From positions 1 to 56,641 of the forward strand of contig SGZB01000003.1 of NCBI GenBank assembly GCA_004321735.1: 56,641 nt of DNA, given 5' to 3'. The stretch is from Flavobacteriales bacterium (GTDB lineage Bacteria > Bacteroidota > Bacteroidia > Flavobacteriales > Flavobacteriaceae). The notes under the pieces were generated by a model. It did not search any database, had not been told where the DNA came from, and worked only from the letters and a program-made list of their open reading frames with translations. The translations under genes were made by a program, and so were the position numbers. Each line of letters opens with the position of its first letter. The stretch's first letter is position 1. This document shows positions 1 to 56,641 of this stretch, one piece after another.

Positions 1-58
1 ATGCAAGGATGAACGAATACAAAAATAACTGTAATCTTATTCTTGTTTTCGAATTCAT
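1..58 (-). CDS. Sensor histidine kinase, N-terminal fragment (cut by window edge)
   Basis: An ATG (complement of 56-58) directly follows the stop codon of the response regulator and opens a frame that runs off the window edge; the 19 visible codons begin MNSKTRIRLQLFLYSF. A basic N-terminus running into a hydrophobic stretch fits the first membrane helix of a PhoR-type sensor kinase. The call rests mainly on the immediate position behind an OmpR-family regulator, the usual regulator-kinase order in Flavobacteria. No catalytic domain is in view. Confidence 0.5.
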   Translation of the reverse strand, partial: MNSKTRIRLQLFLYSFILA

Positions 59-742
59 TTAAGCTTTAAATTTATAACCTACTCCCTTAATTGTCTTGAT
101 GTATTTTTCACCAATTTTTTCTCTTAGTTTTCTTATATGAACATCAATTGTTCTGTCTCCCACCACAACTTGAGTTCCCCATACTTTAAACATAATCTCA
201 TCTCTAGTTAAAACTTTTCCGGGTTTTGAAGCTAACATGTGTAATAGTTCAAATTCTTTGCGAGGTAATGTGATTTCATCTTTCTCATGTGTTACACTAT
301 AAGAATCTCTATCAATAACAAGTGAACCAATAATTATATTACTCGTGACATTATTTTCCGACAAAATCCTTCTTGATATCGATGAAATTTTCTTAAGAAG
401 TATCTTAGGTTTTACTGGCTTGTTAATATAATCATCAGCCCCAGCATCGAATGCAGCAATCTGAGTAAAATCCTCACCTCTTGCAGAAAGAAAAATAACC
501 ATTGATTTTGATAAAGATTCAATTTCTCTAAGTTGAGAACAAGCCTCAATACCATCCATTTCAGGCATCATAACATCCAATAATATAATATCTGGAATAA
601 ATTTTTTTGCTTTTTTTAGAGCTTCAACACCATTAACAGCACTTTTAACATTATAGCCTTCATTAGATAAATTATAAGTCAAAATTTCTCTGATATCTGG
701 ATCATCATCTACAATAAGTATTTTTGTTGATGTTTTTTTCAT
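59..742 (-). CDS. OmpR/PhoB-family response regulator
   Basis: A DNA-binding two-component response regulator of 227 residues, normal length for the family. Residues 6-125 form the receiver: acidic cluster Asp12-Asp14, phospho-acceptor Asp56 in LLDVMMPEMDG, a conserved Ser in FLSARGED near 86 and the Lys-Pro pair in NKPVKP near 109. Residues 130-227 form the winged-helix domain (RKEFELL, VLTRDEI, DVHIRKLREKIG, IKGVGYKF). The presumed sensor kinase begins at the next base after the stop, so the two are very likely co-transcribed. PhoB (phosphate starvation) is the closest family resemblance, but no Pho-box or pst/pho neighbours are visible, so the signal is not assigned. Confidence 0.9.
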   Translation of the reverse strand: MKKTSTKILIVDDDPDIREILTYNLSNEGYNVKSAVNGVEALKKAKKFIPDIILLDVMMPEMDGIEACSQLREIESLSKSMVIFLSARGEDFTQIAAFDAGADDYINKPVKPKILLKKISSISRRILSENNVTSNIIIGSLVIDRDSYSVTHEKDEITLPRKEFELLHMLASKPGKVLTRDEIMFKVWGTQVVVGDRTIDVHIRKLREKIGEKYIKTIKGVGYKFKA

Positions 743-821
743 TATTGTGTGAAGTTAGTGATATTTGAAAAAAAATTACAGCTACTTAACAATAACTTAA
801 TATTAGAATTTAAATCAAATT

Positions 822-1754
822 ATGATGAAGTTTGAGTCAAAATCAATTGAAGTTTTTAAATATCAGTATAATAATAATTTAGTTTATAAATCATTTTGTG
901 ATTCAATTAATATAAAAACTGAAAATATTGATAGTATTGAAAAAATTCCGTTTTTACCCATCTCTCTTTTTAAAAGCAATAAAATAATATCTGGGGACTC
1001 TAAAATTGATAAAATATTCATAAGTAGTGGCACTACCGGATCCAAAAGCACACATTATGTAATTGATAAATCATTATACGAAAAAAATATTATTAATTGT
1101 TTTAATCAATTTTACAAAAAAGCATCTGACTATGCTTTTATTGGGGTTTGTCCAAGACCAAAAAGTAAACCAAATTCATCTTTAGTTTTTATGATAAATC
1201 ATCTTATCAATAGTTCTGATTATCGTGAGAGTCAATTTATAACTAATGGTATTGAATTAATAAACCTGATAGAAGATTTAAAACAAAAAAACATCAATTA
1301 CATAATTTATGGATTATCATATGCATTACTTGATATAAGTGAAAAAATGAAATTTGATTTTGAAAATTCAATTGTTATTGAAACAGGTGGAATGAAAGGA
1401 TTTCGAGATGAGATTCCAAAAGAAAAGTTACATAATCTATTAAGTGAAAGATTTGGAACTGTAAATATTCATTCAGAATATGGAATGACTGAACTACTAT
1501 CGCAAAGTTATGCAATTGAAAATCTAAAATTTAAAACCCCTGACTCAAAAAGAATTATGGTTAGAAGCGAAACTGATCCATTTAAAATTCAAAAAAAGGG
1601 AAGAGGTGCATTCAATATAATTGACCTAGCAAATATTAACTCATGTTCATTCTTAGCTACAGATGATTACGGTAGTGTTAAAGAGGATTTCTTTGAAATT
1701 TATGGAAGGATAGATGAATCAGATATTAGAGGTTGCAATCAAATGTTAATCTAA
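822..1754 (+). CDS. LuxE-like acyl-protein synthetase / acyl-adenylating enzyme
   Basis: A 310-residue protein resembling the LuxE acyl-protein synthetase family and CoA-ligase relatives. It has the adenylate-forming signature SSGTTGSKSTHY near residue 70, GGMKGFRDEIP near 190, and an acidic SEYGMTELLSQ segment near 220 like the A5 motif of ANL enzymes. Family members activate an acyl group as AMP ester and pass it to a protein or carrier. No luxCDAB genes are nearby, so bioluminescence is not implied; Flavobacteria often carry such genes in surface-lipid or glycan contexts. Two ATGs open the gene. Its last 9 bp overlap the 3' end of tyrS on the other strand. Confidence 0.75.
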   Translation: MMKFESKSIEVFKYQYNNNLVYKSFCDSINIKTENIDSIEKIPFLPISLFKSNKIISGDSKIDKIFISSGTTGSKSTHYVIDKSLYEKNIINCFNQFYKKASDYAFIGVCPRPKSKPNSSLVFMINHLINSSDYRESQFITNGIELINLIEDLKQKNINYIIYGLSYALLDISEKMKFDFENSIVIETGGMKGFRDEIPKEKLHNLLSERFGTVNIHSEYGMTELLSQSYAIENLKFKTPDSKRIMVRSETDPFKIQKKGRGAFNIIDLANINSCSFLATDDYGSVKEDFFEIYGRIDESDIRGCNQMLI

Positions 1755-3029
1755 AATCAATAAAGAATATTTCTTTTTTCCTCTTTGAACAATAATATAT
1801 TTATTTTTTATAATTTCTATTCCAGAGATTTTAGATTCAGAATCTATTTTTTTTCGGTTGACTGAAACTGAGTTCTCTTTTAAGGCTCTTCTAAGATCAG
1901 AAAAGGAATTAAAAAGTGAAGAATTCATCAACACATTCTCAATATTTTCTGATTTTTGATAATCACTTAAGCTAATTTTTGTAACAGGTAGTCCGTCAAA
2001 AATTTGCAAAAGAGTTTTTTCATCAATCTCAGACAAATTATCTTTCGATTCTTTTGAAAAAATAATATTTGATGCGAAAATTACATTATTTAAATCTTCT
2101 TCAGAGTGAACAAGTTTTGTCAATTCTGAGGCTAATTGTTTTTGAATTAATCTCAAGTGTGGAGATGCCAAGTGCTCTTCGATCATTTTTATGACAGAGG
2201 CTTCATTCATAAAAGAAAATATTTTTAAATATTTTATTGCATCCTCATCAGAAGTGTTTAACCAATATTGATAGAACTTATATGGCGAGGTTTTGTCTCT
2301 ATCTAGCCATACATTTCCTTCCTCAGTTTTTCCAAATTTAGTCCCATCTGCTTTGGTAATTAGTGGACATGTTAAAGCATGTACTTTAATTCCCGATTTT
2401 TTTCTAGTTAGTTCAACTCCAGACGTAATATTTCCCCATTGATCACTTCCACCCATCTGAATTGAACAATTATGATTTGTGTTTAAAAAATAAAAATCAT
2501 AGGCTTGAAATAATTGATATGTAAATTCAGTAAAAGACATTCCATCAGAATTTTCGCTTGAAATTCTTTTTTTTACAGATTCTTTTGACATCATGTAATT
2601 AACTGTCAATGCTTTTCCATAATCTCTAAAAAATTCAATAATACTTAAATCTTTTGTCCATTCATAATTATTTAAAATAATTGCTGAGTTTTCACCACAA
2701 TCAAAATCTAGAAATTTAGAGAATTGTTTTTTTAATGAACTAATATTTTTATCGACCTCCTCCTGGCTTAGTAGATTCCTTTCTTTTGATTTTCCAGATG
2801 GATCGCCAATCATTCCAGTTGCACCTCCAATCAGAACAATCGGTTTGTGACCATGTGACTGAAAATGTTTCAATATAATTAATTGAACTAAGCTTCCAAT
2901 GTGAAGTGAATCAGATGTTGGATCAAAACCAATGTAACCAACTGTTTTTTTTGTATTTACATGTTCTTCAAATTCTGGTGTATTATCCTGAATCATTTTT
3001 CTCCATTTTAGTTCATCAAAAAAACTCAT
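1746..3029 (-). CDS. tyrS: Tyrosine--tRNA ligase
   Basis: Cytoplasmic class I aminoacyl-tRNA synthetase charging tRNA-Tyr with tyrosine. The 427 residues match the bacterial TyrRS length. Visible hallmarks are the HIGS motif at residues 43-46 within DPTSDSLHIGS, the tyrosine-binding segment YQLFQAYDF with QMGGSDQWGN, the KMSKS-equivalent loop KADGTKFGKTEEGN near 230, and a C-terminal S4-like RNA-binding domain from about residue 355 (RRALKENSVSVNRKKI). KFGKT in place of KMSKS is the usual form in this subgroup. The 3' end overlaps the convergent LuxE-like gene by 9 bp; the downstream DUF4296-pyrC genes lie upstream on the same strand with only a 17-bp gap. Confidence 0.97.
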   Translation of the reverse strand: MSFFDELKWRKMIQDNTPEFEEHVNTKKTVGYIGFDPTSDSLHIGSLVQLIILKHFQSHGHKPIVLIGGATGMIGDPSGKSKERNLLSQEEVDKNISSLKKQFSKFLDFDCGENSAIILNNYEWTKDLSIIEFFRDYGKALTVNYMMSKESVKKRISSENSDGMSFTEFTYQLFQAYDFYFLNTNHNCSIQMGGSDQWGNITSGVELTRKKSGIKVHALTCPLITKADGTKFGKTEEGNVWLDRDKTSPYKFYQYWLNTSDEDAIKYLKIFSFMNEASVIKMIEEHLASPHLRLIQKQLASELTKLVHSEEDLNNVIFASNIIFSKESKDNLSEIDEKTLLQIFDGLPVTKISLSDYQKSENIENVLMNSSLFNSFSDLRRALKENSVSVNRKKIDSESKISGIEIIKNKYIIVQRGKKKYSLLILD

Positions 3030-3046
3030 ATACCTTTCAAATTTAT

Positions 3047-3379
3047 TTAATTGTTACTATTATTCACCGAATCTTTAATTTTTTTAATCTGTTCACTTAT
3101 CCTATCATAAATTTTCAAGTAAAGTTTTGGGTTTTTAGTGTAGTAATCATTACTCAAAACAAATGTCAAACAATCAATCTTATGTTTCTTAAATAAATTA
3201 GAATCTCTTATGGCAAAATAATTATAATTGGATTTATTTTGAAATCCTCTACTTGCATTAATTAGATTAACATCAAATAGAAAATCAGACATTTGTTCTT
3301 GTGTCATTATATCTTTTTCCATTTCGCTTTCACACGAAAATAAATTGATTATTAATAAATACATGAGAACTTTTTTCAT
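3047..3379 (-). CDS. DUF4296 family lipoprotein
   Basis: A 110-residue protein starting MKKVLMYLLIINLFSC, a lipoprotein signal with the lipidated Cys at residue 16. The body carries MTQEQMSDFLFDVNLINA, the hallmark of the flavobacterial DUF4296 family, whose members sit beside dihydroorotase in many genomes; function unknown. The ATG overlaps the pyrC stop by 4 bp (ATGA), so expression is probably translationally coupled to pyrC. Expected location is the periplasmic face of a membrane. Confidence 0.75.
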   Translation of the reverse strand: MKKVLMYLLIINLFSCESEMEKDIMTQEQMSDFLFDVNLINASRGFQNKSNYNYFAIRDSNLFKKHKIDCLTFVLSNDYYTKNPKLYLKIYDRISEQIKKIKDSVNNSNN

Positions 3380-4707
3380 GACTCAAATTCAATTTTTTTT
3401 CCAAGAAGTGTATCATCAATGACTCCGTCATTGTATGCCAAATGACCATTAACAAATGTATATTTTACTTTAGATGAAAATGAGTCGCCCAAGAAAGGAG
3501 ACCAACCACATTTGTACAAAATTGATTTTTCTGTTACTACATGCTTTTCATTTGGATCTAAAACAACTATATCAGCATAATAGTCTTTTTTAATAAATCC
3601 TCTTTTTTTGATATTAAAAAGAATAGCTGGGTTGTGACACATTTTTTGAACTAATTTTTCCAAAGAAATTCTATTATTTAAAAAATGTTCAAACATTACA
3701 ATAAGAGAGTGCTGGACTAATGGTCCACCACTTGGACATGATGTATATTCATTATTTTTTTCTTCAAGTGTATGTGGAGCGTGATCGGTAGCTACTATAT
3801 CAATTCTGTCTTCATTTAGTGCTTTCCAAAGTTGATCGCGATCACTTTTAGATTTTATGGCAGGATTCCACTTAATGAAAGATCCTTTTTTTGAGTAATC
3901 TTCATCAGTAAAAGTTAAATGATGAATACATACCTCTGATGTAATTTTCTTTTGATTAAGGGGTAAAATATCAAATAATTTAGATTCTAAACCAGTTGAT
4001 AAGTGAAAAACATGTAAACGAGAGTCACATTCTAAAGCAAGTTCAATAATTCTTTTTGTAGATTCTAAACATGCTTCATGAGATCTTATTTTGGGATGAA
4101 ACTCAATTGGAATAGCATCACCAAACTTTTCTTTGTAATCTTTGAGATTTCTTTTTATAATATTTTCATCTTCACTATGCACAACCAAAGGAACAGGTGA
4201 AAACTTCATTATATCTTTTATAACAGAGTAATCATCAACAAGCATATCTCCAGTGGATGATCCTAAAAAAATTTTTATTGCAGGAATTTCATTAAAATTT
4301 AACTTTTTAATTTCTTCAAAATTTGAATTAGTACCTCCAAACATAAATGAATAGTTTGCCAAAGAGTTTTTTGAAGCAACATCAAACTTTTTATAGAGCT
4401 CTGTTAAGTTTGTTGTCTGTGGATTGGTATTTGGCATTTCAAAATAGGATGTTACTCCTCCAGCAACAGCAGCTCTTGATTCTGAAAAAATATTTCCTTT
4501 ATGAGTTAATCCCGGTTCTCTAAAATGTACTTGATCATCAATTAATCCAGGAAATATAATCATTCCCTCACATTCAATTATTCTATAGTCTTCTTTAATT
4601 TTAATATCAGGTTCAAACTTTTCTATAATATTATTAGAAATGAGTATATCTTTTTTTTCAATGATATTTTCATTAACTACAAGTCCATTTTTTATAAGAT
4701 ATTTCAT
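3376..4707 (-). CDS. pyrC: Dihydroorotase
   Basis: Amidohydrolase that cyclises carbamoyl-aspartate to dihydroorotate in pyrimidine synthesis; 443 residues. The entry motif reads GLIDDQVHFREPG (residues 54-66), so the first metal-ligand position of the usual D-x-H-x-H is Gln59 while His61 is kept; as I recall, this DDQVHFREP form is common in Bacteroidota. FEMPNTNP follows near 90, further ligands lie in VVHSED and the FHLST segment, and the catalytic Asp in ATDHAPHT near 305. The gene starts one base before the stop side of the glycosyltransferase (adjacent) and overlaps the DUF4296 gene by 4 bp, forming a small operon. Confidence 0.92.
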   Translation of the reverse strand: MKYLIKNGLVVNENIIEKKDILISNNIIEKFEPDIKIKEDYRIIECEGMIIFPGLIDDQVHFREPGLTHKGNIFSESRAAVAGGVTSYFEMPNTNPQTTNLTELYKKFDVASKNSLANYSFMFGGTNSNFEEIKKLNFNEIPAIKIFLGSSTGDMLVDDYSVIKDIMKFSPVPLVVHSEDENIIKRNLKDYKEKFGDAIPIEFHPKIRSHEACLESTKRIIELALECDSRLHVFHLSTGLESKLFDILPLNQKKITSEVCIHHLTFTDEDYSKKGSFIKWNPAIKSKSDRDQLWKALNEDRIDIVATDHAPHTLEEKNNEYTSCPSGGPLVQHSLIVMFEHFLNNRISLEKLVQKMCHNPAILFNIKKRGFIKKDYYADIVVLDPNEKHVVTEKSILYKCGWSPFLGDSFSSKVKYTFVNGHLAYNDGVIDDTLLGKKIEFES

Positions 4708-5445
4708 TTATAGTTTTGAAAATAAAAATTTAAATCTCATTTTAATTAATCCAAAAATTGCCTCTGGAACTATTGAAAAATTCATTTTTGAATCACCTTT
4801 TGTTCGATCAGTAAAAATAATAGGAATTTCATAAAATTTGTAGCCTAGTAAATGGGCTTTGTATTTCATCTCGATTTGATATGCATAGCCATTGAACTCA
4901 ATTCCCTTTCTTAAAATATCCTTAATCACTTTGGTTTTATATCCAACATACCCAGATGTAAGATCCATAATTGAAACTCCAGTAATAATTCTAGCATACA
5001 TTGAACCAAAGTATGAAAGTAAAACCCTTTGAATTGGCCAATTAACTACATTAACCCCCGTAATATATCTTGAACCAATTACTAAATCCATTCCATTTTT
5101 ATCCAAAAAAACTTTCATTCTAAGCAAATCTTTAGGATTGTGAGAAAAGTCAGCATCCATTGTATAAATTCTATTATAATTGTTTGAGCTATTGATAACC
5201 CAATCAAATGCAGTCATGTATGCAGAACCCAAACCAGATTTTTGATCTCTTTTAATCAAAAAGAGTCTTTCTATGTGTTCAACAATTTTTTCCTCAACAA
5301 TTTTATATGTTTTATCTGGAGAGTTATCGTCAACAACTAAAACGTGAAAATTATAATTTAACGAAAAAATCTCATCTATTATGTCTGAAATATTATCAAG
5401 CTCATTATACGTTGGTATAACAACAATTGAATAATTTTTTGACAT
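4708..5445 (-). CDS. Polyprenol monophosphomannose synthase-like GT2 glycosyltransferase
   Basis: A 245-residue family-2 glycosyltransferase resembling DPM1/Ppm1 catalytic domains, which transfer mannose (or another hexose) from a nucleotide sugar to polyprenyl phosphate at the cytoplasmic membrane face. Key segments are VVIPTYNELDNI (residues 7-18), the nucleotide-binding LVVDDNSPDKT near 36-46, the DXD-like MDADFSHNP near 97-105, and a GSRYITG loop. No transmembrane anchor follows the catalytic domain, as in bacterial stand-alone DPM1 forms. It is the first gene of the pyrC-DUF4296 run; a TAnnTTTG box lies just upstream. Confidence 0.85.
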   Translation of the reverse strand: MSKNYSIVVIPTYNELDNISDIIDEIFSLNYNFHVLVVDDNSPDKTYKIVEEKIVEHIERLFLIKRDQKSGLGSAYMTAFDWVINSSNNYNRIYTMDADFSHNPKDLLRMKVFLDKNGMDLVIGSRYITGVNVVNWPIQRVLLSYFGSMYARIITGVSIMDLTSGYVGYKTKVIKDILRKGIEFNGYAYQIEMKYKAHLLGYKFYEIPIIFTDRTKGDSKMNFSIVPEAIFGLIKMRFKFLFSKL

Positions 5446-5470
5446 TTAAAATATTTTTTAGATTTATTTA

Positions 5471-5478
5471 CAAATCTA
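5471..5478 (-). promoter_or_regulatory. Candidate -7 promoter box for the GT2-pyrC-DUF4296 run
   Basis: Read on the minus strand, TAGATTTG matches the Bacteroidota -7 consensus TAnnTTTG about 25 bp before the glycosyltransferase ATG. No good -33 TTG is present at the expected spacing. The box is also one arm of a 7-bp inverted repeat (5459-5478). Confidence 0.35.
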
Positions 5479-5513
5479 ATTAAGTTTATTCCAAAAATTA
5501 CTAAATGAATTTG

Positions 5514-5521
5514 TAAATTTG
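5514..5521 (+). promoter_or_regulatory. Candidate -7 promoter box for hemD
   Basis: TAAATTTG exactly matches TAnnTTTG and lies 22 bp before the hemD ATG, in the divergent spacer shared with the GT2 gene. The -33 element is not recognisable, so this is a tentative call. Confidence 0.35.
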
Positions 5522-5543
5522 CTTTTCTAATTTAATTAGGCAC

Positions 5544-6296
5544 ATGAAAGTAAAATCAATATTAGTTTCTCAACCGGAACCTGAGTTGGAAAAGAATCCA
5601 TATGGACAATTAGCAAAGAGAAGGAGACTAAAAATTGATTTTAGACCATTTATCCACGTAGAAGGTAAAACAAGTAGAGAAATAAGACAGCAAAAAATTG
5701 ATTTATCAAAATTCTCAGCTATAATTTTAACTAGTAGAAATGCTGTTGATCATTTTTTCAGAATTGCTGAAGACATGAGATATCCAATTCCTAATGCCTT
5801 GAAATATTTTTGTATGTCTGAAGCTGTGGCATTTTATCTTCAAAAATATGTGGTTTACAGAAAAAGAAAAATTTATGTTGGAGGTAAAACCTTTGATGAG
5901 CTATCTGATCTAATGCTTAAATATAAAGATGAGAATTATTTACTTCCAGGCTCAAATGTTCTTTCAAAAAGAATCGAAGATAAATTAAATGAAATTGAGG
6001 TTAAATGGACCAAAGGAGTATTTTACAATACAGTAATTAGTGATCTTTCTGATCTAAAAAATGTTTATTACGATGTTTTAGTATTTTTTAGTCCATCTGG
6101 TATAGAATCTCTATTTAAAAATTTTCCTGGCTTTGAGCAAAATAACACGAGGATTGCAGTTTTTGGTAAAAACACAGCCAAAGCCGCAACGGATGCTGGC
6201 CTAAATATTAACATTGAAGCGCCACTTCCTAAAGTAAGGTCGATGTCAGAAGCATTAGATTTATATATAGCGAAGGCCAATAAAACTAAAGCCTAA
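5544..6296 (+). CDS. hemD: Uroporphyrinogen-III synthase
   Basis: A 250-residue HemD-family protein that cyclises and inverts ring D of hydroxymethylbilane to give uroporphyrinogen III in haem synthesis. The family is poorly conserved; the N-terminus KSILVSQPEPELEKNPYG and FSAIILTSRNAVDHFF (residues about 58-74) are typical of flavobacterial HemD. Later segments DVLVFFSPSGIESLF and RIAVFGKNTAKAA form the second lobe. No signal peptide, so cytoplasmic. The final 11 bp overlap the convergent exported-thioredoxin gene. Confidence 0.85.
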   Translation: MKVKSILVSQPEPELEKNPYGQLAKRRRLKIDFRPFIHVEGKTSREIRQQKIDLSKFSAIILTSRNAVDHFFRIAEDMRYPIPNALKYFCMSEAVAFYLQKYVVYRKRKIYVGGKTFDELSDLMLKYKDENYLLPGSNVLSKRIEDKLNEIEVKWTKGVFYNTVISDLSDLKNVYYDVLVFFSPSGIESLFKNFPGFEQNNTRIAVFGKNTAKAATDAGLNINIEAPLPKVRSMSEALDLYIAKANKTKA

Positions 6297-6828
6297 ACTC
6301 GCTTTCAAACGAATCCATAAATATCTTAAAGTCATCTTGTGATTTTATATTTTTATAATCATCACCTTTAAAGAGTTTCAGATAAATTTCTATTTGATTA
6401 GGACCTAGATATCCTCTAATTGGGGCAATAGGATTCGCTTGTTTGTCAAAAAATACTATAGTTGGGTAGGCGTTAACACCTAAATATCTAGTAAAATTAT
6501 GAGATGAATTTCTACCATAATCTTTTATTACATATCCTGGATTATCAAACTTTCTGTCCTTATAATTAACAATTTCATTTCCTTCAGCATTGAATTTGAT
6601 TGCGTAAAAATTATTATTAATAAACTTAACTACATCAGGGTTCTGAAAAGTATTTTTGTCCATAATTTTACAAGGTCCACACCATTCTGTGTATACATCC
6701 ATTATTATGTTTTTAGGGACTTTCTTTTGCAGTTCTAATGCCTTATCCATTGAAATCCAATTAATTTCCTGGGAAATTAAATTATGAACAAAAAACAGAG
6801 ATAATATTGCAAATATCTTTTTCAACAC
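6286..6828 (-). CDS. Exported thioredoxin-fold protein (CGPC)
   Basis: A 180-residue protein with a Sec signal peptide (MLKKIFAILSLFFVHNLIS) followed by a thioredoxin domain. The redox motif WCGPC is at residues 49-53, and the cis-Pro lies in NAYPTIVFFD near 125. The region after the motif (KNTFQNPDVVKFINNNFYAIK) matches the thioredoxin_7/DUF255-like group. Its likely job is disulfide reduction or isomerisation in the periplasm, substrate unknown. It is separated by 62 bp from the POT transporter upstream, so it may be the last gene of that operon or have its own promoter. Confidence 0.8.
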   Translation of the reverse strand: MLKKIFAILSLFFVHNLISQEINWISMDKALELQKKVPKNIIMDVYTEWCGPCKIMDKNTFQNPDVVKFINNNFYAIKFNAEGNEIVNYKDRKFDNPGYVIKDYGRNSSHNFTRYLGVNAYPTIVFFDKQANPIAPIRGYLGPNQIEIYLKLFKGDDYKNIKSQDDFKIFMDSFESEFRL

Positions 6829-6890
6829 TCAAAATAATTAATTATGGTTTTTAATAAGTTTAAGTTTTAAAATTAAATCTTACAAAATTT

Positions 6891-8399
6891 TTACTCTTCA
6901 GCACCGTGTATCAGTCTTTTCAGAGGTTTTACAATTAATAAGAATAACAGTCCAAATATCGTGCAGAATATTGCTATACCTGTAAAAGTCCAAAACTCTC
7001 CAACTTCTGATGCATTTTCACCAATTAATCCAGCTACTTTATTTCCTAATCCAGTAACAGCAAAATAAGCACCCATCATAAATGCAGACCATCTTGCAGG
7101 CGAGAGTTTTGTTATAAAAGAGAGTGCTGTTGGAGATGTACACAGTTCACCAATAGTATGAAATAAATAAGCTAAAACAAGCCAATACATTGCTGATTTT
7201 TCTACTATTTCACCAGCACTATCATACTGAACTTCATTACTAGCTGCACTCATAAAAAAGAAACCCCAACCCATAATAATTACACCAATTGCCATTTTAA
7301 ATATTCCAGAGTATTCTTTCCCTTTATTTTTCCACCAAACCCAAAAAGATCCAATTACTGATGCGAAAATTATTATGAAAATTGCATTTAATGATTGAAA
7401 CCAACTAGCTGGAACAATAAAATTTTCTGTTAACACCAAATCAGTTTTTTGCTTAGCATATAAATTCATTAAACCACCAGCTTGTTCAAATGCTCCCCAA
7501 AAAACAATTACTATTAAAAATGCAATGTAGGTGACAAGAATTCTATCTTTTTCAATTTTAGATCCATCATTATAAATCACAATAGCAATTCCTACTGCAA
7601 AAGCTAAACCAGCGACTAACAATGCATAGCTCCATGATTCCCAATACAAATAAATTGTCAATGCTAGCCCTAGGGTCAAGAAGAAACCAATCATAGAATT
7701 AGATTTTTCAAAAATCTTTGATATTAAATTTGAATCAGATGAAGATGTACTTTGAACCTTTACTAGATTACCTACATGAGCTAAATATTTTTGACCTCTC
7801 CAATAGAATAATTGGCCAATAGCCATTCCAATTCCTGCCAAACCAAATCCATAGTGCCATCCAATTTCTTCTCCAACATATCCAACAATAATACTTGCGG
7901 TTGCTGCACCTATATTGATTCCCATATAAAATATATAAAAACCCATATCTCTCTTGTCATTAGAAAGTTTGCTATAAAGGCCTCCAACCATAGACGAAAT
8001 ATTACCTTTTAAACACCCTACACCTAAAACTATGAAACCTAATCCAGTATAAAATGCTGTCATGTCTTCAATAGCAAGAACACTATGTCCGATACACAAT
8101 AATAATCCGCCAAGCATTACAGATTTTCTCTCTCCTAAGATCCTATCAGCCAATAAACCACCTGGAATAGTTGCTACATAAACAAACATTGTATACCAAC
8201 CATATAATGCAATTGCACTATCATTAGTCCAACCTAGGCCAGGATTATCCCCACCAGTTTGAGCTACTAAGTAAAGTACTAGAATAGCTCTCATACCATA
8301 GTAGCTAAATCTTTCCCAAAGCTCAGTGAAAAATAAATAATACAATCCGACTGGATGTCCGAATAGTTCTTTTTGATATGGTTGCAATGCTTTACTCAT
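6891..8399 (-). CDS. POT-family proton-coupled di/tripeptide transporter
   Basis: A 502-residue inner-membrane MFS protein with roughly 12-14 hydrophobic segments. The POT signature E-x-x-E-R-F-x-Y-Y-G is complete (ELWERFSYYG near residues 26-36), and the family segment GGLLADRILG follows near 80. A second POT motif is seen as IGELCTSPTALSFI near 415, which carries the conserved Glu-Pro-region analogue. Members import di- and tripeptides with protons. Only 3 bp separate it from cutC upstream, so it belongs to the same transcript as nagB and the sulfatase. Confidence 0.9.
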   Translation of the reverse strand: MSKALQPYQKELFGHPVGLYYLFFTELWERFSYYGMRAILVLYLVAQTGGDNPGLGWTNDSAIALYGWYTMFVYVATIPGGLLADRILGERKSVMLGGLLLCIGHSVLAIEDMTAFYTGLGFIVLGVGCLKGNISSMVGGLYSKLSNDKRDMGFYIFYMGINIGAATASIIVGYVGEEIGWHYGFGLAGIGMAIGQLFYWRGQKYLAHVGNLVKVQSTSSSDSNLISKIFEKSNSMIGFFLTLGLALTIYLYWESWSYALLVAGLAFAVGIAIVIYNDGSKIEKDRILVTYIAFLIVIVFWGAFEQAGGLMNLYAKQKTDLVLTENFIVPASWFQSLNAIFIIIFASVIGSFWVWWKNKGKEYSGIFKMAIGVIIMGWGFFFMSAASNEVQYDSAGEIVEKSAMYWLVLAYLFHTIGELCTSPTALSFITKLSPARWSAFMMGAYFAVTGLGNKVAGLIGENASEVGEFWTFTGIAIFCTIFGLLFLLIVKPLKRLIHGAEE

Positions 8400-8402
8400 T
8401 AA

Positions 8403-9023
8403 TTAAAATTTTATAATTTTTTTTCCGTGATAAAATTTAGATTTTATAATACTATGAATATAGTCATAGTTTTCATAAGTTATATTGCCACAAGCTATAA
8501 ACTCAAAATCCTTAGGTATTGTTGAAGAAATCTTTGACAATAATTCTAAATTATCGATAGCCTTCTCTTTTCCACCTGTTGTTAAAACGCCATCAACCAA
8601 TTTTGAATCAATTAAACTTTTAAAAGATTTACTAAAAACTGGTGTGAAATCAATTGCCTTATGAAAAATCAATTTTAAAGGTTTTGATATTTTGGACATG
8701 TACTTAAGAATATCAAAATCAATTTCATTTTCATCATCTAAAGAACCGAAAACAACACCATCAATTTTAATTTTTTTACAAAAATTGATTGTGTCTTCTA
8801 TTTTTTTTAAATCATCCTCATCATATTTAAATGAATTAGAATGTGGTCTCAACATACATCTTATTGGAATATCTATGGTTTTAGAAAGAGTTAAGAGCTC
8901 ATCAATTTTTGGTGTTAAACCATCTTGATCTAGATTAGAGCAAAACTCAATTCTATTTGCTCCACATTTATAGGCATTAATAGCATCATTAAGGTTATCT
9001 ACGCATACTTCCTTTAAAATCAT
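8403..9023 (-). CDS. cutC: CutC-family TIM-barrel protein
   Basis: A 206-residue CutC family protein, slightly shorter than the usual 230-250. Recognisable parts are the N-terminal KEVCVDNLNDAINAYKCGA, RIEFCSNLDQDGLTP, RCMLRPH near 55, DGVVFGSLDDENEID, the LIFHKAIDF segment near 120, LTTGGKEKA, and the C-terminal FYHGKKI, so both ends are present. CutC was linked to copper homeostasis in E. coli, but that role is disputed; Bacteroidota copies often lie among glycan genes, as here. Its start overlaps the nagB stop by one base. Confidence 0.85.
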   Translation of the reverse strand: MILKEVCVDNLNDAINAYKCGANRIEFCSNLDQDGLTPKIDELLTLSKTIDIPIRCMLRPHSNSFKYDEDDLKKIEDTINFCKKIKIDGVVFGSLDDENEIDFDILKYMSKISKPLKLIFHKAIDFTPVFSKSFKSLIDSKLVDGVLTTGGKEKAIDNLELLSKISSTIPKDFEFIACGNITYENYDYIHSIIKSKFYHGKKIIKF

Positions 9024-10933
9024 TAGAAATGATATCTCCTGAAAGTTTCCATGGCTTGATAATCTGCCATACCTAGCTTTCTATATTGTTTTGCTATATC
9101 TCTATTTCTCTCTTCAACTCTTTCCCAAAATTCTCTTTTATCTTCTCCTTGAAACATAACAGAATTGTTTTGTGATTTATGAAAAAATATAGATTTTCTT
9201 TTCTTTAATACTTGTTGTGGACTCATTGGAACTGCCATTTCGATTTCATGGATATCCCATTCATGCCATGCTCCTCTATAAAGCCAAACCCAACAATCTT
9301 TCATAAAAGACTCTTTTTTTAATTTTTTTAGTGCATTAAATAAGAGCTGTATACAAACAGCGTGTGTTCCATGAGGATCCGCTAAATCTCCTGCAGCATA
9401 AATCTGATGAGGTTTTATTTTAGATATTATATCTATCATTAAATTATCATCATTTTTGTTGGGTTTATTTTTATTTATTCTTCCAGTTTCATAAAATGGT
9501 AGTTTTAAAAAATGTACTTTACTGTCAACTAAACCAACATATCTGGTGGCAGCTAAAGCTTCTTTCTCTCTAATTTTACCCGCAATGTCTCGAACAGATC
9601 TATCCTCAATAATTTCATTATTGTCAACCAATAAGTTTATAGCTTTTTTAATTTTCTCTTCCTTTCCTTCACAAATATCTTTGTAAACCTCTAAAAATTT
9701 TAGAACCGAGTCATTGCTCACAGCAATATTTCCTGAAGTTTGGTATGCAACATGAACATCGTGCCCTTGGTCAACTAGTCGTTGAAAAGTTCCACCCATG
9801 GATATTACATCATCGTCAGGGTGTGGACTGAAAATTAAAACCTTCTTTCTTTTTGGATTTGCTCTCTCTGGCCTGTAAGTATCATCTGAGTTAGGTTTTC
9901 CACCAGGCCAGCCAGTTATTGATCGTTGTAATTTATTAAAGACCTCTAAATTTACATCGTGTATACTTTGTATAGCAGATAATTCAGATAAATGATTTTC
10001 GTTGTAATCACTAAGTGACAATCTTAATATTGATTTACCTGTTTTATTGCATAACCAATTTAGCGCTCTTGTTTTAGTTTGTTCATTCCATTGTATTTTG
10101 GAGCCTACAACCCATGGAGTTTCAATTTTAGTTAATTTAGATGCGCTACCATTATCGAGAACAAATGTTGTATTTTTATGTTTCTGAAGAAAGCTAGCTG
10201 TAACGTTCTGTGAGATTTTTGATTCTATTGACTTAAATATCATATCACTTTTATTCTCTCCCCAAGCAATCAGAACAATTCTTTTTGCTTTTAAAATTGT
10301 TGAGACACCCATTGTTATTGCTGTCTTTGGAACATTTTCAAAACCACCAAATGATTTAGAAGCATCCGTTCTAGTCAAATAGTCTAATTTAACTAGTCTT
10401 GTCTCTGAATTCAGACTTGAACCTGGCTCGTTAAAGCCAATATGACCTGTTCTTCCAATACCTAAAAGTTGAAAGTCTAATCCACCAAGCTTATTAATTT
10501 TTTCCTCGTAATTTTTACAAAATTGTTTTACTTTACTTTCTTTTAAATCGCCTTTTGGGATATTAATATTTTCCTCTGATATGTCGATATGATTAAATAA
10601 GTGTTCATACATAAATGAATGATAACTTTCTTTGTTACCAATACTCATTGGGTAATACTCGTCAAGATTAAATGTTATAACATTTTCAAAACTTAATCCT
10701 TCATTTTTATGGATCTTAACTAACTCTTCATAAATTGTAATGGGTGATGATCCAGTTGCAAGACCAATTACACAATTCTCTTTTTTACTATTTTTTTTCG
10801 TTATCAAGTCTGCTATTTCTCTTGCAACGGCTTTAGATCCATCAAGTGAGTTATTAAAAATTACATTATGAATTTTTTCAAAACTGGTTTCTTGATTTGA
10901 TCCTGGTGTTTTATACGTTAGTTCATTTATCAT
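9023..10933 (-). CDS. nagB: Glucosamine-6-phosphate deaminase fused to a PIG-L/LmbE-like domain
   Basis: A 636-residue two-domain cytoplasmic protein. Residues about 15-285 are NagB: GLATGSSPITIYEEL near 57, the catalytic region FNLDEYYPM near 88, and GIGRTGHIGFNEPGS near 158. This part converts glucosamine-6-P to fructose-6-P and ammonia. Residues about 365-630 resemble the PIG-L/LmbE deacetylase family, with the zinc motif SPHPDDDVISMGGT and a later DPHGTHAVC histidine segment. The same architecture is known in other Bacteroidetes. A natural reading is that the C-terminal domain removes an N-acyl group ahead of deamination, but its substrate is not proven. It overlaps the symporter gene by 11 bp. 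Confidence 0.93.
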   Translation of the reverse strand: MINELTYKTPGSNQETSFEKIHNVIFNNSLDGSKAVAREIADLITKKNSKKENCVIGLATGSSPITIYEELVKIHKNEGLSFENVITFNLDEYYPMSIGNKESYHSFMYEHLFNHIDISEENINIPKGDLKESKVKQFCKNYEEKINKLGGLDFQLLGIGRTGHIGFNEPGSSLNSETRLVKLDYLTRTDASKSFGGFENVPKTAITMGVSTILKAKRIVLIAWGENKSDMIFKSIESKISQNVTASFLQKHKNTTFVLDNGSASKLTKIETPWVVGSKIQWNEQTKTRALNWLCNKTGKSILRLSLSDYNENHLSELSAIQSIHDVNLEVFNKLQRSITGWPGGKPNSDDTYRPERANPKRKKVLIFSPHPDDDVISMGGTFQRLVDQGHDVHVAYQTSGNIAVSNDSVLKFLEVYKDICEGKEEKIKKAINLLVDNNEIIEDRSVRDIAGKIREKEALAATRYVGLVDSKVHFLKLPFYETGRINKNKPNKNDDNLMIDIISKIKPHQIYAAGDLADPHGTHAVCIQLLFNALKKLKKESFMKDCWVWLYRGAWHEWDIHEIEMAVPMSPQQVLKKRKSIFFHKSQNNSVMFQGEDKREFWERVEERNRDIAKQYRKLGMADYQAMETFRRYHF

Positions 10934-12722
10934 TGAAAAGAGTTTTTGAAAGATTAAACAATAATATAGAAAATATTATGGTTGATGATAGCAATATTAA
11001 TCCTAAATATAATTCTCCATAAATAAAGTATCCAGTAGAAAATAAAGCAGAATATATAGCAAGACATCCAACCAGCATACACAAAATTCCTCTTGGAACA
11101 GCCCAAGTTTTGTTATATCCTTTTTCATTTTTAAAATCTGGAAGGTTTATAATTCTTTTCCATCCAGGACCACCTGGTCTAGTTTTTTTATAAAACTCTA
11201 TTAGCTTTTGGTCATCATCAGGTTTGGTCAAAAAAGTCACTACTAACCATACAATAGTTGTAATCAAAACAATAACAGGGAATTTAAAATATGGTTCAAT
11301 AAAATTCTCATTAAAGATTGCCGAAGCAATTTTTTCATTAGAAAATAGAATTGAGATCAATCCTGAACTTAACATAGCAGCTATTTCACTCCATGCATTA
11401 ATTCTCCACCAAAACCATCTTAATATAAAAATTGAACCGGTCCCTGCACCAAACATTAAAATAATATCGAAAAGTTGATACGAGTTTGTTAAAGCGATAG
11501 CAAAAATTGAACTTATTATCATTAATATGACAACTGAAACTCTTCCCACATTTACTAATTCTTTTTCACTTGCATTCTTATTAATCAATTGTTTGTAAAA
11601 ATCATTTACGACATAAGATGAACCCCAATTTAAATGAGTGGAAATTGTGGACATGTATGCTGAAACTAAACTAGCTAATACAAACCCAAGCAACCCAGAT
11701 GGTAACAAAGTTAACATAGCTGGATAAGCTAAATCATGACCTATTTTATCTTCAACTACGTTTGGAAATGTCTCTCGTATTGAATCTAAATCTGGAAAAA
11801 TTATTAATGAAGCTAAAGCAACTAAAATCCATGGCCAAGGTCTTAAAGCATAATGCATTATATTAAAAAACAATGTAGCACCTAAGGCATGATTTTCACT
11901 TTTGGCAGCTAGCATCCTTTGTGCTATATAACCTCCCCCCCCAGGCTCAGCTCCAGGATACCATGAACTCCACCATTGAACAGCAAGTGGTATAACTAGT
12001 AGTGTCCAAAGAGTATACTCATCTGATAAATCAGGAAAAATTGAAACTTTAGATGATACAAGTTCATTCGATAGAATTCCAGACATTCCACCAACCTCAG
12101 GAAGATTTACTAGATAATAAGCAGCTCCAACAGCTCCAATCATTGCAGTAAAAAATAAAATAAAATCAGTGTAGACAACACCTCTAAATCCTCCAACTGA
12201 ACTAAAAATAAGTGTTACTCCACCAGCATACAATACTGTCTCAAGTGCTGAAATATCTAACATAATAGCTCCTATTTTGATTGCAGCTAATGTTACTCCA
12301 GCCATTGCCATAACATTAAAAATTATACCTAAATAAACAGATCTAAATCCTCTTAAAAAACGACCAGCCCATCCTGAATATCTCAATTCATAAAATTCCA
12401 TATCAGTATTTACATCTGATCTTCTCCAGAGTTTAGCATATACAAAAACCGTTAATAATCCAGTTAATAAAAAGATCCACCATACCCAATTACCAGAAAC
12501 ACCATTTTGACGAACTATGTCAGTGACTAAATTTGGTGTATCTGTTGAGAAAGTAGTAGCTACCATAGATAGCCCAAGTAACCACCACGGAAGAGTTCTT
12601 CCCGAGAGAAAATATTCTTTTGAGCTTTGTGATGATTTTTTTGAAACTGCAAAACCAATTGCGAGCACGAGTAAAAAGAAAAAGAGTATTATACCCTTAT
12701 CTAGGTCAGTTAGTTGTATCAT
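10923..12722 (-). CDS. Sodium/solute symporter (SSS family), probably sugar or amino-sugar
   Basis: A 599-residue SSS-family inner-membrane protein with about 13-14 helices. Typical features are SGRTLPWWLLGLSMVATTFS (residues about 41-60), the SLVSAYMSTISTHLNWGSSYV segment near 355-375 corresponding to the Na2-site helix, and RWFWWRINAWSE. Overlap with the NagB/PIG-L gene strongly suggests import of an amino sugar or its derivative, but specificity cannot be read from sequence. It follows the nucleotidyltransferase after 37 bp. Confidence 0.88.
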   Translation of the reverse strand: MIQLTDLDKGIILFFFLLVLAIGFAVSKKSSQSSKEYFLSGRTLPWWLLGLSMVATTFSTDTPNLVTDIVRQNGVSGNWVWWIFLLTGLLTVFVYAKLWRRSDVNTDMEFYELRYSGWAGRFLRGFRSVYLGIIFNVMAMAGVTLAAIKIGAIMLDISALETVLYAGGVTLIFSSVGGFRGVVYTDFILFFTAMIGAVGAAYYLVNLPEVGGMSGILSNELVSSKVSIFPDLSDEYTLWTLLVIPLAVQWWSSWYPGAEPGGGGYIAQRMLAAKSENHALGATLFFNIMHYALRPWPWILVALASLIIFPDLDSIRETFPNVVEDKIGHDLAYPAMLTLLPSGLLGFVLASLVSAYMSTISTHLNWGSSYVVNDFYKQLINKNASEKELVNVGRVSVVILMIISSIFAIALTNSYQLFDIILMFGAGTGSIFILRWFWWRINAWSEIAAMLSSGLISILFSNEKIASAIFNENFIEPYFKFPVIVLITTIVWLVVTFLTKPDDDQKLIEFYKKTRPGGPGWKRIINLPDFKNEKGYNKTWAVPRGILCMLVGCLAIYSALFSTGYFIYGELYLGLILLSSTIIFSILLFNLSKTLFNDK

Positions 12723-12759
12723 TTAAATAAAAATAGAAAATCATTTTGATTTTCCATAA

Positions 12760-13593
12760 TCATTCAAAAAATTTAGAAATAGTAATTATATCTGATTTTG
12801 AAGTTAAATCAGGTACATGCTCAGCTATTGGAATTCCTTTAACGTATGATTCTTTACTTTGAATCATGTTTATCATCGCAGTTGGGAGTTCTTTTTCATT
12901 TCTCACGGGATCAAAAGGACACTCTTCTAAAAATTTGAAAAACTTTGACCCTGAAAACTTAAACAAATTCATGTTTACTCTAACTTTTCCTTCTAAATCT
13001 AAATTATTGTTTACTTGCTCTGTTGTTGGCTTTTCAATTATGGCTTTTAAATTATTTTCATTATCCAACTTTACGACAGAAAAGGATGAGACTCTTTCCT
13101 TGGGAAAATCTAAACTATCTCTGTCGTATGATAAGAATGCATTGTCATAGTCATTTCCTTTAATCAATTTCAACGCTTCTTCAGAATACAGGTTATCACT
13201 ATTACAAACACAAAAAAAGGATTCTTTTAACTTTTCATTTTGTTCTAATGCCTGAAAAACAGCATCAGCTGTACCCATTGGTTTCTGTCTGTCATCAGGA
13301 ATGTGTTGAGTTGCATAACTTATATTAAGATTCAGTTCATCGTGAAACTTATCTACAGAATCTTTAAAATTTTTATAATCTTTTGAAACAACTAAAACGA
13401 CATTTTCAAATCCTGCATCAGAAATATTTTTTAATAAAAAATATATGAAAGGTTTATTATTTTTTCCAAAGGTAATGAGTGATTTACTTGTTTTATTAGC
13501 TTGTTCAAACTTAGAATGATCTAGTTTATCAGATTCTGATTTTTTCATTCTGGAAGACATTCCTCCAGCCATTACAATAATTGTATCAACCAT
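12760..13593 (-). CDS. NTP-dependent sugar-phosphate nucleotidyltransferase
   Basis: A 277-residue GT-A-fold nucleotidyltransferase. The N-terminal loop VMAGGMSSRM (residues 7-16) is the G-G-x-x-x-R NTP-binding signature, with the Lys after it in SLITFGKNNKPFIYFLL. The metal-binding CNSDNLYS is near 130 and the sugar-binding IIEKP near 188. It would couple NTP with a sugar-1-phosphate to give an NDP-sugar and pyrophosphate. Within the operon, between the sulfatase and the symporter, it may feed an imported sugar into NDP-sugar metabolism; the substrate is unknown. Confidence 0.78.
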   Translation of the reverse strand: MVDTIIVMAGGMSSRMKKSESDKLDHSKFEQANKTSKSLITFGKNNKPFIYFLLKNISDAGFENVVLVVSKDYKNFKDSVDKFHDELNLNISYATQHIPDDRQKPMGTADAVFQALEQNEKLKESFFCVCNSDNLYSEEALKLIKGNDYDNAFLSYDRDSLDFPKERVSSFSVVKLDNENNLKAIIEKPTTEQVNNNLDLEGKVRVNMNLFKFSGSKFFKFLEECPFDPVRNEKELPTAMINMIQSKESYVKGIPIAEHVPDLTSKSDIITISKFFE

Positions 13594-13611
13594 ACTGCAA
13601 ATATAAAATCG

Positions 13612-15120
13612 TTAATCTGAATCTAATGATTTTAAGTAGAAATTTTTAAGGGCTGGACGAGTTCTAGCTTCAATCAAAATTTTCTCAATTTTTTTCACAA
13701 TATCAGGGTGATTAATTGAGATATCATATAACTCTTTTGGGTCTTTTTCTAAATCAAACAATTCAAAATTATCATTTGCTTTTTGTAGGTTGGTTTTGAT
13801 TGCTTTCCATTTTCCATATCTTAATGCTTGCTGACCACCTCTACTTGCGAATTCCCAATATAAATATTCATGTTTAGGTTGCTTATTATTCAATATCGTC
13901 GGTAGATAACTTAATCCATCAATATAATTGGGTTTATTTAATTTAAGCAAGTCTAAAACAGTTGCATAAAAATCCTGAAATGAAGAAATATGATTTGAAA
14001 CTCTTTTTTCTTTAATATTTCTTGGCCAATGCACTATCATTGGAACTCTTATACCTCCTTCATAAACTTTTCCTTTAACTCTTTGAGGATGATTATTCAG
14101 GAAACCTGTGCTTTCAAAATAATTCAAATCAAGAGGTTGAACGTAAGATGGTCCATTATCACTTGTAAAAATGATTATAGTATTTTCATATTGCCCTGTC
14201 TCTTTTAAAACAGAGACCAATTCGCCAACTTGTTCATCCAAATATGATATCATAGCAGCATATGTTGCTTTGGGATATTGATTAGGATAATAAGCCCTAC
14301 CAACATAAGGTTCTTCCTCACCAATTTTTTTTCTGTAATAATCAACCCATTTTTTAGGTGCTTGCAAGGGAAGGTGAGGTATTGGAGATGCATAATATAA
14401 AAAGAATGGTTTATTATTTTCATCTCTTAAAAATTCTATAGCTTTTTGATGCATTAATGTTGGTGCATAATCTTTTTGATTATATTTTTCATAAGAGATT
14501 TCATCGTTTACATCTGCATCTATGGCTAAACCTTCCTGTTTAGTTACAATATAATTGTCTAGAAAATCTCTTTCTTCATTATTCCATAAATGTGTAGGAT
14601 AAAAAGTATGGGCTTGTCTTTGACAATTATATCCATAAAAAAAATCAAATCCTTTTTTATTTGGAACGCTGTTAGTATGTGGAGCACCCAAACCCCATTT
14701 GCCAACCATTCCTGTTTTATAACCATTTTTTTGTAGAACATTAGCTACTGTCAATGTTGAATCTGGTAAAGGTCTTTGACCTTCTAGCTCAGGATTATCA
14801 AGCATAGATTGGAAACTCCACACATTTCCTCTTTCATTCCACTCACCATTATCCCTAATATATGTATGACCACTGTGTTGTCCTGTCATTAAAACACTTC
14901 TTGATGGAGCGCAAACTGGGGAGCCGGAGTAGTGATCAGTAAATAAGATTCCTTTTTCAGCTAAAGAATCTATATTTGGGGTTTCAATTATTTTTTGACC
15001 ATAAACACCAACTTCACCATATCCAAGATCATCAGCAAGAATATAAATTATATTTGGGTTTTCACTCTTTTTAGAACATCCATATGAAAATAATATCAGT
15101 ATAAATAGTATTATACGCAT
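13612..15120 (-). CDS. Lipoprotein arylsulfatase-type sulfatase (Cys-type)
   Basis: A type I sulfatase of about 502 residues. I prefer the ATG at 15118-15120 over a GTG two codons earlier because it gives a clean lipoprotein signal (RIILFILILFSYGC). The metal-binding YILADDLGYGEVG follows, then the modification motif CAPSR within SPVCAPSRSVLMTG (Cys near residue 70), KTGMVGKWGLG, and FTSDNGP near 325. The Cys must be turned into formylglycine, and a matching FGE lies about 2.4 kb away. It probably removes sulfate from a glycan or glycoside at the cell envelope. It heads the minus-strand operon that includes nagB. Confidence 0.9.
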   Translation of the reverse strand: MRIILFILILFSYGCSKKSENPNIIYILADDLGYGEVGVYGQKIIETPNIDSLAEKGILFTDHYSGSPVCAPSRSVLMTGQHSGHTYIRDNGEWNERGNVWSFQSMLDNPELEGQRPLPDSTLTVANVLQKNGYKTGMVGKWGLGAPHTNSVPNKKGFDFFYGYNCQRQAHTFYPTHLWNNEERDFLDNYIVTKQEGLAIDADVNDEISYEKYNQKDYAPTLMHQKAIEFLRDENNKPFFLYYASPIPHLPLQAPKKWVDYYRKKIGEEEPYVGRAYYPNQYPKATYAAMISYLDEQVGELVSVLKETGQYENTIIIFTSDNGPSYVQPLDLNYFESTGFLNNHPQRVKGKVYEGGIRVPMIVHWPRNIKEKRVSNHISSFQDFYATVLDLLKLNKPNYIDGLSYLPTILNNKQPKHEYLYWEFASRGGQQALRYGKWKAIKTNLQKANDNFELFDLEKDPKELYDISINHPDIVKKIEKILIEARTRPALKNFYLKSLDSD

Positions 15121-15166
15121 AATCACTAAATTTATAAATATTTAAGTTAAGGTTATTCGTGAAATA

Positions 15167-16480
15167 ATGATAAATGGGTTCTCAAAATTTTCAAAAAAAG
15201 AAAAAATAAACTGGTTATTTGAAAATTACTTTCATGGAGATTTTAGTGCAAAGGATATAATTGAAAAATATTTAAATTCTGATGATGAGATTCAGAAAAT
15301 ACATGACGAGCTCTCTGAAAATACAATATCAAATTTTTATCTGCCACTCGGTGTTGCTCCTAATTTTTTAATTAACAATAAAGATTTTGTTATACCTATG
15401 GCTATTGAAGAAAGTTCGGTAGTAGCAGCAGCATCCAAATCTGCTAAATTTTGGTACTCTAGAGGTGGTTTCAAAACCGAAGTAATCAAATTTAAAAAAA
15501 CTGGGCAAGTACATTTTAAATTTTATGGAAATGAAAGTAGTTTGGAAGCTTTTTTTGAAATTATTAAGGACAAACTTCTCAGTGAATGTTCAGATATTAC
15601 AAAAAACATGCAGAAAAGAGGTGGTGGAATTTCTGCAATTAATCTTAAAAATGAATCCTCGGCTGTTAAAAATTATTATCAAATTAATGTAGAATTTGAT
15701 ACCGTAGATTCTATGGGCGCAAATTTTATAAACTCATGCCTGGAAAAAATATCTCAATCCTTTGAAAATGAGTTTAAAACTTATACTGGATTTTCTAAAG
15801 ATGATCAACTAGAGATTATCATGAGTATACTTTCAAATCATACACCTGAATGTTTAGTTAGAGCTGAAGTTAGTTGTAAAATAGAAGACTTGGAAAGCAA
15901 GGAAATAACTAATTCTAAATTATTTGCTAATAAGTTTATTGATGCGGTTGAAATAGCTGAAAATAATATTTCAAGAGCTGTAACTCATAATAAAGGAATA
16001 ATGAACGGAATTGATTCAGTAGTGATTGCTACTGGTAACGATTTTAGAGCAGTAGAAGCATCTGCTCATTCATATGCATCAATAACTGGAAAATACACAA
16101 GTCTTTCACATGCTAAGATTGTTGATGAACAATTTACTTTCTGGATGGAATTACCGTTATCAATTGGAACTGTTGGAGGAATTACTAATATTCATCCTTT
16201 AGTAAAATGGTGTTTGCAACTTCTAGGAAATCCATCAGCAAAAGAACTTATGGGTATAATAGCAGCCTCAGGTTTAGCTCAAAATTTTGCAGCTGTTAAA
16301 TCTCTTGTTACTGAGGGAATTCAAGCTGGGCACATGAAAATGCATTTAAATAACATTTTGAATAGTTTAAATGCATCAAATTTGGAGAAACAAAAAATTA
16401 CACAAATACTTAATGGTAGTGATATTTCATATAGTTTAGTTGATCAAACTCTTCAAAATTTGAGAAAAAGTGAAGGTTAA
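15167..16480 (+). CDS. mvaA: Hydroxymethylglutaryl-CoA reductase, class II
   Basis: A 437-residue class II HMG-CoA reductase interconverting HMG-CoA and mevalonate. Marks are the catalytic-Glu segment ENTISNFYLPLGVAPNF near residue 52, AIEESSVVAAASKSAKFW near 80, the DSMGANFIN motif near 180, GNDFRAVEASAHSYA near 290, and a C-terminal GIQAGHMKMH that holds the catalytic His. There is no membrane anchor. It overlaps the next gene by 11 bp. In Bacteroidota this enzyme normally serves isoprenoid synthesis, despite the degradative label given to class II. Confidence 0.95.
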   Translation: MINGFSKFSKKEKINWLFENYFHGDFSAKDIIEKYLNSDDEIQKIHDELSENTISNFYLPLGVAPNFLINNKDFVIPMAIEESSVVAAASKSAKFWYSRGGFKTEVIKFKKTGQVHFKFYGNESSLEAFFEIIKDKLLSECSDITKNMQKRGGGISAINLKNESSAVKNYYQINVEFDTVDSMGANFINSCLEKISQSFENEFKTYTGFSKDDQLEIIMSILSNHTPECLVRAEVSCKIEDLESKEITNSKLFANKFIDAVEIAENNISRAVTHNKGIMNGIDSVVIATGNDFRAVEASAHSYASITGKYTSLSHAKIVDEQFTFWMELPLSIGTVGGITNIHPLVKWCLQLLGNPSAKELMGIIAASGLAQNFAAVKSLVTEGIQAGHMKMHLNNILNSLNASNLEKQKITQILNGSDISYSLVDQTLQNLRKSEG

Positions 16481-17369
16481 ATTCAAAAGCAATGGCAAAC
16501 TATTATTATCCGGCGAATATTTAGTTCTGAAGGGTGCTAAATCCTTATCAATCCCAACTAAATTTTCCCAAACTTTAGAGGTTTCTAACAATTCATCGGG
16601 AAAACTAAGGTGGGAAAGTTATGATCAAAAAAGAAAAATTTGGTTTGATCTAAATTTTGATTTAAATAAGGAATGGAATTTAAAATCTTTTAAAGAAAAC
16701 AAATTATTGTTTAAAACATTAAGTGCCATAAAAAGAAAAAATCCAGAATTATTTTCAAAAGGAGTTTCATTTAAAACTACAATGGATTTTAATAGAAATT
16801 GGGGTCTTGGATCATCTTCAAGTTTAATAAACAATTTAGCAACTTGGGCTAACCTTGATAAATTTAAACTTTATTGGAATGTTACGAATGGTAGTGGATA
16901 TGATTTAGCTTCATCTTCAACCAATAAACCTATAGTTTATAAATTAAGTGATAAAAAAAATCCATATTATAGAGAAGTGAATTTTAATCCTCCTTTTAAG
17001 AACAACCTATATTTTATTTACTTGGGTAATAAACAAAATACTTACAATGAGATTTTAAATTTCAATGAATTAAAAGTTAAAGAAAAATCAATTTTAAAAG
17101 TTAGTAGCATAACAGAAAAAATTTTGAATTGTGATTCATTTGAAGATTTTAAATCACTTATTAAAGAACATGAAGGAATTCTATCTCAACTTTTAAAAAG
17201 AGAAACTGTTAAGGATTTATACTTTAAAGATTATTTAGGTGAAATTAAAAGTCTTGGAGCATGGGGTGGAGATTTTATTCTAGCTGCAGGTGATCAAAAC
17301 TCAAAAACCTATTTTAACAACTTAGGCTATAATGTAGTTTTTACCTTCGATGAGCTGATAAAAAGTTGA
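16470..17369 (+). CDS. GYDIA-family GHMP kinase (mevalonate-pathway type)
   Basis: A 299-residue GHMP-superfamily kinase. The N-terminus reads KLLLSGEYLVLKGAKSLSIP, the ATP loop is GLGSSSSLIN near 112-121, the GYDLASSST segment near 143 is the signature of the Bacteroidota GYDIA group, and the C-terminal motif III appears as LGAWGGDFILA near 262. It overlaps HMG-CoA reductase by 11 bp, so a role as mevalonate or phosphomevalonate kinase is likely; which step cannot be decided from sequence. A strong hairpin terminator follows after about 80 bp. Confidence 0.82.
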   Translation: MKVKFKSNGKLLLSGEYLVLKGAKSLSIPTKFSQTLEVSNNSSGKLRWESYDQKRKIWFDLNFDLNKEWNLKSFKENKLLFKTLSAIKRKNPELFSKGVSFKTTMDFNRNWGLGSSSSLINNLATWANLDKFKLYWNVTNGSGYDLASSSTNKPIVYKLSDKKNPYYREVNFNPPFKNNLYFIYLGNKQNTYNEILNFNELKVKEKSILKVSSITEKILNCDSFEDFKSLIKEHEGILSQLLKRETVKDLYFKDYLGEIKSLGAWGGDFILAAGDQNSKTYFNNLGYNVVFTFDELIKS

Positions 17370-17382
17370 TTGGAATTTAAGT

Positions 17383-17399
17383 TTGGCACGATTAATGAA
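17383..17399 (+). promoter_or_regulatory. Possible sigma-54-type -24/-12 element (partial match)
   Basis: TTGGCACG at 17383-17390 is a full match to the sigma-54 -24 half. The -12 half, in the correct register, reads ATGA rather than TTGC, so only the T and G are kept. It lies 14 bp after the kinase stop and is followed by an 80-nt spacer closing in a terminator, not by a coding region on this strand. Confidence 0.28.
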
Positions 17400-17409
17400 A
17401 AGTTATTAA

Positions 17410-17493
17410 TACAGAAAGTATACAATATTTTTTGGTTAGTTGTTGTTTTAAATGCCCATTCAATCTCAAACTGTATGGGCATTTACTTTTTTA
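17410..17493 (+). ncRNA. Candidate small RNA between convergent genes
   Basis: No ORF is seen here. A transcript starting 12 nt after the -12-like box would run through an AT-rich stretch and end at the hairpin-plus-T tail at 17450-17493. All other convergent pairs in the window overlap, so this 113-bp spacer is an exception that may hold a gene. It could equally be just the 3' UTR and terminator of the kinase operon. Confidence 0.25.
17450..17493 (+). terminator. Rho-independent terminator after mvaA-GHMP kinase
   Basis: Perfect 10-bp stem AAATGCCCAT (17450-17459) with ATGGGCATTT (17475-17484), 15-nt loop, followed by a T-rich tail including T6. The 3' arm overlaps the stop codon of the convergent FGE gene. 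The T tract is on the plus-strand side, so termination of the plus-strand genes is the better reading. Confidence 0.75.
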
Positions 17494-18502
17494 CACTATA
17501 AGCAGTTCTAAATCCAGTGTGTAATGAACTACTATCTGGGGTAGTTTTCATTCTTGCTGAGTTTCTGTATCCACTACAATAAGAGTCATTACACAAAAAA
17601 CTCCCTCCTCTAACTACTTTTTTTTCACTATATGGATCTACAGGATCATAACTTTTCTTGGGTCCTTGAGGGTCTACTATTCCCTCTTTGGGTAGCATAG
17701 AATAATAATTAGCATGATACCAATCTGAACACCACTCCCAAACATTTCCGGCCATATCAAATAGTCCATAATTATTTGGACTAAATGACTTTACAGGTGA
17801 TGCATAATAAAACTTATCATTTAAAGAATTTGATTTTGGAAAGATACCTTCCCAAATATTTGCTTTTAAATTACCATCATTAACTTTTTGATTACCCCAA
17901 CTATAAATTTCATTAATTAAACCTCCTCTTGATGCATACTCATACTCAGCCTCTGTGGGTAGTCTTTTGCCTGCCCATTTACAATATTCATTCGCATCTT
18001 CCCAACTGACATGAACTACTGGATAATCATCTTTTCCTTCAATATTACTGCCAGGACCAAATGGTTGTTTCCAATTAGCTTCTCTTACCAATGACCACCA
18101 TTTTGAATAATCATTTAAATTGCTGGTGTTTGATTCTTTAAAAACAAGAGATGATGGACTTAGTAAACTATCGTTAGGCTTAGGTGTACCTGGTGGTAAC
18201 ATAGATTTAATTTCATCCCAATTAATAGATCTTTCCGCAGTTGTTATATAACCAGTTGCATCTACAAATTCTTTAAACTGAGCATTAGTAACTTCAGTTT
18301 CATCCATCCAAAAAGAACTGATTTCTATTTTGTGTTTAGGATATTCATCAGGTCTCGCTTCATCATTATCAGCCCCCATCTCAAAAAAACCTCCTTCAAT
18401 AAAAATCATTCCAGATTTGTTGACAAGCTGAGGTTGTTTCACTTCATTATTACATGATATAAAAACTATAAGTAATACTAAAATATTTTTTTTTAAAATC
18501 AT
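17483..18502 (-). CDS. Formylglycine-generating enzyme, lipoprotein
   Basis: A 339-residue FGE (SUMF1-type) protein with lipoprotein signal LLIVFISC (Cys17). FGE oxidises the sulfatase Cys in C-x-P-x-R to formylglycine. Unlike most FGE-sulfatase-domain proteins it keeps the active-site pair: GGSFLCNDSYCSGYR holds Cys304 and Cys309 with the same five-residue spacing as human FGE Cys336/Cys341. Other matching segments are GGFFEMG, WMDETEVTN, GRFLPTEAEYEYASRGG-like AGKRLPTEAEYEY, and GNVWEWCSDWY. It is therefore predicted to be active. The lipoprotein signal places it outside the cytoplasm, like the nearby lipoprotein sulfatase. Confidence 0.88.
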   Translation of the reverse strand: MILKKNILVLLIVFISCNNEVKQPQLVNKSGMIFIEGGFFEMGADNDEARPDEYPKHKIEISSFWMDETEVTNAQFKEFVDATGYITTAERSINWDEIKSMLPPGTPKPNDSLLSPSSLVFKESNTSNLNDYSKWWSLVREANWKQPFGPGSNIEGKDDYPVVHVSWEDANEYCKWAGKRLPTEAEYEYASRGGLINEIYSWGNQKVNDGNLKANIWEGIFPKSNSLNDKFYYASPVKSFSPNNYGLFDMAGNVWEWCSDWYHANYYSMLPKEGIVDPQGPKKSYDPVDPYSEKKVVRGGSFLCNDSYCSGYRNSARMKTTPDSSSLHTGFRTAYSVKK

Positions 18503-18521
18503 AATACAATTTATAACACTC

Positions 18522-18552
18522 TTGTGATATTATTAAAATAATCATAAATTTA
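18522..18552 (+). promoter_or_regulatory. Candidate promoter for the 18.6-31.2 kb operon
   Basis: TTG at 18522-18524, a 20-bp spacer, then TAAATTTA at 18545-18552, a 7/8 match to the Bacteroidota -7 box TAnnTTTG. It lies 20 bp before the first ATG of the long plus-strand run. Confidence 0.4.
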
Positions 18553-18572
18553 GTTTAAACAACAACTACTTT

Positions 18573-18827
18573 ATGAATAAAATTAAATCTGAAGCATATT
18601 GGAAAAAAAATTTAAAATATTTAGTAATTCTACTTTCAATATGGTTCTCTGTTTCATTTGGATTTGGGATTCTGTTCGTAGATGAGCTAAATCAAATTCA
18701 ATTTTTCGGTTTCAAACTTGGTTTCTGGTTTGCTCAGCAAGGATCAATATATGTATTTGTAATTTTAATTTTTGTATACATATATCTAATGAACAAACTT
18801 GATAAGAATTATAGATCTAAAAAATGA
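18573..18827 (+). CDS. DUF4212 small subunit of a VC_2705-type sodium symporter
   Basis: An 84-residue membrane protein with two hydrophobic helices (about residues 13-34 and 52-72). The [16 protein letters not shown] start, [10 protein letters not shown] and [18 protein letters not shown] are the hallmarks of the DUF4212 / symporter small-subunit family. It always pairs with the large SSS protein, and here overlaps it by 4 bp (ATGA), so the two are made together. It is the first gene of the long plus-strand operon. Confidence 0.88.
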
Positions 18828-20500
18828 GTTTACAATTATCTATTTGGTTGATCGTAGGATTAACTTTTGCATTATATATTGGAATTGCAATTTGGTCAAG
18901 AGCTAGCTCAACAAATGAATTTTATGTTGCTGGTAAAGGAGTCCATCCTATTGCTAATGGCATGGCAACTGCCGCGGATTGGATGAGTGCTGCGTCTTTT
19001 ATCTCAATGGCCGGAATTATTTCTTTTTTAGGATATGATGGATCTGTATACTTGATGGGCTGGACAGGTGGTTATGTCCTTTTAGCGCTTTTACTTGCAC
19101 CTTATCTAAGAAAATTTGGAAAATTTACTGTTCCAGCATTCATTGGGGACAGATATTATTCTAACACAGCCCGTACTGTTGCTGTTTTTTGTGCATTAAT
19201 CGTTTCTTTTACTTATATAGCAGGTCAAATGAGAGGTGTTGGTGTTGTCTTCTCACGTTACTTAGAAGTTGATATAAATTCTGGTGTTTTTATTGGAATG
19301 GGAATCGTTTTGTTCTATGCAATATTAGGTGGAATGAAAGGTATAACCTACACTCAAGTTGCTCAATATTGTGTTTTAATATTTGCATTCATGGTTCCAG
19401 CAATTTTTATTTCCATTGAAATGACATCAAATCCAATTCCACAACTAGGATTTGGATCAGCTGGATCTGATGGAGTATATCTTCTTGATAAATTGAATGG
19501 ATTACATGAAGAACTTGGATTTAGTAAATACACGTCTGGATCAAAATCAACTCTTGATGTATTTTTTATAACTGCAGCTTTGATGATTGGAACAGCAGGT
19601 CTTCCACATGTTATTGTAAGATTTTTCACTGTGAAAAAAGTTAGTGATGCAAGAAAATCGGCTGGTTGGGCATTGTTATTCATTGCTATACTTTATACAA
19701 CTGCTCCTGCAATTGCTGTTTTTGCAAGAACAAACTTAATTGATACAGTTTCTGAAAAAAATTACACAGAAATGCCATCTTGGTTCAAAAAATGGGAAGA
19801 TACTGGACTATTAAAATTTGATGATAAAAATGGAGATAACGTAATCCAATATAATGGTAATGAAATGATTAATGAATTAACTATTGACAGAGACATAATG
19901 GTTCTAGCTAATCCGGAGATTGCCCAACTCCCAAACTGGGTTATTGCACTTTTAGCTGCAGGAGCTTTGGCAGCTGCATTGTCTACTGCTGCAGGATTAC
20001 TTTTAGTTATCTCTTCTTCTGTTTCACATGATCTTATTAAAAGAATTATAAAACCGGATATTTCTGAAAAAGGTGAGTTAGTTGCTGCTAGGTTATCTGC
20101 TTTTTTTGCAGTACTGCTAGCTGGGTATTTTGGTATCAACCCACCTGATTTTGTTGCAGCAACTGTTGCACTTGCTTTTGGGTTGGCCGCAGCATCATTT
20201 TTCCCTGCCATTGTATTAGGAATATTTCATAAAAAGATGAATAAAGAAGGTGCTATTTCTGGAATGGTAATAGGGATTTTACTAATGCTTTTTTACATGA
20301 CTAAGTTCAAATTTGGATGGTTTGGTGGCGGAGCAGAATCTGATTGGTGGTTTGGTATTTCACCCGAAGGTTTTGGAACAGTTGCAATGATTGTTAATTT
20401 TATAGTTTCGATTTCTGTTTCAAAGTTTACATCACCACCTCCTAAGGAAATTATTGAACTTGTTGACAATATTAGGTTGCCTAATGAAAATGACGACTAA
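18824..20500 (+). CDS. Sodium/solute symporter large subunit, VC_2705 (acetate permease-like) type
   Basis: A 558-residue SSS transporter with about 13 helices. N-terminal [20 protein letters not shown] and [15 protein letters not shown] (residues about 45-60) are typical of ActP/VC_2705 symporters, as are [19 protein letters not shown] and [20 protein letters not shown] near 395. A soluble insert of about 60 residues (near 305-365) sits between helices, also seen in this subfamily. Relatives near acs genes are thought to take up acetate or other short acids. Next to three esterases, uptake of released acetate is an attractive but unproven role. Confidence 0.85.
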
Positions 20501-21228
20501 TGAGATTACTAATTATAATATTATTCTCATTAAATATTTTTTCTCAAAACAATGAGTTTGAAAGATTACAGTTTGTAAAAGGAAAGGACACTTTAAATTA
20601 CAGACTTTTAAAGCCTATAGATTTTGATTCTTCAAAAAAATATCCTTTGCATTTATTTCTTCATGGTGTTGGTGAGAGAGGAAATGACAATGAAAGACAA
20701 TTGATTCATGGGGCAAAAGTTTTTTTAAAACAGGAAAACAGAGAAAAATATAAATCATGGGTTTTATTTCCTCAGTGTCCTTCAAATGATTGGTGGGGTA
20801 ATGAAAATAGATATCCTAAGCTTAAAGGAACAACTATTAAGCTAGTTATTGAATTAATGGAACAAATGATATCAGGAAATAACGTAGACTCAAATAGAGT
20901 CTATGTTTCAGGTTTATCTATGGGAGGTATGGGAACTTTTGAAATTCTTAGTCAAAGACCTGATATGTTTGCTGCAGCCACACCAATATGTGGTTCAGGT
21001 GATTTAAATAAAGTAAAAAATTACGCAAAAAAATTACCCATTTGGATTTTTCATGGTTCGCTCGACAAAGTTGTTCTTCCACAAGAATCTTTAAATATTG
21101 CAAAAAAAATTATTGAGGAAGGAGGAAATCCAAGATTAACATTATATGAAAATGTTGGACATGATAGCTGGAACGATGCATTTGAAGAAAAAGATTTTTT
21201 ATCTTGGATTCACTCTAAATCAAAATAA
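20500..21228 (+). CDS. Exported alpha/beta-hydrolase, CE1/prolyl-oligopeptidase-like esterase
   Basis: A 242-residue secreted hydrolase (signal RLLIIILFSLNIFSQ). The fold and triad are visible: oxyanion segment HLFLHGVGERGND near 47-60, nucleophile Ser in VSGLSMGGMGTFE near 145, Asp in FHGSLDKVVLP near 190, and His in NVGHDSWNDAF near 225. Such proteins are carbohydrate or short-chain esterases related to feruloyl esterases. The start overlaps the symporter stop (TAATG), pointing to translational coupling. Confidence 0.8.
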   Translation: MRLLIIILFSLNIFSQNNEFERLQFVKGKDTLNYRLLKPIDFDSSKKYPLHLFLHGVGERGNDNERQLIHGAKVFLKQENREKYKSWVLFPQCPSNDWWGNENRYPKLKGTTIKLVIELMEQMISGNNVDSNRVYVSGLSMGGMGTFEILSQRPDMFAAATPICGSGDLNKVKNYAKKLPIWIFHGSLDKVVLPQESLNIAKKIIEEGGNPRLTLYENVGHDSWNDAFEEKDFLSWIHSKSK

Positions 21229-21229
21229 C

Positions 21230-21931
21230 ATGAATAAATTATTAAATCTTTACTTTTTAATAGCTATGGTTTCTATTAATGCTCAAGTAACATACATTCA
21301 AGGTGGTGGAACATTAGATGATTGGGCTCATTTAAAAAAATATGAAAAAGATAACATGGAAATAAAAGGAATTGATGATCCAAATAGAGTAGTCTTCATG
21401 GGAAACTCAATAACTGAGGGATGGTTGTATTTTAATAAATCTTTTTTTATTGAAAATCCATTTATTAATAGGGGAATTGGAGGACAAACAACTCCACAAA
21501 TGTTAATTAGATTTAAACCTGATGTAGTTAATCTTAATCCAAAAGCTGTTGTGATACTTGCTGGAATCAATGATATCGCGGGAAATACCGGCCCAGTGAC
21601 TATTGAAAATATTGCTGAAAATATTTTTTCAATGGCAGAAATAGCTTTAGCTAATAATATTGAAGTATTTATTTGCTCGGTATTACCAGCAGCAGATTTT
21701 CCATGGTCACCTGGAAAAAATCCAGCTGAAAAAGTAATAAAACTTAATTCTTTACTTAAAGATTATTGCAATAAAAATAAACTAACCTATGTTGATTATT
21801 ACTCTGCAATGGATAATGGTAAAGGTGGCTTGAAAGTGCCAGAACATACAGCTGCTGATGATTTAGTTCATCCTAATAAAGCTGGCTATGCCGTAATGGA
21901 GGGAGTAATTTTAAAAGCCCTCAATAATTAA
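21230..21931 (+). CDS. Exported SGNH/GDSL-type esterase
   Basis: A 233-residue secreted SGNH hydrolase. I choose the ATG at 21230 because it gives a signal peptide (NKLLNLYFLIAMVSINAQ) and sits right after the previous stop; a longer frame opening at 21146 lies inside the upstream gene. Block I reads MGNSITEGW with the nucleophile Ser (Asn in place of the common Asp before it), block II Gly is in NRGIGGQTT, block III is AGINDIAG, and block V is DDLVHPN with the catalytic Asp and His. Deacetylation of a glycan is plausible given its neighbours. Confidence 0.85.
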   Translation: MNKLLNLYFLIAMVSINAQVTYIQGGGTLDDWAHLKKYEKDNMEIKGIDDPNRVVFMGNSITEGWLYFNKSFFIENPFINRGIGGQTTPQMLIRFKPDVVNLNPKAVVILAGINDIAGNTGPVTIENIAENIFSMAEIALANNIEVFICSVLPAADFPWSPGKNPAEKVIKLNSLLKDYCNKNKLTYVDYYSAMDNGKGGLKVPEHTAADDLVHPNKAGYAVMEGVILKALNN

Positions 21932-21955
21932 TTAATTTGTTTAAATTAGTTTATA

Positions 21956-24223
21956 GTGAAAAAGAATATTTATTACTTTCTGATACCTTTTCTGGCAATT
22001 CTTGCTTTAAAGTATTTTGATTCATTTTCTGTAAGTGAACAAATTACAGGTGTTGAGAGCAGTGAAATATTAATTTCACATAATAATATTCCGGAAACTG
22101 TTGATTTCAACTTTCACGTAAAGCCTATTATTTCTGATAAATGCTTTGCTTGTCATGGCCCTGACGAAAAAGAAAGAGCTGCTAATCTTAGACTTGATAC
22201 TGAGGATGGATTATATCAACTCACAGAAGAACTTAGCTCTTATGTTGTTGATAAAAAATCTCCTAAAAAAAGTGAAATGCTAAATAGGATTTTTCATGAA
22301 AATCCAAGTATTGTAATGCCTCCGCCCGAATCAAATTTAGTATTAAGTGATTATGAAAAAGAGATATTAAATAAATGGATACTGCAAGGAGGTAAATGGA
22401 AAAAACATTGGTCTTATAATAAACCTATTAAGCCTCAGATTCCAGATGTAAAAAACAAGAGTTGGATAAATAATGATATTGATTATTTCACTCTCAAAAA
22501 TATTGAAGCTAATGGACTTAATATTTCAAGCGTAGAAGACAAGGAAATATTGATTAGAAGATTATATTTTGATTTAATTGGATTACCTCCTAGTGTTGAA
22601 GAAATTGATGAATTTTTAAATGATAGAACTGGAAATTCGTACGAGAAAATTGTTGACAAGCTATTGAACTCAGAAAATTATGGAGAAAGAATGGCTAGTA
22701 TTTGGATGGACATAGCTAGGTATGGAGATAGTCATGGATATCAGGATGATTTAGAAAGAGTGATGTGGCCCTGGAGAGATTGGGTCATACATGCGTATAA
22801 TTCGAATTTACCATATGATGAATTTATTACATGGCAACTTGCCGGAGACTTAATTCCAAATGCAACTAAAGAACAAATCATTGCAACAGGATTCAACAGA
22901 AATCATAAAATCACACAAGAAGGTGGGGTAATTCCTGAGGAGTATAGAACTGAGTATGTAGCAGATCGAACAAATACTACTTCAAAAATGATGTTAGGTT
23001 TAACAATGGAATGTGCTAGATGTCATAGTCATAAATATGATGAAATTTCACATGATGAATATTATGGCATGTTTAGCTATTTCAATAATATAGATGAAGA
23101 AGGTTTAATTACATATCAAGATAAAGCTCCAAAACCAAATATTACAGTATCCAGAAAAGATATTGACAATGATTTAGGATTTATAAAACTTCCTGATTCC
23201 ATTGATGAAGTTACATTCATGGTAATGAAAGAAACTGAGAATCTGAGAAAAACATACGTTCTTGAAAGAGGCTCCTATGATGCTCCTAGTAGAGAAGTTA
23301 AGCCTATGACACCAAATGCTGTGCTTCCAATAAATAAATCTAATTCTAACAGATTAGATCTTGCTAATTGGTTTTTTGATGATGAAAACCCTTTAACTTC
23401 CAGAGTTGTTGTAAACAGATTGTGGCAACAATTTTTTGGCGTAGGGATTGTTGCAACACCAGATGATTTTGGAAGTCAAGGTAATAGACCAACGAATCCT
23501 GAACTTTTAGATTGGCTTGCAGTGACTTACATGGAAAACGGATGGGATACTAAAAAATTCATAAAAAAAATAGTTACTTCAAAAACTTACATGCAATCAA
23601 GCAAAGTTGATGAACAAAACAAAAAATTAGATCCTGAAAATGTATTTCTTTCATATTATCCAAGACAGAAACTCCCTGCCGAGATGATAAGAGATAATAT
23701 CCTTGCATCAAGTGGTCTTTTAGTTAATAAACTAGGTGGACCTAGTGTAAAACCATATCAACCGGAAGGACTTTGGGATGAGGTTATTGGAGGAGGAGGA
23801 GGATCACTTGCACGTTATGTACAAAGTGAGGGAGATAATTTATACAGGAGAAGTTTATATACTTTTTGGAAAAAAACTGTCCCTCCCCCATCAATGATGA
23901 TATTTGATGCATCTTCAAGAGATAATTGTGAGGTAAAAAGGCAGGATACCAGTACTCCCTTACAATCTTTAACACTAATGAATAATCCAGAGTTTATTGA
24001 AGCTGCAAATTTTTTGTCTGAATCAATTGAGAGTAAAAGTTTAAATACAAATGATAAAATAATTTATCTGTATAGGACAGTAACAGGAAGGACTCCAAAC
24101 AATAATGAAATTTCCAAGTTGAAAAATTATTTGAAAGATCAAATTGAGCTTGATAATTTAAATGCATTTAATAAATTAACTATGCTTGTATATAACTTAG
24201 ATGAAACTAGTCAAAAAAGCTAA
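21956..24223 (+). CDS. PSCyt1-DUF1549-DUF1553 protein (planctomycete-type cytochrome c)
   Basis: A 755-residue exported protein starting at GTG. After a signal anchor it carries a c-type haem motif, C63-F-A-C66-H67, followed by GPDEKERAANLRLDT, which is the PSCyt1 signature. DUF1549 spans about 165-375 (LIRRLYFDLIGLPPS, ARYGDSHGYQDD, WQLAGDLIPNA) and includes a second C-x-x-C-H (CARCHSHKYD near 350). DUF1553 covers about 455-720 (SRVVVNRLWQQFFG, LDWLAVTYM, ASSRDNCEVKRQDTSTPLQ). This architecture is abundant in Planctomycetes and Verrucomicrobia and its function is unknown; the haem suggests electron transfer in the periplasm. It lacks the large insert often present between the DUFs. The stop is directly followed by the DUF1501 start. 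Confidence 0.9.
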   Translation: MKKNIYYFLIPFLAILALKYFDSFSVSEQITGVESSEILISHNNIPETVDFNFHVKPIISDKCFACHGPDEKERAANLRLDTEDGLYQLTEELSSYVVDKKSPKKSEMLNRIFHENPSIVMPPPESNLVLSDYEKEILNKWILQGGKWKKHWSYNKPIKPQIPDVKNKSWINNDIDYFTLKNIEANGLNISSVEDKEILIRRLYFDLIGLPPSVEEIDEFLNDRTGNSYEKIVDKLLNSENYGERMASIWMDIARYGDSHGYQDDLERVMWPWRDWVIHAYNSNLPYDEFITWQLAGDLIPNATKEQIIATGFNRNHKITQEGGVIPEEYRTEYVADRTNTTSKMMLGLTMECARCHSHKYDEISHDEYYGMFSYFNNIDEEGLITYQDKAPKPNITVSRKDIDNDLGFIKLPDSIDEVTFMVMKETENLRKTYVLERGSYDAPSREVKPMTPNAVLPINKSNSNRLDLANWFFDDENPLTSRVVVNRLWQQFFGVGIVATPDDFGSQGNRPTNPELLDWLAVTYMENGWDTKKFIKKIVTSKTYMQSSKVDEQNKKLDPENVFLSYYPRQKLPAEMIRDNILASSGLLVNKLGGPSVKPYQPEGLWDEVIGGGGGSLARYVQSEGDNLYRRSLYTFWKKTVPPPSMMIFDASSRDNCEVKRQDTSTPLQSLTLMNNPEFIEAANFLSESIESKSLNTNDKIIYLYRTVTGRTPNNNEISKLKNYLKDQIELDNLNAFNKLTMLVYNLDETSQKS

Positions 24224-25693
24224 ATGAAAGAATTACATAACCATTTTATAAATAATAACAGAAGAAACTTTCTAAAAAAGACTGGTTTGTGTATTGGTGG
24301 TCTGGCGTTAGGGTCATTAGTGAATCCTTTTCAAAGGGATGATAAGAATCCATTTTCCTTGATATCAAATCAGTTAAATCTTCCAAATTATGCTCCTAAA
24401 GCTAAAAGAATAATTTATCTATTTCAAAGTGGTGGTCCTTCTCAAAATGATCTATTTGACTATAAACCCAAATTAAGTCAAATGAAAGGCATTGACTTGC
24501 CTGAATCTGTAAGGATGGGACAAAGATTAACTGGAATGACATCTGGTCAATCTAGATTTCCTCTAGTTGGAAGTTCAACTAAATTTAGACAATACGGAGA
24601 AGCAAGAGCTTGGGTTAGTGACTTAATGCCCTATATTGGAAAAATTTCAGATGAACTATGTTTTATAAAGTCCATGCATACAGAAGCTATAAATCATGAT
24701 CCAGCAGTAACTTTTTTCCAAACAGGATCTCAGCAACCAGGAAGACCTAGTATGGGATCTTGGCTAAGCTATGGTTTAGGAAGTTTAAATAAGAATTTAC
24801 CAAGTTTTGTTGTTTTACTGTCAAGGGGAACAGGAAGACCTAAAGGACAACCTTTGTATTCAAGGCTATGGGGAAATGGCTTTTTAAGCTCTCTTCATCA
24901 AGGTGTGCAGTTTAGATCAGCAAAAGATCCTGTATTGTTTTTAAAAGATCCTGAAAGTCTTTCCAAAAGTGAACGAAGAAAAATGCTAGACTATCTTTCT
25001 GAACTGAATGAAGAACAAGAAAGAAAATTTGGAGATAAAGAAGTTTCAAATAGAATTTCTCAGTACGAGATGGCATATAGAATGCAAACTTCCGTTCCTG
25101 AAACAATGGATATTTCTGATGAACCAGAAAGTATTTTAAAGCTTTATGGGCCAAATGCTAATAAACCCGGAACATATGCTGCAAACTGTATACTTGCCAG
25201 AAAATTAATTGAGAAAGATGTTCGATTTGTTCAACTTTATCACATGGGTTGGGATCAACATGAAAACCTACCAAATCAAATCAAAGGTCAAGCAAGTGAT
25301 GTAGATCAACCCACAGCTGCATTAATCATGGACTTGAAACAAAGAGGCTTACTTGAAGATACTTTGGTTGTTTGGGGAGGTGAATTTGGTAGAACAGCGT
25401 ATAGTCAAGGTAATATTAGTGCATTAAAAGCTGGAACTTATGGAAGAGATCATCACCCAAGATCTTTCACAATCTTTATGGCTGGTGCGGGTGTTAAGCC
25501 AGGTTTTTCATATGGTCAAACAGATGACTTAGGATATAATATTGTTAAAGATCCAGTTCATGTTCATGACCTTCAAGCAACTATACTTCATCTTTTTGGA
25601 ATTAATCATGAAAAAATGATTTACAAATATCAGGGAAGAAGATTTAGACTAACGGATGTTTTTGGTGAAATAAAACATGATATTCTAACATAA
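24224..25693 (+). CDS. DUF1501 protein, Tat-exported, sulfatase/phosphatase-like fold
   Basis: A 489-residue protein with a twin-arginine signal (NRRNFLKKTG, Arg13-Arg14, then a glycine-rich hydrophobic stretch). DUF1501 members share the alkaline-phosphatase/sulfatase fold: IYLFQSGGPSQNDLFDYKP near 66, HTEAINHDPAVTF near 150, WDQHENL near 343, WGGEFGRTAYSQ near 385, and GRDHHPRSFTIFMAGAG near 405 supply the conserved acidic and His positions. The partner PSCyt1-DUF1553 gene ends immediately before it, the standard DUF1553-DUF1501 tandem of Planctomycetes. Reaction and substrate are unknown. Confidence 0.88.
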   Translation: MKELHNHFINNNRRNFLKKTGLCIGGLALGSLVNPFQRDDKNPFSLISNQLNLPNYAPKAKRIIYLFQSGGPSQNDLFDYKPKLSQMKGIDLPESVRMGQRLTGMTSGQSRFPLVGSSTKFRQYGEARAWVSDLMPYIGKISDELCFIKSMHTEAINHDPAVTFFQTGSQQPGRPSMGSWLSYGLGSLNKNLPSFVVLLSRGTGRPKGQPLYSRLWGNGFLSSLHQGVQFRSAKDPVLFLKDPESLSKSERRKMLDYLSELNEEQERKFGDKEVSNRISQYEMAYRMQTSVPETMDISDEPESILKLYGPNANKPGTYAANCILARKLIEKDVRFVQLYHMGWDQHENLPNQIKGQASDVDQPTAALIMDLKQRGLLEDTLVVWGGEFGRTAYSQGNISALKAGTYGRDHHPRSFTIFMAGAGVKPGFSYGQTDDLGYNIVKDPVHVHDLQATILHLFGINHEKMIYKYQGRRFRLTDVFGEIKHDILT

Positions 25694-26641
25694 ATGGTTA
25701 GATATTTTTGTCTATTTTTTTTCTTTTTTGGCTTCTCTCAAGAAAGTACTTTTAAAGATTATAATCAAAAAATAGCAGGTATTGATTTTAACCTCGAAAT
25801 GGTTGCAATACCCTCTGGAACTTTTAAAATGGGAAGTCCAAACTTTGAAAAAAATAGACTTGCAGATGAGGGGCCTGTTCATGAAGTTTATATTGATTCT
25901 TTTTGGATTGGAAAGTTTGAAATAACCTGGGATTTATATCAGCTTTTTATGCAAAGAGAAATAGATTCAAAAAAAATTAAATACGGAGATGAGATTAATG
26001 TTGATGTTGATGCTGTTACTAGTGCTACAACACCATATGTTGATATGACATTTGGAATGGGTTCAAATGAATATCCTGCTATTTCAATGACTCAATTAGC
26101 TGCATCTAAATTTTGTGAATGGCTTTCAGCAATGACGGGAAATTATTATAGATTGCCAACTGAAGCTGAGTGGGAATATGCCTGCAGAGCAGGAAGTGAA
26201 AGTGCTTATGGTTTTGGTAATGACGTGAATGAATTAGCAGACTATGCTTGGTATGATTATAATAGTGGAGGCAAGTATCAAAAAGTTGGTTCAAAAAAAC
26301 CAAATAATTGGGGATTACATGATATGCATGGAAACGTAGCTGAATGGACACTCGATCAATATAGCCCTAGAAGTTATTATTCTTATGTAAATCAAATAGC
26401 TGATAATCCTTACAATAAAGCACAAAAGCTATATCCAAGAGTAGTAAGAGGTGGTTCGTGGATGAGTAGTGATTATAGATTAAGAAGTTCTAGTAGAACA
26501 CCATCAAATAAAAATTGGAAAAAACAAGATCCCCAAATTCCTAAAAGTAGATGGTGGCATACGGATGCTCAATTTTTAGGTTTTAGAATTGTAAGACCTT
26601 ACAAAGTTCCAGAAAATTATAAAGATTTCTGGATACAATAA
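25694..26641 (+). CDS. FGE-sulfatase-domain protein lacking the catalytic cysteines
   Basis: A 315-residue exported protein (signal VRYFCLFFFFFGFSQ) of the SUMF1/FGE fold: MVAIPSGTFKMGSP near 36, YRLPTEAEWEYACRAGSE near 155, GLHDMHGNVAEWTLDQY near 208 and RVVRGGSWMSSDYRLRSSSR near 252. Where true FGE has Cys-x4-Cys, this protein has Ser-Ser-Asp-Tyr-Arg, so it should not make formylglycine. Such copies are common beside DUF1501/DUF1553 genes and may bind ligands or act as another non-haem metal enzyme. Contrast with the cysteine-bearing FGE at 17483-18502. Confidence 0.82.
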   Translation: MVRYFCLFFFFFGFSQESTFKDYNQKIAGIDFNLEMVAIPSGTFKMGSPNFEKNRLADEGPVHEVYIDSFWIGKFEITWDLYQLFMQREIDSKKIKYGDEINVDVDAVTSATTPYVDMTFGMGSNEYPAISMTQLAASKFCEWLSAMTGNYYRLPTEAEWEYACRAGSESAYGFGNDVNELADYAWYDYNSGGKYQKVGSKKPNNWGLHDMHGNVAEWTLDQYSPRSYYSYVNQIADNPYNKAQKLYPRVVRGGSWMSSDYRLRSSSRTPSNKNWKKQDPQIPKSRWWHTDAQFLGFRIVRPYKVPENYKDFWIQ

Positions 26642-26660
26642 TAATTACTAAATTGATGAG

Positions 26661-27569
26661 GTGAAAAGACGTGGTTTTATTAATACTATTGCTGCAACTA
26701 CTTCCCTAGCAGTATTTCCGAAAACTCAATACATAGGAGATTTATTTGAAAATAAATTTAATTTGAATTATGCACCTCACTTTGGAATGTTTCAAAATAT
26801 GGCAGGTGAAGATTTGATTGATCAATTAAACTTTATTGCAGATAATGGTTTTAAAGCTTTTGAGGATAATGGCATGAAAAATAGATCCATTTCAATGCAA
26901 GAAAAAATTGGATCCACCCTTAACAAAAGAAATATGAGTATGGGTGTTTTTGTAGCTCACAAAATTTATTGGAATGAACCAAATCTTGCTAGTAGTAATA
27001 AGAACAAAAGAGAAGAATTTTTAAAACATATTACAGAGTCTGTTGATGTTGCTAAAAGAGTGAATGCAAAGTGGATGACAGTAGTTCCAGGACATAAAGA
27101 TTTAAGACTAAACTTGTCCTATCAAGAATCAAATGTTATTGATACTTTAAAATTTGCATGTGATATTTTAGAAAAACATAATCTTGTTATGGTTTTGGAG
27201 CCTTTAAACTTTAGGGATCACCCAGGGCTTTTATTAACAGAAAGTCCTCAAGCTTACAGAATATGTAAGGCTGTAAATTCTAAATCATGTAAAATATTGT
27301 TTGATATTTATCATCAACAAATACAAGAGGGTAACTTAATTCCTAATATTGAAAAATGTTGGTCCGAGATTGAATATTTTCAAATTGGTGATAACCCTGG
27401 AAGAAAAGAGCCTACAACTGGCGAAATCAATTATAAAAATGTATTTAAATATATCTACGAAAAAGGATATAAAGGAATTTTAGGAATGGAACATGGTAAT
27501 TCAATTTCTGGAATACGTGGTGAGAAAAAACTTATAACTTCCTACCAAGAGGTAGATAACTTTAATTAA
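26661..27569 (+). CDS. Tat-exported TIM-barrel sugar isomerase/epimerase-like protein
   Basis: A 302-residue AP-endonuclease-2-type TIM-barrel protein related to hydroxypyruvate isomerase and sugar-phosphate isomerase/epimerases. The GTG at 26661 is the only workable start (an ATG 5 bp upstream meets a stop at once). The N-terminus KRRGFINTIAATTSLAVF is twin-arginine-like. Metal-ligand candidates are seen in VLEPLNFRDHPG near 175, FDIYHQQIQEG near 214, FQIGDNPGRKEPTTGEINY near 240 and GMEHGNS near 278. With Gfo/Idh/MocA partners it would isomerise or epimerise a keto sugar; the substrate is not known. Confidence 0.82.
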   Translation: MKRRGFINTIAATTSLAVFPKTQYIGDLFENKFNLNYAPHFGMFQNMAGEDLIDQLNFIADNGFKAFEDNGMKNRSISMQEKIGSTLNKRNMSMGVFVAHKIYWNEPNLASSNKNKREEFLKHITESVDVAKRVNAKWMTVVPGHKDLRLNLSYQESNVIDTLKFACDILEKHNLVMVLEPLNFRDHPGLLLTESPQAYRICKAVNSKSCKILFDIYHQQIQEGNLIPNIEKCWSEIEYFQIGDNPGRKEPTTGEINYKNVFKYIYEKGYKGILGMEHGNSISGIRGEKKLITSYQEVDNFN

Positions 27570-27577
27570 CAACTATT

Positions 27578-28876
27578 ATGAAAAACATTAAAAGAAGATC
27601 ATTTATTAAGAACACGTCAATAATAACTGGTGGTTTAGTTCTACCATCATTTTCATTGAAGAAAAATAAAATTGATTACAGTAAAAAATTAAAGATTGCA
27701 GTTGTTGGATGCGGAGGAAGAGGAACTGGTGCTGCTGTAGAAGCATTAAGAGCAGATAAAAATGTAGAATTAATTGCAATGTGCGATGCTTTTAAAGACA
27801 GGTTAGAAGGAAGTTTAAAATCAATTCAAGAAGAACTTGATGGAGAAATTCAAGTAGAGGTAAAAGAAAAAAATAAATTTGTTGGATTTGATGGATATAA
27901 GAAAGCTATTGATAAAGCTGATGTAGTTATACTAGCAACACCTCCGGGGTTTAGACCACAACATTTTAAATATGCTGTAGAAAATGATAAGCATGTTTTC
28001 ATGGAAAAACCTGTTGCAACTGATGCTAATGGCGTTAGACAAGTTTTAGAAACTGCAAAACTTGTTAAAGAGAAAAAACTAAATGTAGTTGTTGGTTTAC
28101 AAAGAAGATATCAACCATGTTATCTTGATTTTATGAAACAAGTTAAACGTGGAATTGTAGGGAAAATAACTTCTGGTACTGTAAGATGGAATAGTTCAGG
28201 TGTTTGGGTTAGAGCTAGAAAACCTGAACAAACTGAGCTTGAATATCAAATGAGGAATTGGTATTATTTTAACTGGCTATGTGGAGATCATATTGTAGAA
28301 CAACATATTCACAATTTGGATGTTGCAAACTGGTTTTTAAACGAATATCCAATTTCTGCCCAAGGAATGGGTGGAAGAGAGGTAAGAAAAGGAATCGACC
28401 ATGGTGAAATCTTTGATCATCATTATGTTGAATATAAATATGCAAGTGGAGCTGTGATACACAGCCAATGTAGACATCAACCAGGCACCCATAGCCAAGT
28501 AAATGAGACTTTAGTTGGAACTAAGGGAGTATTGAATTTGACCAATAGTGGTGTTATTACGATAAATGATCATGATGGAAACATAATGCATCAGTATGAT
28601 CCAAAAAATGACGAGAGTCCATACCAAATTGAACACAACAAATTATTTAATTCTATAAGGACAGGTGGGCAAATTGATGATACAGAATACGGAGCCAAAG
28701 CAACAATGACTGCAATAATGGGAAGAATGGCAACATACTCAGGCAAGGTAGTAAAATGGGATGATGCTATTAATGATCAAAATATTTTGGTTCCTGAAAA
28801 TCTAACCTGGAATAGTGAAGCGCCAGTAAATCCAGACGAAAATGGATTTTACAAGGTTGCTGTCCCTGGAAAATAA
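27578..28876 (+). CDS. Tat-exported Gfo/Idh/MocA-family oxidoreductase
   Basis: A 432-residue NAD(P)-dependent oxidoreductase. After a twin-arginine-type leader (KRRSFIKNTSIITGG) comes the Rossmann motif AVVGCGGRGTGAAVEAL (residues about 40-56), then ILATPPGFRPQH, the catalytic-Lys EKP motif in FMEKPVATDANG near 145, and a C-terminal domain with DHIVEQHIHNLDVANWF near 238. Family members oxidise or reduce sugars and inositols. Export by Tat would allow folding with the cofactor bound before transport. Part of the long operon with 8-bp spacing on either side or less. Confidence 0.88.
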   Translation: MKNIKRRSFIKNTSIITGGLVLPSFSLKKNKIDYSKKLKIAVVGCGGRGTGAAVEALRADKNVELIAMCDAFKDRLEGSLKSIQEELDGEIQVEVKEKNKFVGFDGYKKAIDKADVVILATPPGFRPQHFKYAVENDKHVFMEKPVATDANGVRQVLETAKLVKEKKLNVVVGLQRRYQPCYLDFMKQVKRGIVGKITSGTVRWNSSGVWVRARKPEQTELEYQMRNWYYFNWLCGDHIVEQHIHNLDVANWFLNEYPISAQGMGGREVRKGIDHGEIFDHHYVEYKYASGAVIHSQCRHQPGTHSQVNETLVGTKGVLNLTNSGVITINDHDGNIMHQYDPKNDESPYQIEHNKLFNSIRTGGQIDDTEYGAKATMTAIMGRMATYSGKVVKWDDAINDQNILVPENLTWNSEAPVNPDENGFYKVAVPGK

Positions 28877-28882
28877 TTTTTA

Positions 28883-29812
28883 ATGAATCATAGATTTTTT
28901 AATCCATTATTACTTTTTATCATTTTAATTTCATGTAATAATGTTAGTGATAATGATTTAAATGATTTAAATGATTTAAATGATGAAGTAATAACATTTC
29001 CAAGAGAATTTAATATATCTCACAATTCATTAAATAGAAAATATATTTTTTATAAGTCAAAAAATTTAGCTGAAAACTCCCCTTTAGTTTTTGTTCTTCA
29101 TGGATACACCAGCAATTCTTCTAATATTATGAACTATTCTAAAATGAATAGTATAGCAGAAGAAAATGGTTTTGCTGTTTGTTACCCTCAAGGAACCAAC
29201 AATTCATTGACCGGAGCATCGCATTGGAACGCAAATTTAAAACCCATGAGTTCTGTTGAAGACTCTAGCTTTTTAACTGAATTAGCTAAGCACCTTCAAG
29301 ATGAATATGATTTAAGTATCGAAAATACTTTTGCGTGTGGTATGTCTAATGGAGGTTTTATGAGTTACACCCTAGCTTGTGAACAAAGCGAAACTTTTAA
29401 AGCCATTGCATCAATTACAGGGACAATGAGCGGTTATGATTGGCAAAATTGTAATCCAAACCATAAGATACCTGTGCTACAAATTTCAGGAAGCAATGAT
29501 AGAACAGTTCCTATGGATGGCTCGATGTCTCCCACTTGGGGTTGGGGAGGAGCACCAGATATAGAAAATATAATTGACTACTGGTCCGAAATCAATGAAT
29601 GTTCAAATTCAAAGATTATTAATTTACCCGATATTAGTAGTCAAGACAATTCTTTTGTAACACTAAACAAAAGATTTAATTTAGAATCAAAAGATAGAGT
29701 TAGACTATATACAGTTCACGGTGGTGGACATGATTGGCCAGGTGCTTGGGGAAATATGGATATTGATGCTAGTGAAGAAATTTGGGATTTTTTTAGTAAA
29801 CACTTAAAATAG
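28883..29812 (+). CDS. Lipoprotein PHB-depolymerase/CE1-like esterase
   Basis: A 309-residue lipoprotein esterase of the LpqC/polyhydroxybutyrate-depolymerase-like family. The signal ends LLFIILISC (Cys18), then a low-complexity linker of three Asn-Asp-Leu repeats. Triad candidates: Ser in ACGMSNGGFMSY near 153, Asp in SGSNDRTVP near 206, His in HGGGHDWPGAW near 287; oxyanion segment VFVLHGYTSNSS near 70. The family includes feruloyl and acetyl-xylan esterases. It probably removes ester groups at the cell surface. Confidence 0.82.
   Translation: MNHRFFNPLLLFIILISCNNVSDNDLNDLNDLNDEVITFPREFNISHNSLNRKYIFYKSKNLAENSPLVFVLHGYTSNSSNIMNYSKMNSIAEENGFAVCYPQGTNNSLTGASHWNANLKPMSSVEDSSFLTELAKHLQDEYDLSIENTFACGMSNGGFMSYTLACEQSETFKAIASITGTMSGYDWQNCNPNHKIPVLQISGSNDRTVPMDGSMSPTWGWGGAPDIENIIDYWSEINECSNSKIINLPDISSQDNSFVTLNKRFNLESKDRVRLYTVHGGGHDWPGAWGNMDIDASEEIWDFFSKHLK
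28952..28984 (+). repeat. Short tandem repeat, 9-bp unit x3
   Basis: The 9-mer GATTTAAAT is repeated three times (28955-28981) and followed by GAT, encoding an Asn-Asp-Leu linker just after the lipobox of the esterase. Unit length is a multiple of three, so copy changes alter linker length without a frameshift. Confidence 0.8.
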
Positions 29813-29817
29813 AATAA

Positions 29818-31197
29818 ATGAAAAATTATAACAGAAGAGGTTTTTTACAAACATCAACTCTAGGCGCTATGGCAGCATCTACATTGAGTGTAAATTGTCA
29901 AAATAATTTAAACTCAAACAGAGATGGAATATACATGGGAGATTTCTCTGAAAAACCAAATAATAATATTAGAGCTGCATTTATTGGAATAAATAGAGGA
30001 AGTACACACCTCAAAAATTTTGCTACTCTTCCTGGGACGGAAGTTGTTGCTTTGTGTGACTTATATGAAGACATTGTTGAGAGAGAGTATGGCAAATTAA
30101 AAACTTACACTGATAAGTTAGATAATCTAAAAAAATATTGGGGTGATGAAAATAAATGGAAACTAATGCTTGATGAAGTTAAACCTGATGTAGTTTTTAT
30201 AAGTTCAAATTGGAACAGTCATGCTCCAATGGCTATTGAATCAATGAAAAAAGGAGCTCATGCCTTTGTCGAAGTACCTTTGGCTGTTACGCTTGAAGAA
30301 ATGTGGGATATTGTAAATACATCTGAAAAAACAAAAAAGCATTGCATGATGATGGAGAATGTTAATTATGGACGAGATGAATTACTTTTTTTAAACATGT
30401 GCCGAAAAGGTCTTGTTGGTGAACTCCTTCATGCAGAGGCAGCTTACATACATGAACTGAGATGGCAAATGTATAATGAAGAAAGAGGAACAGGATCGTG
30501 GAGAACATTGCACTATGCCAATGGAAAAGGTAATCTTTATCCAACTCATGGTCTTGGACCTGTCGCACAGTATATGAATTTAGCTAGAGGTGAAGATAAT
30601 TTTAAAACTTTGGTTTCATTTTCTTCTCCTGCACTAGGAAGAAATATATACTCAAAAAAGAATTTTGATGAAAATCACAAATGGAATAAGCTAGATTTTT
30701 CTAATGGGGACATGAATACTTCCATTTTAAAAACGGTTCTTGGAAGAACAGTAATGGTTCAGTGGGACGAAACTAGTCCAAGACCCTACTCTAGACTAAA
30801 TCTAATTCAAGGAACGTTAGGAACACTTGCTGGATTTCCAACGAGAGTTGCTTTAGAAAATGGATTTAAGGATATAACAAAAGATCATCATTCATGGATA
30901 CAAGGTGAAAATTTACAAAAGATATATGATGAATATGATCATCCTTTGTATAAAAGATTGAATGCAAAAACCAAAAAATCAGGACATGGTGGTATGGATG
31001 GTATTATGATGTACAGAATTGTAGAGTGTTTACAGAAAGGTCTTCCTCTTGATCAAAACGTTTATGAAGGTTGTTTTTGGAGTGCAGTAACACCATTGAG
31101 TGGAAATTCTATTGAAAATGAAGGAGCTCCACAACAATTTCCGGATTTTACCAGAGGTGAATGGAAAAAAACTAAAGAATTAGGAATCGTTTTATAA
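29818..31197 (+). CDS. GH109-like NAD-dependent glycosidase (Gfo/Idh/MocA fold), Tat-exported
   Basis: A 459-residue protein with a twin-arginine signal (NRRGFLQTSTLGAMAAST) and a lipobox-like VNC. It is a Gfo/Idh/MocA fold but matches glycoside hydrolase family 109 (alpha-N-acetylgalactosaminidase) along its length: AAFIGINRGSTHLKNF, ENVNYGRDELLFLNM, AYIHELRWQ, the block GNLYPTHGLGPVAQYMN near 245, KSGHGGMDGIMMYRIVECL near 395, and QQFPDFTRGEW at the end. GH109 enzymes keep NAD+ bound and cleave through a transient 3-keto sugar. Substrate could be GalNAc or another alpha-glycoside. It ends the operon. Confidence 0.82.
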   Translation: MKNYNRRGFLQTSTLGAMAASTLSVNCQNNLNSNRDGIYMGDFSEKPNNNIRAAFIGINRGSTHLKNFATLPGTEVVALCDLYEDIVEREYGKLKTYTDKLDNLKKYWGDENKWKLMLDEVKPDVVFISSNWNSHAPMAIESMKKGAHAFVEVPLAVTLEEMWDIVNTSEKTKKHCMMMENVNYGRDELLFLNMCRKGLVGELLHAEAAYIHELRWQMYNEERGTGSWRTLHYANGKGNLYPTHGLGPVAQYMNLARGEDNFKTLVSFSSPALGRNIYSKKNFDENHKWNKLDFSNGDMNTSILKTVLGRTVMVQWDETSPRPYSRLNLIQGTLGTLAGFPTRVALENGFKDITKDHHSWIQGENLQKIYDEYDHPLYKRLNAKTKKSGHGGMDGIMMYRIVECLQKGLPLDQNVYEGCFWSAVTPLSGNSIENEGAPQQFPDFTRGEWKKTKELGIVL

Positions 31198-31198
31198 A

Positions 31199-31227
31199 AT
31201 AAAAAAAGCTCCCCTTTAGGAAAGCTT
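31199..31227 (-). terminator. Rho-independent terminator of the 31.2-kb small RNA
   Basis: On the minus strand AAGCTTTCC pairs with GGGGAGCTT (nine pairs, two of them G-U) around a TAAA loop, followed at once by T7. On the plus strand no T tract follows, so it does not stop the upstream operon; this polarity is the key argument for a minus-strand RNA. Confidence 0.75.
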
Positions 31228-31275
31228 CTCATTGGTTTCTACAAACCCCTTGGTAAAGTACCAAGGTTACACAAC
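31201..31275 (-). ncRNA. Candidate structured small RNA, about 75 nt
   Basis: No ORF occupies this 129-bp gap. The minus strand holds three successive perfect or near-perfect hairpins: an 8-bp stem with a 3-nt loop (31248-31266), an abutting 5-bp stem with a 4-nt loop (31234-31247), and the 9-bp terminator stem (31206-31227) with a T7 tail. A TAnnTTTG promoter box (TACATTTG) sits at 31280-31287, the right distance upstream. Flanking genes are both on the plus strand. I recognise no known RNA family; it lacks SRP-RNA or tmRNA hallmarks. Confidence 0.6.
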
Positions 31276-31279
31276 GGGA

Positions 31280-31287
31280 CAAATGTA
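31280..31287 (-). promoter_or_regulatory. -7 promoter box of the candidate small RNA
   Basis: TACATTTG on the minus strand matches TAnnTTTG exactly and is identical to the box in front of the tRNA-Gly/tRNA-Leu pair. No protein-coding gene on the minus strand starts behind it. The -33 element is weak. Confidence 0.5.
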
Positions 31288-31326
31288 GTTATTTTATTTA
31301 CATTACTAAAATTTGAATTTTATAAG

Positions 31327-32238
31327 ATGAAATTTGCTCTTGTATTTTTAATATCATTATTATCATTTCACTGTGAAGTTTTTTCTCAAAAAACAGAATT
31401 TAAAGTGATGGCATGGAATATTTTGAGATCTGGAAATCAAATTGAAAACGGAGTTGATATTGTTTCAGATATTATTAAAGAAATCAACCCAGATGTTGTT
31501 TTAATGGTTGAAACTTATGGATCAGGACCTTATATAGCTAAAAAAAATGGATACAATTTTCATTTAGTAGCTAAAGAAGGAACTGCTCTTGACGATAAAT
31601 CAGTAAATCTTTCGATATACTCAAAGTTTCCATTTGGTGAAAGAATTGATACTGAATATCCATTCTTTTTGGGAGGAATTGAAATTCTTATTGATAACAA
31701 GAAAGTTAGATTTTTTTCAAACTGGTTTCACTACCAGCCATGGAACAATAAACCTGAAGAAATGGGAAAAACTGTAGAAGAATTATTGGAATGGGAAAAG
31801 ACTGAACATCGATATAATATGATTCAAATGGTATTGCCTTATTTTAAAAGATATGCTAATGAAAGTGATTCGATACCCATAATTGTGGGTGGTGATATGA
31901 ATAGTCCTTCACATCTAGACTGGAGTAAAAAAACAAAGAAAATCCATAACGATCTGGTTGTTCCATGGTATTCAACAAAAGTTTTTGAAAATTTGGGGTT
32001 TACAGATTCTTATAGGCACGAAAACCCTAATCCACTAAAGCACCCTGGTATAACTTGGGATCATAAAGAAAGAGACGACTCTCATAGAATTGATTATATT
32101 TTTTTTAAAGGAAAGAAGTTGAAATCTACAAGCTCAAAGACCTACATGCAATTCTTTAATGAGAATATTAATATCAATGATAAACAATTCAAATACCCAT
32201 CAGATCATGGAATTGTTGTTACTAATTTTAAATTTTAA
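31327..32238 (+). CDS. Exported endonuclease/exonuclease/phosphatase (EEP) family protein
   Basis: A 303-residue EEP-superfamily hydrolase with a Sec signal (KFALVFLISLLSFHCEVFSQ). Catalytic-fold landmarks are MAWNILRSGNQ near 29 (metal-binding Asn), DVVLMVETYGSG near 57 (Glu), GGDMNSPSHLDW near 190 (Asp-Asn), SHRIDYIFF near 255, and the terminal YPSDHGIVV (Asp-His). The family covers nucleases and sugar or lipid phosphatases; secretion argues against a DNA-repair role. A Ser/Cys near the signal could also fit a lipobox (FHC). Separate from the upstream operon by 130 bp. Confidence 0.82.
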   Translation: MKFALVFLISLLSFHCEVFSQKTEFKVMAWNILRSGNQIENGVDIVSDIIKEINPDVVLMVETYGSGPYIAKKNGYNFHLVAKEGTALDDKSVNLSIYSKFPFGERIDTEYPFFLGGIEILIDNKKVRFFSNWFHYQPWNNKPEEMGKTVEELLEWEKTEHRYNMIQMVLPYFKRYANESDSIPIIVGGDMNSPSHLDWSKKTKKIHNDLVVPWYSTKVFENLGFTDSYRHENPNPLKHPGITWDHKERDDSHRIDYIFFKGKKLKSTSSKTYMQFFNENININDKQFKYPSDHGIVVTNFKF

Positions 32239-32246
32239 AAGGGAAA

Positions 32247-32606
32247 TTATTCCTTAATAAAATGCCCATTGATAATTATATCAAAAGTACAGTTTGAAGA
32301 ATCATAGCATCTCATATCTATAGATGTATACTTTTCCAAATGTGCTGCACCAGGATTTCCAACTTGAGATCCTCCAGTACGAGTGTTACCTGACCAGCTA
32401 GAGAAAATATAACCATCAGAAGGTTTAGCTTTAACATGTGCTATATCTCCCCATTCATATTCACCAGTAGTTAATTCAGTGGTTTCAAGGGTTACAGTTC
32501 CTCCCTCAGATGGAATGGCATTAGTAGTTACAGTAAAGATTCTTGTTTCTTCTTGCTTGCTACAAGAAATAAGTACAATTACAATTAAGAAAAGTAGTTT
32601 TTTCAT
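32247..32606 (-). CDS. Small lipoprotein with InlB B-repeat-like domain (copy 1)
   Basis: A 119-residue lipoprotein (signal KKLLFLIVIVLISC, Cys15). The body resembles one divergent InlB B-repeat unit: SEGGTVTLETTELTTGEYEWGD, VKAKPSDGYIFSSWSGN. It is paralogous to the protein at 33368-33742: both share EETRTF/EETRIF, P-x-EGGTV, GEY-WGD, a Gly-Y-x-F segment, and end in a CxFDI/CVYDI-NG-F-K motif. Likely a surface-exposed small domain; function unknown. Directly abuts the DUF6090-like gene, which overlaps its start. Confidence 0.7.
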   Translation of the reverse strand: MKKLLFLIVIVLISCSKQEETRIFTVTTNAIPSEGGTVTLETTELTTGEYEWGDIAHVKAKPSDGYIFSSWSGNTRTGGSQVGNPGAAHLEKYTSIDMRCYDSSNCTFDIIINGHFIKE

Positions 32607-33346
32607 TAACTCTTTTTTAACTCCTCAACAGACAATGATTTCGCTGTTTCATATGATTTTTTAATATCACTTAGTAAGCGCATATACATATTTGAATAAT
32701 ATTGAGCTTGAGACAATAAACCGTAAAAATCACTTGACATGTAATAATCCCTATTAAAATCAAATGTATTGACTGTTCTTGAACCATAAAATTCGCCATC
32801 GTATGAATTGTAGCTGAATCTAACTCTGAATTTTTTTAAAATTTCTCCTCTTTTGGATATGTTCCACTGATCAATTTCTGTAGATGTAGCGTAGTTCCTA
32901 TCTTTCTGATGATTGAACATTTCTAGTAGTAACTTTTTTAACTCATTATTTTTAATTAATTCAAAAGTTCCTGTAGATATTAATTGTTCAAAAATCCCAT
33001 CTTTTGGAAAAAATGAAATACCAACCTCAATATCTAGTATAGTTTTAATTGCTTCAAGATCCGTAAGATTTTTATGATTTAGATCTATATCATTTAATAT
33101 TTCTAATATATTTTTTTCAGAATCTTGTAAGATTTTTAGTAGATTATCAATTTGAATTAAATCTTCATCAAGACTAATAATCAAATCGCTCACAAGGTCA
33201 TTTTTTGTCAATATATCTTCTTTATTTTTTCTAACATCTTCAAAAAAGAAAGAAATAAAAATGCTTAATATTATTACAAAGCTTTGTAAAAAATATTTCA
33301 GATTATTTTTTATGATATTAGTTTTTGAAATTTGAGAATCAGCCAT
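32606..33346 (-). CDS. DUF6090-like membrane-anchored protein
   Basis: A 246-residue protein with one transmembrane helix near the N-terminus (about residues 17-30, FLQSFVIILSIFISFFFE) and a long helical extracytoplasmic part with coiled-coil-like Leu/Ile spacing. The leader plus a helical DLIISLDEDLIQID region and the GTFELIKNNELKKLLLEMF segment resemble the flavobacterial DUF6090 family, which has no known function. It lies between two paralogous lipoproteins and shares a base with the first. Confidence 0.6.
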   Translation of the reverse strand: MADSQISKTNIIKNNLKYFLQSFVIILSIFISFFFEDVRKNKEDILTKNDLVSDLIISLDEDLIQIDNLLKILQDSEKNILEILNDIDLNHKNLTDLEAIKTILDIEVGISFFPKDGIFEQLISTGTFELIKNNELKKLLLEMFNHQKDRNYATSTEIDQWNISKRGEILKKFRVRFSYNSYDGEFYGSRTVNTFDFNRDYYMSSDFYGLLSQAQYYSNMYMRLLSDIKKSYETAKSLSVEELKKS

Positions 33347-33367
33347 CAGCAGTAAATCATTACTTTA

Positions 33368-33742
33368 CTAGTCTTTCTTAACAAAATTTCCAGTAACATT
33401 AATATCATACACGCAAAATGTAGGATCAGGACAACTCATTCCTAATGATGTGTAACCCATTCTTAATTTATCTGCTCCATTTCCTGTTGTTACAATTAAA
33501 TCACCTAAGTAAATATTTCCAGAAAATTTTTCAAAATTATAACCAGGGGATGCTATAGCTTTTATGCTTACTACGTCACCCCAAAGATATTCACCTTGAG
33601 TTTCGTCAGTAAGTTCAATTGTAACTGTACCTCCTTCCGGGGGAGAGGCAGACAAATATAATTTAAATGTCCTTGTTTCTTCCGGATACTTCATACATGA
33701 AGTCAGCATCAAAACAAACAGTAAGAAGAAAACCTTTTTCAT
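33368..33742 (-). CDS. Small lipoprotein with InlB B-repeat-like domain (copy 2)
   Basis: A 124-residue lipoprotein (signal KKVFFLLFVLMLTSC, Cys16) with a B-repeat-like domain (PPEGGTVTIELTDETQGEYL, WGDVVSIKA, GYNFEKFSGN). Paralogue of the gene at 32247-32606; the pair flanks the DUF6090-like gene, so the three probably arose through a tandem duplication and act together. It begins just after the terminator of tRNA-Asp on the same strand. Function unknown. Confidence 0.7.
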   Translation of the reverse strand: MKKVFFLLFVLMLTSCMKYPEETRTFKLYLSASPPEGGTVTIELTDETQGEYLWGDVVSIKAIASPGYNFEKFSGNIYLGDLIVTTGNGADKLRMGYTSLGMSCPDPTFCVYDINVTGNFVKKD

Positions 33743-33755
33743 AAAAAAAAGTTAC

Positions 33756-33789
33756 GAAAAAAAATAAACCTCTTCAAAATGAAGCGGTT
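33756..33789 (-). terminator. Rho-independent terminator after tRNA-Asp
   Basis: Minus-strand stem AACC-G-CTTC / GAAG-A-GGTT with a 5-nt ATTTT loop (33767-33789) and one internal G-A mismatch, followed by TATTTTTTTT. It lies 10 bp after the tRNA 3' end. Confidence 0.75.
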
Positions 33790-33798
33790 AAATTTAAG

Positions 33799-33872
33799 CG
33801 GTCTGGACGGGACTCGAACCCGCGACCCCATGCGTGACAGGCATGTATTCTAACCAGCTGAACTACCAGACC
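33799..33872 (-). tRNA. tRNA-Asp (GTC)
   Basis: 74-nt cloverleaf on the minus strand: acceptor GGTCTGG / CCAGACC with discriminator G73, D-arm GTTCAGCTGGTTAGAA, anticodon arm ATGCC-TGTCACG-CAT with anticodon GTC, and T-arm GCGGGTTCGAGTCCCGT. CCA is not encoded. Confidence 0.97.
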
Positions 33873-33886
33873 TATAATTAGAAGTG

Positions 33887-33894
33887 CAAATATA
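33887..33894 (-). promoter_or_regulatory. Promoter -7 box of tRNA-Asp
   Basis: TATATTTG on the minus strand matches TAnnTTTG, 14 bp before the tRNA 5' end and between it and the trxA stop. Confidence 0.5.
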
Positions 33895-33908
33895 CACTAA
33901 TTGATTTT

Positions 33909-34226
33909 TTATAAAAGAGCGTCAATATATTCTGAATAAACATTTTTTTGAGAAACGCCTACTTGTCTATTTACTAACTCTCCATCTTTAAAAATTAAAA
34001 CAGTAGGAATATTTCTAACTCCATACTGAGCTGCAAATTGTTGATTACTATCAACATCAACTTTTCCAATAATTGCCTTACCATCATAATCAGAACTTAA
34101 TTCTTCAATGATTGGACCCAACATTCTACATGGACCACACCATTCTGCCCAAAAATCTACTAAGACTGGCTTGTCAGATTTCAGAACTATTTCTTGGAAA
34201 TTTGCATCAGTTATTTGTAGTGCCAT
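33909..34226 (-). CDS. trxA: Thioredoxin
   Basis: A 105-residue cytoplasmic thioredoxin, the standard length. Active site WCGPC sits at residues 29-33 (FWAEWCGPCRMLGP), the buried Asp at 23 (VLVDFWAE), and the cis-Pro in RNIPTVLIFKDG near 74. It supplies reducing equivalents to ribonucleotide reductase and other enzymes. A TAnnTTTG box lies 17 bp upstream, so it probably has its own promoter downstream of dnaE. Confidence 0.97.
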   Translation of the reverse strand: MALQITDANFQEIVLKSDKPVLVDFWAEWCGPCRMLGPIIEELSSDYDGKAIIGKVDVDSNQQFAAQYGVRNIPTVLIFKDGELVNRQVGVSQKNVYSEYIDALL

Positions 34227-34242
34227 AATTAAAAATTTTTGC

Positions 34243-34250
34243 CAAAAATA
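34243..34250 (-). promoter_or_regulatory. Candidate -7 promoter box of trxA
   Basis: TATTTTTG on the minus strand matches TAnnTTTG in the 39-bp spacer between dnaE and trxA. Confidence 0.4.
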
Positions 34251-34265
34251 GGAATTATTAATAAA

Positions 34266-37200
34266 CTAATTTAATCTATATTCTAATTTTTTTTCTTTGA
34301 GACTTCTAAGCAATTGTTCATCAATTTTTATCTTATACTTATTAGAATTTAAATTAACTTTTAACCCATCTTCATTTCCATAAATGTTAAGAACAAGTTC
34401 TTGGTCACCTTTATGATTTTTAAAAATTTGTTTAAAAAACTTAATGTGATCTTCCTCAATTAAATCCACTTCTAGCTTTACTGACAGTCTCTTTGCAGTT
34501 GTTGATAAACTATCTTGAAGTTGATTGAAATTTAAAAACTGTAACCTAGGATCTCCAACTCTTCCAGTTTCATTATTTTTCCAACCTTCTTTTACATACA
34601 TTTTAATGTAAACAAAATTATTTTCTTCCAGGTAATGTTTAAACTTTAAATATTCTTCACCAAAGATTCTCATTTCATAAGATTCTTGATAGTCCTCAAT
34701 TACAAATGTTGCCCATCCTTTACCATTTTTAGAAATTTTGTGTTGAACTTCACCAATTATTCCACCAATCCTTAATTCTTTGTCAATAAACATTCTTAAA
34801 TCTCTTAAATCAGATAGCCTAATATTGGAAAGATAAGATAGGGTGTCTTTAAAATCATCTAATGGATGGCCTGAAATATATATACCAACTACCTCTTTTT
34901 CTTTTTTAAGTTCATCTAATTTAGACCACGGATTACATTCAGGAAATTCAGGTTCTTTAATTCTAACTTCAAGTGCATCACCGAAAAGGCTTGCCTGTGA
35001 TGAATTTTGACGTTCTTGAAATTTTGATCCAAAACGAATTGCCTTTTCAATAAATGATTGCCCATCTTCTAACTCATAAAAATATTGAGCTCTATGGGTT
35101 TTAGAATTCATTAAATCAAATGCTCCAGCTAAAACTAAACTATCAAAGGCTTTCTTGTTAGCAGATCTTAAATCAACTCTTTTTGAAAAATCAAAAATCG
35201 AATCATATCTCTTTTCTTGACGAGAATTAATAATAGCTTCTACTGCACTTCTACCCACACCCTTTACTGCACCCATTCCAAAGCGGATTGCACCCTTGTC
35301 ATTTACTGTAAATTTATAGAACGATTCATTAATATCAGGCCCTAATACTTCAATACCCATTTGTTTACATTCTTCCATGAAAAAACTTACTTGTTTTATA
35401 TCGTTCATGTTGTTGGAAAGAACAGCAGCCATATATTCAGCTGGATAGTGGGCTTTTAGATAAGCAGTTTGGTAAGCGATATAGGCATAACATGTTGAAT
35501 GAGATTTATTAAAAGCATATGAAGCGAATGCTTCCCAATCTTTCCATACTTTTTCTAAAACTTCGTGACTAAATCCATTAGAATTTCCTCCTTCAAAAAA
35601 TTTTGGTTTGAGTTTTTCAAGCAAAGAGAATATTTTTTTTCCCATAGCTTTTCTCAGAAGATCTGCATCACCTTTTGAAAAATTAGCAAGCTTTTGTGAA
35701 AGCTGCATTACTTGTTCCTGATACACTGTGATACCATATGTTTCTTTTAGATACTCTTCCATTTCGGGAATATCATATGTAATATTTTCTAATCCATTTT
35801 TTCTCCTAACAAAAGAAGGAATGTATTCAAGCGGCCCTGGTCTATACAAAGCATTCATTGCGATAAGATCTTCAAAAACTGTAGGTTTTAAATCACGTAG
35901 ATATTTTTGCATACCTAAACTTTCATACTGAAAAATTCCAATTGTTTGACCTTTTTGAAACAACTCGTAAGTTTTTTTATCATCTAGGGAAATATTTTCA
36001 ATGTCAATATCTTTTCCATGAATATATTTAATCAACTTTATCGTGTCTTTAATCAAGGTTAAAGTCTTAAGTCCAAGAAAATCCATTTTCAAAAGTCCTG
36101 CATTTTCTACAACTGAATTATCGTATTGGGTTACATATAATGCAGAATCTTTAGCAGTTGCAATTGGAACAAAATTGGTAATATCGTCAGGAGTTATAAT
36201 TACACCACATGCATGAACTCCAACGTTTCTTAAACTACCTTCAAGTACTCTAGCCTGATTTATTGTTTCTGCTTGTAAATCATCACCATTAGAAAGTTTT
36301 TTGAGCTCCATTGCATTCGAATAATCATCAGATCTTAGTTCTGAACTAAGCTTTTTTTCGTCCTTATTAAAAATCTCATTCAATTTTACTGTATTTGGAA
36401 CTAGCTTAGCTAAAAAATCTGCGTCAGAAAGAGATAAATCTAAAACTCTTGCAGTATCTCTAAGAGATGATTTGGCAGCCATTTTTCCGTAAGTAATTAT
36501 TTGAGCTACTTGTTTTGAACCATACTTTTCAATAACATAATCTATAACCTTACCCCTTCCTTCATCATCAAAATCAATATCAATATCTGGCATACTGACC
36601 CTGTCAGGGTTTAAAAATCTCTCAAAAAGAAGGTCATATTTGATTGGATCAACCTTAGTTATACTTAAGCAATATGCAACTACAGATCCAGCAACAGATC
36701 CTCTGCCTGGACCAACAGAAACACCCATCTTTCTAGCAGCATTTATCAAATCTTGGACTATTAAGAAATAGCCTGGATATCCAGAATTTTTTATCACTTG
36801 AAGCTCAAAATCTATTCTTTCAAGTAGATCATTAGTTAAATCTTTGTAATGAAATTTGGCCCCCCCTAGCGTTAAATGTTTTAAATAATCATTCTCTAAA
36901 TCATCTGAATCAGTTTGGAAATCTTCTGGAATATCAAATTTTGGTAGCAGAACATCTCTTTGTAATTCAAATTCTTCAACTTTATCTACGATTTCTGAAA
37001 TATTTAAAATTGACTGGGGAATATCTGAAAATAGTTCAACCATTTGCTCTGGAGATTTGAAATAATACTCTTGATTTTCCAATCCATATCTAAAATTTCT
37101 ACCTTTTCCAATTGGGGTGGATTGTTTTTCTCCATCTTTAACGCACAACAAAATATCATGCGCATTAGCATCTTCTTTGTCTAAATAAAGAGTGCTGTTA

Positions 37201-38585
37201 GTTGCAACAACTTTAATATTAAACTCCTTGCTAAATTTTAATAGTTGAACATTTACAATTTCATTTTGCTCTTCAGAGTGTCTGTTTAGTTCTAAATAAA
37301 AATCTTCACCAAATTTATCTTGCCACCATCTTAGTGCTTCAATTGCTTGTTTTTCACCAATATTTAATATTTTATTTGGAATTTCCCCGTACTTATTTCC
37401 AGAAAGAACAATAAGCCCTTCGCTAAACTCTAAAACTACTTCTTTATCAACTCTAGGAACATAGTAAAATCCGTCCGTGTAACCAACAGAACACATCTTT
37501 ATTAAATTTTGATAACCAATTTTATTTTTAACCAAGAATACAACTTGGTATCCATCATCCCTACTTGATTTATCCTTATGGTCCTCACAAACATTTAATT
37601 CACAACCAATAATTGGTTTGATATGACGATCAGCATTTTTTGGATCACTATTGTAGTTTTTAACAGCTCTGTAAAAATGAAAACATCCCATCATATTTGC
37701 CTTGTCTGTCAAAGCAACTGCTCTCATTCCAAATTCAGAAGATTTTTTTACAATTTCAGAAATTTTAGAGGTTGATTGAAGAACTGAAAATTGTGAGTTA
37801 TTATGAAGATGACAAAAATTAGACTCTAATTTTTTAGAGTTTATGTCACTTTCACTTTTAATTTCAATTTCTTGGTTATTAGAATTTTTTAATTTTTTTG
37901 ATTCTTCTTTAAGATTTAAGTGCTCTACCCCGTACAAGTCAACTTTAGATGAATAAGTTGAGTTAAGTGAATCATGAAGTTCATTAAAATCAATAAAATC
38001 AGTTTCGTTAAAGTTTTTAATTCTAACTAATTCAAAAAAAGATCTTGCTGTTGCTTCAACATCTGCAGATGCATTGTGAGCATTTTGAAAATCAGCACTA
38101 AACAAGTGCTGATACAGTTCAATTAATGTTGGAAATTTAAACTTTCCAGATCTTCCACCTGCAATTTTACATAAGCTTGCAGTTTTTTCAGTACATGTGT
38201 CTAAAACCGTTTTATCTTTTAAAGTATCTTCTAGATTTGATCTGTAAAGTTCGGCTCTAATAATATTTAGATCAAATTTTAAATTATGTCCTATTATGTA
38301 TTTTGTTTTATTTAAATCATTTAAAAAGGAATTCAAAACATCATCTAACTCAAGACCTATTTGTTTACTAAGCTCAGTAGATATTCCATGTATTTTCTCA
38401 GACTCAAAGGGAATATCAAAATCATTAGCTTTTATCAAACAACTGGAATCAGAAATAATTTTTCCATTATTATCATGGAGTTGCCAGGCCAGCTGTACAC
38501 AACGTGGCCAGTTGTCAGTATCTGTTATTGGAGCGTTCCATTTTTTTGGTAAACCTGTTGTTTCTGTATCAAAAATTAAATACAT
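34266..38585 (-). CDS. dnaE: DNA polymerase III alpha subunit with fused N-terminal DEDDh exonuclease
   Basis: A 1439-residue replicative polymerase. Residues 1-190 are an epsilon-type 3'-5' exonuclease: ExoI YLIFDTETTGLP (Asp6, Glu8), ExoII IGHNLKFDLNII near 94, ExoIII HNASADVEATA near 170. DnaE proper begins near 255 with the PHP domain (FCHLHNNSQFSVLQ) and holds catalytic acids in DIDIDFDDEGRG near 668 and the GPGRGSVAGSVVAYCL loop near 625. Finger, helix-hairpin-helix and OB-fold regions follow to the C-terminus. PHP metal ligands look partly changed, so proofreading is expected from the fused domain. This fused form occurs in other Flavobacteria. Confidence 0.95.
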   Translation of the reverse strand: MYLIFDTETTGLPKKWNAPITDTDNWPRCVQLAWQLHDNNGKIISDSSCLIKANDFDIPFESEKIHGISTELSKQIGLELDDVLNSFLNDLNKTKYIIGHNLKFDLNIIRAELYRSNLEDTLKDKTVLDTCTEKTASLCKIAGGRSGKFKFPTLIELYQHLFSADFQNAHNASADVEATARSFFELVRIKNFNETDFIDFNELHDSLNSTYSSKVDLYGVEHLNLKEESKKLKNSNNQEIEIKSESDINSKKLESNFCHLHNNSQFSVLQSTSKISEIVKKSSEFGMRAVALTDKANMMGCFHFYRAVKNYNSDPKNADRHIKPIIGCELNVCEDHKDKSSRDDGYQVVFLVKNKIGYQNLIKMCSVGYTDGFYYVPRVDKEVVLEFSEGLIVLSGNKYGEIPNKILNIGEKQAIEALRWWQDKFGEDFYLELNRHSEEQNEIVNVQLLKFSKEFNIKVVATNSTLYLDKEDANAHDILLCVKDGEKQSTPIGKGRNFRYGLENQEYYFKSPEQMVELFSDIPQSILNISEIVDKVEEFELQRDVLLPKFDIPEDFQTDSDDLENDYLKHLTLGGAKFHYKDLTNDLLERIDFELQVIKNSGYPGYFLIVQDLINAARKMGVSVGPGRGSVAGSVVAYCLSITKVDPIKYDLLFERFLNPDRVSMPDIDIDFDDEGRGKVIDYVIEKYGSKQVAQIITYGKMAAKSSLRDTARVLDLSLSDADFLAKLVPNTVKLNEIFNKDEKKLSSELRSDDYSNAMELKKLSNGDDLQAETINQARVLEGSLRNVGVHACGVIITPDDITNFVPIATAKDSALYVTQYDNSVVENAGLLKMDFLGLKTLTLIKDTIKLIKYIHGKDIDIENISLDDKKTYELFQKGQTIGIFQYESLGMQKYLRDLKPTVFEDLIAMNALYRPGPLEYIPSFVRRKNGLENITYDIPEMEEYLKETYGITVYQEQVMQLSQKLANFSKGDADLLRKAMGKKIFSLLEKLKPKFFEGGNSNGFSHEVLEKVWKDWEAFASYAFNKSHSTCYAYIAYQTAYLKAHYPAEYMAAVLSNNMNDIKQVSFFMEECKQMGIEVLGPDINESFYKFTVNDKGAIRFGMGAVKGVGRSAVEAIINSRQEKRYDSIFDFSKRVDLRSANKKAFDSLVLAGAFDLMNSKTHRAQYFYELEDGQSFIEKAIRFGSKFQERQNSSQASLFGDALEVRIKEPEFPECNPWSKLDELKKEKEVVGIYISGHPLDDFKDTLSYLSNIRLSDLRDLRMFIDKELRIGGIIGEVQHKISKNGKGWATFVIEDYQESYEMRIFGEEYLKFKHYLEENNFVYIKMYVKEGWKNNETGRVGDPRLQFLNFNQLQDSLSTTAKRLSVKLEVDLIEEDHIKFFKQIFKNHKGDQELVLNIYGNEDGLKVNLNSNKYKIKIDEQLLRSLKEKKLEYRLN

Positions 38586-38647
38586 ATAAGCTATTAAAAA
38601 TACATATCTTTTTAGTAATTACATCAGTAAAAAAAAATTAATTTTAC

Positions 38648-38677
38648 TTGGTTATTAGATAAATTAAACTATTTTTG
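38648..38677 (+). promoter_or_regulatory. Promoter of the rpsP-rimM-rluF operon
   Basis: TTG (38648-38650), 19-bp spacer, TATTTTTG (38670-38677): the best full match in the window to the Bacteroidota -33/-7 consensus. It lies 44 bp before the S16 ATG. Confidence 0.65.
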
Positions 38678-38721
38678 CTGCCAATTAATAACAGTGGTTT
38701 CGTACCTCAAAAATTAATAAT

Positions 38722-39402
38722 ATGGCAGTAAGAATAAGACTACAAAGACACGGTAAAAAAGGCAAACCAATATATTGGATAGTTGCCGCAGATTCAAGAT
38801 CAAAAAGAGACGGAAAATTTTTAGAAAAATTAGGAACTTATAATCCTAACTTTAATCCACCTATTGTAACATTAAACATTGACTCAACTGTAAACTGGAT
38901 TCAAAATGGTGCTCAACCATCTGAAACAGCTAGAAACATTATTTCAATAGAAGGTGCATTGTTAAAAAATCACTTATTGAATGGAGTTAAGAAAGGAGCA
39001 TTTTCTGAAGAAGATGCTGATAAAAAATTTGAAGCTTGGATTAAAGAAAGAGATTCAAAAACTGAAAAGAAACTATCCACTCTTGAAAAAGAAGCTCTTG
39101 ATAAGAAAAAGAAAGCCCTAGAACTTGAAAAGGAAGCTAATGAAAAAAGAAAATTAGCTTCAGAAGAAGCACTTAACGAAGAAGCACTGCTGAGGAAGCA
39201 CCTGCTGCTGAGGAAGCACCTGCTGAAGAGCCCTGCTGAAGAAGCACCTGCTGCTGAGGAAGCACCTGCTGAAGAGGCTCCTGCTGAGAAGCACCTGCTG
39301 AGGAAGCACCTGCTGAAGAGGCCTCCTGCTGAAGAAGCTCCTGCTGAAGAAGCTCCTGCAGAAGAAGCTCCTGCTGAAGAAGAAGACAAAAAAAAGGAGT
39401 AA
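38722..39402 (+). CDS. rpsP: 30S ribosomal protein S16 with long Ala/Glu/Pro tail
   Basis: A 226-residue S16. Residues 1-80 are the ribosomal core ([34 protein letters not shown]), followed by a flavobacterial linker and helix rich in Lys/Glu (about 110-150). From about 151 the tail is a repeat, mainly AEEAP units, in which two blocks are read in another frame as LLRKHL. Compensating small indels near 39187/39229 and 39289/39321 explain this. S16 stabilises the 30S central domain; the tail role is unknown. First gene of a run with rimM and rluF. Confidence 0.93.
39170..39392 (+). repeat. Degenerate GAAGAAGCTCCTGCT-type repeat in rpsP
   Basis: About 15 imperfect copies of a 12-15-bp unit (gaagaagc[at]cctgct with gct/gag variants). 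The repeats are open in more than one frame on both strands, so opposite-strand ORFs here are by-products. Small length differences between units swap the reading frame twice and restore it. Confidence 0.85.
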
Positions 39403-39417
39403 TCTCTCACTATCCAA

Positions 39418-39930
39418 GTGAAAGATAAAAACCTGTTTAATCTAGGAAAGATTTTAAAGCCTTTTAGCTATAAAGGAGAGGTTAGTGTTTACTCAACTAT
39501 TAATTTAAAAAAATATAGTTTTGGCTCAATACTTCTAAGAATTAATTCATCCTTAGTTCCATTTAAAATCAAATCATTAAAAAACCAAAAAAAGAATATT
39601 TACAGGATAAGTTTTAATTCAATTGATTCCGAAAATAAAGCGGAAAAATTGAGGAATGTTGAAATTTATTGTGAAAAAAACCAACTTTCTGAGGAAGATT
39701 TTAATGCTTCCGAGACAAAACAACTTATAGGATACAAATTAATAGACATAAACAAAAAACATATCGGTGAAATTGTGAATATTATAAATAATTATCAGCA
39801 GGATTTGATTGAGGTTATGTATATTGAAAAAAAACTTCTAATACCTTATGTTGATGAAATGATTATTCAGATTGATCACAATGAAAAAGTTATTGAGATG
39901 GAATTACCTGATGGAATATTAGATCTTTAA
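39418..39930 (+). CDS. rimM: Ribosome maturation factor RimM
   Basis: A 170-residue 16S rRNA-processing factor that binds S19 and helps 30S head maturation. It starts at GTG. The N-terminal domain holds LGKILKPFSYKGEVSVYS (residues 9-26), and the PRC-barrel follows from about 98 (QLIGYKLIDINKKHIGEI, DLIEVMYIEKKLLIPYVDEMI, MELPDGILDL). Position right after rpsP is the conserved bacterial order. Confidence 0.93.
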   Translation: MKDKNLFNLGKILKPFSYKGEVSVYSTINLKKYSFGSILLRINSSLVPFKIKSLKNQKKNIYRISFNSIDSENKAEKLRNVEIYCEKNQLSEEDFNASETKQLIGYKLIDINKKHIGEIVNIINNYQQDLIEVMYIEKKLLIPYVDEMIIQIDHNEKVIEMELPDGILDL

Positions 39931-39932
39931 AT

Positions 39933-40628
39933 TTGGATACAAGAATTAATAAATATTTAAGTCAAGTTGGGTTTTGCTCAAGAAGAGAAGCTGATAAGCT
40001 AATTGACCAAGGTAGAGTCACAGTTAATAATGTCATTGTTTCACACGGTTATAAAGTAACTTCCTCAGATATTATAAAGGTTGATAGCGAAAAAATTAGA
40101 AATAATGTTAAAGAAAGAACTTATTTGATTTTTAATAAGCCAAGAGGAATAGTTTGTACTACTGATACTGAGAAAGAAGAGAAAAATATTATTGAATTTA
40201 TTAATTATAAAAAAAGAATTTTTCCAATTGGAAGGCTTGATAAAATGAGTGAAGGATTAATTTTTTTAACTGATGATGGGGATATTGTAAATAGAATTCT
40301 CAGATCTAGATATATGCATGAAAAGGAGTATTTAGTTACAGTAAACAAAAAAATCAATCATGATTTTTTGAAAAAAATGTCCAATGGTATTCCAATTCTC
40401 GGGACAATAACAAAAAAATGTGATTTAAAATATATAAATGACTATCAATTCAAAATTATTTTAACCCAAGGGTTAAATAGGCAAATTAGAAGAATGTGTG
40501 ATTATCTAGGATTTAAGGTTAAAAAACTTGAAAGGATTAGAATAATGAATGTCAAATTAGATATTCCTAGAGGAAAATGGAGGTTGTTTTCCAATACCGA
40601 AATTAAAGAATTAAAAAAATTACTTTAA
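39933..40628 (+). CDS. rluF: 23S rRNA pseudouridine synthase, RluF type
   Basis: A 231-residue pseudouridine synthase starting at TTG. An S4 domain comes first (INKYLSQVGFCSRREADKLI, RVTVNNVIVSHG), then the catalytic GRLDKMSEGLIFLTDDGD near 100 with the nucleophile Asp, GIPILGTITKKCDLKY, and QGLNRQIRRMCDYLG near 180. The GRLDKxSEGL plus PILGTxTKKC pairing matches RluF (position 2604 in E. coli) better than RluB or RsuA. It is 2 bp behind rimM and 5 bp before the TonB receptor. Confidence 0.85.
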   Translation: MDTRINKYLSQVGFCSRREADKLIDQGRVTVNNVIVSHGYKVTSSDIIKVDSEKIRNNVKERTYLIFNKPRGIVCTTDTEKEEKNIIEFINYKKRIFPIGRLDKMSEGLIFLTDDGDIVNRILRSRYMHEKEYLVTVNKKINHDFLKKMSNGIPILGTITKKCDLKYINDYQFKIILTQGLNRQIRRMCDYLGFKVKKLERIRIMNVKLDIPRGKWRLFSNTEIKELKKLL

Positions 40629-40633
40629 GATCA

Positions 40634-42631
40634 ATGAAAAGATTTATAATATTATTTCTGCCATTTATTATTAATTCTCAAGTAATTCAAACTAACGACA
40701 CTATTGTATTAGATGAAGTTTCAGTTAAGATTTTAAGAGAATCTAATAAAGAAGATCTGTCAATTTATTCAATTTCTAAAATTGATTTGGATTTAAAACA
40801 AAAATACTTAAGACAATACAATCTTAGTGAGTATTTGAATTATGTTCCAGGAGTTTTTATAATGAATAGCAATAACTACGCACAAGATGAAAGAATATCA
40901 ATTAGAGGATTTGGAAGTAGAGCTAATTTTGGAGTTAGAGGGATAAAAATTTACGTTGATGGGCTCCCTGAAACATTTGTTGATGGTCAATCTCAGCTTG
41001 ACAACATTAATTTAGAGATCATTAATCAGCTAGAAGTCTTAAGAGGAGTGAATTCATCTTTATACGGAAACTCCTCAGGTGGTATAATCTCAATATCAAC
41101 AATAGATTTTTTTGAAAAAGATTTTATTAAAACTAATCTGTCTGCTGGTTCTTTTGAGAGTTTAAAAATAAATTTGACCTCAGGGATTAATTTAAATAAA
41201 GGTAAAATCATTTTTCATTTAAATAGGTCAAGCTCAAATGGATTTAGAAATAATAGTAAATTTCTCAATCATAATTTTAATTTTAAATACTTAAGAAAAT
41301 TTGATAAGGGTGATCTTAAAATTATTGCTAACATTCTAGATAGCCCATATGCTAAAGATCCTGGTGGTTTAACTAAAGGCGAAGTTGAATCTAACAGAAA
41401 ACAAGCAAGGAAAAGAAATGTTGATTTTAATTCAGGGGAAAAAGTAAATCAATTTAAAATAGGATTATTACTTAACAACAAAATTGGAGACTTTAAATTG
41501 AGAAACAAGTTGTTTTTCAATAATAGATTATTTTATGGAAAACTACCTTACGCAAGAGGAGGTATTATTGATTTAAAAAAGAATTTCTGGGGATATAATT
41601 TAAATATTAGTAAAGAAAAAATCTTAAAGCAAAATTTAGGACTTGAAATTAATATTCAAAATGATGAACGATTAAGATTTTATAATGTTAATGGAAATAA
41701 AGGTGAACTTGTGATGAATCAATATGAGAAGTTTAATAATTTTTCAACTTATTATTCCAACTCATTAAAGGCCGGCAAGTTTACTTTTAATACAAGTTTA
41801 AGATTTGATAATAATACTGTTAAATATGACGACTTTATTAATAGTAAAAATGGTTCTATCAAACTTAATTCTACTAGTCTCTCCTCAAATATTAATTACA
41901 ATATCAACGACTCAAATGAAATTTATGTGAACTATTCTAATGGATTTGAAACACCCACATTAAATGAATTTTCATCTAATATTTCAAATACAGGATTTAA
42001 TGAAAATTTAGATTCAAGCAAGTATAACAACTATGAAATTGGTTTTTCTAATTTTAATTCTCTATCAAACTTAAATTATAGAGTTATATATTTTAAATCA
42101 TATTCAAAAAATGAGATTGTATCATATCAATTAGAAGATTTTCCAGATCAAAATTTCTACAGAAACTCTGGAAAAACATCTCGTTCAGGAATTGAAAGTG
42201 AAATTAATTTTAAAGTAAATCAAAAATTAAAATTGAACTTAATTTCAACAATTGGTAATTACAAGTTTGTCAAATATGAGGTTAATGGTCAAGATTTTTC
42301 AAACAATAGAATTGCTGGATTACCAAAAAACCAACATGTATTTAACTTAAACTATTCATTAACTAAAAAAATTAATCTAATATTAGATTTTAAAATGTTT
42401 GGCAATATGTATGCTGACAACTCAAACAAAACTATCATTAATGATTATAATAAAATTGATTTAACAATTTTCAAAGATTTTAATATTTCTAATAAAAATT
42501 GGAATGGTTTTATTTCTATAAATAATCTAACTAACACTAAATATTTTGATAACATTAGAATTAATGCCTTTGGTTCTCGATATTATGAACCAGCTCCAGG
42601 ACTTAATTTTATGTTAGGTATTAGAAAATAA
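40634..42631 (+). CDS. TonB-dependent outer-membrane receptor
   Basis: A 665-residue TonB-dependent receptor with signal peptide (RFIILFLPFIINSQ). The plug domain occupies about 30-150 (TIVLDEVSV as a TonB-box-like start, SEYLNYVPGVFIMNSN, ERISIRGFGSRANFGVRGIK, YVDGLP, LEVLRGVNSSLYGNSSGGII), and the beta-barrel fills the rest, ending on an aromatic-poor FMLGIRK. There is no SusD or carboxypeptidase-like domain. The plug suggests a metal-chelate or vitamin receptor; substrate not assigned. It is followed at the same base by the FAD oxidoreductase. Confidence 0.88.
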   Translation: MKRFIILFLPFIINSQVIQTNDTIVLDEVSVKILRESNKEDLSIYSISKIDLDLKQKYLRQYNLSEYLNYVPGVFIMNSNNYAQDERISIRGFGSRANFGVRGIKIYVDGLPETFVDGQSQLDNINLEIINQLEVLRGVNSSLYGNSSGGIISISTIDFFEKDFIKTNLSAGSFESLKINLTSGINLNKGKIIFHLNRSSSNGFRNNSKFLNHNFNFKYLRKFDKGDLKIIANILDSPYAKDPGGLTKGEVESNRKQARKRNVDFNSGEKVNQFKIGLLLNNKIGDFKLRNKLFFNNRLFYGKLPYARGGIIDLKKNFWGYNLNISKEKILKQNLGLEINIQNDERLRFYNVNGNKGELVMNQYEKFNNFSTYYSNSLKAGKFTFNTSLRFDNNTVKYDDFINSKNGSIKLNSTSLSSNINYNINDSNEIYVNYSNGFETPTLNEFSSNISNTGFNENLDSSKYNNYEIGFSNFNSLSNLNYRVIYFKSYSKNEIVSYQLEDFPDQNFYRNSGKTSRSGIESEINFKVNQKLKLNLISTIGNYKFVKYEVNGQDFSNNRIAGLPKNQHVFNLNYSLTKKINLILDFKMFGNMYADNSNKTIINDYNKIDLTIFKDFNISNKNWNGFISINNLTNTKYFDNIRINAFGSRYYEPAPGLNFMLGIRK

Positions 42632-44129
42632 TGAAAAAGGTTGTAGTTATTGGTGCAGGTATTAATGGATTAGTTGCTGCAAACTATCTAAAGAAGGAAA
42701 ACTACGATGTCACATTACTTGAATTCAAGGAACATACAGGTGGAGCTTGTATCAGAGACTCTAAAGTTATAAATGATAAAAAAATAGATTTTGCCTATGG
42801 AGCAACAGTTTTGGGCATGATGCCAAAATTTATTTTTGAACAAACAGGACTTTCAAAAAACATTACTACTTACTGTCCTGATATACCAAAACTAGTATAC
42901 TTCAAAGATGATGAAAATCCAATAAAAATTCACCGAAACTCTGAACTTCTGGAAAATGAGCTTAAGAATCAATGGAATGAGAATGGCAATGTAAAAGGAT
43001 TTAGAAGAGATGAAAATTTGGTAATTGATTACATCAGGAATTTATATGTAAATGGTAAAACGCCTTGTATTGAAAATGCAAATAAAATATTAGGAAAAAA
43101 GATGACTGATTTATGGATAAGAGGTTCAGCCAAAAATTTGTTAGATCACTACTTTACATCTGAAAAAACAAAAATTTACATGGGTATGACTGTAATTGAA
43201 AGTAGTCCTGCATCATACAATGAAAAAGGCACAGCATTTACAATTCCACTTATGGATTCAGGATCTATTTTTAATGGATATTGGGGGTTTGTAAAAGGTG
43301 GAATATGGAAAATAACTGAAGAATTAACAAAAATTAATCATAATCTAGGAGTTAATATTAAGTTGAATTGTAATATTCAATCAATTGATACAGAATCTGG
43401 AATAATTCATAGTATAATAAATAATAAAGATCATTCAACTCCTTTTGATAAAATCATATTTTGCACTGATCCAAAAACACCATTAAAATTTTTAGATAAT
43501 AGTTCGAAACTTAAGGAAAAAGACTATCGTGGTTCAAGTGGTAAACTAACTTTATTTTTTGAAAAACCAGTAGTTTGGAAAAAAGAATCTAGTTTAGAAA
43601 ACTCTTTCAGATTTATTTTTCAAGAAAATTCAATTGACTCATTAAATTCAAGTAGTCAAAATTCAATTGAAAGTACTAAAGATTATTATCCTGGTTACAT
43701 TCAAATTTATCCAGATGGTGCAGCACAAAGAAATATGGGTAACATTGAAAACTTTGATAAAATAATTTGTTTTACAAAGAGCTTATCATTTGAAAAAAGA
43801 TCTGAAAATTACAATGATGTAATTCAAAACATTACGAATGAACTTGAAAATCATATCCTCAACATGGATGATATAGTTGATAGTAAGTTTTTAGCTCCTA
43901 AAGATTTAAAAGATATCTTCTTTTTTCCTGAAGGTAATATAGATCACTTATCAATGAGGGGATTCCAAAATTTTGATCAAAGAACTTTTTCCAGAATCCA
44001 GATAATAATTTTTATAATTTTCTAGATTATGAAAACATTTATTATGGTGGATCTGGAATTTTTCCATGTGGAAGTGTCGGCGGTACGGCAGGCTACATGG
44101 CAACAAAAAATTTATTAAAAGATGAATAA
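42631..44129 (+). CDS. NAD(P)/FAD-dependent oxidoreductase, phytoene-dehydrogenase-like, frameshifted at 3' end
   Basis: A flavoprotein beginning with VVIGAGINGLVAANYLKKE (dinucleotide fold, GxGxxG) and TLLEFKEHTGGACI, related to phytoene desaturase and amine-oxidase-like enzymes. The intact frame stops at 44025 after 464 codons with a nonsense tail (RIQIIIFIIF). One extra base near 43997 restores a good C-terminus: RIPDNNFYNFLDYEN then YYGGSGIFPCGSVGGTAGYM, the conserved FAD-binding end, with stop at 44127-44129 overlapping the next ATG by 8 bp. So either a sequencing error or a recent deletion. Substrate unknown. Confidence 0.8.
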
Positions 44130-45501
44130 AAAATTGAATGTTGGATGGGTTGAATGGATTTCCTTACCTGACTTAGGGATACCGTCAATTGAAGCTAAGA
44201 CTGACACCGGAGCAAAAACTAGTGCTCTACACGCGCACAACATACAACCTTTTGGATCAAATAAAAATAGAAAAGTACGGTTTGTAATCAATCCTATAAA
44301 AGACAATCCTGAGCTTGCGATTTATTGTTCTGCAAAAGTTATTGATGAAAGAGAGATAACATCTTCAATGGGAAGAACAGAAAAAAGATATGTAATAAAC
44401 ACCACTCTTAATATAGGAGATTTTTCAAAAGAAATTGAAATTACTCTAACAAATAGAGAAAATCTTAATTACAGGATGATACTTGGAAGAAGCGCCTTAG
44501 AGGGTGCTATTGTTAAACCAGATTCAAGCTACATTCAAACAAAATTGGATTACGATGTTTATAAATCCATCAAAAATAAATTGAAACTTAAAAGAAGTTT
44601 AAGAATTGGAATTTTAACAAGAGAACCTAATAGTTTCTCAGTACGTAGAATTATTGAGGAAGCTGAAAAAAATGATCACGTAGTTGAAACAATTGACACA
44701 AAGAGATGTTATTTAAAAATTGACAGTTCAAATCCAGAGGTTCATTACAATGGAAAACCTCTGCCAATTTATGATGCAATTATTCCTCGAATTGGGCCCT
44801 CAATAACATTTTATGGAATGTCAGTTGTAAGGCAGTTTCAAGCGATGGGAACCTTCTGCTTAAACTCATCTCAATCAATTGGAAATTCAAGAGATAAATT
44901 AGCTGCTCATCAAATTCTAGTCGGAACAGGTATTCCAATGCCAAATACTTCTTTTGCTAATTCACCAAAAGACACAAAAAGTTTACTTGAACTAATTAGC
45001 GATATGCCATTAGTGATAAAATTATTACAAAGTAGCCAGGGAAAGGGAGTAATTTTAGCTGAATCTAAAAAGGCAGCAAGTGGTGTAATCAGTGCATTCC
45101 AGAGAATAGGAGCACCATTTATCGCTCAAGAGTTTGTGAAGGAAGCTAATGGAGAGGATGTGAGATGTTTTGTTATAGGAAAAAAGGTTGTTGGGTCAAT
45201 GATGAGAAAATCTTCTGATGATGATTTTAGATCAAACTTACATTCAGGTGGAACATCTCATAAAGTTAGAATCACAAAGCAAGAGAGGCTAATTTCAATT
45301 AATGCCGCAAGAGCATTAGGTTTAAATGTTGCTGGCGTTGATATTATAAGATCGGATTCAGGTCCAAAAGTACTTGAGGTTAATAGCTCACCAGGAATTG
45401 AAGGTATAGAAAAATCAACAGAAAAAAATATTGCTGGTGAAATAATTAAATATATTGAGGAAAATGTTAGGTTAATTAATATCAATCAAAAAAAATACTA
45501 A
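44122..45501 (+). CDS. rimK: RimB-RimK fusion: retropepsin-like protease plus ATP-grasp S6 glutamate ligase
   Basis: A 459-residue two-domain protein. Residues 1-140 match the RimB/ATP-dependent Zn-protease-like family, with the aspartic motif AKTDTGAKTSALHA near 25-38 and MILGRSALEG near 125. Residues 150-455 are RimK: RIGILTREPNSFSVRRI near 157, PRIGPSITFYGMSVVRQFQ, VIKLLQSSQGKGVILAE near 292, FVKEANGEDVRCFVIG, and LEVNSSPGIEGIE near 417. RimK adds C-terminal glutamates to ribosomal S6 and RimB trims such tails, so one polypeptide may hold writer and eraser. Confidence 0.88.
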   Translation: MNKKLNVGWVEWISLPDLGIPSIEAKTDTGAKTSALHAHNIQPFGSNKNRKVRFVINPIKDNPELAIYCSAKVIDEREITSSMGRTEKRYVINTTLNIGDFSKEIEITLTNRENLNYRMILGRSALEGAIVKPDSSYIQTKLDYDVYKSIKNKLKLKRSLRIGILTREPNSFSVRRIIEEAEKNDHVVETIDTKRCYLKIDSSNPEVHYNGKPLPIYDAIIPRIGPSITFYGMSVVRQFQAMGTFCLNSSQSIGNSRDKLAAHQILVGTGIPMPNTSFANSPKDTKSLLELISDMPLVIKLLQSSQGKGVILAESKKAASGVISAFQRIGAPFIAQEFVKEANGEDVRCFVIGKKVVGSMMRKSSDDDFRSNLHSGGTSHKVRITKQERLISINAARALGLNVAGVDIIRSDSGPKVLEVNSSPGIEGIEKSTEKNIAGEIIKYIEENVRLININQKKY

Positions 45502-45531
45502 TTTAATATTGTAATCAACTAACTTAATTAA

Positions 45532-45636
45532 TTGAGTAAAGTAAATTTTTACTTACTATTTTCACTTTATTTAGTTTCATGTAACAATGAAATTTTAGAT
45601 CATATTGATTTTAAAAATCATAATAATGAAAATTAA
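45532..45636 (+). CDS. Possible tiny lipoprotein (34 aa)
   Basis: A TTG-started frame of 34 codons with a convincing lipoprotein signal (YLLFSLYLVSC, Cys17) and a short polar tail of 17 residues. It fills the gap between RimB-RimK and the dipeptide epimerase, ending 11 bp inside the epimerase start. It is too short to recognise; it may be a truncated remnant of a larger lipoprotein. Confidence 0.35.
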   Translation: MSKVNFYLLFSLYLVSCNNEILDHIDFKNHNNEN

Positions 45637-46729
45637 ATCGATTGATATTTTTAATTGTGAATTAAAACTTAAAAAAGTTTTCATAACATCATTAGGCCCA
45701 ATACAGAGTTCGCATCACATTTTTATCAGAGTTGTTTTAGAAGATGGAACCTATGGTTGGGGAGAATGTGCACCATCAAACACCATCAATGGAGAAAATA
45801 TTAAAACTTGTTTATCAATTGCACCTGATTTATGTAAATCGATTTTAGATATTAACATATTTAATCATGATATAATTAACGAAAAGTTAAACCGGTTTAT
45901 ATATGGGAATAGAAGTATCAAATCCGCAATAGATGTAGCTTGTTATGATGTAGCATCTAAAAAAGTAAATAAACCTCTTTATCAATATCTAGGTGGAAAG
46001 ATCAACAAAAAACTTTATACTGATTATACAGTTAGCCTAGATTCAATTGAGAAAATGACTAAGCAAGCAATTGAAATTAAAAAGAATGGATTTTCCATTA
46101 TTAAGATAAAAGTTGGAGAAAATGGAAGTCAGGATATTGAAAGAATAAAATCAATTAGAAACTCAATAGGCGACAACATTCAATTAAGAATTGATGCAAA
46201 TCAAGGATGGGGAATCGAGGAAGCAGTAAAAACATTAAGAGGAATGAATAAATATAATATTGAGTATTGTGAAGCACCGATTAATAAAGAATTAGCTCAT
46301 AAGTTGAATTACGTGAAAGAAAATAGCCCTATTAAAATAATGGCTGATGAATCTCTTTTTAGCTCAAATGATGCATTTAAGTTAGTTGATGGAAAACATT
46401 GTCAATATTTTAACCTTAAGATTGGTAAAACAGGTGGGATTCATGAAGCATTAAAAATTATTAAAATTGCTGAAAAGAATAATATTATGATGCAATTCGG
46501 AGGGTTTATTGAAAGTAAAATAATTTTTACCGTTAACTGTCATTTAGCTTACATTTCTGAAAATATTAAATTCTTAGATTGTGATAGCCCTCTTTTTCAT
46601 GAAGAAAATCCAATTATTGGGGGGCTAGAATATCAAAAAGATTGGGAAATGAAAATACAAAACAAACCTGGTCTTTCAGTAAATGTTAAAAAAGAATATT
46701 TGCAAAATCATAAAGAAATTAAATGTTAA
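45626..46729 (+). CDS. L-Ala-D/L-Glu (dipeptide) epimerase, enolase superfamily
   Basis: A 367-residue muconate-lactonising subgroup enzyme. I take the ATG at 45626; a TTG 21 bp upstream would add a hydrophobic ILKIII segment that is not typical. Catalytic residues are visible: K-x-K in IIKIKVGENG near 160, metal ligands Asp in LRIDANQGWG near 187, Glu in YCEAPI near 215, Asp in IMADESLF near 240, and Lys in FNLKIGKTGGI near 262. Dipeptide epimerases invert the second residue of Ala-Glu in peptidoglycan recycling; members with other dipeptides exist, so specificity is tentative. Confidence 0.82.
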   Translation: MKIKSIDIFNCELKLKKVFITSLGPIQSSHHIFIRVVLEDGTYGWGECAPSNTINGENIKTCLSIAPDLCKSILDINIFNHDIINEKLNRFIYGNRSIKSAIDVACYDVASKKVNKPLYQYLGGKINKKLYTDYTVSLDSIEKMTKQAIEIKKNGFSIIKIKVGENGSQDIERIKSIRNSIGDNIQLRIDANQGWGIEEAVKTLRGMNKYNIEYCEAPINKELAHKLNYVKENSPIKIMADESLFSSNDAFKLVDGKHCQYFNLKIGKTGGIHEALKIIKIAEKNNIMMQFGGFIESKIIFTVNCHLAYISENIKFLDCDSPLFHEENPIIGGLEYQKDWEMKIQNKPGLSVNVKKEYLQNHKEIKC

Positions 46730-46768
46730 ATTTTTTTTTAAAAAATCTTTGTTTGTTTAATTTTGTTA

Positions 46769-47416
46769 ATGATGATAAATCTCCCTAAAACAAATCTTTA
46801 CAACGAACTTTTAACCGTAAAAAAAAGATCTAATAAAGATGAGAATAAATCAATATTTAAGTTAAAATTTAATCCTTCAAAATTAAGATCTGAAAAGCTT
46901 TTTCATGTTGAAGATATTAGAAAGATTTGTATTGATTACAGACTAAGATTTTTAGATGTCAAATTATTTAAAGGGAAGATTCCAAATGAAGCAATTAAAA
47001 AGCTTGAAGAATTTAAAAACCAGCATAAAAATTTAGATTTAGAATTAAAAATCATGGCTCCATCAAAGCTTTTTGAATTAGAAAATTATGATGATCCTTT
47101 GCTTTTTGCTAAGCTTGAAGATGGATATTATTATCTAATACATAAATGGGGGAATGATTTAAGTTTTTTTAGAAAATTAAAAGTATGGCCATACAAGAAT
47201 CTGATTAACATTCTTGTTTTCATTTCATTAATTTCACTTTTAATTACTGCATTAGTCCCTGGTAATATTTTTTATTACAAGGGAAATCCCGGAGCAGAAT
47301 TTTTCATAACCTTCCTGTTTATTCTGAAATCTGTAATAGCAATATTTATTTATTATGGATTCTCTTTAGGTAAAAACTTCAACGAGTTTATTTGGAATAG
47401 AAAATATTTTAATTAA
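46769..47416 (+). CDS. Hypothetical membrane protein, two C-terminal helices
   Basis: A 215-residue protein I do not recognise. The first ~140 residues are soluble, Lys/Glu-rich, and contain VEDIRKICIDYRLRFLDVKLFKG and the FAKLEDGYYYLIHKWGNDLSF segment. Two helices follow (about residues 148-170 and 182-200), with the short polar tail NEFIWNRKYFN. I prefer the first in-frame ATG to a TTG 6 bp upstream. Its stop overlaps the convergent EEP gene by 8 bp. Similar architecture in many Flavobacteria suggests a conserved but uncharacterised family. Confidence 0.6.
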   Translation: MMINLPKTNLYNELLTVKKRSNKDENKSIFKLKFNPSKLRSEKLFHVEDIRKICIDYRLRFLDVKLFKGKIPNEAIKKLEEFKNQHKNLDLELKIMAPSKLFELENYDDPLLFAKLEDGYYYLIHKWGNDLSFFRKLKVWPYKNLINILVFISLISLLITALVPGNIFYYKGNPGAEFFITFLFILKSVIAIFIYYGFSLGKNFNEFIWNRKYFN

Positions 47417-48221
47417 AAATCGCTATTACTGGGTGATGATCTGAAGCCCATCTCTTTCCTTCTGTTTTAAGATGAACGTGTGTTGATGAAACCATATCAA
47501 TGTTATAATAAAAAATATAGTCAATTCTTCTTGGATTAATTACATCATTTTTGAATCCTGTAAAAGTGTTATATAGCTTGTCCTCTTTATTTAAATTAAT
47601 ATTCGAGTCATCAAATGTTTTTTGAATTAAGATAATTGGATCACTGTCGTCATTTAAATTAAAATCACCCGTAATAAATACAGGAAAATTATTTTCGTTT
47701 AAACTATTAACATAATCAATAATTAATTGAGCTGATTTTTTTCTTGCAATGACTCCAATATGATCAAAATGAGTATTAAAAACATAAAATTTTCGTTTTG
47801 ATTTTTTATCCTCAAATAGAGCGTAAGTACATATACGTTCCATTGAAGCATCCCATCCAACAGAAATAATACTAGGTGTGTCAGATAACCAAAAAGTATT
47901 TCCAGAAATTAATTTATATCTGTTTTTATTATAAAAAATTGGAGCAAATTCTCCTTTTTGTTTTCCATCATCACGACCAACACCGTGATAACTATAATTA
48001 ACTAATTTATCTTCTATATACTGAAGCTGACTAAAGGTTACTTCTTGTAATCCAGCAAAATCAAAGTCTTCATGATTTATAAAATCTACAATTGATTCTT
48101 TTCTATTATCCCAAATGTCCTTTCCATCATTTGGATTGTTATATCTAATATTATATGAAAGAACTTTAATCTCTCTATTTGGAATTAATAAAAGATAAAG
48201 AATTATTAATCTGACTACCAT
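47409..48221 (-). CDS. Exported endonuclease/exonuclease/phosphatase (EEP) family protein
   Basis: A 270-residue EEP hydrolase with a short hydrophobic leader (VVRLIILYLLLIP). Motifs: VLSYNIRYNNPNDGKD near 20 (metal Asn), FAGLQEVTFSQLQYI near 55 (Glu), FVFNTHFDHIG-like VFNTHFDHIG near 148, FITGDFNLNDDSD near 180 (Asp-Asn), PRRIDYIFY near 226 and the terminal WASDHHPVIA. Such small extracellular EEP proteins are often annotated as sphingomyelinase-like or inositol-phosphatase-like hydrolases; the natural substrate is unknown. It is the second EEP protein in the window, different from that at 31.3 kb. Confidence 0.82.
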   Translation of the reverse strand: MVVRLIILYLLLIPNREIKVLSYNIRYNNPNDGKDIWDNRKESIVDFINHEDFDFAGLQEVTFSQLQYIEDKLVNYSYHGVGRDDGKQKGEFAPIFYNKNRYKLISGNTFWLSDTPSIISVGWDASMERICTYALFEDKKSKRKFYVFNTHFDHIGVIARKKSAQLIIDYVNSLNENNFPVFITGDFNLNDDSDPIILIQKTFDDSNINLNKEDKLYNTFTGFKNDVINPRRIDYIFYYNIDMVSSTHVHLKTEGKRWASDHHPVIAIFN

Positions 48222-48229
48222 TATAAATA

Positions 48230-48271
48230 AATATAAATAAAAAAGGAGATGTTGTAATTAACATCTCCTTT
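48230..48271 (-). terminator. Rho-independent terminator of the tRNA-Gly/tRNA-Leu transcript
   Basis: Perfect 12-bp stem AAAGGAGATGTT / AACATCTCCTTT with a 6-nt loop (48242-48271), followed on the minus strand by a T-rich tail (TTTTTATTTATATTTAT). It lies 5 bp after the tRNA-Leu 3' end. Confidence 0.8.
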
Positions 48272-48275
48272 AGAG

Positions 48276-48361
48276 TACTCGGGGCGGGACTTGAACCCGC
48301 ACGAACATTACTGCTCATTGGATTTTAAGTCCAACGTGTCTACCAATTCCACCACCCGAGC
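48276..48361 (-). tRNA. tRNA-Leu (TAA)
   Basis: 86-nt class II tRNA on the minus strand: acceptor GCTCGGG / CCCGAGT with a terminal G-U pair and discriminator A, anticodon loop CTTAAAA (anticodon TAA), a long variable arm (GAGCAGTAATGTTC), and T-arm GCGGGTTCAAGTCCCGC. Confidence 0.97.
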
Positions 48362-48370
48362 AGTTGAGTG

Positions 48371-48442
48371 AGCGAAAGACGGGATTTGAACCCGCGACCC
48401 TCACCTTGGCAAGGTGATGCTCTACCCCTGAGCTACTTTCGC
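48371..48442 (-). tRNA. tRNA-Gly (GCC)
   Basis: 72-nt cloverleaf on the minus strand: acceptor GCGAAAG / CTTTCGC with discriminator T, anticodon stem CACCT/AGGTG with loop TGCCA (anticodon GCC), and T-arm GCGGGTTCAAATCCCGT. It sits 9 bp before tRNA-Leu, so the two are co-transcribed. Confidence 0.97.
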
Positions 48443-48454
48443 AAAAATGGTATG

Positions 48455-48462
48455 CAAATGTA
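48455..48462 (-). promoter_or_regulatory. Promoter -7 box of the tRNA-Gly/tRNA-Leu pair
   Basis: TACATTTG on the minus strand matches TAnnTTTG, 12 bp before tRNA-Gly. The same 8-mer precedes the candidate small RNA at 31.2 kb. Confidence 0.5.
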
Positions 48463-48483
48463 AAAAGAAAATTAAAAAGACCT

Positions 48484-51075
48484 TTATTTTTCATCTCTAA
48501 TTTTATTTTTCAATTCACTGAGTTTTACCAAAGCTTGCATTGGGGTCATATTGTTTGTATCAATTGATTCAAGCTCATCTTTAAATTCTTCATAATTCTT
48601 ATTCTCCATATCAAAGAACGTTAATTGCAATTCTGAACTATCATTAACTTGGAATTCATTTTTGTTTCCATGAGACTTCTCTAAACCTTTTAATACATTT
48701 TTTGAAATTTTTATTATTTCTTGTGGCATACCAGCCATTTTGGCTACATGAATTCCAAAACTATGAGCACTTCCGCCAGGGATTAATTTTCTTAGAAAAA
48801 TGACATCATTAGATGTCTCTTTTACTTGAATATTAAAATTTCTAATTCTTTTGAACTTATCAGTCATCATATTGAGCTCGTGATAATGAGTTGCAAATAA
48901 TGTGAGTGGTTTTTTTTGATCATTATGAATATACTGCGATATAGCCCATGCAATTGAAATACCATCATATGTACTGGTTCCTCTACCAATTTCATCAAGT
49001 AATATTAGACTTCTTTCACTCATATTGTTGATAATTAAAGAACTTTCAAGCATTTCGATCATAAATGTTGACTCACCTTGTGATATATTATCACTTGCAC
49101 CAACTCTAGTAAATATTTTGTCAAAAATTCCCATGTTTAGAGACTTTGCGGGGACATAACATCCAACTTGAGCCATAATTGAAAGTAATGCTGTTTGTCT
49201 TAAAACAGCTGACTTACCTGACATATTTGGTCCTGTAATCATTAAGATTTGTTGATTCTCTTTATTAAGAGTGATATCATTTGGAATGTAAGACTTTGAT
49301 CCTTCGAGTGAATGTTCAATTACAGGATGTCTAGATTCAACTGCATCAAAAATAAAAGATTCATTTACATCAGGTTTGGAATAATTATTTGTAACAGATA
49401 CTTCAGCAAAGGACTGAAGACAATCAAGATAGCCAATAGTTTTTGCAACTTGTTGGATGAGATTACAGTATGGAATCAATTTTTTTAATAATTTTTCAAA
49501 CTCTAATAATTCAATATTCTTAATATTCTCCTCCGCGTTTAAAATTTTAACTTCATATTCTTTTAGTTCTTCAGTAATATACCTTTCTGCATTAACCAAT
49601 GTTTGTTTTCTTATCCATCCTTCAGGCACCTTATTTTTGTGAGCATTGGTAACTTCTAAATAATATCCAAAAATATTATTGAAAGAAATCTTAAGTGAAC
49701 TTATACCTGTATTTTCAATCTCTCTTTGTAATATATCCTGGAGATTTTTCTTATTATTGTGAAGAATATTTCTAAAGGAATCTAATTCCTTGTTAACTCC
49801 TTTTTTAATTGTATTACCTTTCAAAATATTTACTGGAGCTTCATCAATTAAAGTACTGGATATTAATTCGATAAGTTTCTTGTCAATATTAATTTCTTTA
49901 GAAATTGATTTTAGTTTTTTAGATCTTTCTTTTATTATATTTTTTATTTCAGTGCAGCTAATTAGTGATTCTTTTAAATTAACTAACTCTCTGGGGCTTA
50001 CTCTACCATTTGCTAGTTTTGAAACTAGTCTTTCTAAATCAATTATATTTTTTAGGAGACTATGTAAATTAATATCTGAGTTTGAAATTAAATCAGAAAC
50101 AATTTCTTGTCTATTTTTTATTTCGTTTAAATCAATTGAGGGAAATGAAAGCCACATTCTCATCATCCTTGAGCCCATTGATGTTTTAGTTTTGTCAATT
50201 ATATCTAATAAAGATTTACCGCCTTGAAATTTTGATCTCAAAATTTCAAGATTTGATATAGTAAAACGATCCATCCATACATGAGCATCGCTTATAATTG
50301 GTTTTAATTTAGTTATGTGAGATAAATTTTTTTTATGTGAATCTTCTAGATAATGTAAAATAATAGAAGCTGGAATGATTCCTTGACAATCATTATTAAT
50401 TCCAAATCCTTTTAAGCTTTTAACTTTAAAATGATTTTTAATTTTTTCAAATGAAGTACTAATATTAGACATCCACTCATCTACATAAAAGAAATATTCT
50501 ATATTGATACCCTTTTCTGTAAAAGCTGAAACATCTTTCTTTAGAATCAGAATTTCTTTAGGATTGAAAGTCTGTAATAAATTTAGTGAATAGTCAAAGG
50601 ATCCTTCTCCTAATAAAAATTCACCTGTTGAAATATCTAGAAAAGACACACCAACTTGATTCTTATTCAAATTTATTGCCGCAAGAAAATTATTTTCTTT
50701 TTTATCTAAAATTTCATCATTCAATGAAACTCCCGGTGTAATTACATCAGTTACCCCTCTTTTAACAATTTTTTTTGTCAATTTAGGATTTTCTAATTGC
50801 TCACAAATGGCAACCCTGTGACCAGCTTTAACAAGTTTATGTAAATATGTATCTAAAGAATGATATGGAAAACCTGCTAGCTTAGTTTCTTTATTAGCAC
50901 TTGAACCCCTCTTAGTCAAAATTATTCCTAAAACTTTTGATGTTATAATAGCATCTTCATGAAAAGTTTCATAAAAATCTCCAACTCTAAATAATAGTAT
51001 AGAATCAGGATATTTTTCCTTGATCTCCATATATTGCTTCATTAAAGGCGTTTCTTTTTTTTGTTTAGAGCTCAA
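48484..51075 (-). CDS. mutS: DNA mismatch repair protein MutS
   Basis: An 863-residue MutS1, full length. The gene starts at TTG; the N-terminus SSKQKKETPLMKQYMEIK matches relatives, so the rare start seems right. Mismatch-wedge motif F-Y-E is in FRVGDFYETFHEDA near residue 32. Connector, core and clamp domains follow, and the ATPase contains ITGPNMSGKSAVLRQ near 610 (Walker A), GESTFMIEM near 660, ILLDEIGRGTSTYDG near 690 (Walker B), and FATHYHELN near 722. It detects base mispairs after replication. Divergent from the SpoU methyltransferase with a 36-bp spacer. Confidence 0.97.
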   Translation of the reverse strand: MSSKQKKETPLMKQYMEIKEKYPDSILLFRVGDFYETFHEDAIITSKVLGIILTKRGSSANKETKLAGFPYHSLDTYLHKLVKAGHRVAICEQLENPKLTKKIVKRGVTDVITPGVSLNDEILDKKENNFLAAINLNKNQVGVSFLDISTGEFLLGEGSFDYSLNLLQTFNPKEILILKKDVSAFTEKGINIEYFFYVDEWMSNISTSFEKIKNHFKVKSLKGFGINNDCQGIIPASIILHYLEDSHKKNLSHITKLKPIISDAHVWMDRFTISNLEILRSKFQGGKSLLDIIDKTKTSMGSRMMRMWLSFPSIDLNEIKNRQEIVSDLISNSDINLHSLLKNIIDLERLVSKLANGRVSPRELVNLKESLISCTEIKNIIKERSKKLKSISKEINIDKKLIELISSTLIDEAPVNILKGNTIKKGVNKELDSFRNILHNNKKNLQDILQREIENTGISSLKISFNNIFGYYLEVTNAHKNKVPEGWIRKQTLVNAERYITEELKEYEVKILNAEENIKNIELLEFEKLLKKLIPYCNLIQQVAKTIGYLDCLQSFAEVSVTNNYSKPDVNESFIFDAVESRHPVIEHSLEGSKSYIPNDITLNKENQQILMITGPNMSGKSAVLRQTALLSIMAQVGCYVPAKSLNMGIFDKIFTRVGASDNISQGESTFMIEMLESSLIINNMSERSLILLDEIGRGTSTYDGISIAWAISQYIHNDQKKPLTLFATHYHELNMMTDKFKRIRNFNIQVKETSNDVIFLRKLIPGGSAHSFGIHVAKMAGMPQEIIKISKNVLKGLEKSHGNKNEFQVNDSSELQLTFFDMENKNYEEFKDELESIDTNNMTPMQALVKLSELKNKIRDEK

Positions 51076-51111
51076 GGTGATTAGTTAACAGTTTAATATT
51101 ATTTTTGGTTA

Positions 51112-51648
51112 ATGAGAAAATTAAAAAATTCTGAACTCAACAGAATTGATATTTCAACCTTTAAATCTATTAAAAAAACTCCATTAATCATTATTTTGAA
51201 TGATGTCAGGAGTTTAAATAATATAGGCTCAATCTTTAGAACTTCAGATGCATTTTTGATAGAAAAAATTTATCTCTGTGGTATCACTGCTACTCCACCA
51301 AATAGAAAAATAACTAAAACAGCTTTAGGGTCTACTGAAACAGTTGAGTGGGAACATTGTGATAATATAATAGAGTTAGTAAAAAAATTAAAATCAAATG
51401 GAACAAAGGTATGGTCAGTTGAACAAACTGAAAATTCAACGGCTTTAAAAGAAATTAAACAGTTAGAAAATTTTGAGAAACATGCATTAATTTTTGGAAA
51501 CGAAATTAATGGTATTGATCAAAAAGTGATTAATTGCTCTAATGAGGTAATTGAGATTGAACAATACGGAACAAAACATTCTCTTAATATTTCAATAGCA
51601 GCAGGAATATTGATATGGCACTTTTTTAATCTTCTAAGGAAAAATTGA
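51112..51648 (+). CDS. SpoU/TrmH-family RNA 2'-O-methyltransferase
   Basis: A 178-residue stand-alone SPOUT enzyme using SAM to methylate a ribose 2'-OH. Motif 1 is ILNDVRSLNNIGSIFRTSDAF (first part, near 28-48), motif 2 LIFGNEINGIDQKVI near 125, and motif 3 QYGTKHSLNISIAAGI near 148, forming the SAM-binding trefoil knot. There is no extra RNA-binding domain, as in the TrmH/TrmL group; tRNA or rRNA target cannot be told. The 3' end overlaps folK by 23 bp, the longest tail-to-tail overlap in the window. Confidence 0.88.
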   Translation: MRKLKNSELNRIDISTFKSIKKTPLIIILNDVRSLNNIGSIFRTSDAFLIEKIYLCGITATPPNRKITKTALGSTETVEWEHCDNIIELVKKLKSNGTKVWSVEQTENSTALKEIKQLENFEKHALIFGNEINGIDQKVINCSNEVIEIEQYGTKHSLNISIAAGILIWHFFNLLRKN

Positions 51649-52132
51649 TATCAACTATATCGCCTCTTATTTCGAGTTCATCAAGTAATTGGGAAGTTTT
51701 CAATCCTAGGACAGGATGAATAAAATCAGGATTTAAGTCACACATAGGTATCAAAACGAAATGTCTAAAATGCATTCTTGGGTGTGGAATGACTAATCCA
51801 TTTTGGTTTATTGAAAGATTTTCATAAAATATTATATCAATATCAATTATTCTTGAGCTATATTCTCCGGACTTTAATCTCATTCTTCCATATTCATTTT
51901 CAATATTTAATAATGTATTCAATAATTCATTTGGACTTAAATGTGTGACTACCTCAACACAAATATTTATAAAACTATTACCATCAAATCCTACAGCTGG
52001 ATTTTCATAAAATTTTGAGATTTTATTTACTTTACCAACTAGATTCTCAATTGAGTTAATGGCATTTTTTAAATTATTTGTTCTATCTCCTATATTAGAT
52101 CCAAGTGATAAATATGTTGTGCTTTTCTTCAA
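51626..52132 (-). CDS. folK: 2-amino-4-hydroxy-6-hydroxymethyldihydropteridine diphosphokinase
   Basis: A 168-residue HPPK, which pyrophosphorylates 6-hydroxymethyl-dihydropterin in folate synthesis. Signature segments are YLSLGSNIGDRTNNLKNAIN (residues 6-25), ENPAVGFDGNSFIN near 44, the metal-binding RIIDIDIIFYEN near 98 and IPHPRMHFRHFVLIPMCDL near 118. No second folate domain is fused. Convergent with the SpoU gene, overlapping by 23 bp. Confidence 0.92.
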   Translation of the reverse strand: MKKSTTYLSLGSNIGDRTNNLKNAINSIENLVGKVNKISKFYENPAVGFDGNSFINICVEVVTHLSPNELLNTLLNIENEYGRMRLKSGEYSSRIIDIDIIFYENLSINQNGLVIPHPRMHFRHFVLIPMCDLNPDFIHPVLGLKTSQLLDELEIRGDIVDINFSLED

Positions 52133-52168
52133 TATATAATTCTTTAAGATTAAATTTATTATAAGTTA

Positions 52169-52879
52169 ATGGATTACAATAATACTCATAAAATAGAATT
52201 AGCTAAAAAAATTTACTTGTATTTAGCTGCGATATTTATAACATCTCTTGTCGTATCTAATTTAATTTTTCAAAAATTTATAAGCTGGCATCCGTTTGAT
52301 GTAGAAATTTTGGGAAATAAATTATTTGAGCTTTCTGTTGGAATTTTACCTTATCCAATAACCTTTTTAGTTACTGATTTGATCTCAGAAATTTATGGAA
52401 AGAAAAAAGCAAATCAAGTTGTTATAGCTGGAATTTTTGCATCATTATTTTCATTATTGATCTTAACAGTGGCTGATTTTCTTCCAGCTATACAAAATTC
52501 TCCTATTGATGACTCAACATTTAGATTAGTTTTTTCAAAAAGTTTGATTGCTGTTTCAGCATCAATGGCCTCTTATCTACTCGCTCAGTTTGTTGATATA
52601 AAAATTTATCACTTTTGGAAAAACTTAACAAAGGGTAAAATGCTCTGGCTTAGAAATAATTTTTCTACTTTTTTCTCCCAGATACTAGATACTTTTACGA
52701 TAATATTCTTACTATGTTACTTTCAAGTGATCCCATGGGAAAGTTTTACAGGCTTATTTGTATCTGGTGTTATTTTTAAAATTTTGGTGGCAGCAGTTGA
52801 TACACCCTTGCTATATCTAGGTGTTTATTTTTTTAGAAAAAAGTTTAATTTGAAAATAAATGAGGAAATAAAAATTTAA
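52169..52879 (+). CDS. VUT-family queuosine-precursor transporter (YhhQ-like)
   Basis: A 236-residue inner-membrane protein with about six helices. The family segment PYPITFLVTDLISEIYGKKKA (residues about 57-76, first part) is diagnostic, followed by SFLLAQFVDI-like YLLAQFVDIKIYHFWKN and WLRNNFSTFFSQILDT near 155, then FKILVAAVDTPLLYL. Family members import 7-cyano-7-deazaguanine or related bases for tRNA queuosine. A 4-bp overlap joins its end to the convergent DUF2797 gene. Confidence 0.87.
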   Translation: MDYNNTHKIELAKKIYLYLAAIFITSLVVSNLIFQKFISWHPFDVEILGNKLFELSVGILPYPITFLVTDLISEIYGKKKANQVVIAGIFASLFSLLILTVADFLPAIQNSPIDDSTFRLVFSKSLIAVSASMASYLLAQFVDIKIYHFWKNLTKGKMLWLRNNFSTFFSQILDTFTIIFLLCYFQVIPWESFTGLFVSGVIFKILVAAVDTPLLYLGVYFFRKKFNLKINEEIKI

Positions 52880-53667
52880 TTTAATTCCATTTCTACAACT
52901 AATCCCTCGTTTGATCTTATATTAAAAACTGACTGATCTTCAAAAATTAAATACTGTCCCTTAATCCCAATAAGTTTACCCTTAAAATCTTTCAATTTCT
53001 TAATATTAATACTTTTTGGTGAATCTAATTTATTTTCTAGTGGATAAGCTATCTCTTTAACTAAACTTGTAGAATTATAATATTTTTTAAGATCACTAGG
53101 TAAATATTTTTTTGCGTTTAATTTTTCTTGGCTTAAATCAATCTCCGATTTATTAGCTTTAAGCATTGCTCTCCAATTTGTTTTATCCTTATAATATTTT
53201 TTTAATTCAACTTCACACAATCCAGCAAGGTATCTATTTGGCAGTTCAGCAACTTCAATCGCATTAATTGCGCCTTGATCAATCCATCGTGTTGGGAGTT
53301 GAGATTTTCTAGTTACTCCAATTTTAACATCATCAGTAAATGATAAATACAAAATATGAGGTTGAAGTTGAATTCTTTTTTCATAATCAATATCTCTATC
53401 TTGAATATTCAGGTGAGCTTTACTTAGTTCTGGACGAATTACCCATTCAGCAGTTGAAGGTGATTCAAAAAAACACTTCTTGCAATGGCCTTGTCTAAAT
53501 ATTTCTTCTTCAGAGCTACATTTTAAGCATGAGAATCCTAAAAATTTAAATCTAATCTCTTTATTTATTAGGTAGTCTGAAATTAAAAAATCATCTCCCA
53601 ACTCCAAAAAGTAGATTAACGACTGGTCAAGCTCAGTTCTCATTTTACTTAATACACCTTTAAACAT
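52876..53667 (-). CDS. DUF2797 zinc-binding protein
   Basis: A 263-residue protein of the DUF2797 family. The N-terminal half has a four-Cys zinc module (CLKCSSEEEIFRQGHCKKC near 47-65). The middle reads HILYLSFTDDVKIGVTRKSQ and LPTRWIDQGAINAIEVAELP, resembling a GIY-YIG-like fold, and the C-terminus is a small beta domain (LKDFKGKLIGIKGQYLIFED). Function is unknown; a nucleic-acid role is often guessed from the fold. It is divergent from the GH3-like gene. Confidence 0.8.
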   Translation of the reverse strand: MFKGVLSKMRTELDQSLIYFLELGDDFLISDYLINKEIRFKFLGFSCLKCSSEEEIFRQGHCKKCFFESPSTAEWVIRPELSKAHLNIQDRDIDYEKRIQLQPHILYLSFTDDVKIGVTRKSQLPTRWIDQGAINAIEVAELPNRYLAGLCEVELKKYYKDKTNWRAMLKANKSEIDLSQEKLNAKKYLPSDLKKYYNSTSLVKEIAYPLENKLDSPKSINIKKLKDFKGKLIGIKGQYLIFEDQSVFNIRSNEGLVVEMELN

Positions 53668-53698
53668 ATTTTATATTAATTTTACAGATTATAAATAT

Positions 53699-55207
53699 AT
53701 GCCATTTTCATTTTTTAATACTGTTGTTTCATGGATGTTGAAAAAAAGAATTCATGACATTGAATTATTTATTAAATACCCAATTGATGTTCAACAAGAG
53801 GTTTTGAAAAAACTTTTAATTAAGTCAAAGGATACTGAAATTGGTAAACAATATGATTTTAATTCTATCAAGAATTACAATAATTTTTCAGAAAGAATAC
53901 CTGCAAGAACATACGAAGATTTTTTTCCGTATCTAGAGAAAACCATAAATGGAAAACAAAATGTTTTTTGCAGTGAAAAAATAAATTGGTTTGCCCAATC
54001 TAGTGGTACAACAAACTCAATAAGTAAATTTATTCCAGTAAGTAATTCAGCATTAGAAAACTGCCACTTTAAAGCTGGAAAAGATATGCTCTGTCTTTAC
54101 TTAAACAATAATGAAAATTCAAGCATTTTTTCGGGAAAATCCCTAAGATTAGGTGGAAGTCGTAAAATTTATGAAAATAATAATCATTATTTCGGAGACT
54201 TATCTGCAATTTTAATTGACAACCTTCCTGTATGGGCTGAAATTATTAGTACACCCAATAATTCCATTTCATTAATGTCAAAATGGGATGAGAAAATAGA
54301 TGCAATTATTGAAGGAACTTTAAATGAAGATGTTCGAAGTTTAGCTGGTGTACCGTCTTGGATGCTAACTTTAATAAATAAACTACTGGAAAAAACTGGA
54401 AAAAATCATTTAAACGAAATATGGGAAAATTTAGAGGTATATTTTCATGGTGGTGTTAGCTTCAATCCCTATAGGAGAGAATTTAATAATGTTATTTCGA
54501 ATCCTGATTTTAAATATTATGAAATTTATAATGCTTCTGAAGGATTTTTTGCAATACAAGATTCTAACGACAGAAATGATCTACTATTGATGCTTGATTA
54601 TGGAATTTTTTATGAATTTATAGAGATTAATGGCATGAAACAAAGTGAAAAAATCATTGATTTGTCCCAAGTTGAAGTTGGTAAAAATTATGCTTTATTA
54701 ATCACAACAAACTCAGGCCTCTGGAGATATAAAATTGGTGATACAGTTGAATTCACTTCAATTAATCCTTTTAGAATAATTGTTTCGGGAAGAACAAAAC
54801 ACTACATAAATACTTTTGGCGAGGAAGTAATAATTGATAATGTAGAAAAAGCTTTAGAAACTGTTGTGGATAAATACGATTGTAAAATAGTTGATTACAC
54901 TGTTGCACCTATGTTTATGAAATCTGGAAAAAAAGGGAGACATGATTGGATAATTGAATTTTCAAAAAAACCTATCGATAAATCTAATTTTGAAAAAGAT
55001 CTTGATATAGCACTACAAAATTTAAACTCTGATTACAAAGCAAAAAGATATAAAGATTTGACTTTAGATCCATTAAAGATAACTTATGGACGAAATAATT
55101 TATTTTATGATTGGTTAAAGAAAAGAAATAAAATAGGTGGACAAAATAAAATTCCAAGGCTCTCCAATAAAAGAGATTTTATTGATGAACTATTGAAAAT
55201 TAATTAG
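53699..55207 (+). CDS. GH3-family acyl-adenylating protein
   Basis: A 502-residue bacterial relative of plant GH3 acyl-acid amido synthetases (ANL superfamily). Landmarks: [20 protein letters not shown] near 61, the ATP loop [19 protein letters not shown] near 97, [19 protein letters not shown] near 215, [14 protein letters not shown] near 275, and [12 protein letters not shown] near 340. No signal peptide. Such proteins are widespread in Bacteroidota and their acid and amine substrates are unknown; by analogy they form an acyl-AMP and transfer it. It ends 4 bp inside the convergent clpX gene. With the LuxE-like protein, it is the second acyl-activating enzyme of the window. Confidence 0.85.
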
Positions 55208-56433
55208 GAGGCTTCTCTAAGTTTACTTAATTTAATTTTTGAAAGCTTTGGTTCTATATAATTCTTATCAACAACAAGTTTTTTAATTGAACTCCCAGGT
55301 AAATTAAACATATCATCAAGTAAAATAGATTCACATATTGATCTTAATCCTCTAGCTCCAAGTTTATAATCTACTGCCTTTTTTACAATTTCGTCAAGAG
55401 CATCATCACTAAACTCTAATTCAATATCATCCATTTCAAAAAGCTTAACGTACTGTTTGGTTAAAGCATTTTTTGGATCTGTTAGGATTTTTCTTAAAGT
55501 TTTGGAATCAAGCTCCAACATGTATGTTAGAATAGGAAGTCTTCCTAAAATTTCTGGAATTAACCCAAATTCTTTTAAGTCATTTGGAATAATATTAGAA
55601 ATAATGTGTTTAGAATTATGTTTCGAAATTAGTTGTGAATTTTTAAAACCAACCGAACTCATATTTAATCTTTTATTTATTATCCGGTCAATACCATCAA
55701 AAGCACCTCCTGCAATAAAAAGGATATTAGATGTGTCAAGCTTAATAAAGTTTTGATCGGGATGTTTTCTACCACCTTTAGGTGGGACATTAACAACTGT
55801 ACCTTCCATCAGCTTTAATAAAGCTTGTTGGACACCTTCTCCTGAAACATCTCTTGTAATTGATGGATTATCACTCTTTCTTGAAATCTTATCAATTTCA
55901 TCAATAAAAATGATACCTTTCTGTGCCTTCTCAATATTATAATCAGATGCTTGTAATAATCTAGTTAATATGTTTTCAACATCTTCACCAACATAGCCTG
56001 CCTCAGTTAAAACAGTCGCATCAACAATTGCGATAGGCACGTCCAATAACTTAGCAATTGTTTTAGCAATTAATGTTTTTCCGGTTCCAGTAGGTCCAGC
56101 TATTATTACATTACTCTTTTCAATTTCTAAATCATCATGATTTTTTTGTTGATGAATTCTTTTATAATGGTTGTAAACACATACTGAAATAACTTTTTTT
56201 GAATACTCCTGGCCTACAACATAATCATCTAAGAACTGTTTAATTGACTTAGGATTTAGATGGGAAAAATCGTCTAATTTATTAGCTTCTTCAGGTTGAT
56301 TTTGAAGATTTAAAATTGAATAAGCTTGTTCAATACATTGATCGCATATATGCGCATCTTCACCAGCAACAAGAATTTTAGTTTGGATTTTACTTACACC
56401 ACAGAATGAACAAGACAATCTATCTTCAGACAT
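55204..56433 (-). CDS. clpX: ATP-dependent Clp protease ATP-binding subunit ClpX
   Basis: A 409-residue AAA+ unfoldase. An N-terminal zinc-binding domain has Cys8, Cys11, Cys30 and Cys33 (CSFCG...CDQC). Walker A GPTGTGKT is at 113-120, Walker B FIDEID near 176, the pore loop [11 protein letters not shown] near 155, sensor regions and the arginine-finger area ([10 protein letters not shown] near 300), and the C-terminal small domain ends with KLREAS. ClpX delivers unfolded substrates to ClpP, whose gene lies just upstream on this strand in the usual clpP-clpX order with a 4-bp gap. Confidence 0.96.
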
Positions 56434-56437
56434 GAGA

Positions 56438-56641
56438 TTATTTTTTAGTTAGAACCTCATCGATCATACCATATTTCTTTGCCTCATTAGCTTTCATCCA
56501 ATAATCTCTATCAGAATCAGCATAAACTTTATCATATTTCTGTCCAGTATGTTTAGCAATAATTTCATAGAGTTCCTTTTTCAACTTACCAATTTCTCTT
56601 GCAGTAATCTCAATATCTGAAGCTTGACCTTGAGCACCTCC
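56438..56641 (-). CDS. clpP: ATP-dependent Clp protease proteolytic subunit, C-terminal part
   Basis: The last 67 codons of clpP, whose 5' part lies beyond the window edge. The visible segment begins [17 protein letters not shown], a conserved ClpP stretch, continues through [20 protein letters not shown] and [18 protein letters not shown], and ends VLTKK. It contains the catalytic Asp region (DSDRDYWM) but not the Ser or His. The 3' neighbour clpX is 4 bp away, so both are one transcript. Confidence 0.93.

Follow-up and report, generated by a model that had tools for sequence, protein, structure and literature searches.

The 129-bp gap at 31198-31326 of the window, by which we mean the whole 56,641-nucleotide stretch analysed here (Flavobacteriales bacterium, GCA_004321735.1, contig SGZB01000003.1, positions 1-56,641), separates two plus-strand genes, and it raises the question whether its minus strand encodes a small RNA of its own and, if so, what such an RNA might do. 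An initial annotation of this DNA had described in the gap a TAnnTTTG box, two abutting hairpins, a terminator stem and a run of seven Ts, and all of these elements were found where it had placed them (Table 1). Read along the minus strand, their order is the TACATTTG box, a 4-nt gap, GUUGUG, the two hairpins, AAUGAGAAGCUUUCC, the terminator and T7. The terminator stem has 12 bp in the computed fold, in which A-U and G-U pairs are counted, versus 9 bp in the earlier count. The minus-strand segment 31275-31199 folds with -29.2 kcal/mol (z -4.56), and none of 200 shuffled sequences folded as well, whereas the plus strand folds less well (z -1.95) and is matched by 7 of 200 shuffles.

Table 1. 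Features of the predicted RNA gene and of its surroundings in the window (R1, covariance model built from 21 sequences).
Feature	Position	Strand	Basis or remark
Predicted small RNA gene, about 75 nt, GUUGUG...UUUUUUU	31201..31275	-	Fold z -4.56; R1 match 31219-31275, 48.2 bits
Sigma-A-type -7 box TACATTTG (TAnnTTTG)	31280..31287	-	Ends 4 nt before the RNA
5' unpaired conserved motif GUUGUGU; GUUGUGUUG in most relatives	31269..31275	-	Letter counts in relatives, a sample mostly picked by the same letters; also 20/20 in the model-only sample
Hairpin 1, 8 bp and 3-nt loop; letters free, pairing kept family-wide	31248..31266	-	Fold, covariation
Hairpin 2, GGUUU-GUAG-AAACC, 5 bp and 4-nt loop; abuts hairpin 1	31234..31247	-	Fold, covariation
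Conserved AAUGAGAAGCUUUCC; terminator left arm from 31230 on	31219..31233	-	Fold, relatives
Intrinsic terminator stem-loop	31203..31230	-	Fold and terminator scan; U tract (T7) 31207-31201
ORFs between tRNA-Asp and RNA	32247..33742	-	Two related short Flg_new_2 ORFs flank an ORF without Pfam match
tRNA-Asp (gtc)	33798..33872	-	About 2.5 kb from the RNA; usual upstream partner elsewhere
trxA	33909..34226	-	Named from sequence, without family search
dnaE	34266-38585		Named from sequence, without family search; with trxA marks the usual locus

A leader or riboswitch calls for a same-strand gene right downstream of the RNA, and none is present here: the long ORFs at 25694-31197 are all on the plus strand, and the one minus-strand ORF within this region (81 aa) lies inside a plus-strand gene; the RNA itself is predicted to stop at its terminator. 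What is expected of an independent, intrinsically terminated sRNA was found, namely a box at 4 nt, an intrinsic terminator and a conserved structure. We therefore predict from the DNA that 31275-31201 of the minus strand is a self-contained, terminated RNA gene with its own promoter box.

The initial annotation had also connected the RNA with the GH109-like gene at one end of the gap, placing the T tract at the end of that gene. The T tract does lie only 3 bp from the GH109 stop codon, but there is no overlap between the RNA and the coding sequence. The RNA may locally affect the 3' end of the GH109-like mRNA. That it serves the GH109-like operon as a local terminator or as an antisense element is, however, very improbable. 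The GH109-like neighbour is kept in all 11 loci examined in the window genus, but it is present at none of five other family loci; loci elsewhere in the family have other neighbours, usually tRNA-Asp, and the terminator scan found the stem with the T tract on the minus strand only. Because the RNA is conserved in genomes in which it has other neighbours, we consider this explanation largely refuted.

As previously noted for this DNA, the 8-mer TACATTTG also precedes tRNA-Gly of the tRNA-Gly/Leu pair, at 48455-48462. The box alone is uninformative, since TAnnTTTG occurs 81 times in the window versus 100 expected by chance and so shows no enrichment; only the conservation of its position elsewhere gives it weight. 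The combination TAnnTTTG-N4-GTTGTG was found once versus 0.01 expected, for a pattern picked after the site was seen. The main support for an RNA gene is comparative and does not come from the box itself.

Conservation of the RNA in Flavobacteriaceae

Within the window genus, BLAST with a 106-nt segment gave strong matches (E<1e-17) in 11 of 23 genomes, the own genome counted, and R1 matched 17 of the 23 at E<=0.05, the genomes with matches having an estimated completeness of just 55-87%. The TAnnTTTG box ends 4 nt before an in-register GTTGTG in 17/17 copies of the genus (the 11 BLAST copies, one of which has an N in this gap, five further copies and L268). At L268, it is TATTTTTG that ends 4 nt before a GTTGTG in register with the sister copies. 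A sub-branch of five genomes (G008, G021, G010, G013 and G007; L269-L273) has a shorter RNA with one hairpin, in which the spacing of the box and the conserved ends are unchanged. L268, from G009, probably resembles this sub-branch. A second, weak match in G008 (L274) lacks GTTGTG and was taken as chance.

Beyond the genus, searches with R1 under stricter filters, which lose weak matches, gave matches at E<=0.01 in 237 of 299 Flavobacteriaceae genomes, mostly a single match per genome, and in 207 of the 248 family genomes of good quality. Under the same filters, 39 of 246 genomes matched in the search of the order, of which 38 belong to the family and one is a weak match outside it (E 0.0084), and all 18 matching genomes among 198 in the search of the phylum lie within the family. 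No R1 match was obtained in 62 of the 299 family genomes, two of which (G042 and G332) were nevertheless positive by an exact pattern derived from the two conserved ends. This pattern matched 51 of the 299 genomes; its matches include about five that by eye look like tuf coding sequence, and a reverse-read control gave two. A scan of named genomes with the pattern matched at least 118 stretches, chance matches in other phyla included; among the matches listed are Flavobacterium, Myroides, Aquimarina, Dokdonia, Kordia, Mesonia, Salinimicrobium, Psychroserpens and Winogradskyella, and a MAG labelled Flavobacteria bacterium MS024-2A. Judged by these matches, the RNA is nearly family-wide in Flavobacteriaceae, a larger range than first described. 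The matches in other phyla, among those listed, mostly lack a T tract and were taken as chance. Three contigs, all from MAGs, that are labelled Candidatus Nitrotoga, Rhizobium and Chryseobacterium gleum (L095, L114 and L121) carry a Flavobacterium-type RNA with tRNA-Asp upstream, and are probably mis-binned.

The initial annotation had made its proposal depend on conservation of the stems outside this genome, and the stems proved to be both conserved and covarying. In single-sequence folds, which need no alignment, both hairpins recur with different letters in most copies, and the short-type copies fold into one composite hairpin. Across 101 distinct aligned rows, the covariation score was 0.398 versus 0.139 for shuffled rows, none of 500 shuffles reaching 0.398, and structures with slid partners scored at most 0.114; for 20 matches found by the model only, the score was 0.424 versus 0.109 (0/500), both alignments, the 20-row check set included, being fitted to the model. 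Each pair of hairpin 1 occurs in all six standard pair types in the 101 rows. Moreover, G-U exceeds A-C in both helices (51:20 in hairpin 1 and 54:17 in hairpin 2), and it is therefore the RNA-sense strand that is favoured as the folded molecule.

The conserved unpaired ends are more telling than the hairpins. Most of the letters in the larger sample were counted in sequences obtained by a search with the same letters, and the 20 model-only matches are the fairer sample, even if R1 itself also favours the letters of the conserved ends in that sample. None of the nine positions of GTTGTGTTG varies in these 20 sequences, and their tail has the form AUGRRARGCUU, mostly followed by UCC. The conserved ends, the family-wide range and the linkage described below are what our analysis adds to the initial annotation. 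The possibility that AUGARAAGC opens a small ORF was rejected, because the frame is shifted, as judged by eye, by terminator loops that vary in length.

Linkage to tRNA-Asp and position of the promoter box

In 89 of 122 distinct loci, tRNA-Asp(GUC) lies at most 200 nt upstream of the RNA on the same strand, at a distance of 9-132 nt in 88 loci and of 165 nt for the weak second match of L157. Most of the 122 loci came from the pattern, and the 20 model-only matches are therefore the fairer test; 17 of them have tRNA-Asp just upstream. Wherever the fetched loci reach far enough, the usual order, by eye, is dnaE-trxA-(clpP)-DUF58-tRNA-Asp-RNA, with DUF58 and ClpP of the relatives assigned by Pfam. 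The window keeps dnaE-trxA-tRNA-Asp, followed by three same-strand ORFs and one opposite-strand ORF before the RNA, and its tRNA-Asp has its own TATATTTG box (33887-33894) and is followed by a separate hairpin (by eye) with a T tract. A position as tRNA trailer thus fits the relatives, for which we infer co-transcription, and not the window itself.

The spacers between tRNA-Asp and the RNA bear on this co-transcription. Most of 67 spacers of 36-75 nt (61 distinct) can be folded into a terminator-like hairpin. Among the 57 distinct spacers with a tract of at least five Ts, 49 have at least three clamp pairs, in which bases past the T tract pair with bases before the stem, versus a mean of 19.2 when the sequence behind the T tract was shuffled in 20 rounds, counts that are not independent, since many of the 57 come from related Flavobacterium species. 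The clamps differ among species (TTGGG/CCCAA in 16, TGGGG/CCCCA in 5, ATTGC/GCAAT in 4, AAGAGG/CCTCTT in 3, and others, such as ATTGAG/CTCAAT). Such a clamp can be formed only in read-through transcripts, and we therefore count it in favour of read-through from tRNA-Asp.

The promoter box shows the complementary distribution. It was counted in 120 rows, leaving out L056:2043-2105 (24.3 bits) and L157:870-911 (21.7 bits), whose 5' ends were not located. None of the 88 copies linked to tRNA-Asp has TAnnTTTG in the 25 nt upstream, versus 15 of the 32 unlinked copies, and in all 15 the box ends 4 nt (13 rows) or 5 nt (2 rows) before GTTGTG. The window genus accounts for ten of these rows; five more (L012 and L063 of one genus, L147, L015 and L044) lie outside it as far as known, L015 bearing the box even though tRNA-Asp is found 334 nt upstream. 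Among three unlinked copies of the check set, L292 and L293 have the box at 4 nt, and L294 lacks both the box and tRNA-Asp. The remaining 17 of the 32 unlinked rows, in which no box ends 4-5 nt before GTTGTG, are of several kinds: for L031, the upstream sequence available is just 4 nt long; in five copies of the short type, a box lies 41-58 nt upstream instead; six rows are preceded by a tRNA-Asp-like 3' fragment; and five (L013, L052, L072, L139 and L186) do not clearly fit any of these classes.

In Flavobacterium psychrophilum, the sigma-A -7 box is placed at -12 to -5 in the description given by Guerin et al. (2021, PMC9723704). With a gap of 4 nt, +1 would therefore be the G of GUUGUG. Hence, in detached copies with this gap, transcription would be expected to begin right at the conserved 5' end, and the same end in linked copies would have to come from processing.

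The frequent linkage could also mean that the RNA is a 3' module of the tRNA-Asp transcript with a cis role in its termination, 3' maturation or stability, and with no trans role. The counts of 89/122 and 17/20 are what such a module would produce, as are the direct repeats around islands, described below, that cover both the RNA and the 3' end of the tRNA. We nevertheless consider it unlikely, because the tRNA-Asp of the window has its own hairpin and T tract with the RNA about 2.5 kb away, because the box is kept at 4 nt in all 17 copies found in the genus, and because it is found at 4-5 nt in five other genera as well (G026/G299, G030, G236, G169 and G023; in G030 with tRNA-Asp 334 nt upstream).

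In addition, three loci (L126, L134 and L167) share, by eye, a longer upstream sequence (..CACAAATCGTCAACA..) whose end resembles the 3' half of tRNA-Asp, with a TAnnTTTG-like box further up. In L126, this sequence includes CAACACAA, the reverse complement of UUGUGUUG. The shared sequence may be a diverged tRNA-like RNA.

Possible mode of action and published RNAs

Taking up the gene-like layout, structure, conservation, tRNA-Asp linkage, promoter geometry and duplication with islands observed in the sequences, we favour, with moderate confidence, the reading that the RNA is a trans-acting small RNA that derives ancestrally from the tRNA-Asp transcript, the window holding a free-standing copy of this family-wide RNA with its own promoter. 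In most species, read-through from the tRNA-Asp promoter would produce a transcript from which the RNA is then cut out; in the window, transcription would start at GUUGUG from the RNA's own promoter and end at the T tract. A trans role is suggested because the RNA survives with its own box in a genus in which tRNA-Asp no longer precedes it. The RNA would act most likely by base pairing via the nearly invariant GUUGUG(UUG) and AAUGRRARGCUUUCC, with the two hairpins as a scaffold whose letters hardly matter. The same contrast between two nearly invariant segments and drifting hairpin letters would be seen if the RNA were a sponge or scaffold, in which the hairpins bring GUUGUGUUG and AAUGRRARGC together for an RNA-binding protein. 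Conserved segments are, however, equally expected of a pairing seed, and we regard protein binding as somewhat unlikely.

Possible targets were searched for in the own genome with the reverse complement of the tail and up to two mismatches. This gave eight places, the RNA locus included, of which none is convincing as a target; a rough control, with the pattern read backwards, gave one match. Of the other seven places, three lie in the sense of an ORF, and one of these three (L299) is 32 nt downstream of a possible start codon.

In the sea, in soil and in fresh water, Flavobacteriaceae belong to the major degraders, and little is known about RNA regulation in them. A small RNA that is nearly family-wide, covaries strongly and is not recognised by Rfam would be a core component that can be approached in common laboratory species, and its linkage to tRNA-Asp may couple its output to the translation machinery.

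As to known RNAs, the initial annotation had recognised no family, and in agreement with this, Rfam 15 at gathering score returned only tRNAs for the window and 20 relatives. Scans by E-value at low threshold with three members listed only RNAs of unrelated kinds, all well below threshold. Flavo-1 is among the Rfam families, and it was absent from these lists for the three members scanned. Like the RNA described here, it is a structured RNA motif of Flavobacteriaceae (Weinberg 2010, as named in PMC9723704).

The nearest published candidate, compared by its description, is Rfp18 of F. psychrophilum, an independent sRNA whose deletion lowers the mRNAs of two metalloproteases in stationary phase (Guerin et al. 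2021, PMC9723704). It comes from the same bacterial family, has at least three stem-loops, is conserved in its genus and has a predicted pairing region in the third stem-loop. In contrast, the description we drew on reports an effect on metalloprotease mRNAs and wide conservation within the genus, with no mention there of tRNA-Asp (PMC9723704). If Rfp18 is this RNA, then part of the story is already known, and what is new would be the family range, the link with tRNA-Asp and the islands. Apart from this possible identity, none of the literature titles and abstract starts searched describes the RNA, which is no proof of absence.

A further comparison is with the E. coli sRNA sponge 3'ETS-leuZ, a fragment about 50 nt long. 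It lies in the 3' spacer of a tRNA transcript, as the RNA described here would in most relatives; 3'ETS-leuZ is described as a spacer fragment (PMC7154689), whereas the RNA of Flavobacteriaceae has several hairpins, its own terminator and, in the window genus, its own promoter box.

Genomic islands and multiple copies

Some genomes carry more than one copy of the RNA, and for 13 of these multi-copy genomes the stretches concerned were fetched. In four (G124, G352, G056 and G173), a full tRNA-Asp and RNA are followed by cargo, a 16-27-nt 3' fragment of tRNA-Asp and another RNA copy; G301 has the same layout with a 16-nt fragment. On a contig of G143, a full tRNA-Asp is lacking, but there are four tRNA-Asp fragments (15-18 nt), of which three precede an RNA copy. 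The island ends of G301 and G124 form direct repeats (164 identical bp, and 202 bp with one mismatch, respectively) that span from the 3' part of the tRNA to just beyond the RNA terminator. In G173 and G352, hairpin 1 is not identical between the RNA copies, which would fit an incoming element that supplied its own version. Islands do not account for all multi-copy cases, however, since G178 has two full tRNA-Asp-RNA units in tandem, the copies in G339 and G321 are closely spaced, and later copies in G101 and G279 lack a clear tRNA fragment before them.

Tyrosine integrases (PF00589, PF13102 and PF17293) lie 0.15-0.85 kb from a copy in L241, L245 and L031 (G301, G124 and G029). All three matching IMG/VR contigs also carry an integrase, right behind the RNA in L303, at about 1 kb in L304 and at 6.6 kb in L305; L303 has an intact tRNA-Asp and RNA before the integrase, and in L305 a tRNA fragment precedes the RNA. 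One query of phage records gave no match.

Copies that flank islands, with integrases close by and on every matching IMG/VR contig, might suggest that the sequence is part of the attachment site of elements that integrate at tRNA-Asp, conserved for integration and not as an RNA. Such a site would hardly be present in 237 of 299 family genomes, mostly as a single match, with the positions of promoter box and terminator conserved and with G-U exceeding A-C in its helices. Furthermore, the repeats extend into tRNA-Asp at its 3' end, and the 3' end of a tRNA is the usual kind of core for such integration. We therefore hold this explanation to be improbable.

The islands can be read together with the favoured explanation of a trans-acting RNA, the elements carrying the RNA so as to keep the tRNA-Asp-RNA unit whole. 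A plausible, if tentative, account is that tRNA-Asp and the RNA are a core two-gene unit, that islands carry the tRNA 3' end with the whole sRNA and its terminator so that both products stay intact, and that detached copies decay or gain a promoter at the processed 5' end, as in the lineage of the window. That islands apparently bring a spare copy suggests that cells cannot easily dispense with the RNA.

Two further observations concern the content of these regions. In L246 (G143) and L247 (G279), four and five copies of the RNA, respectively, form arrays with intervals of about 1.0-3.4 kb, with cargo that by eye is mostly secreted or lipoprotein-like and with no obvious integrase in the stretch. 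In L303, the order is DUF58, tRNA-Asp, RNA, integrase and a type I restriction-modification methylase (N6_Mtase, HsdM_N), which is possibly a defence island at the tRNA-Asp-RNA site.
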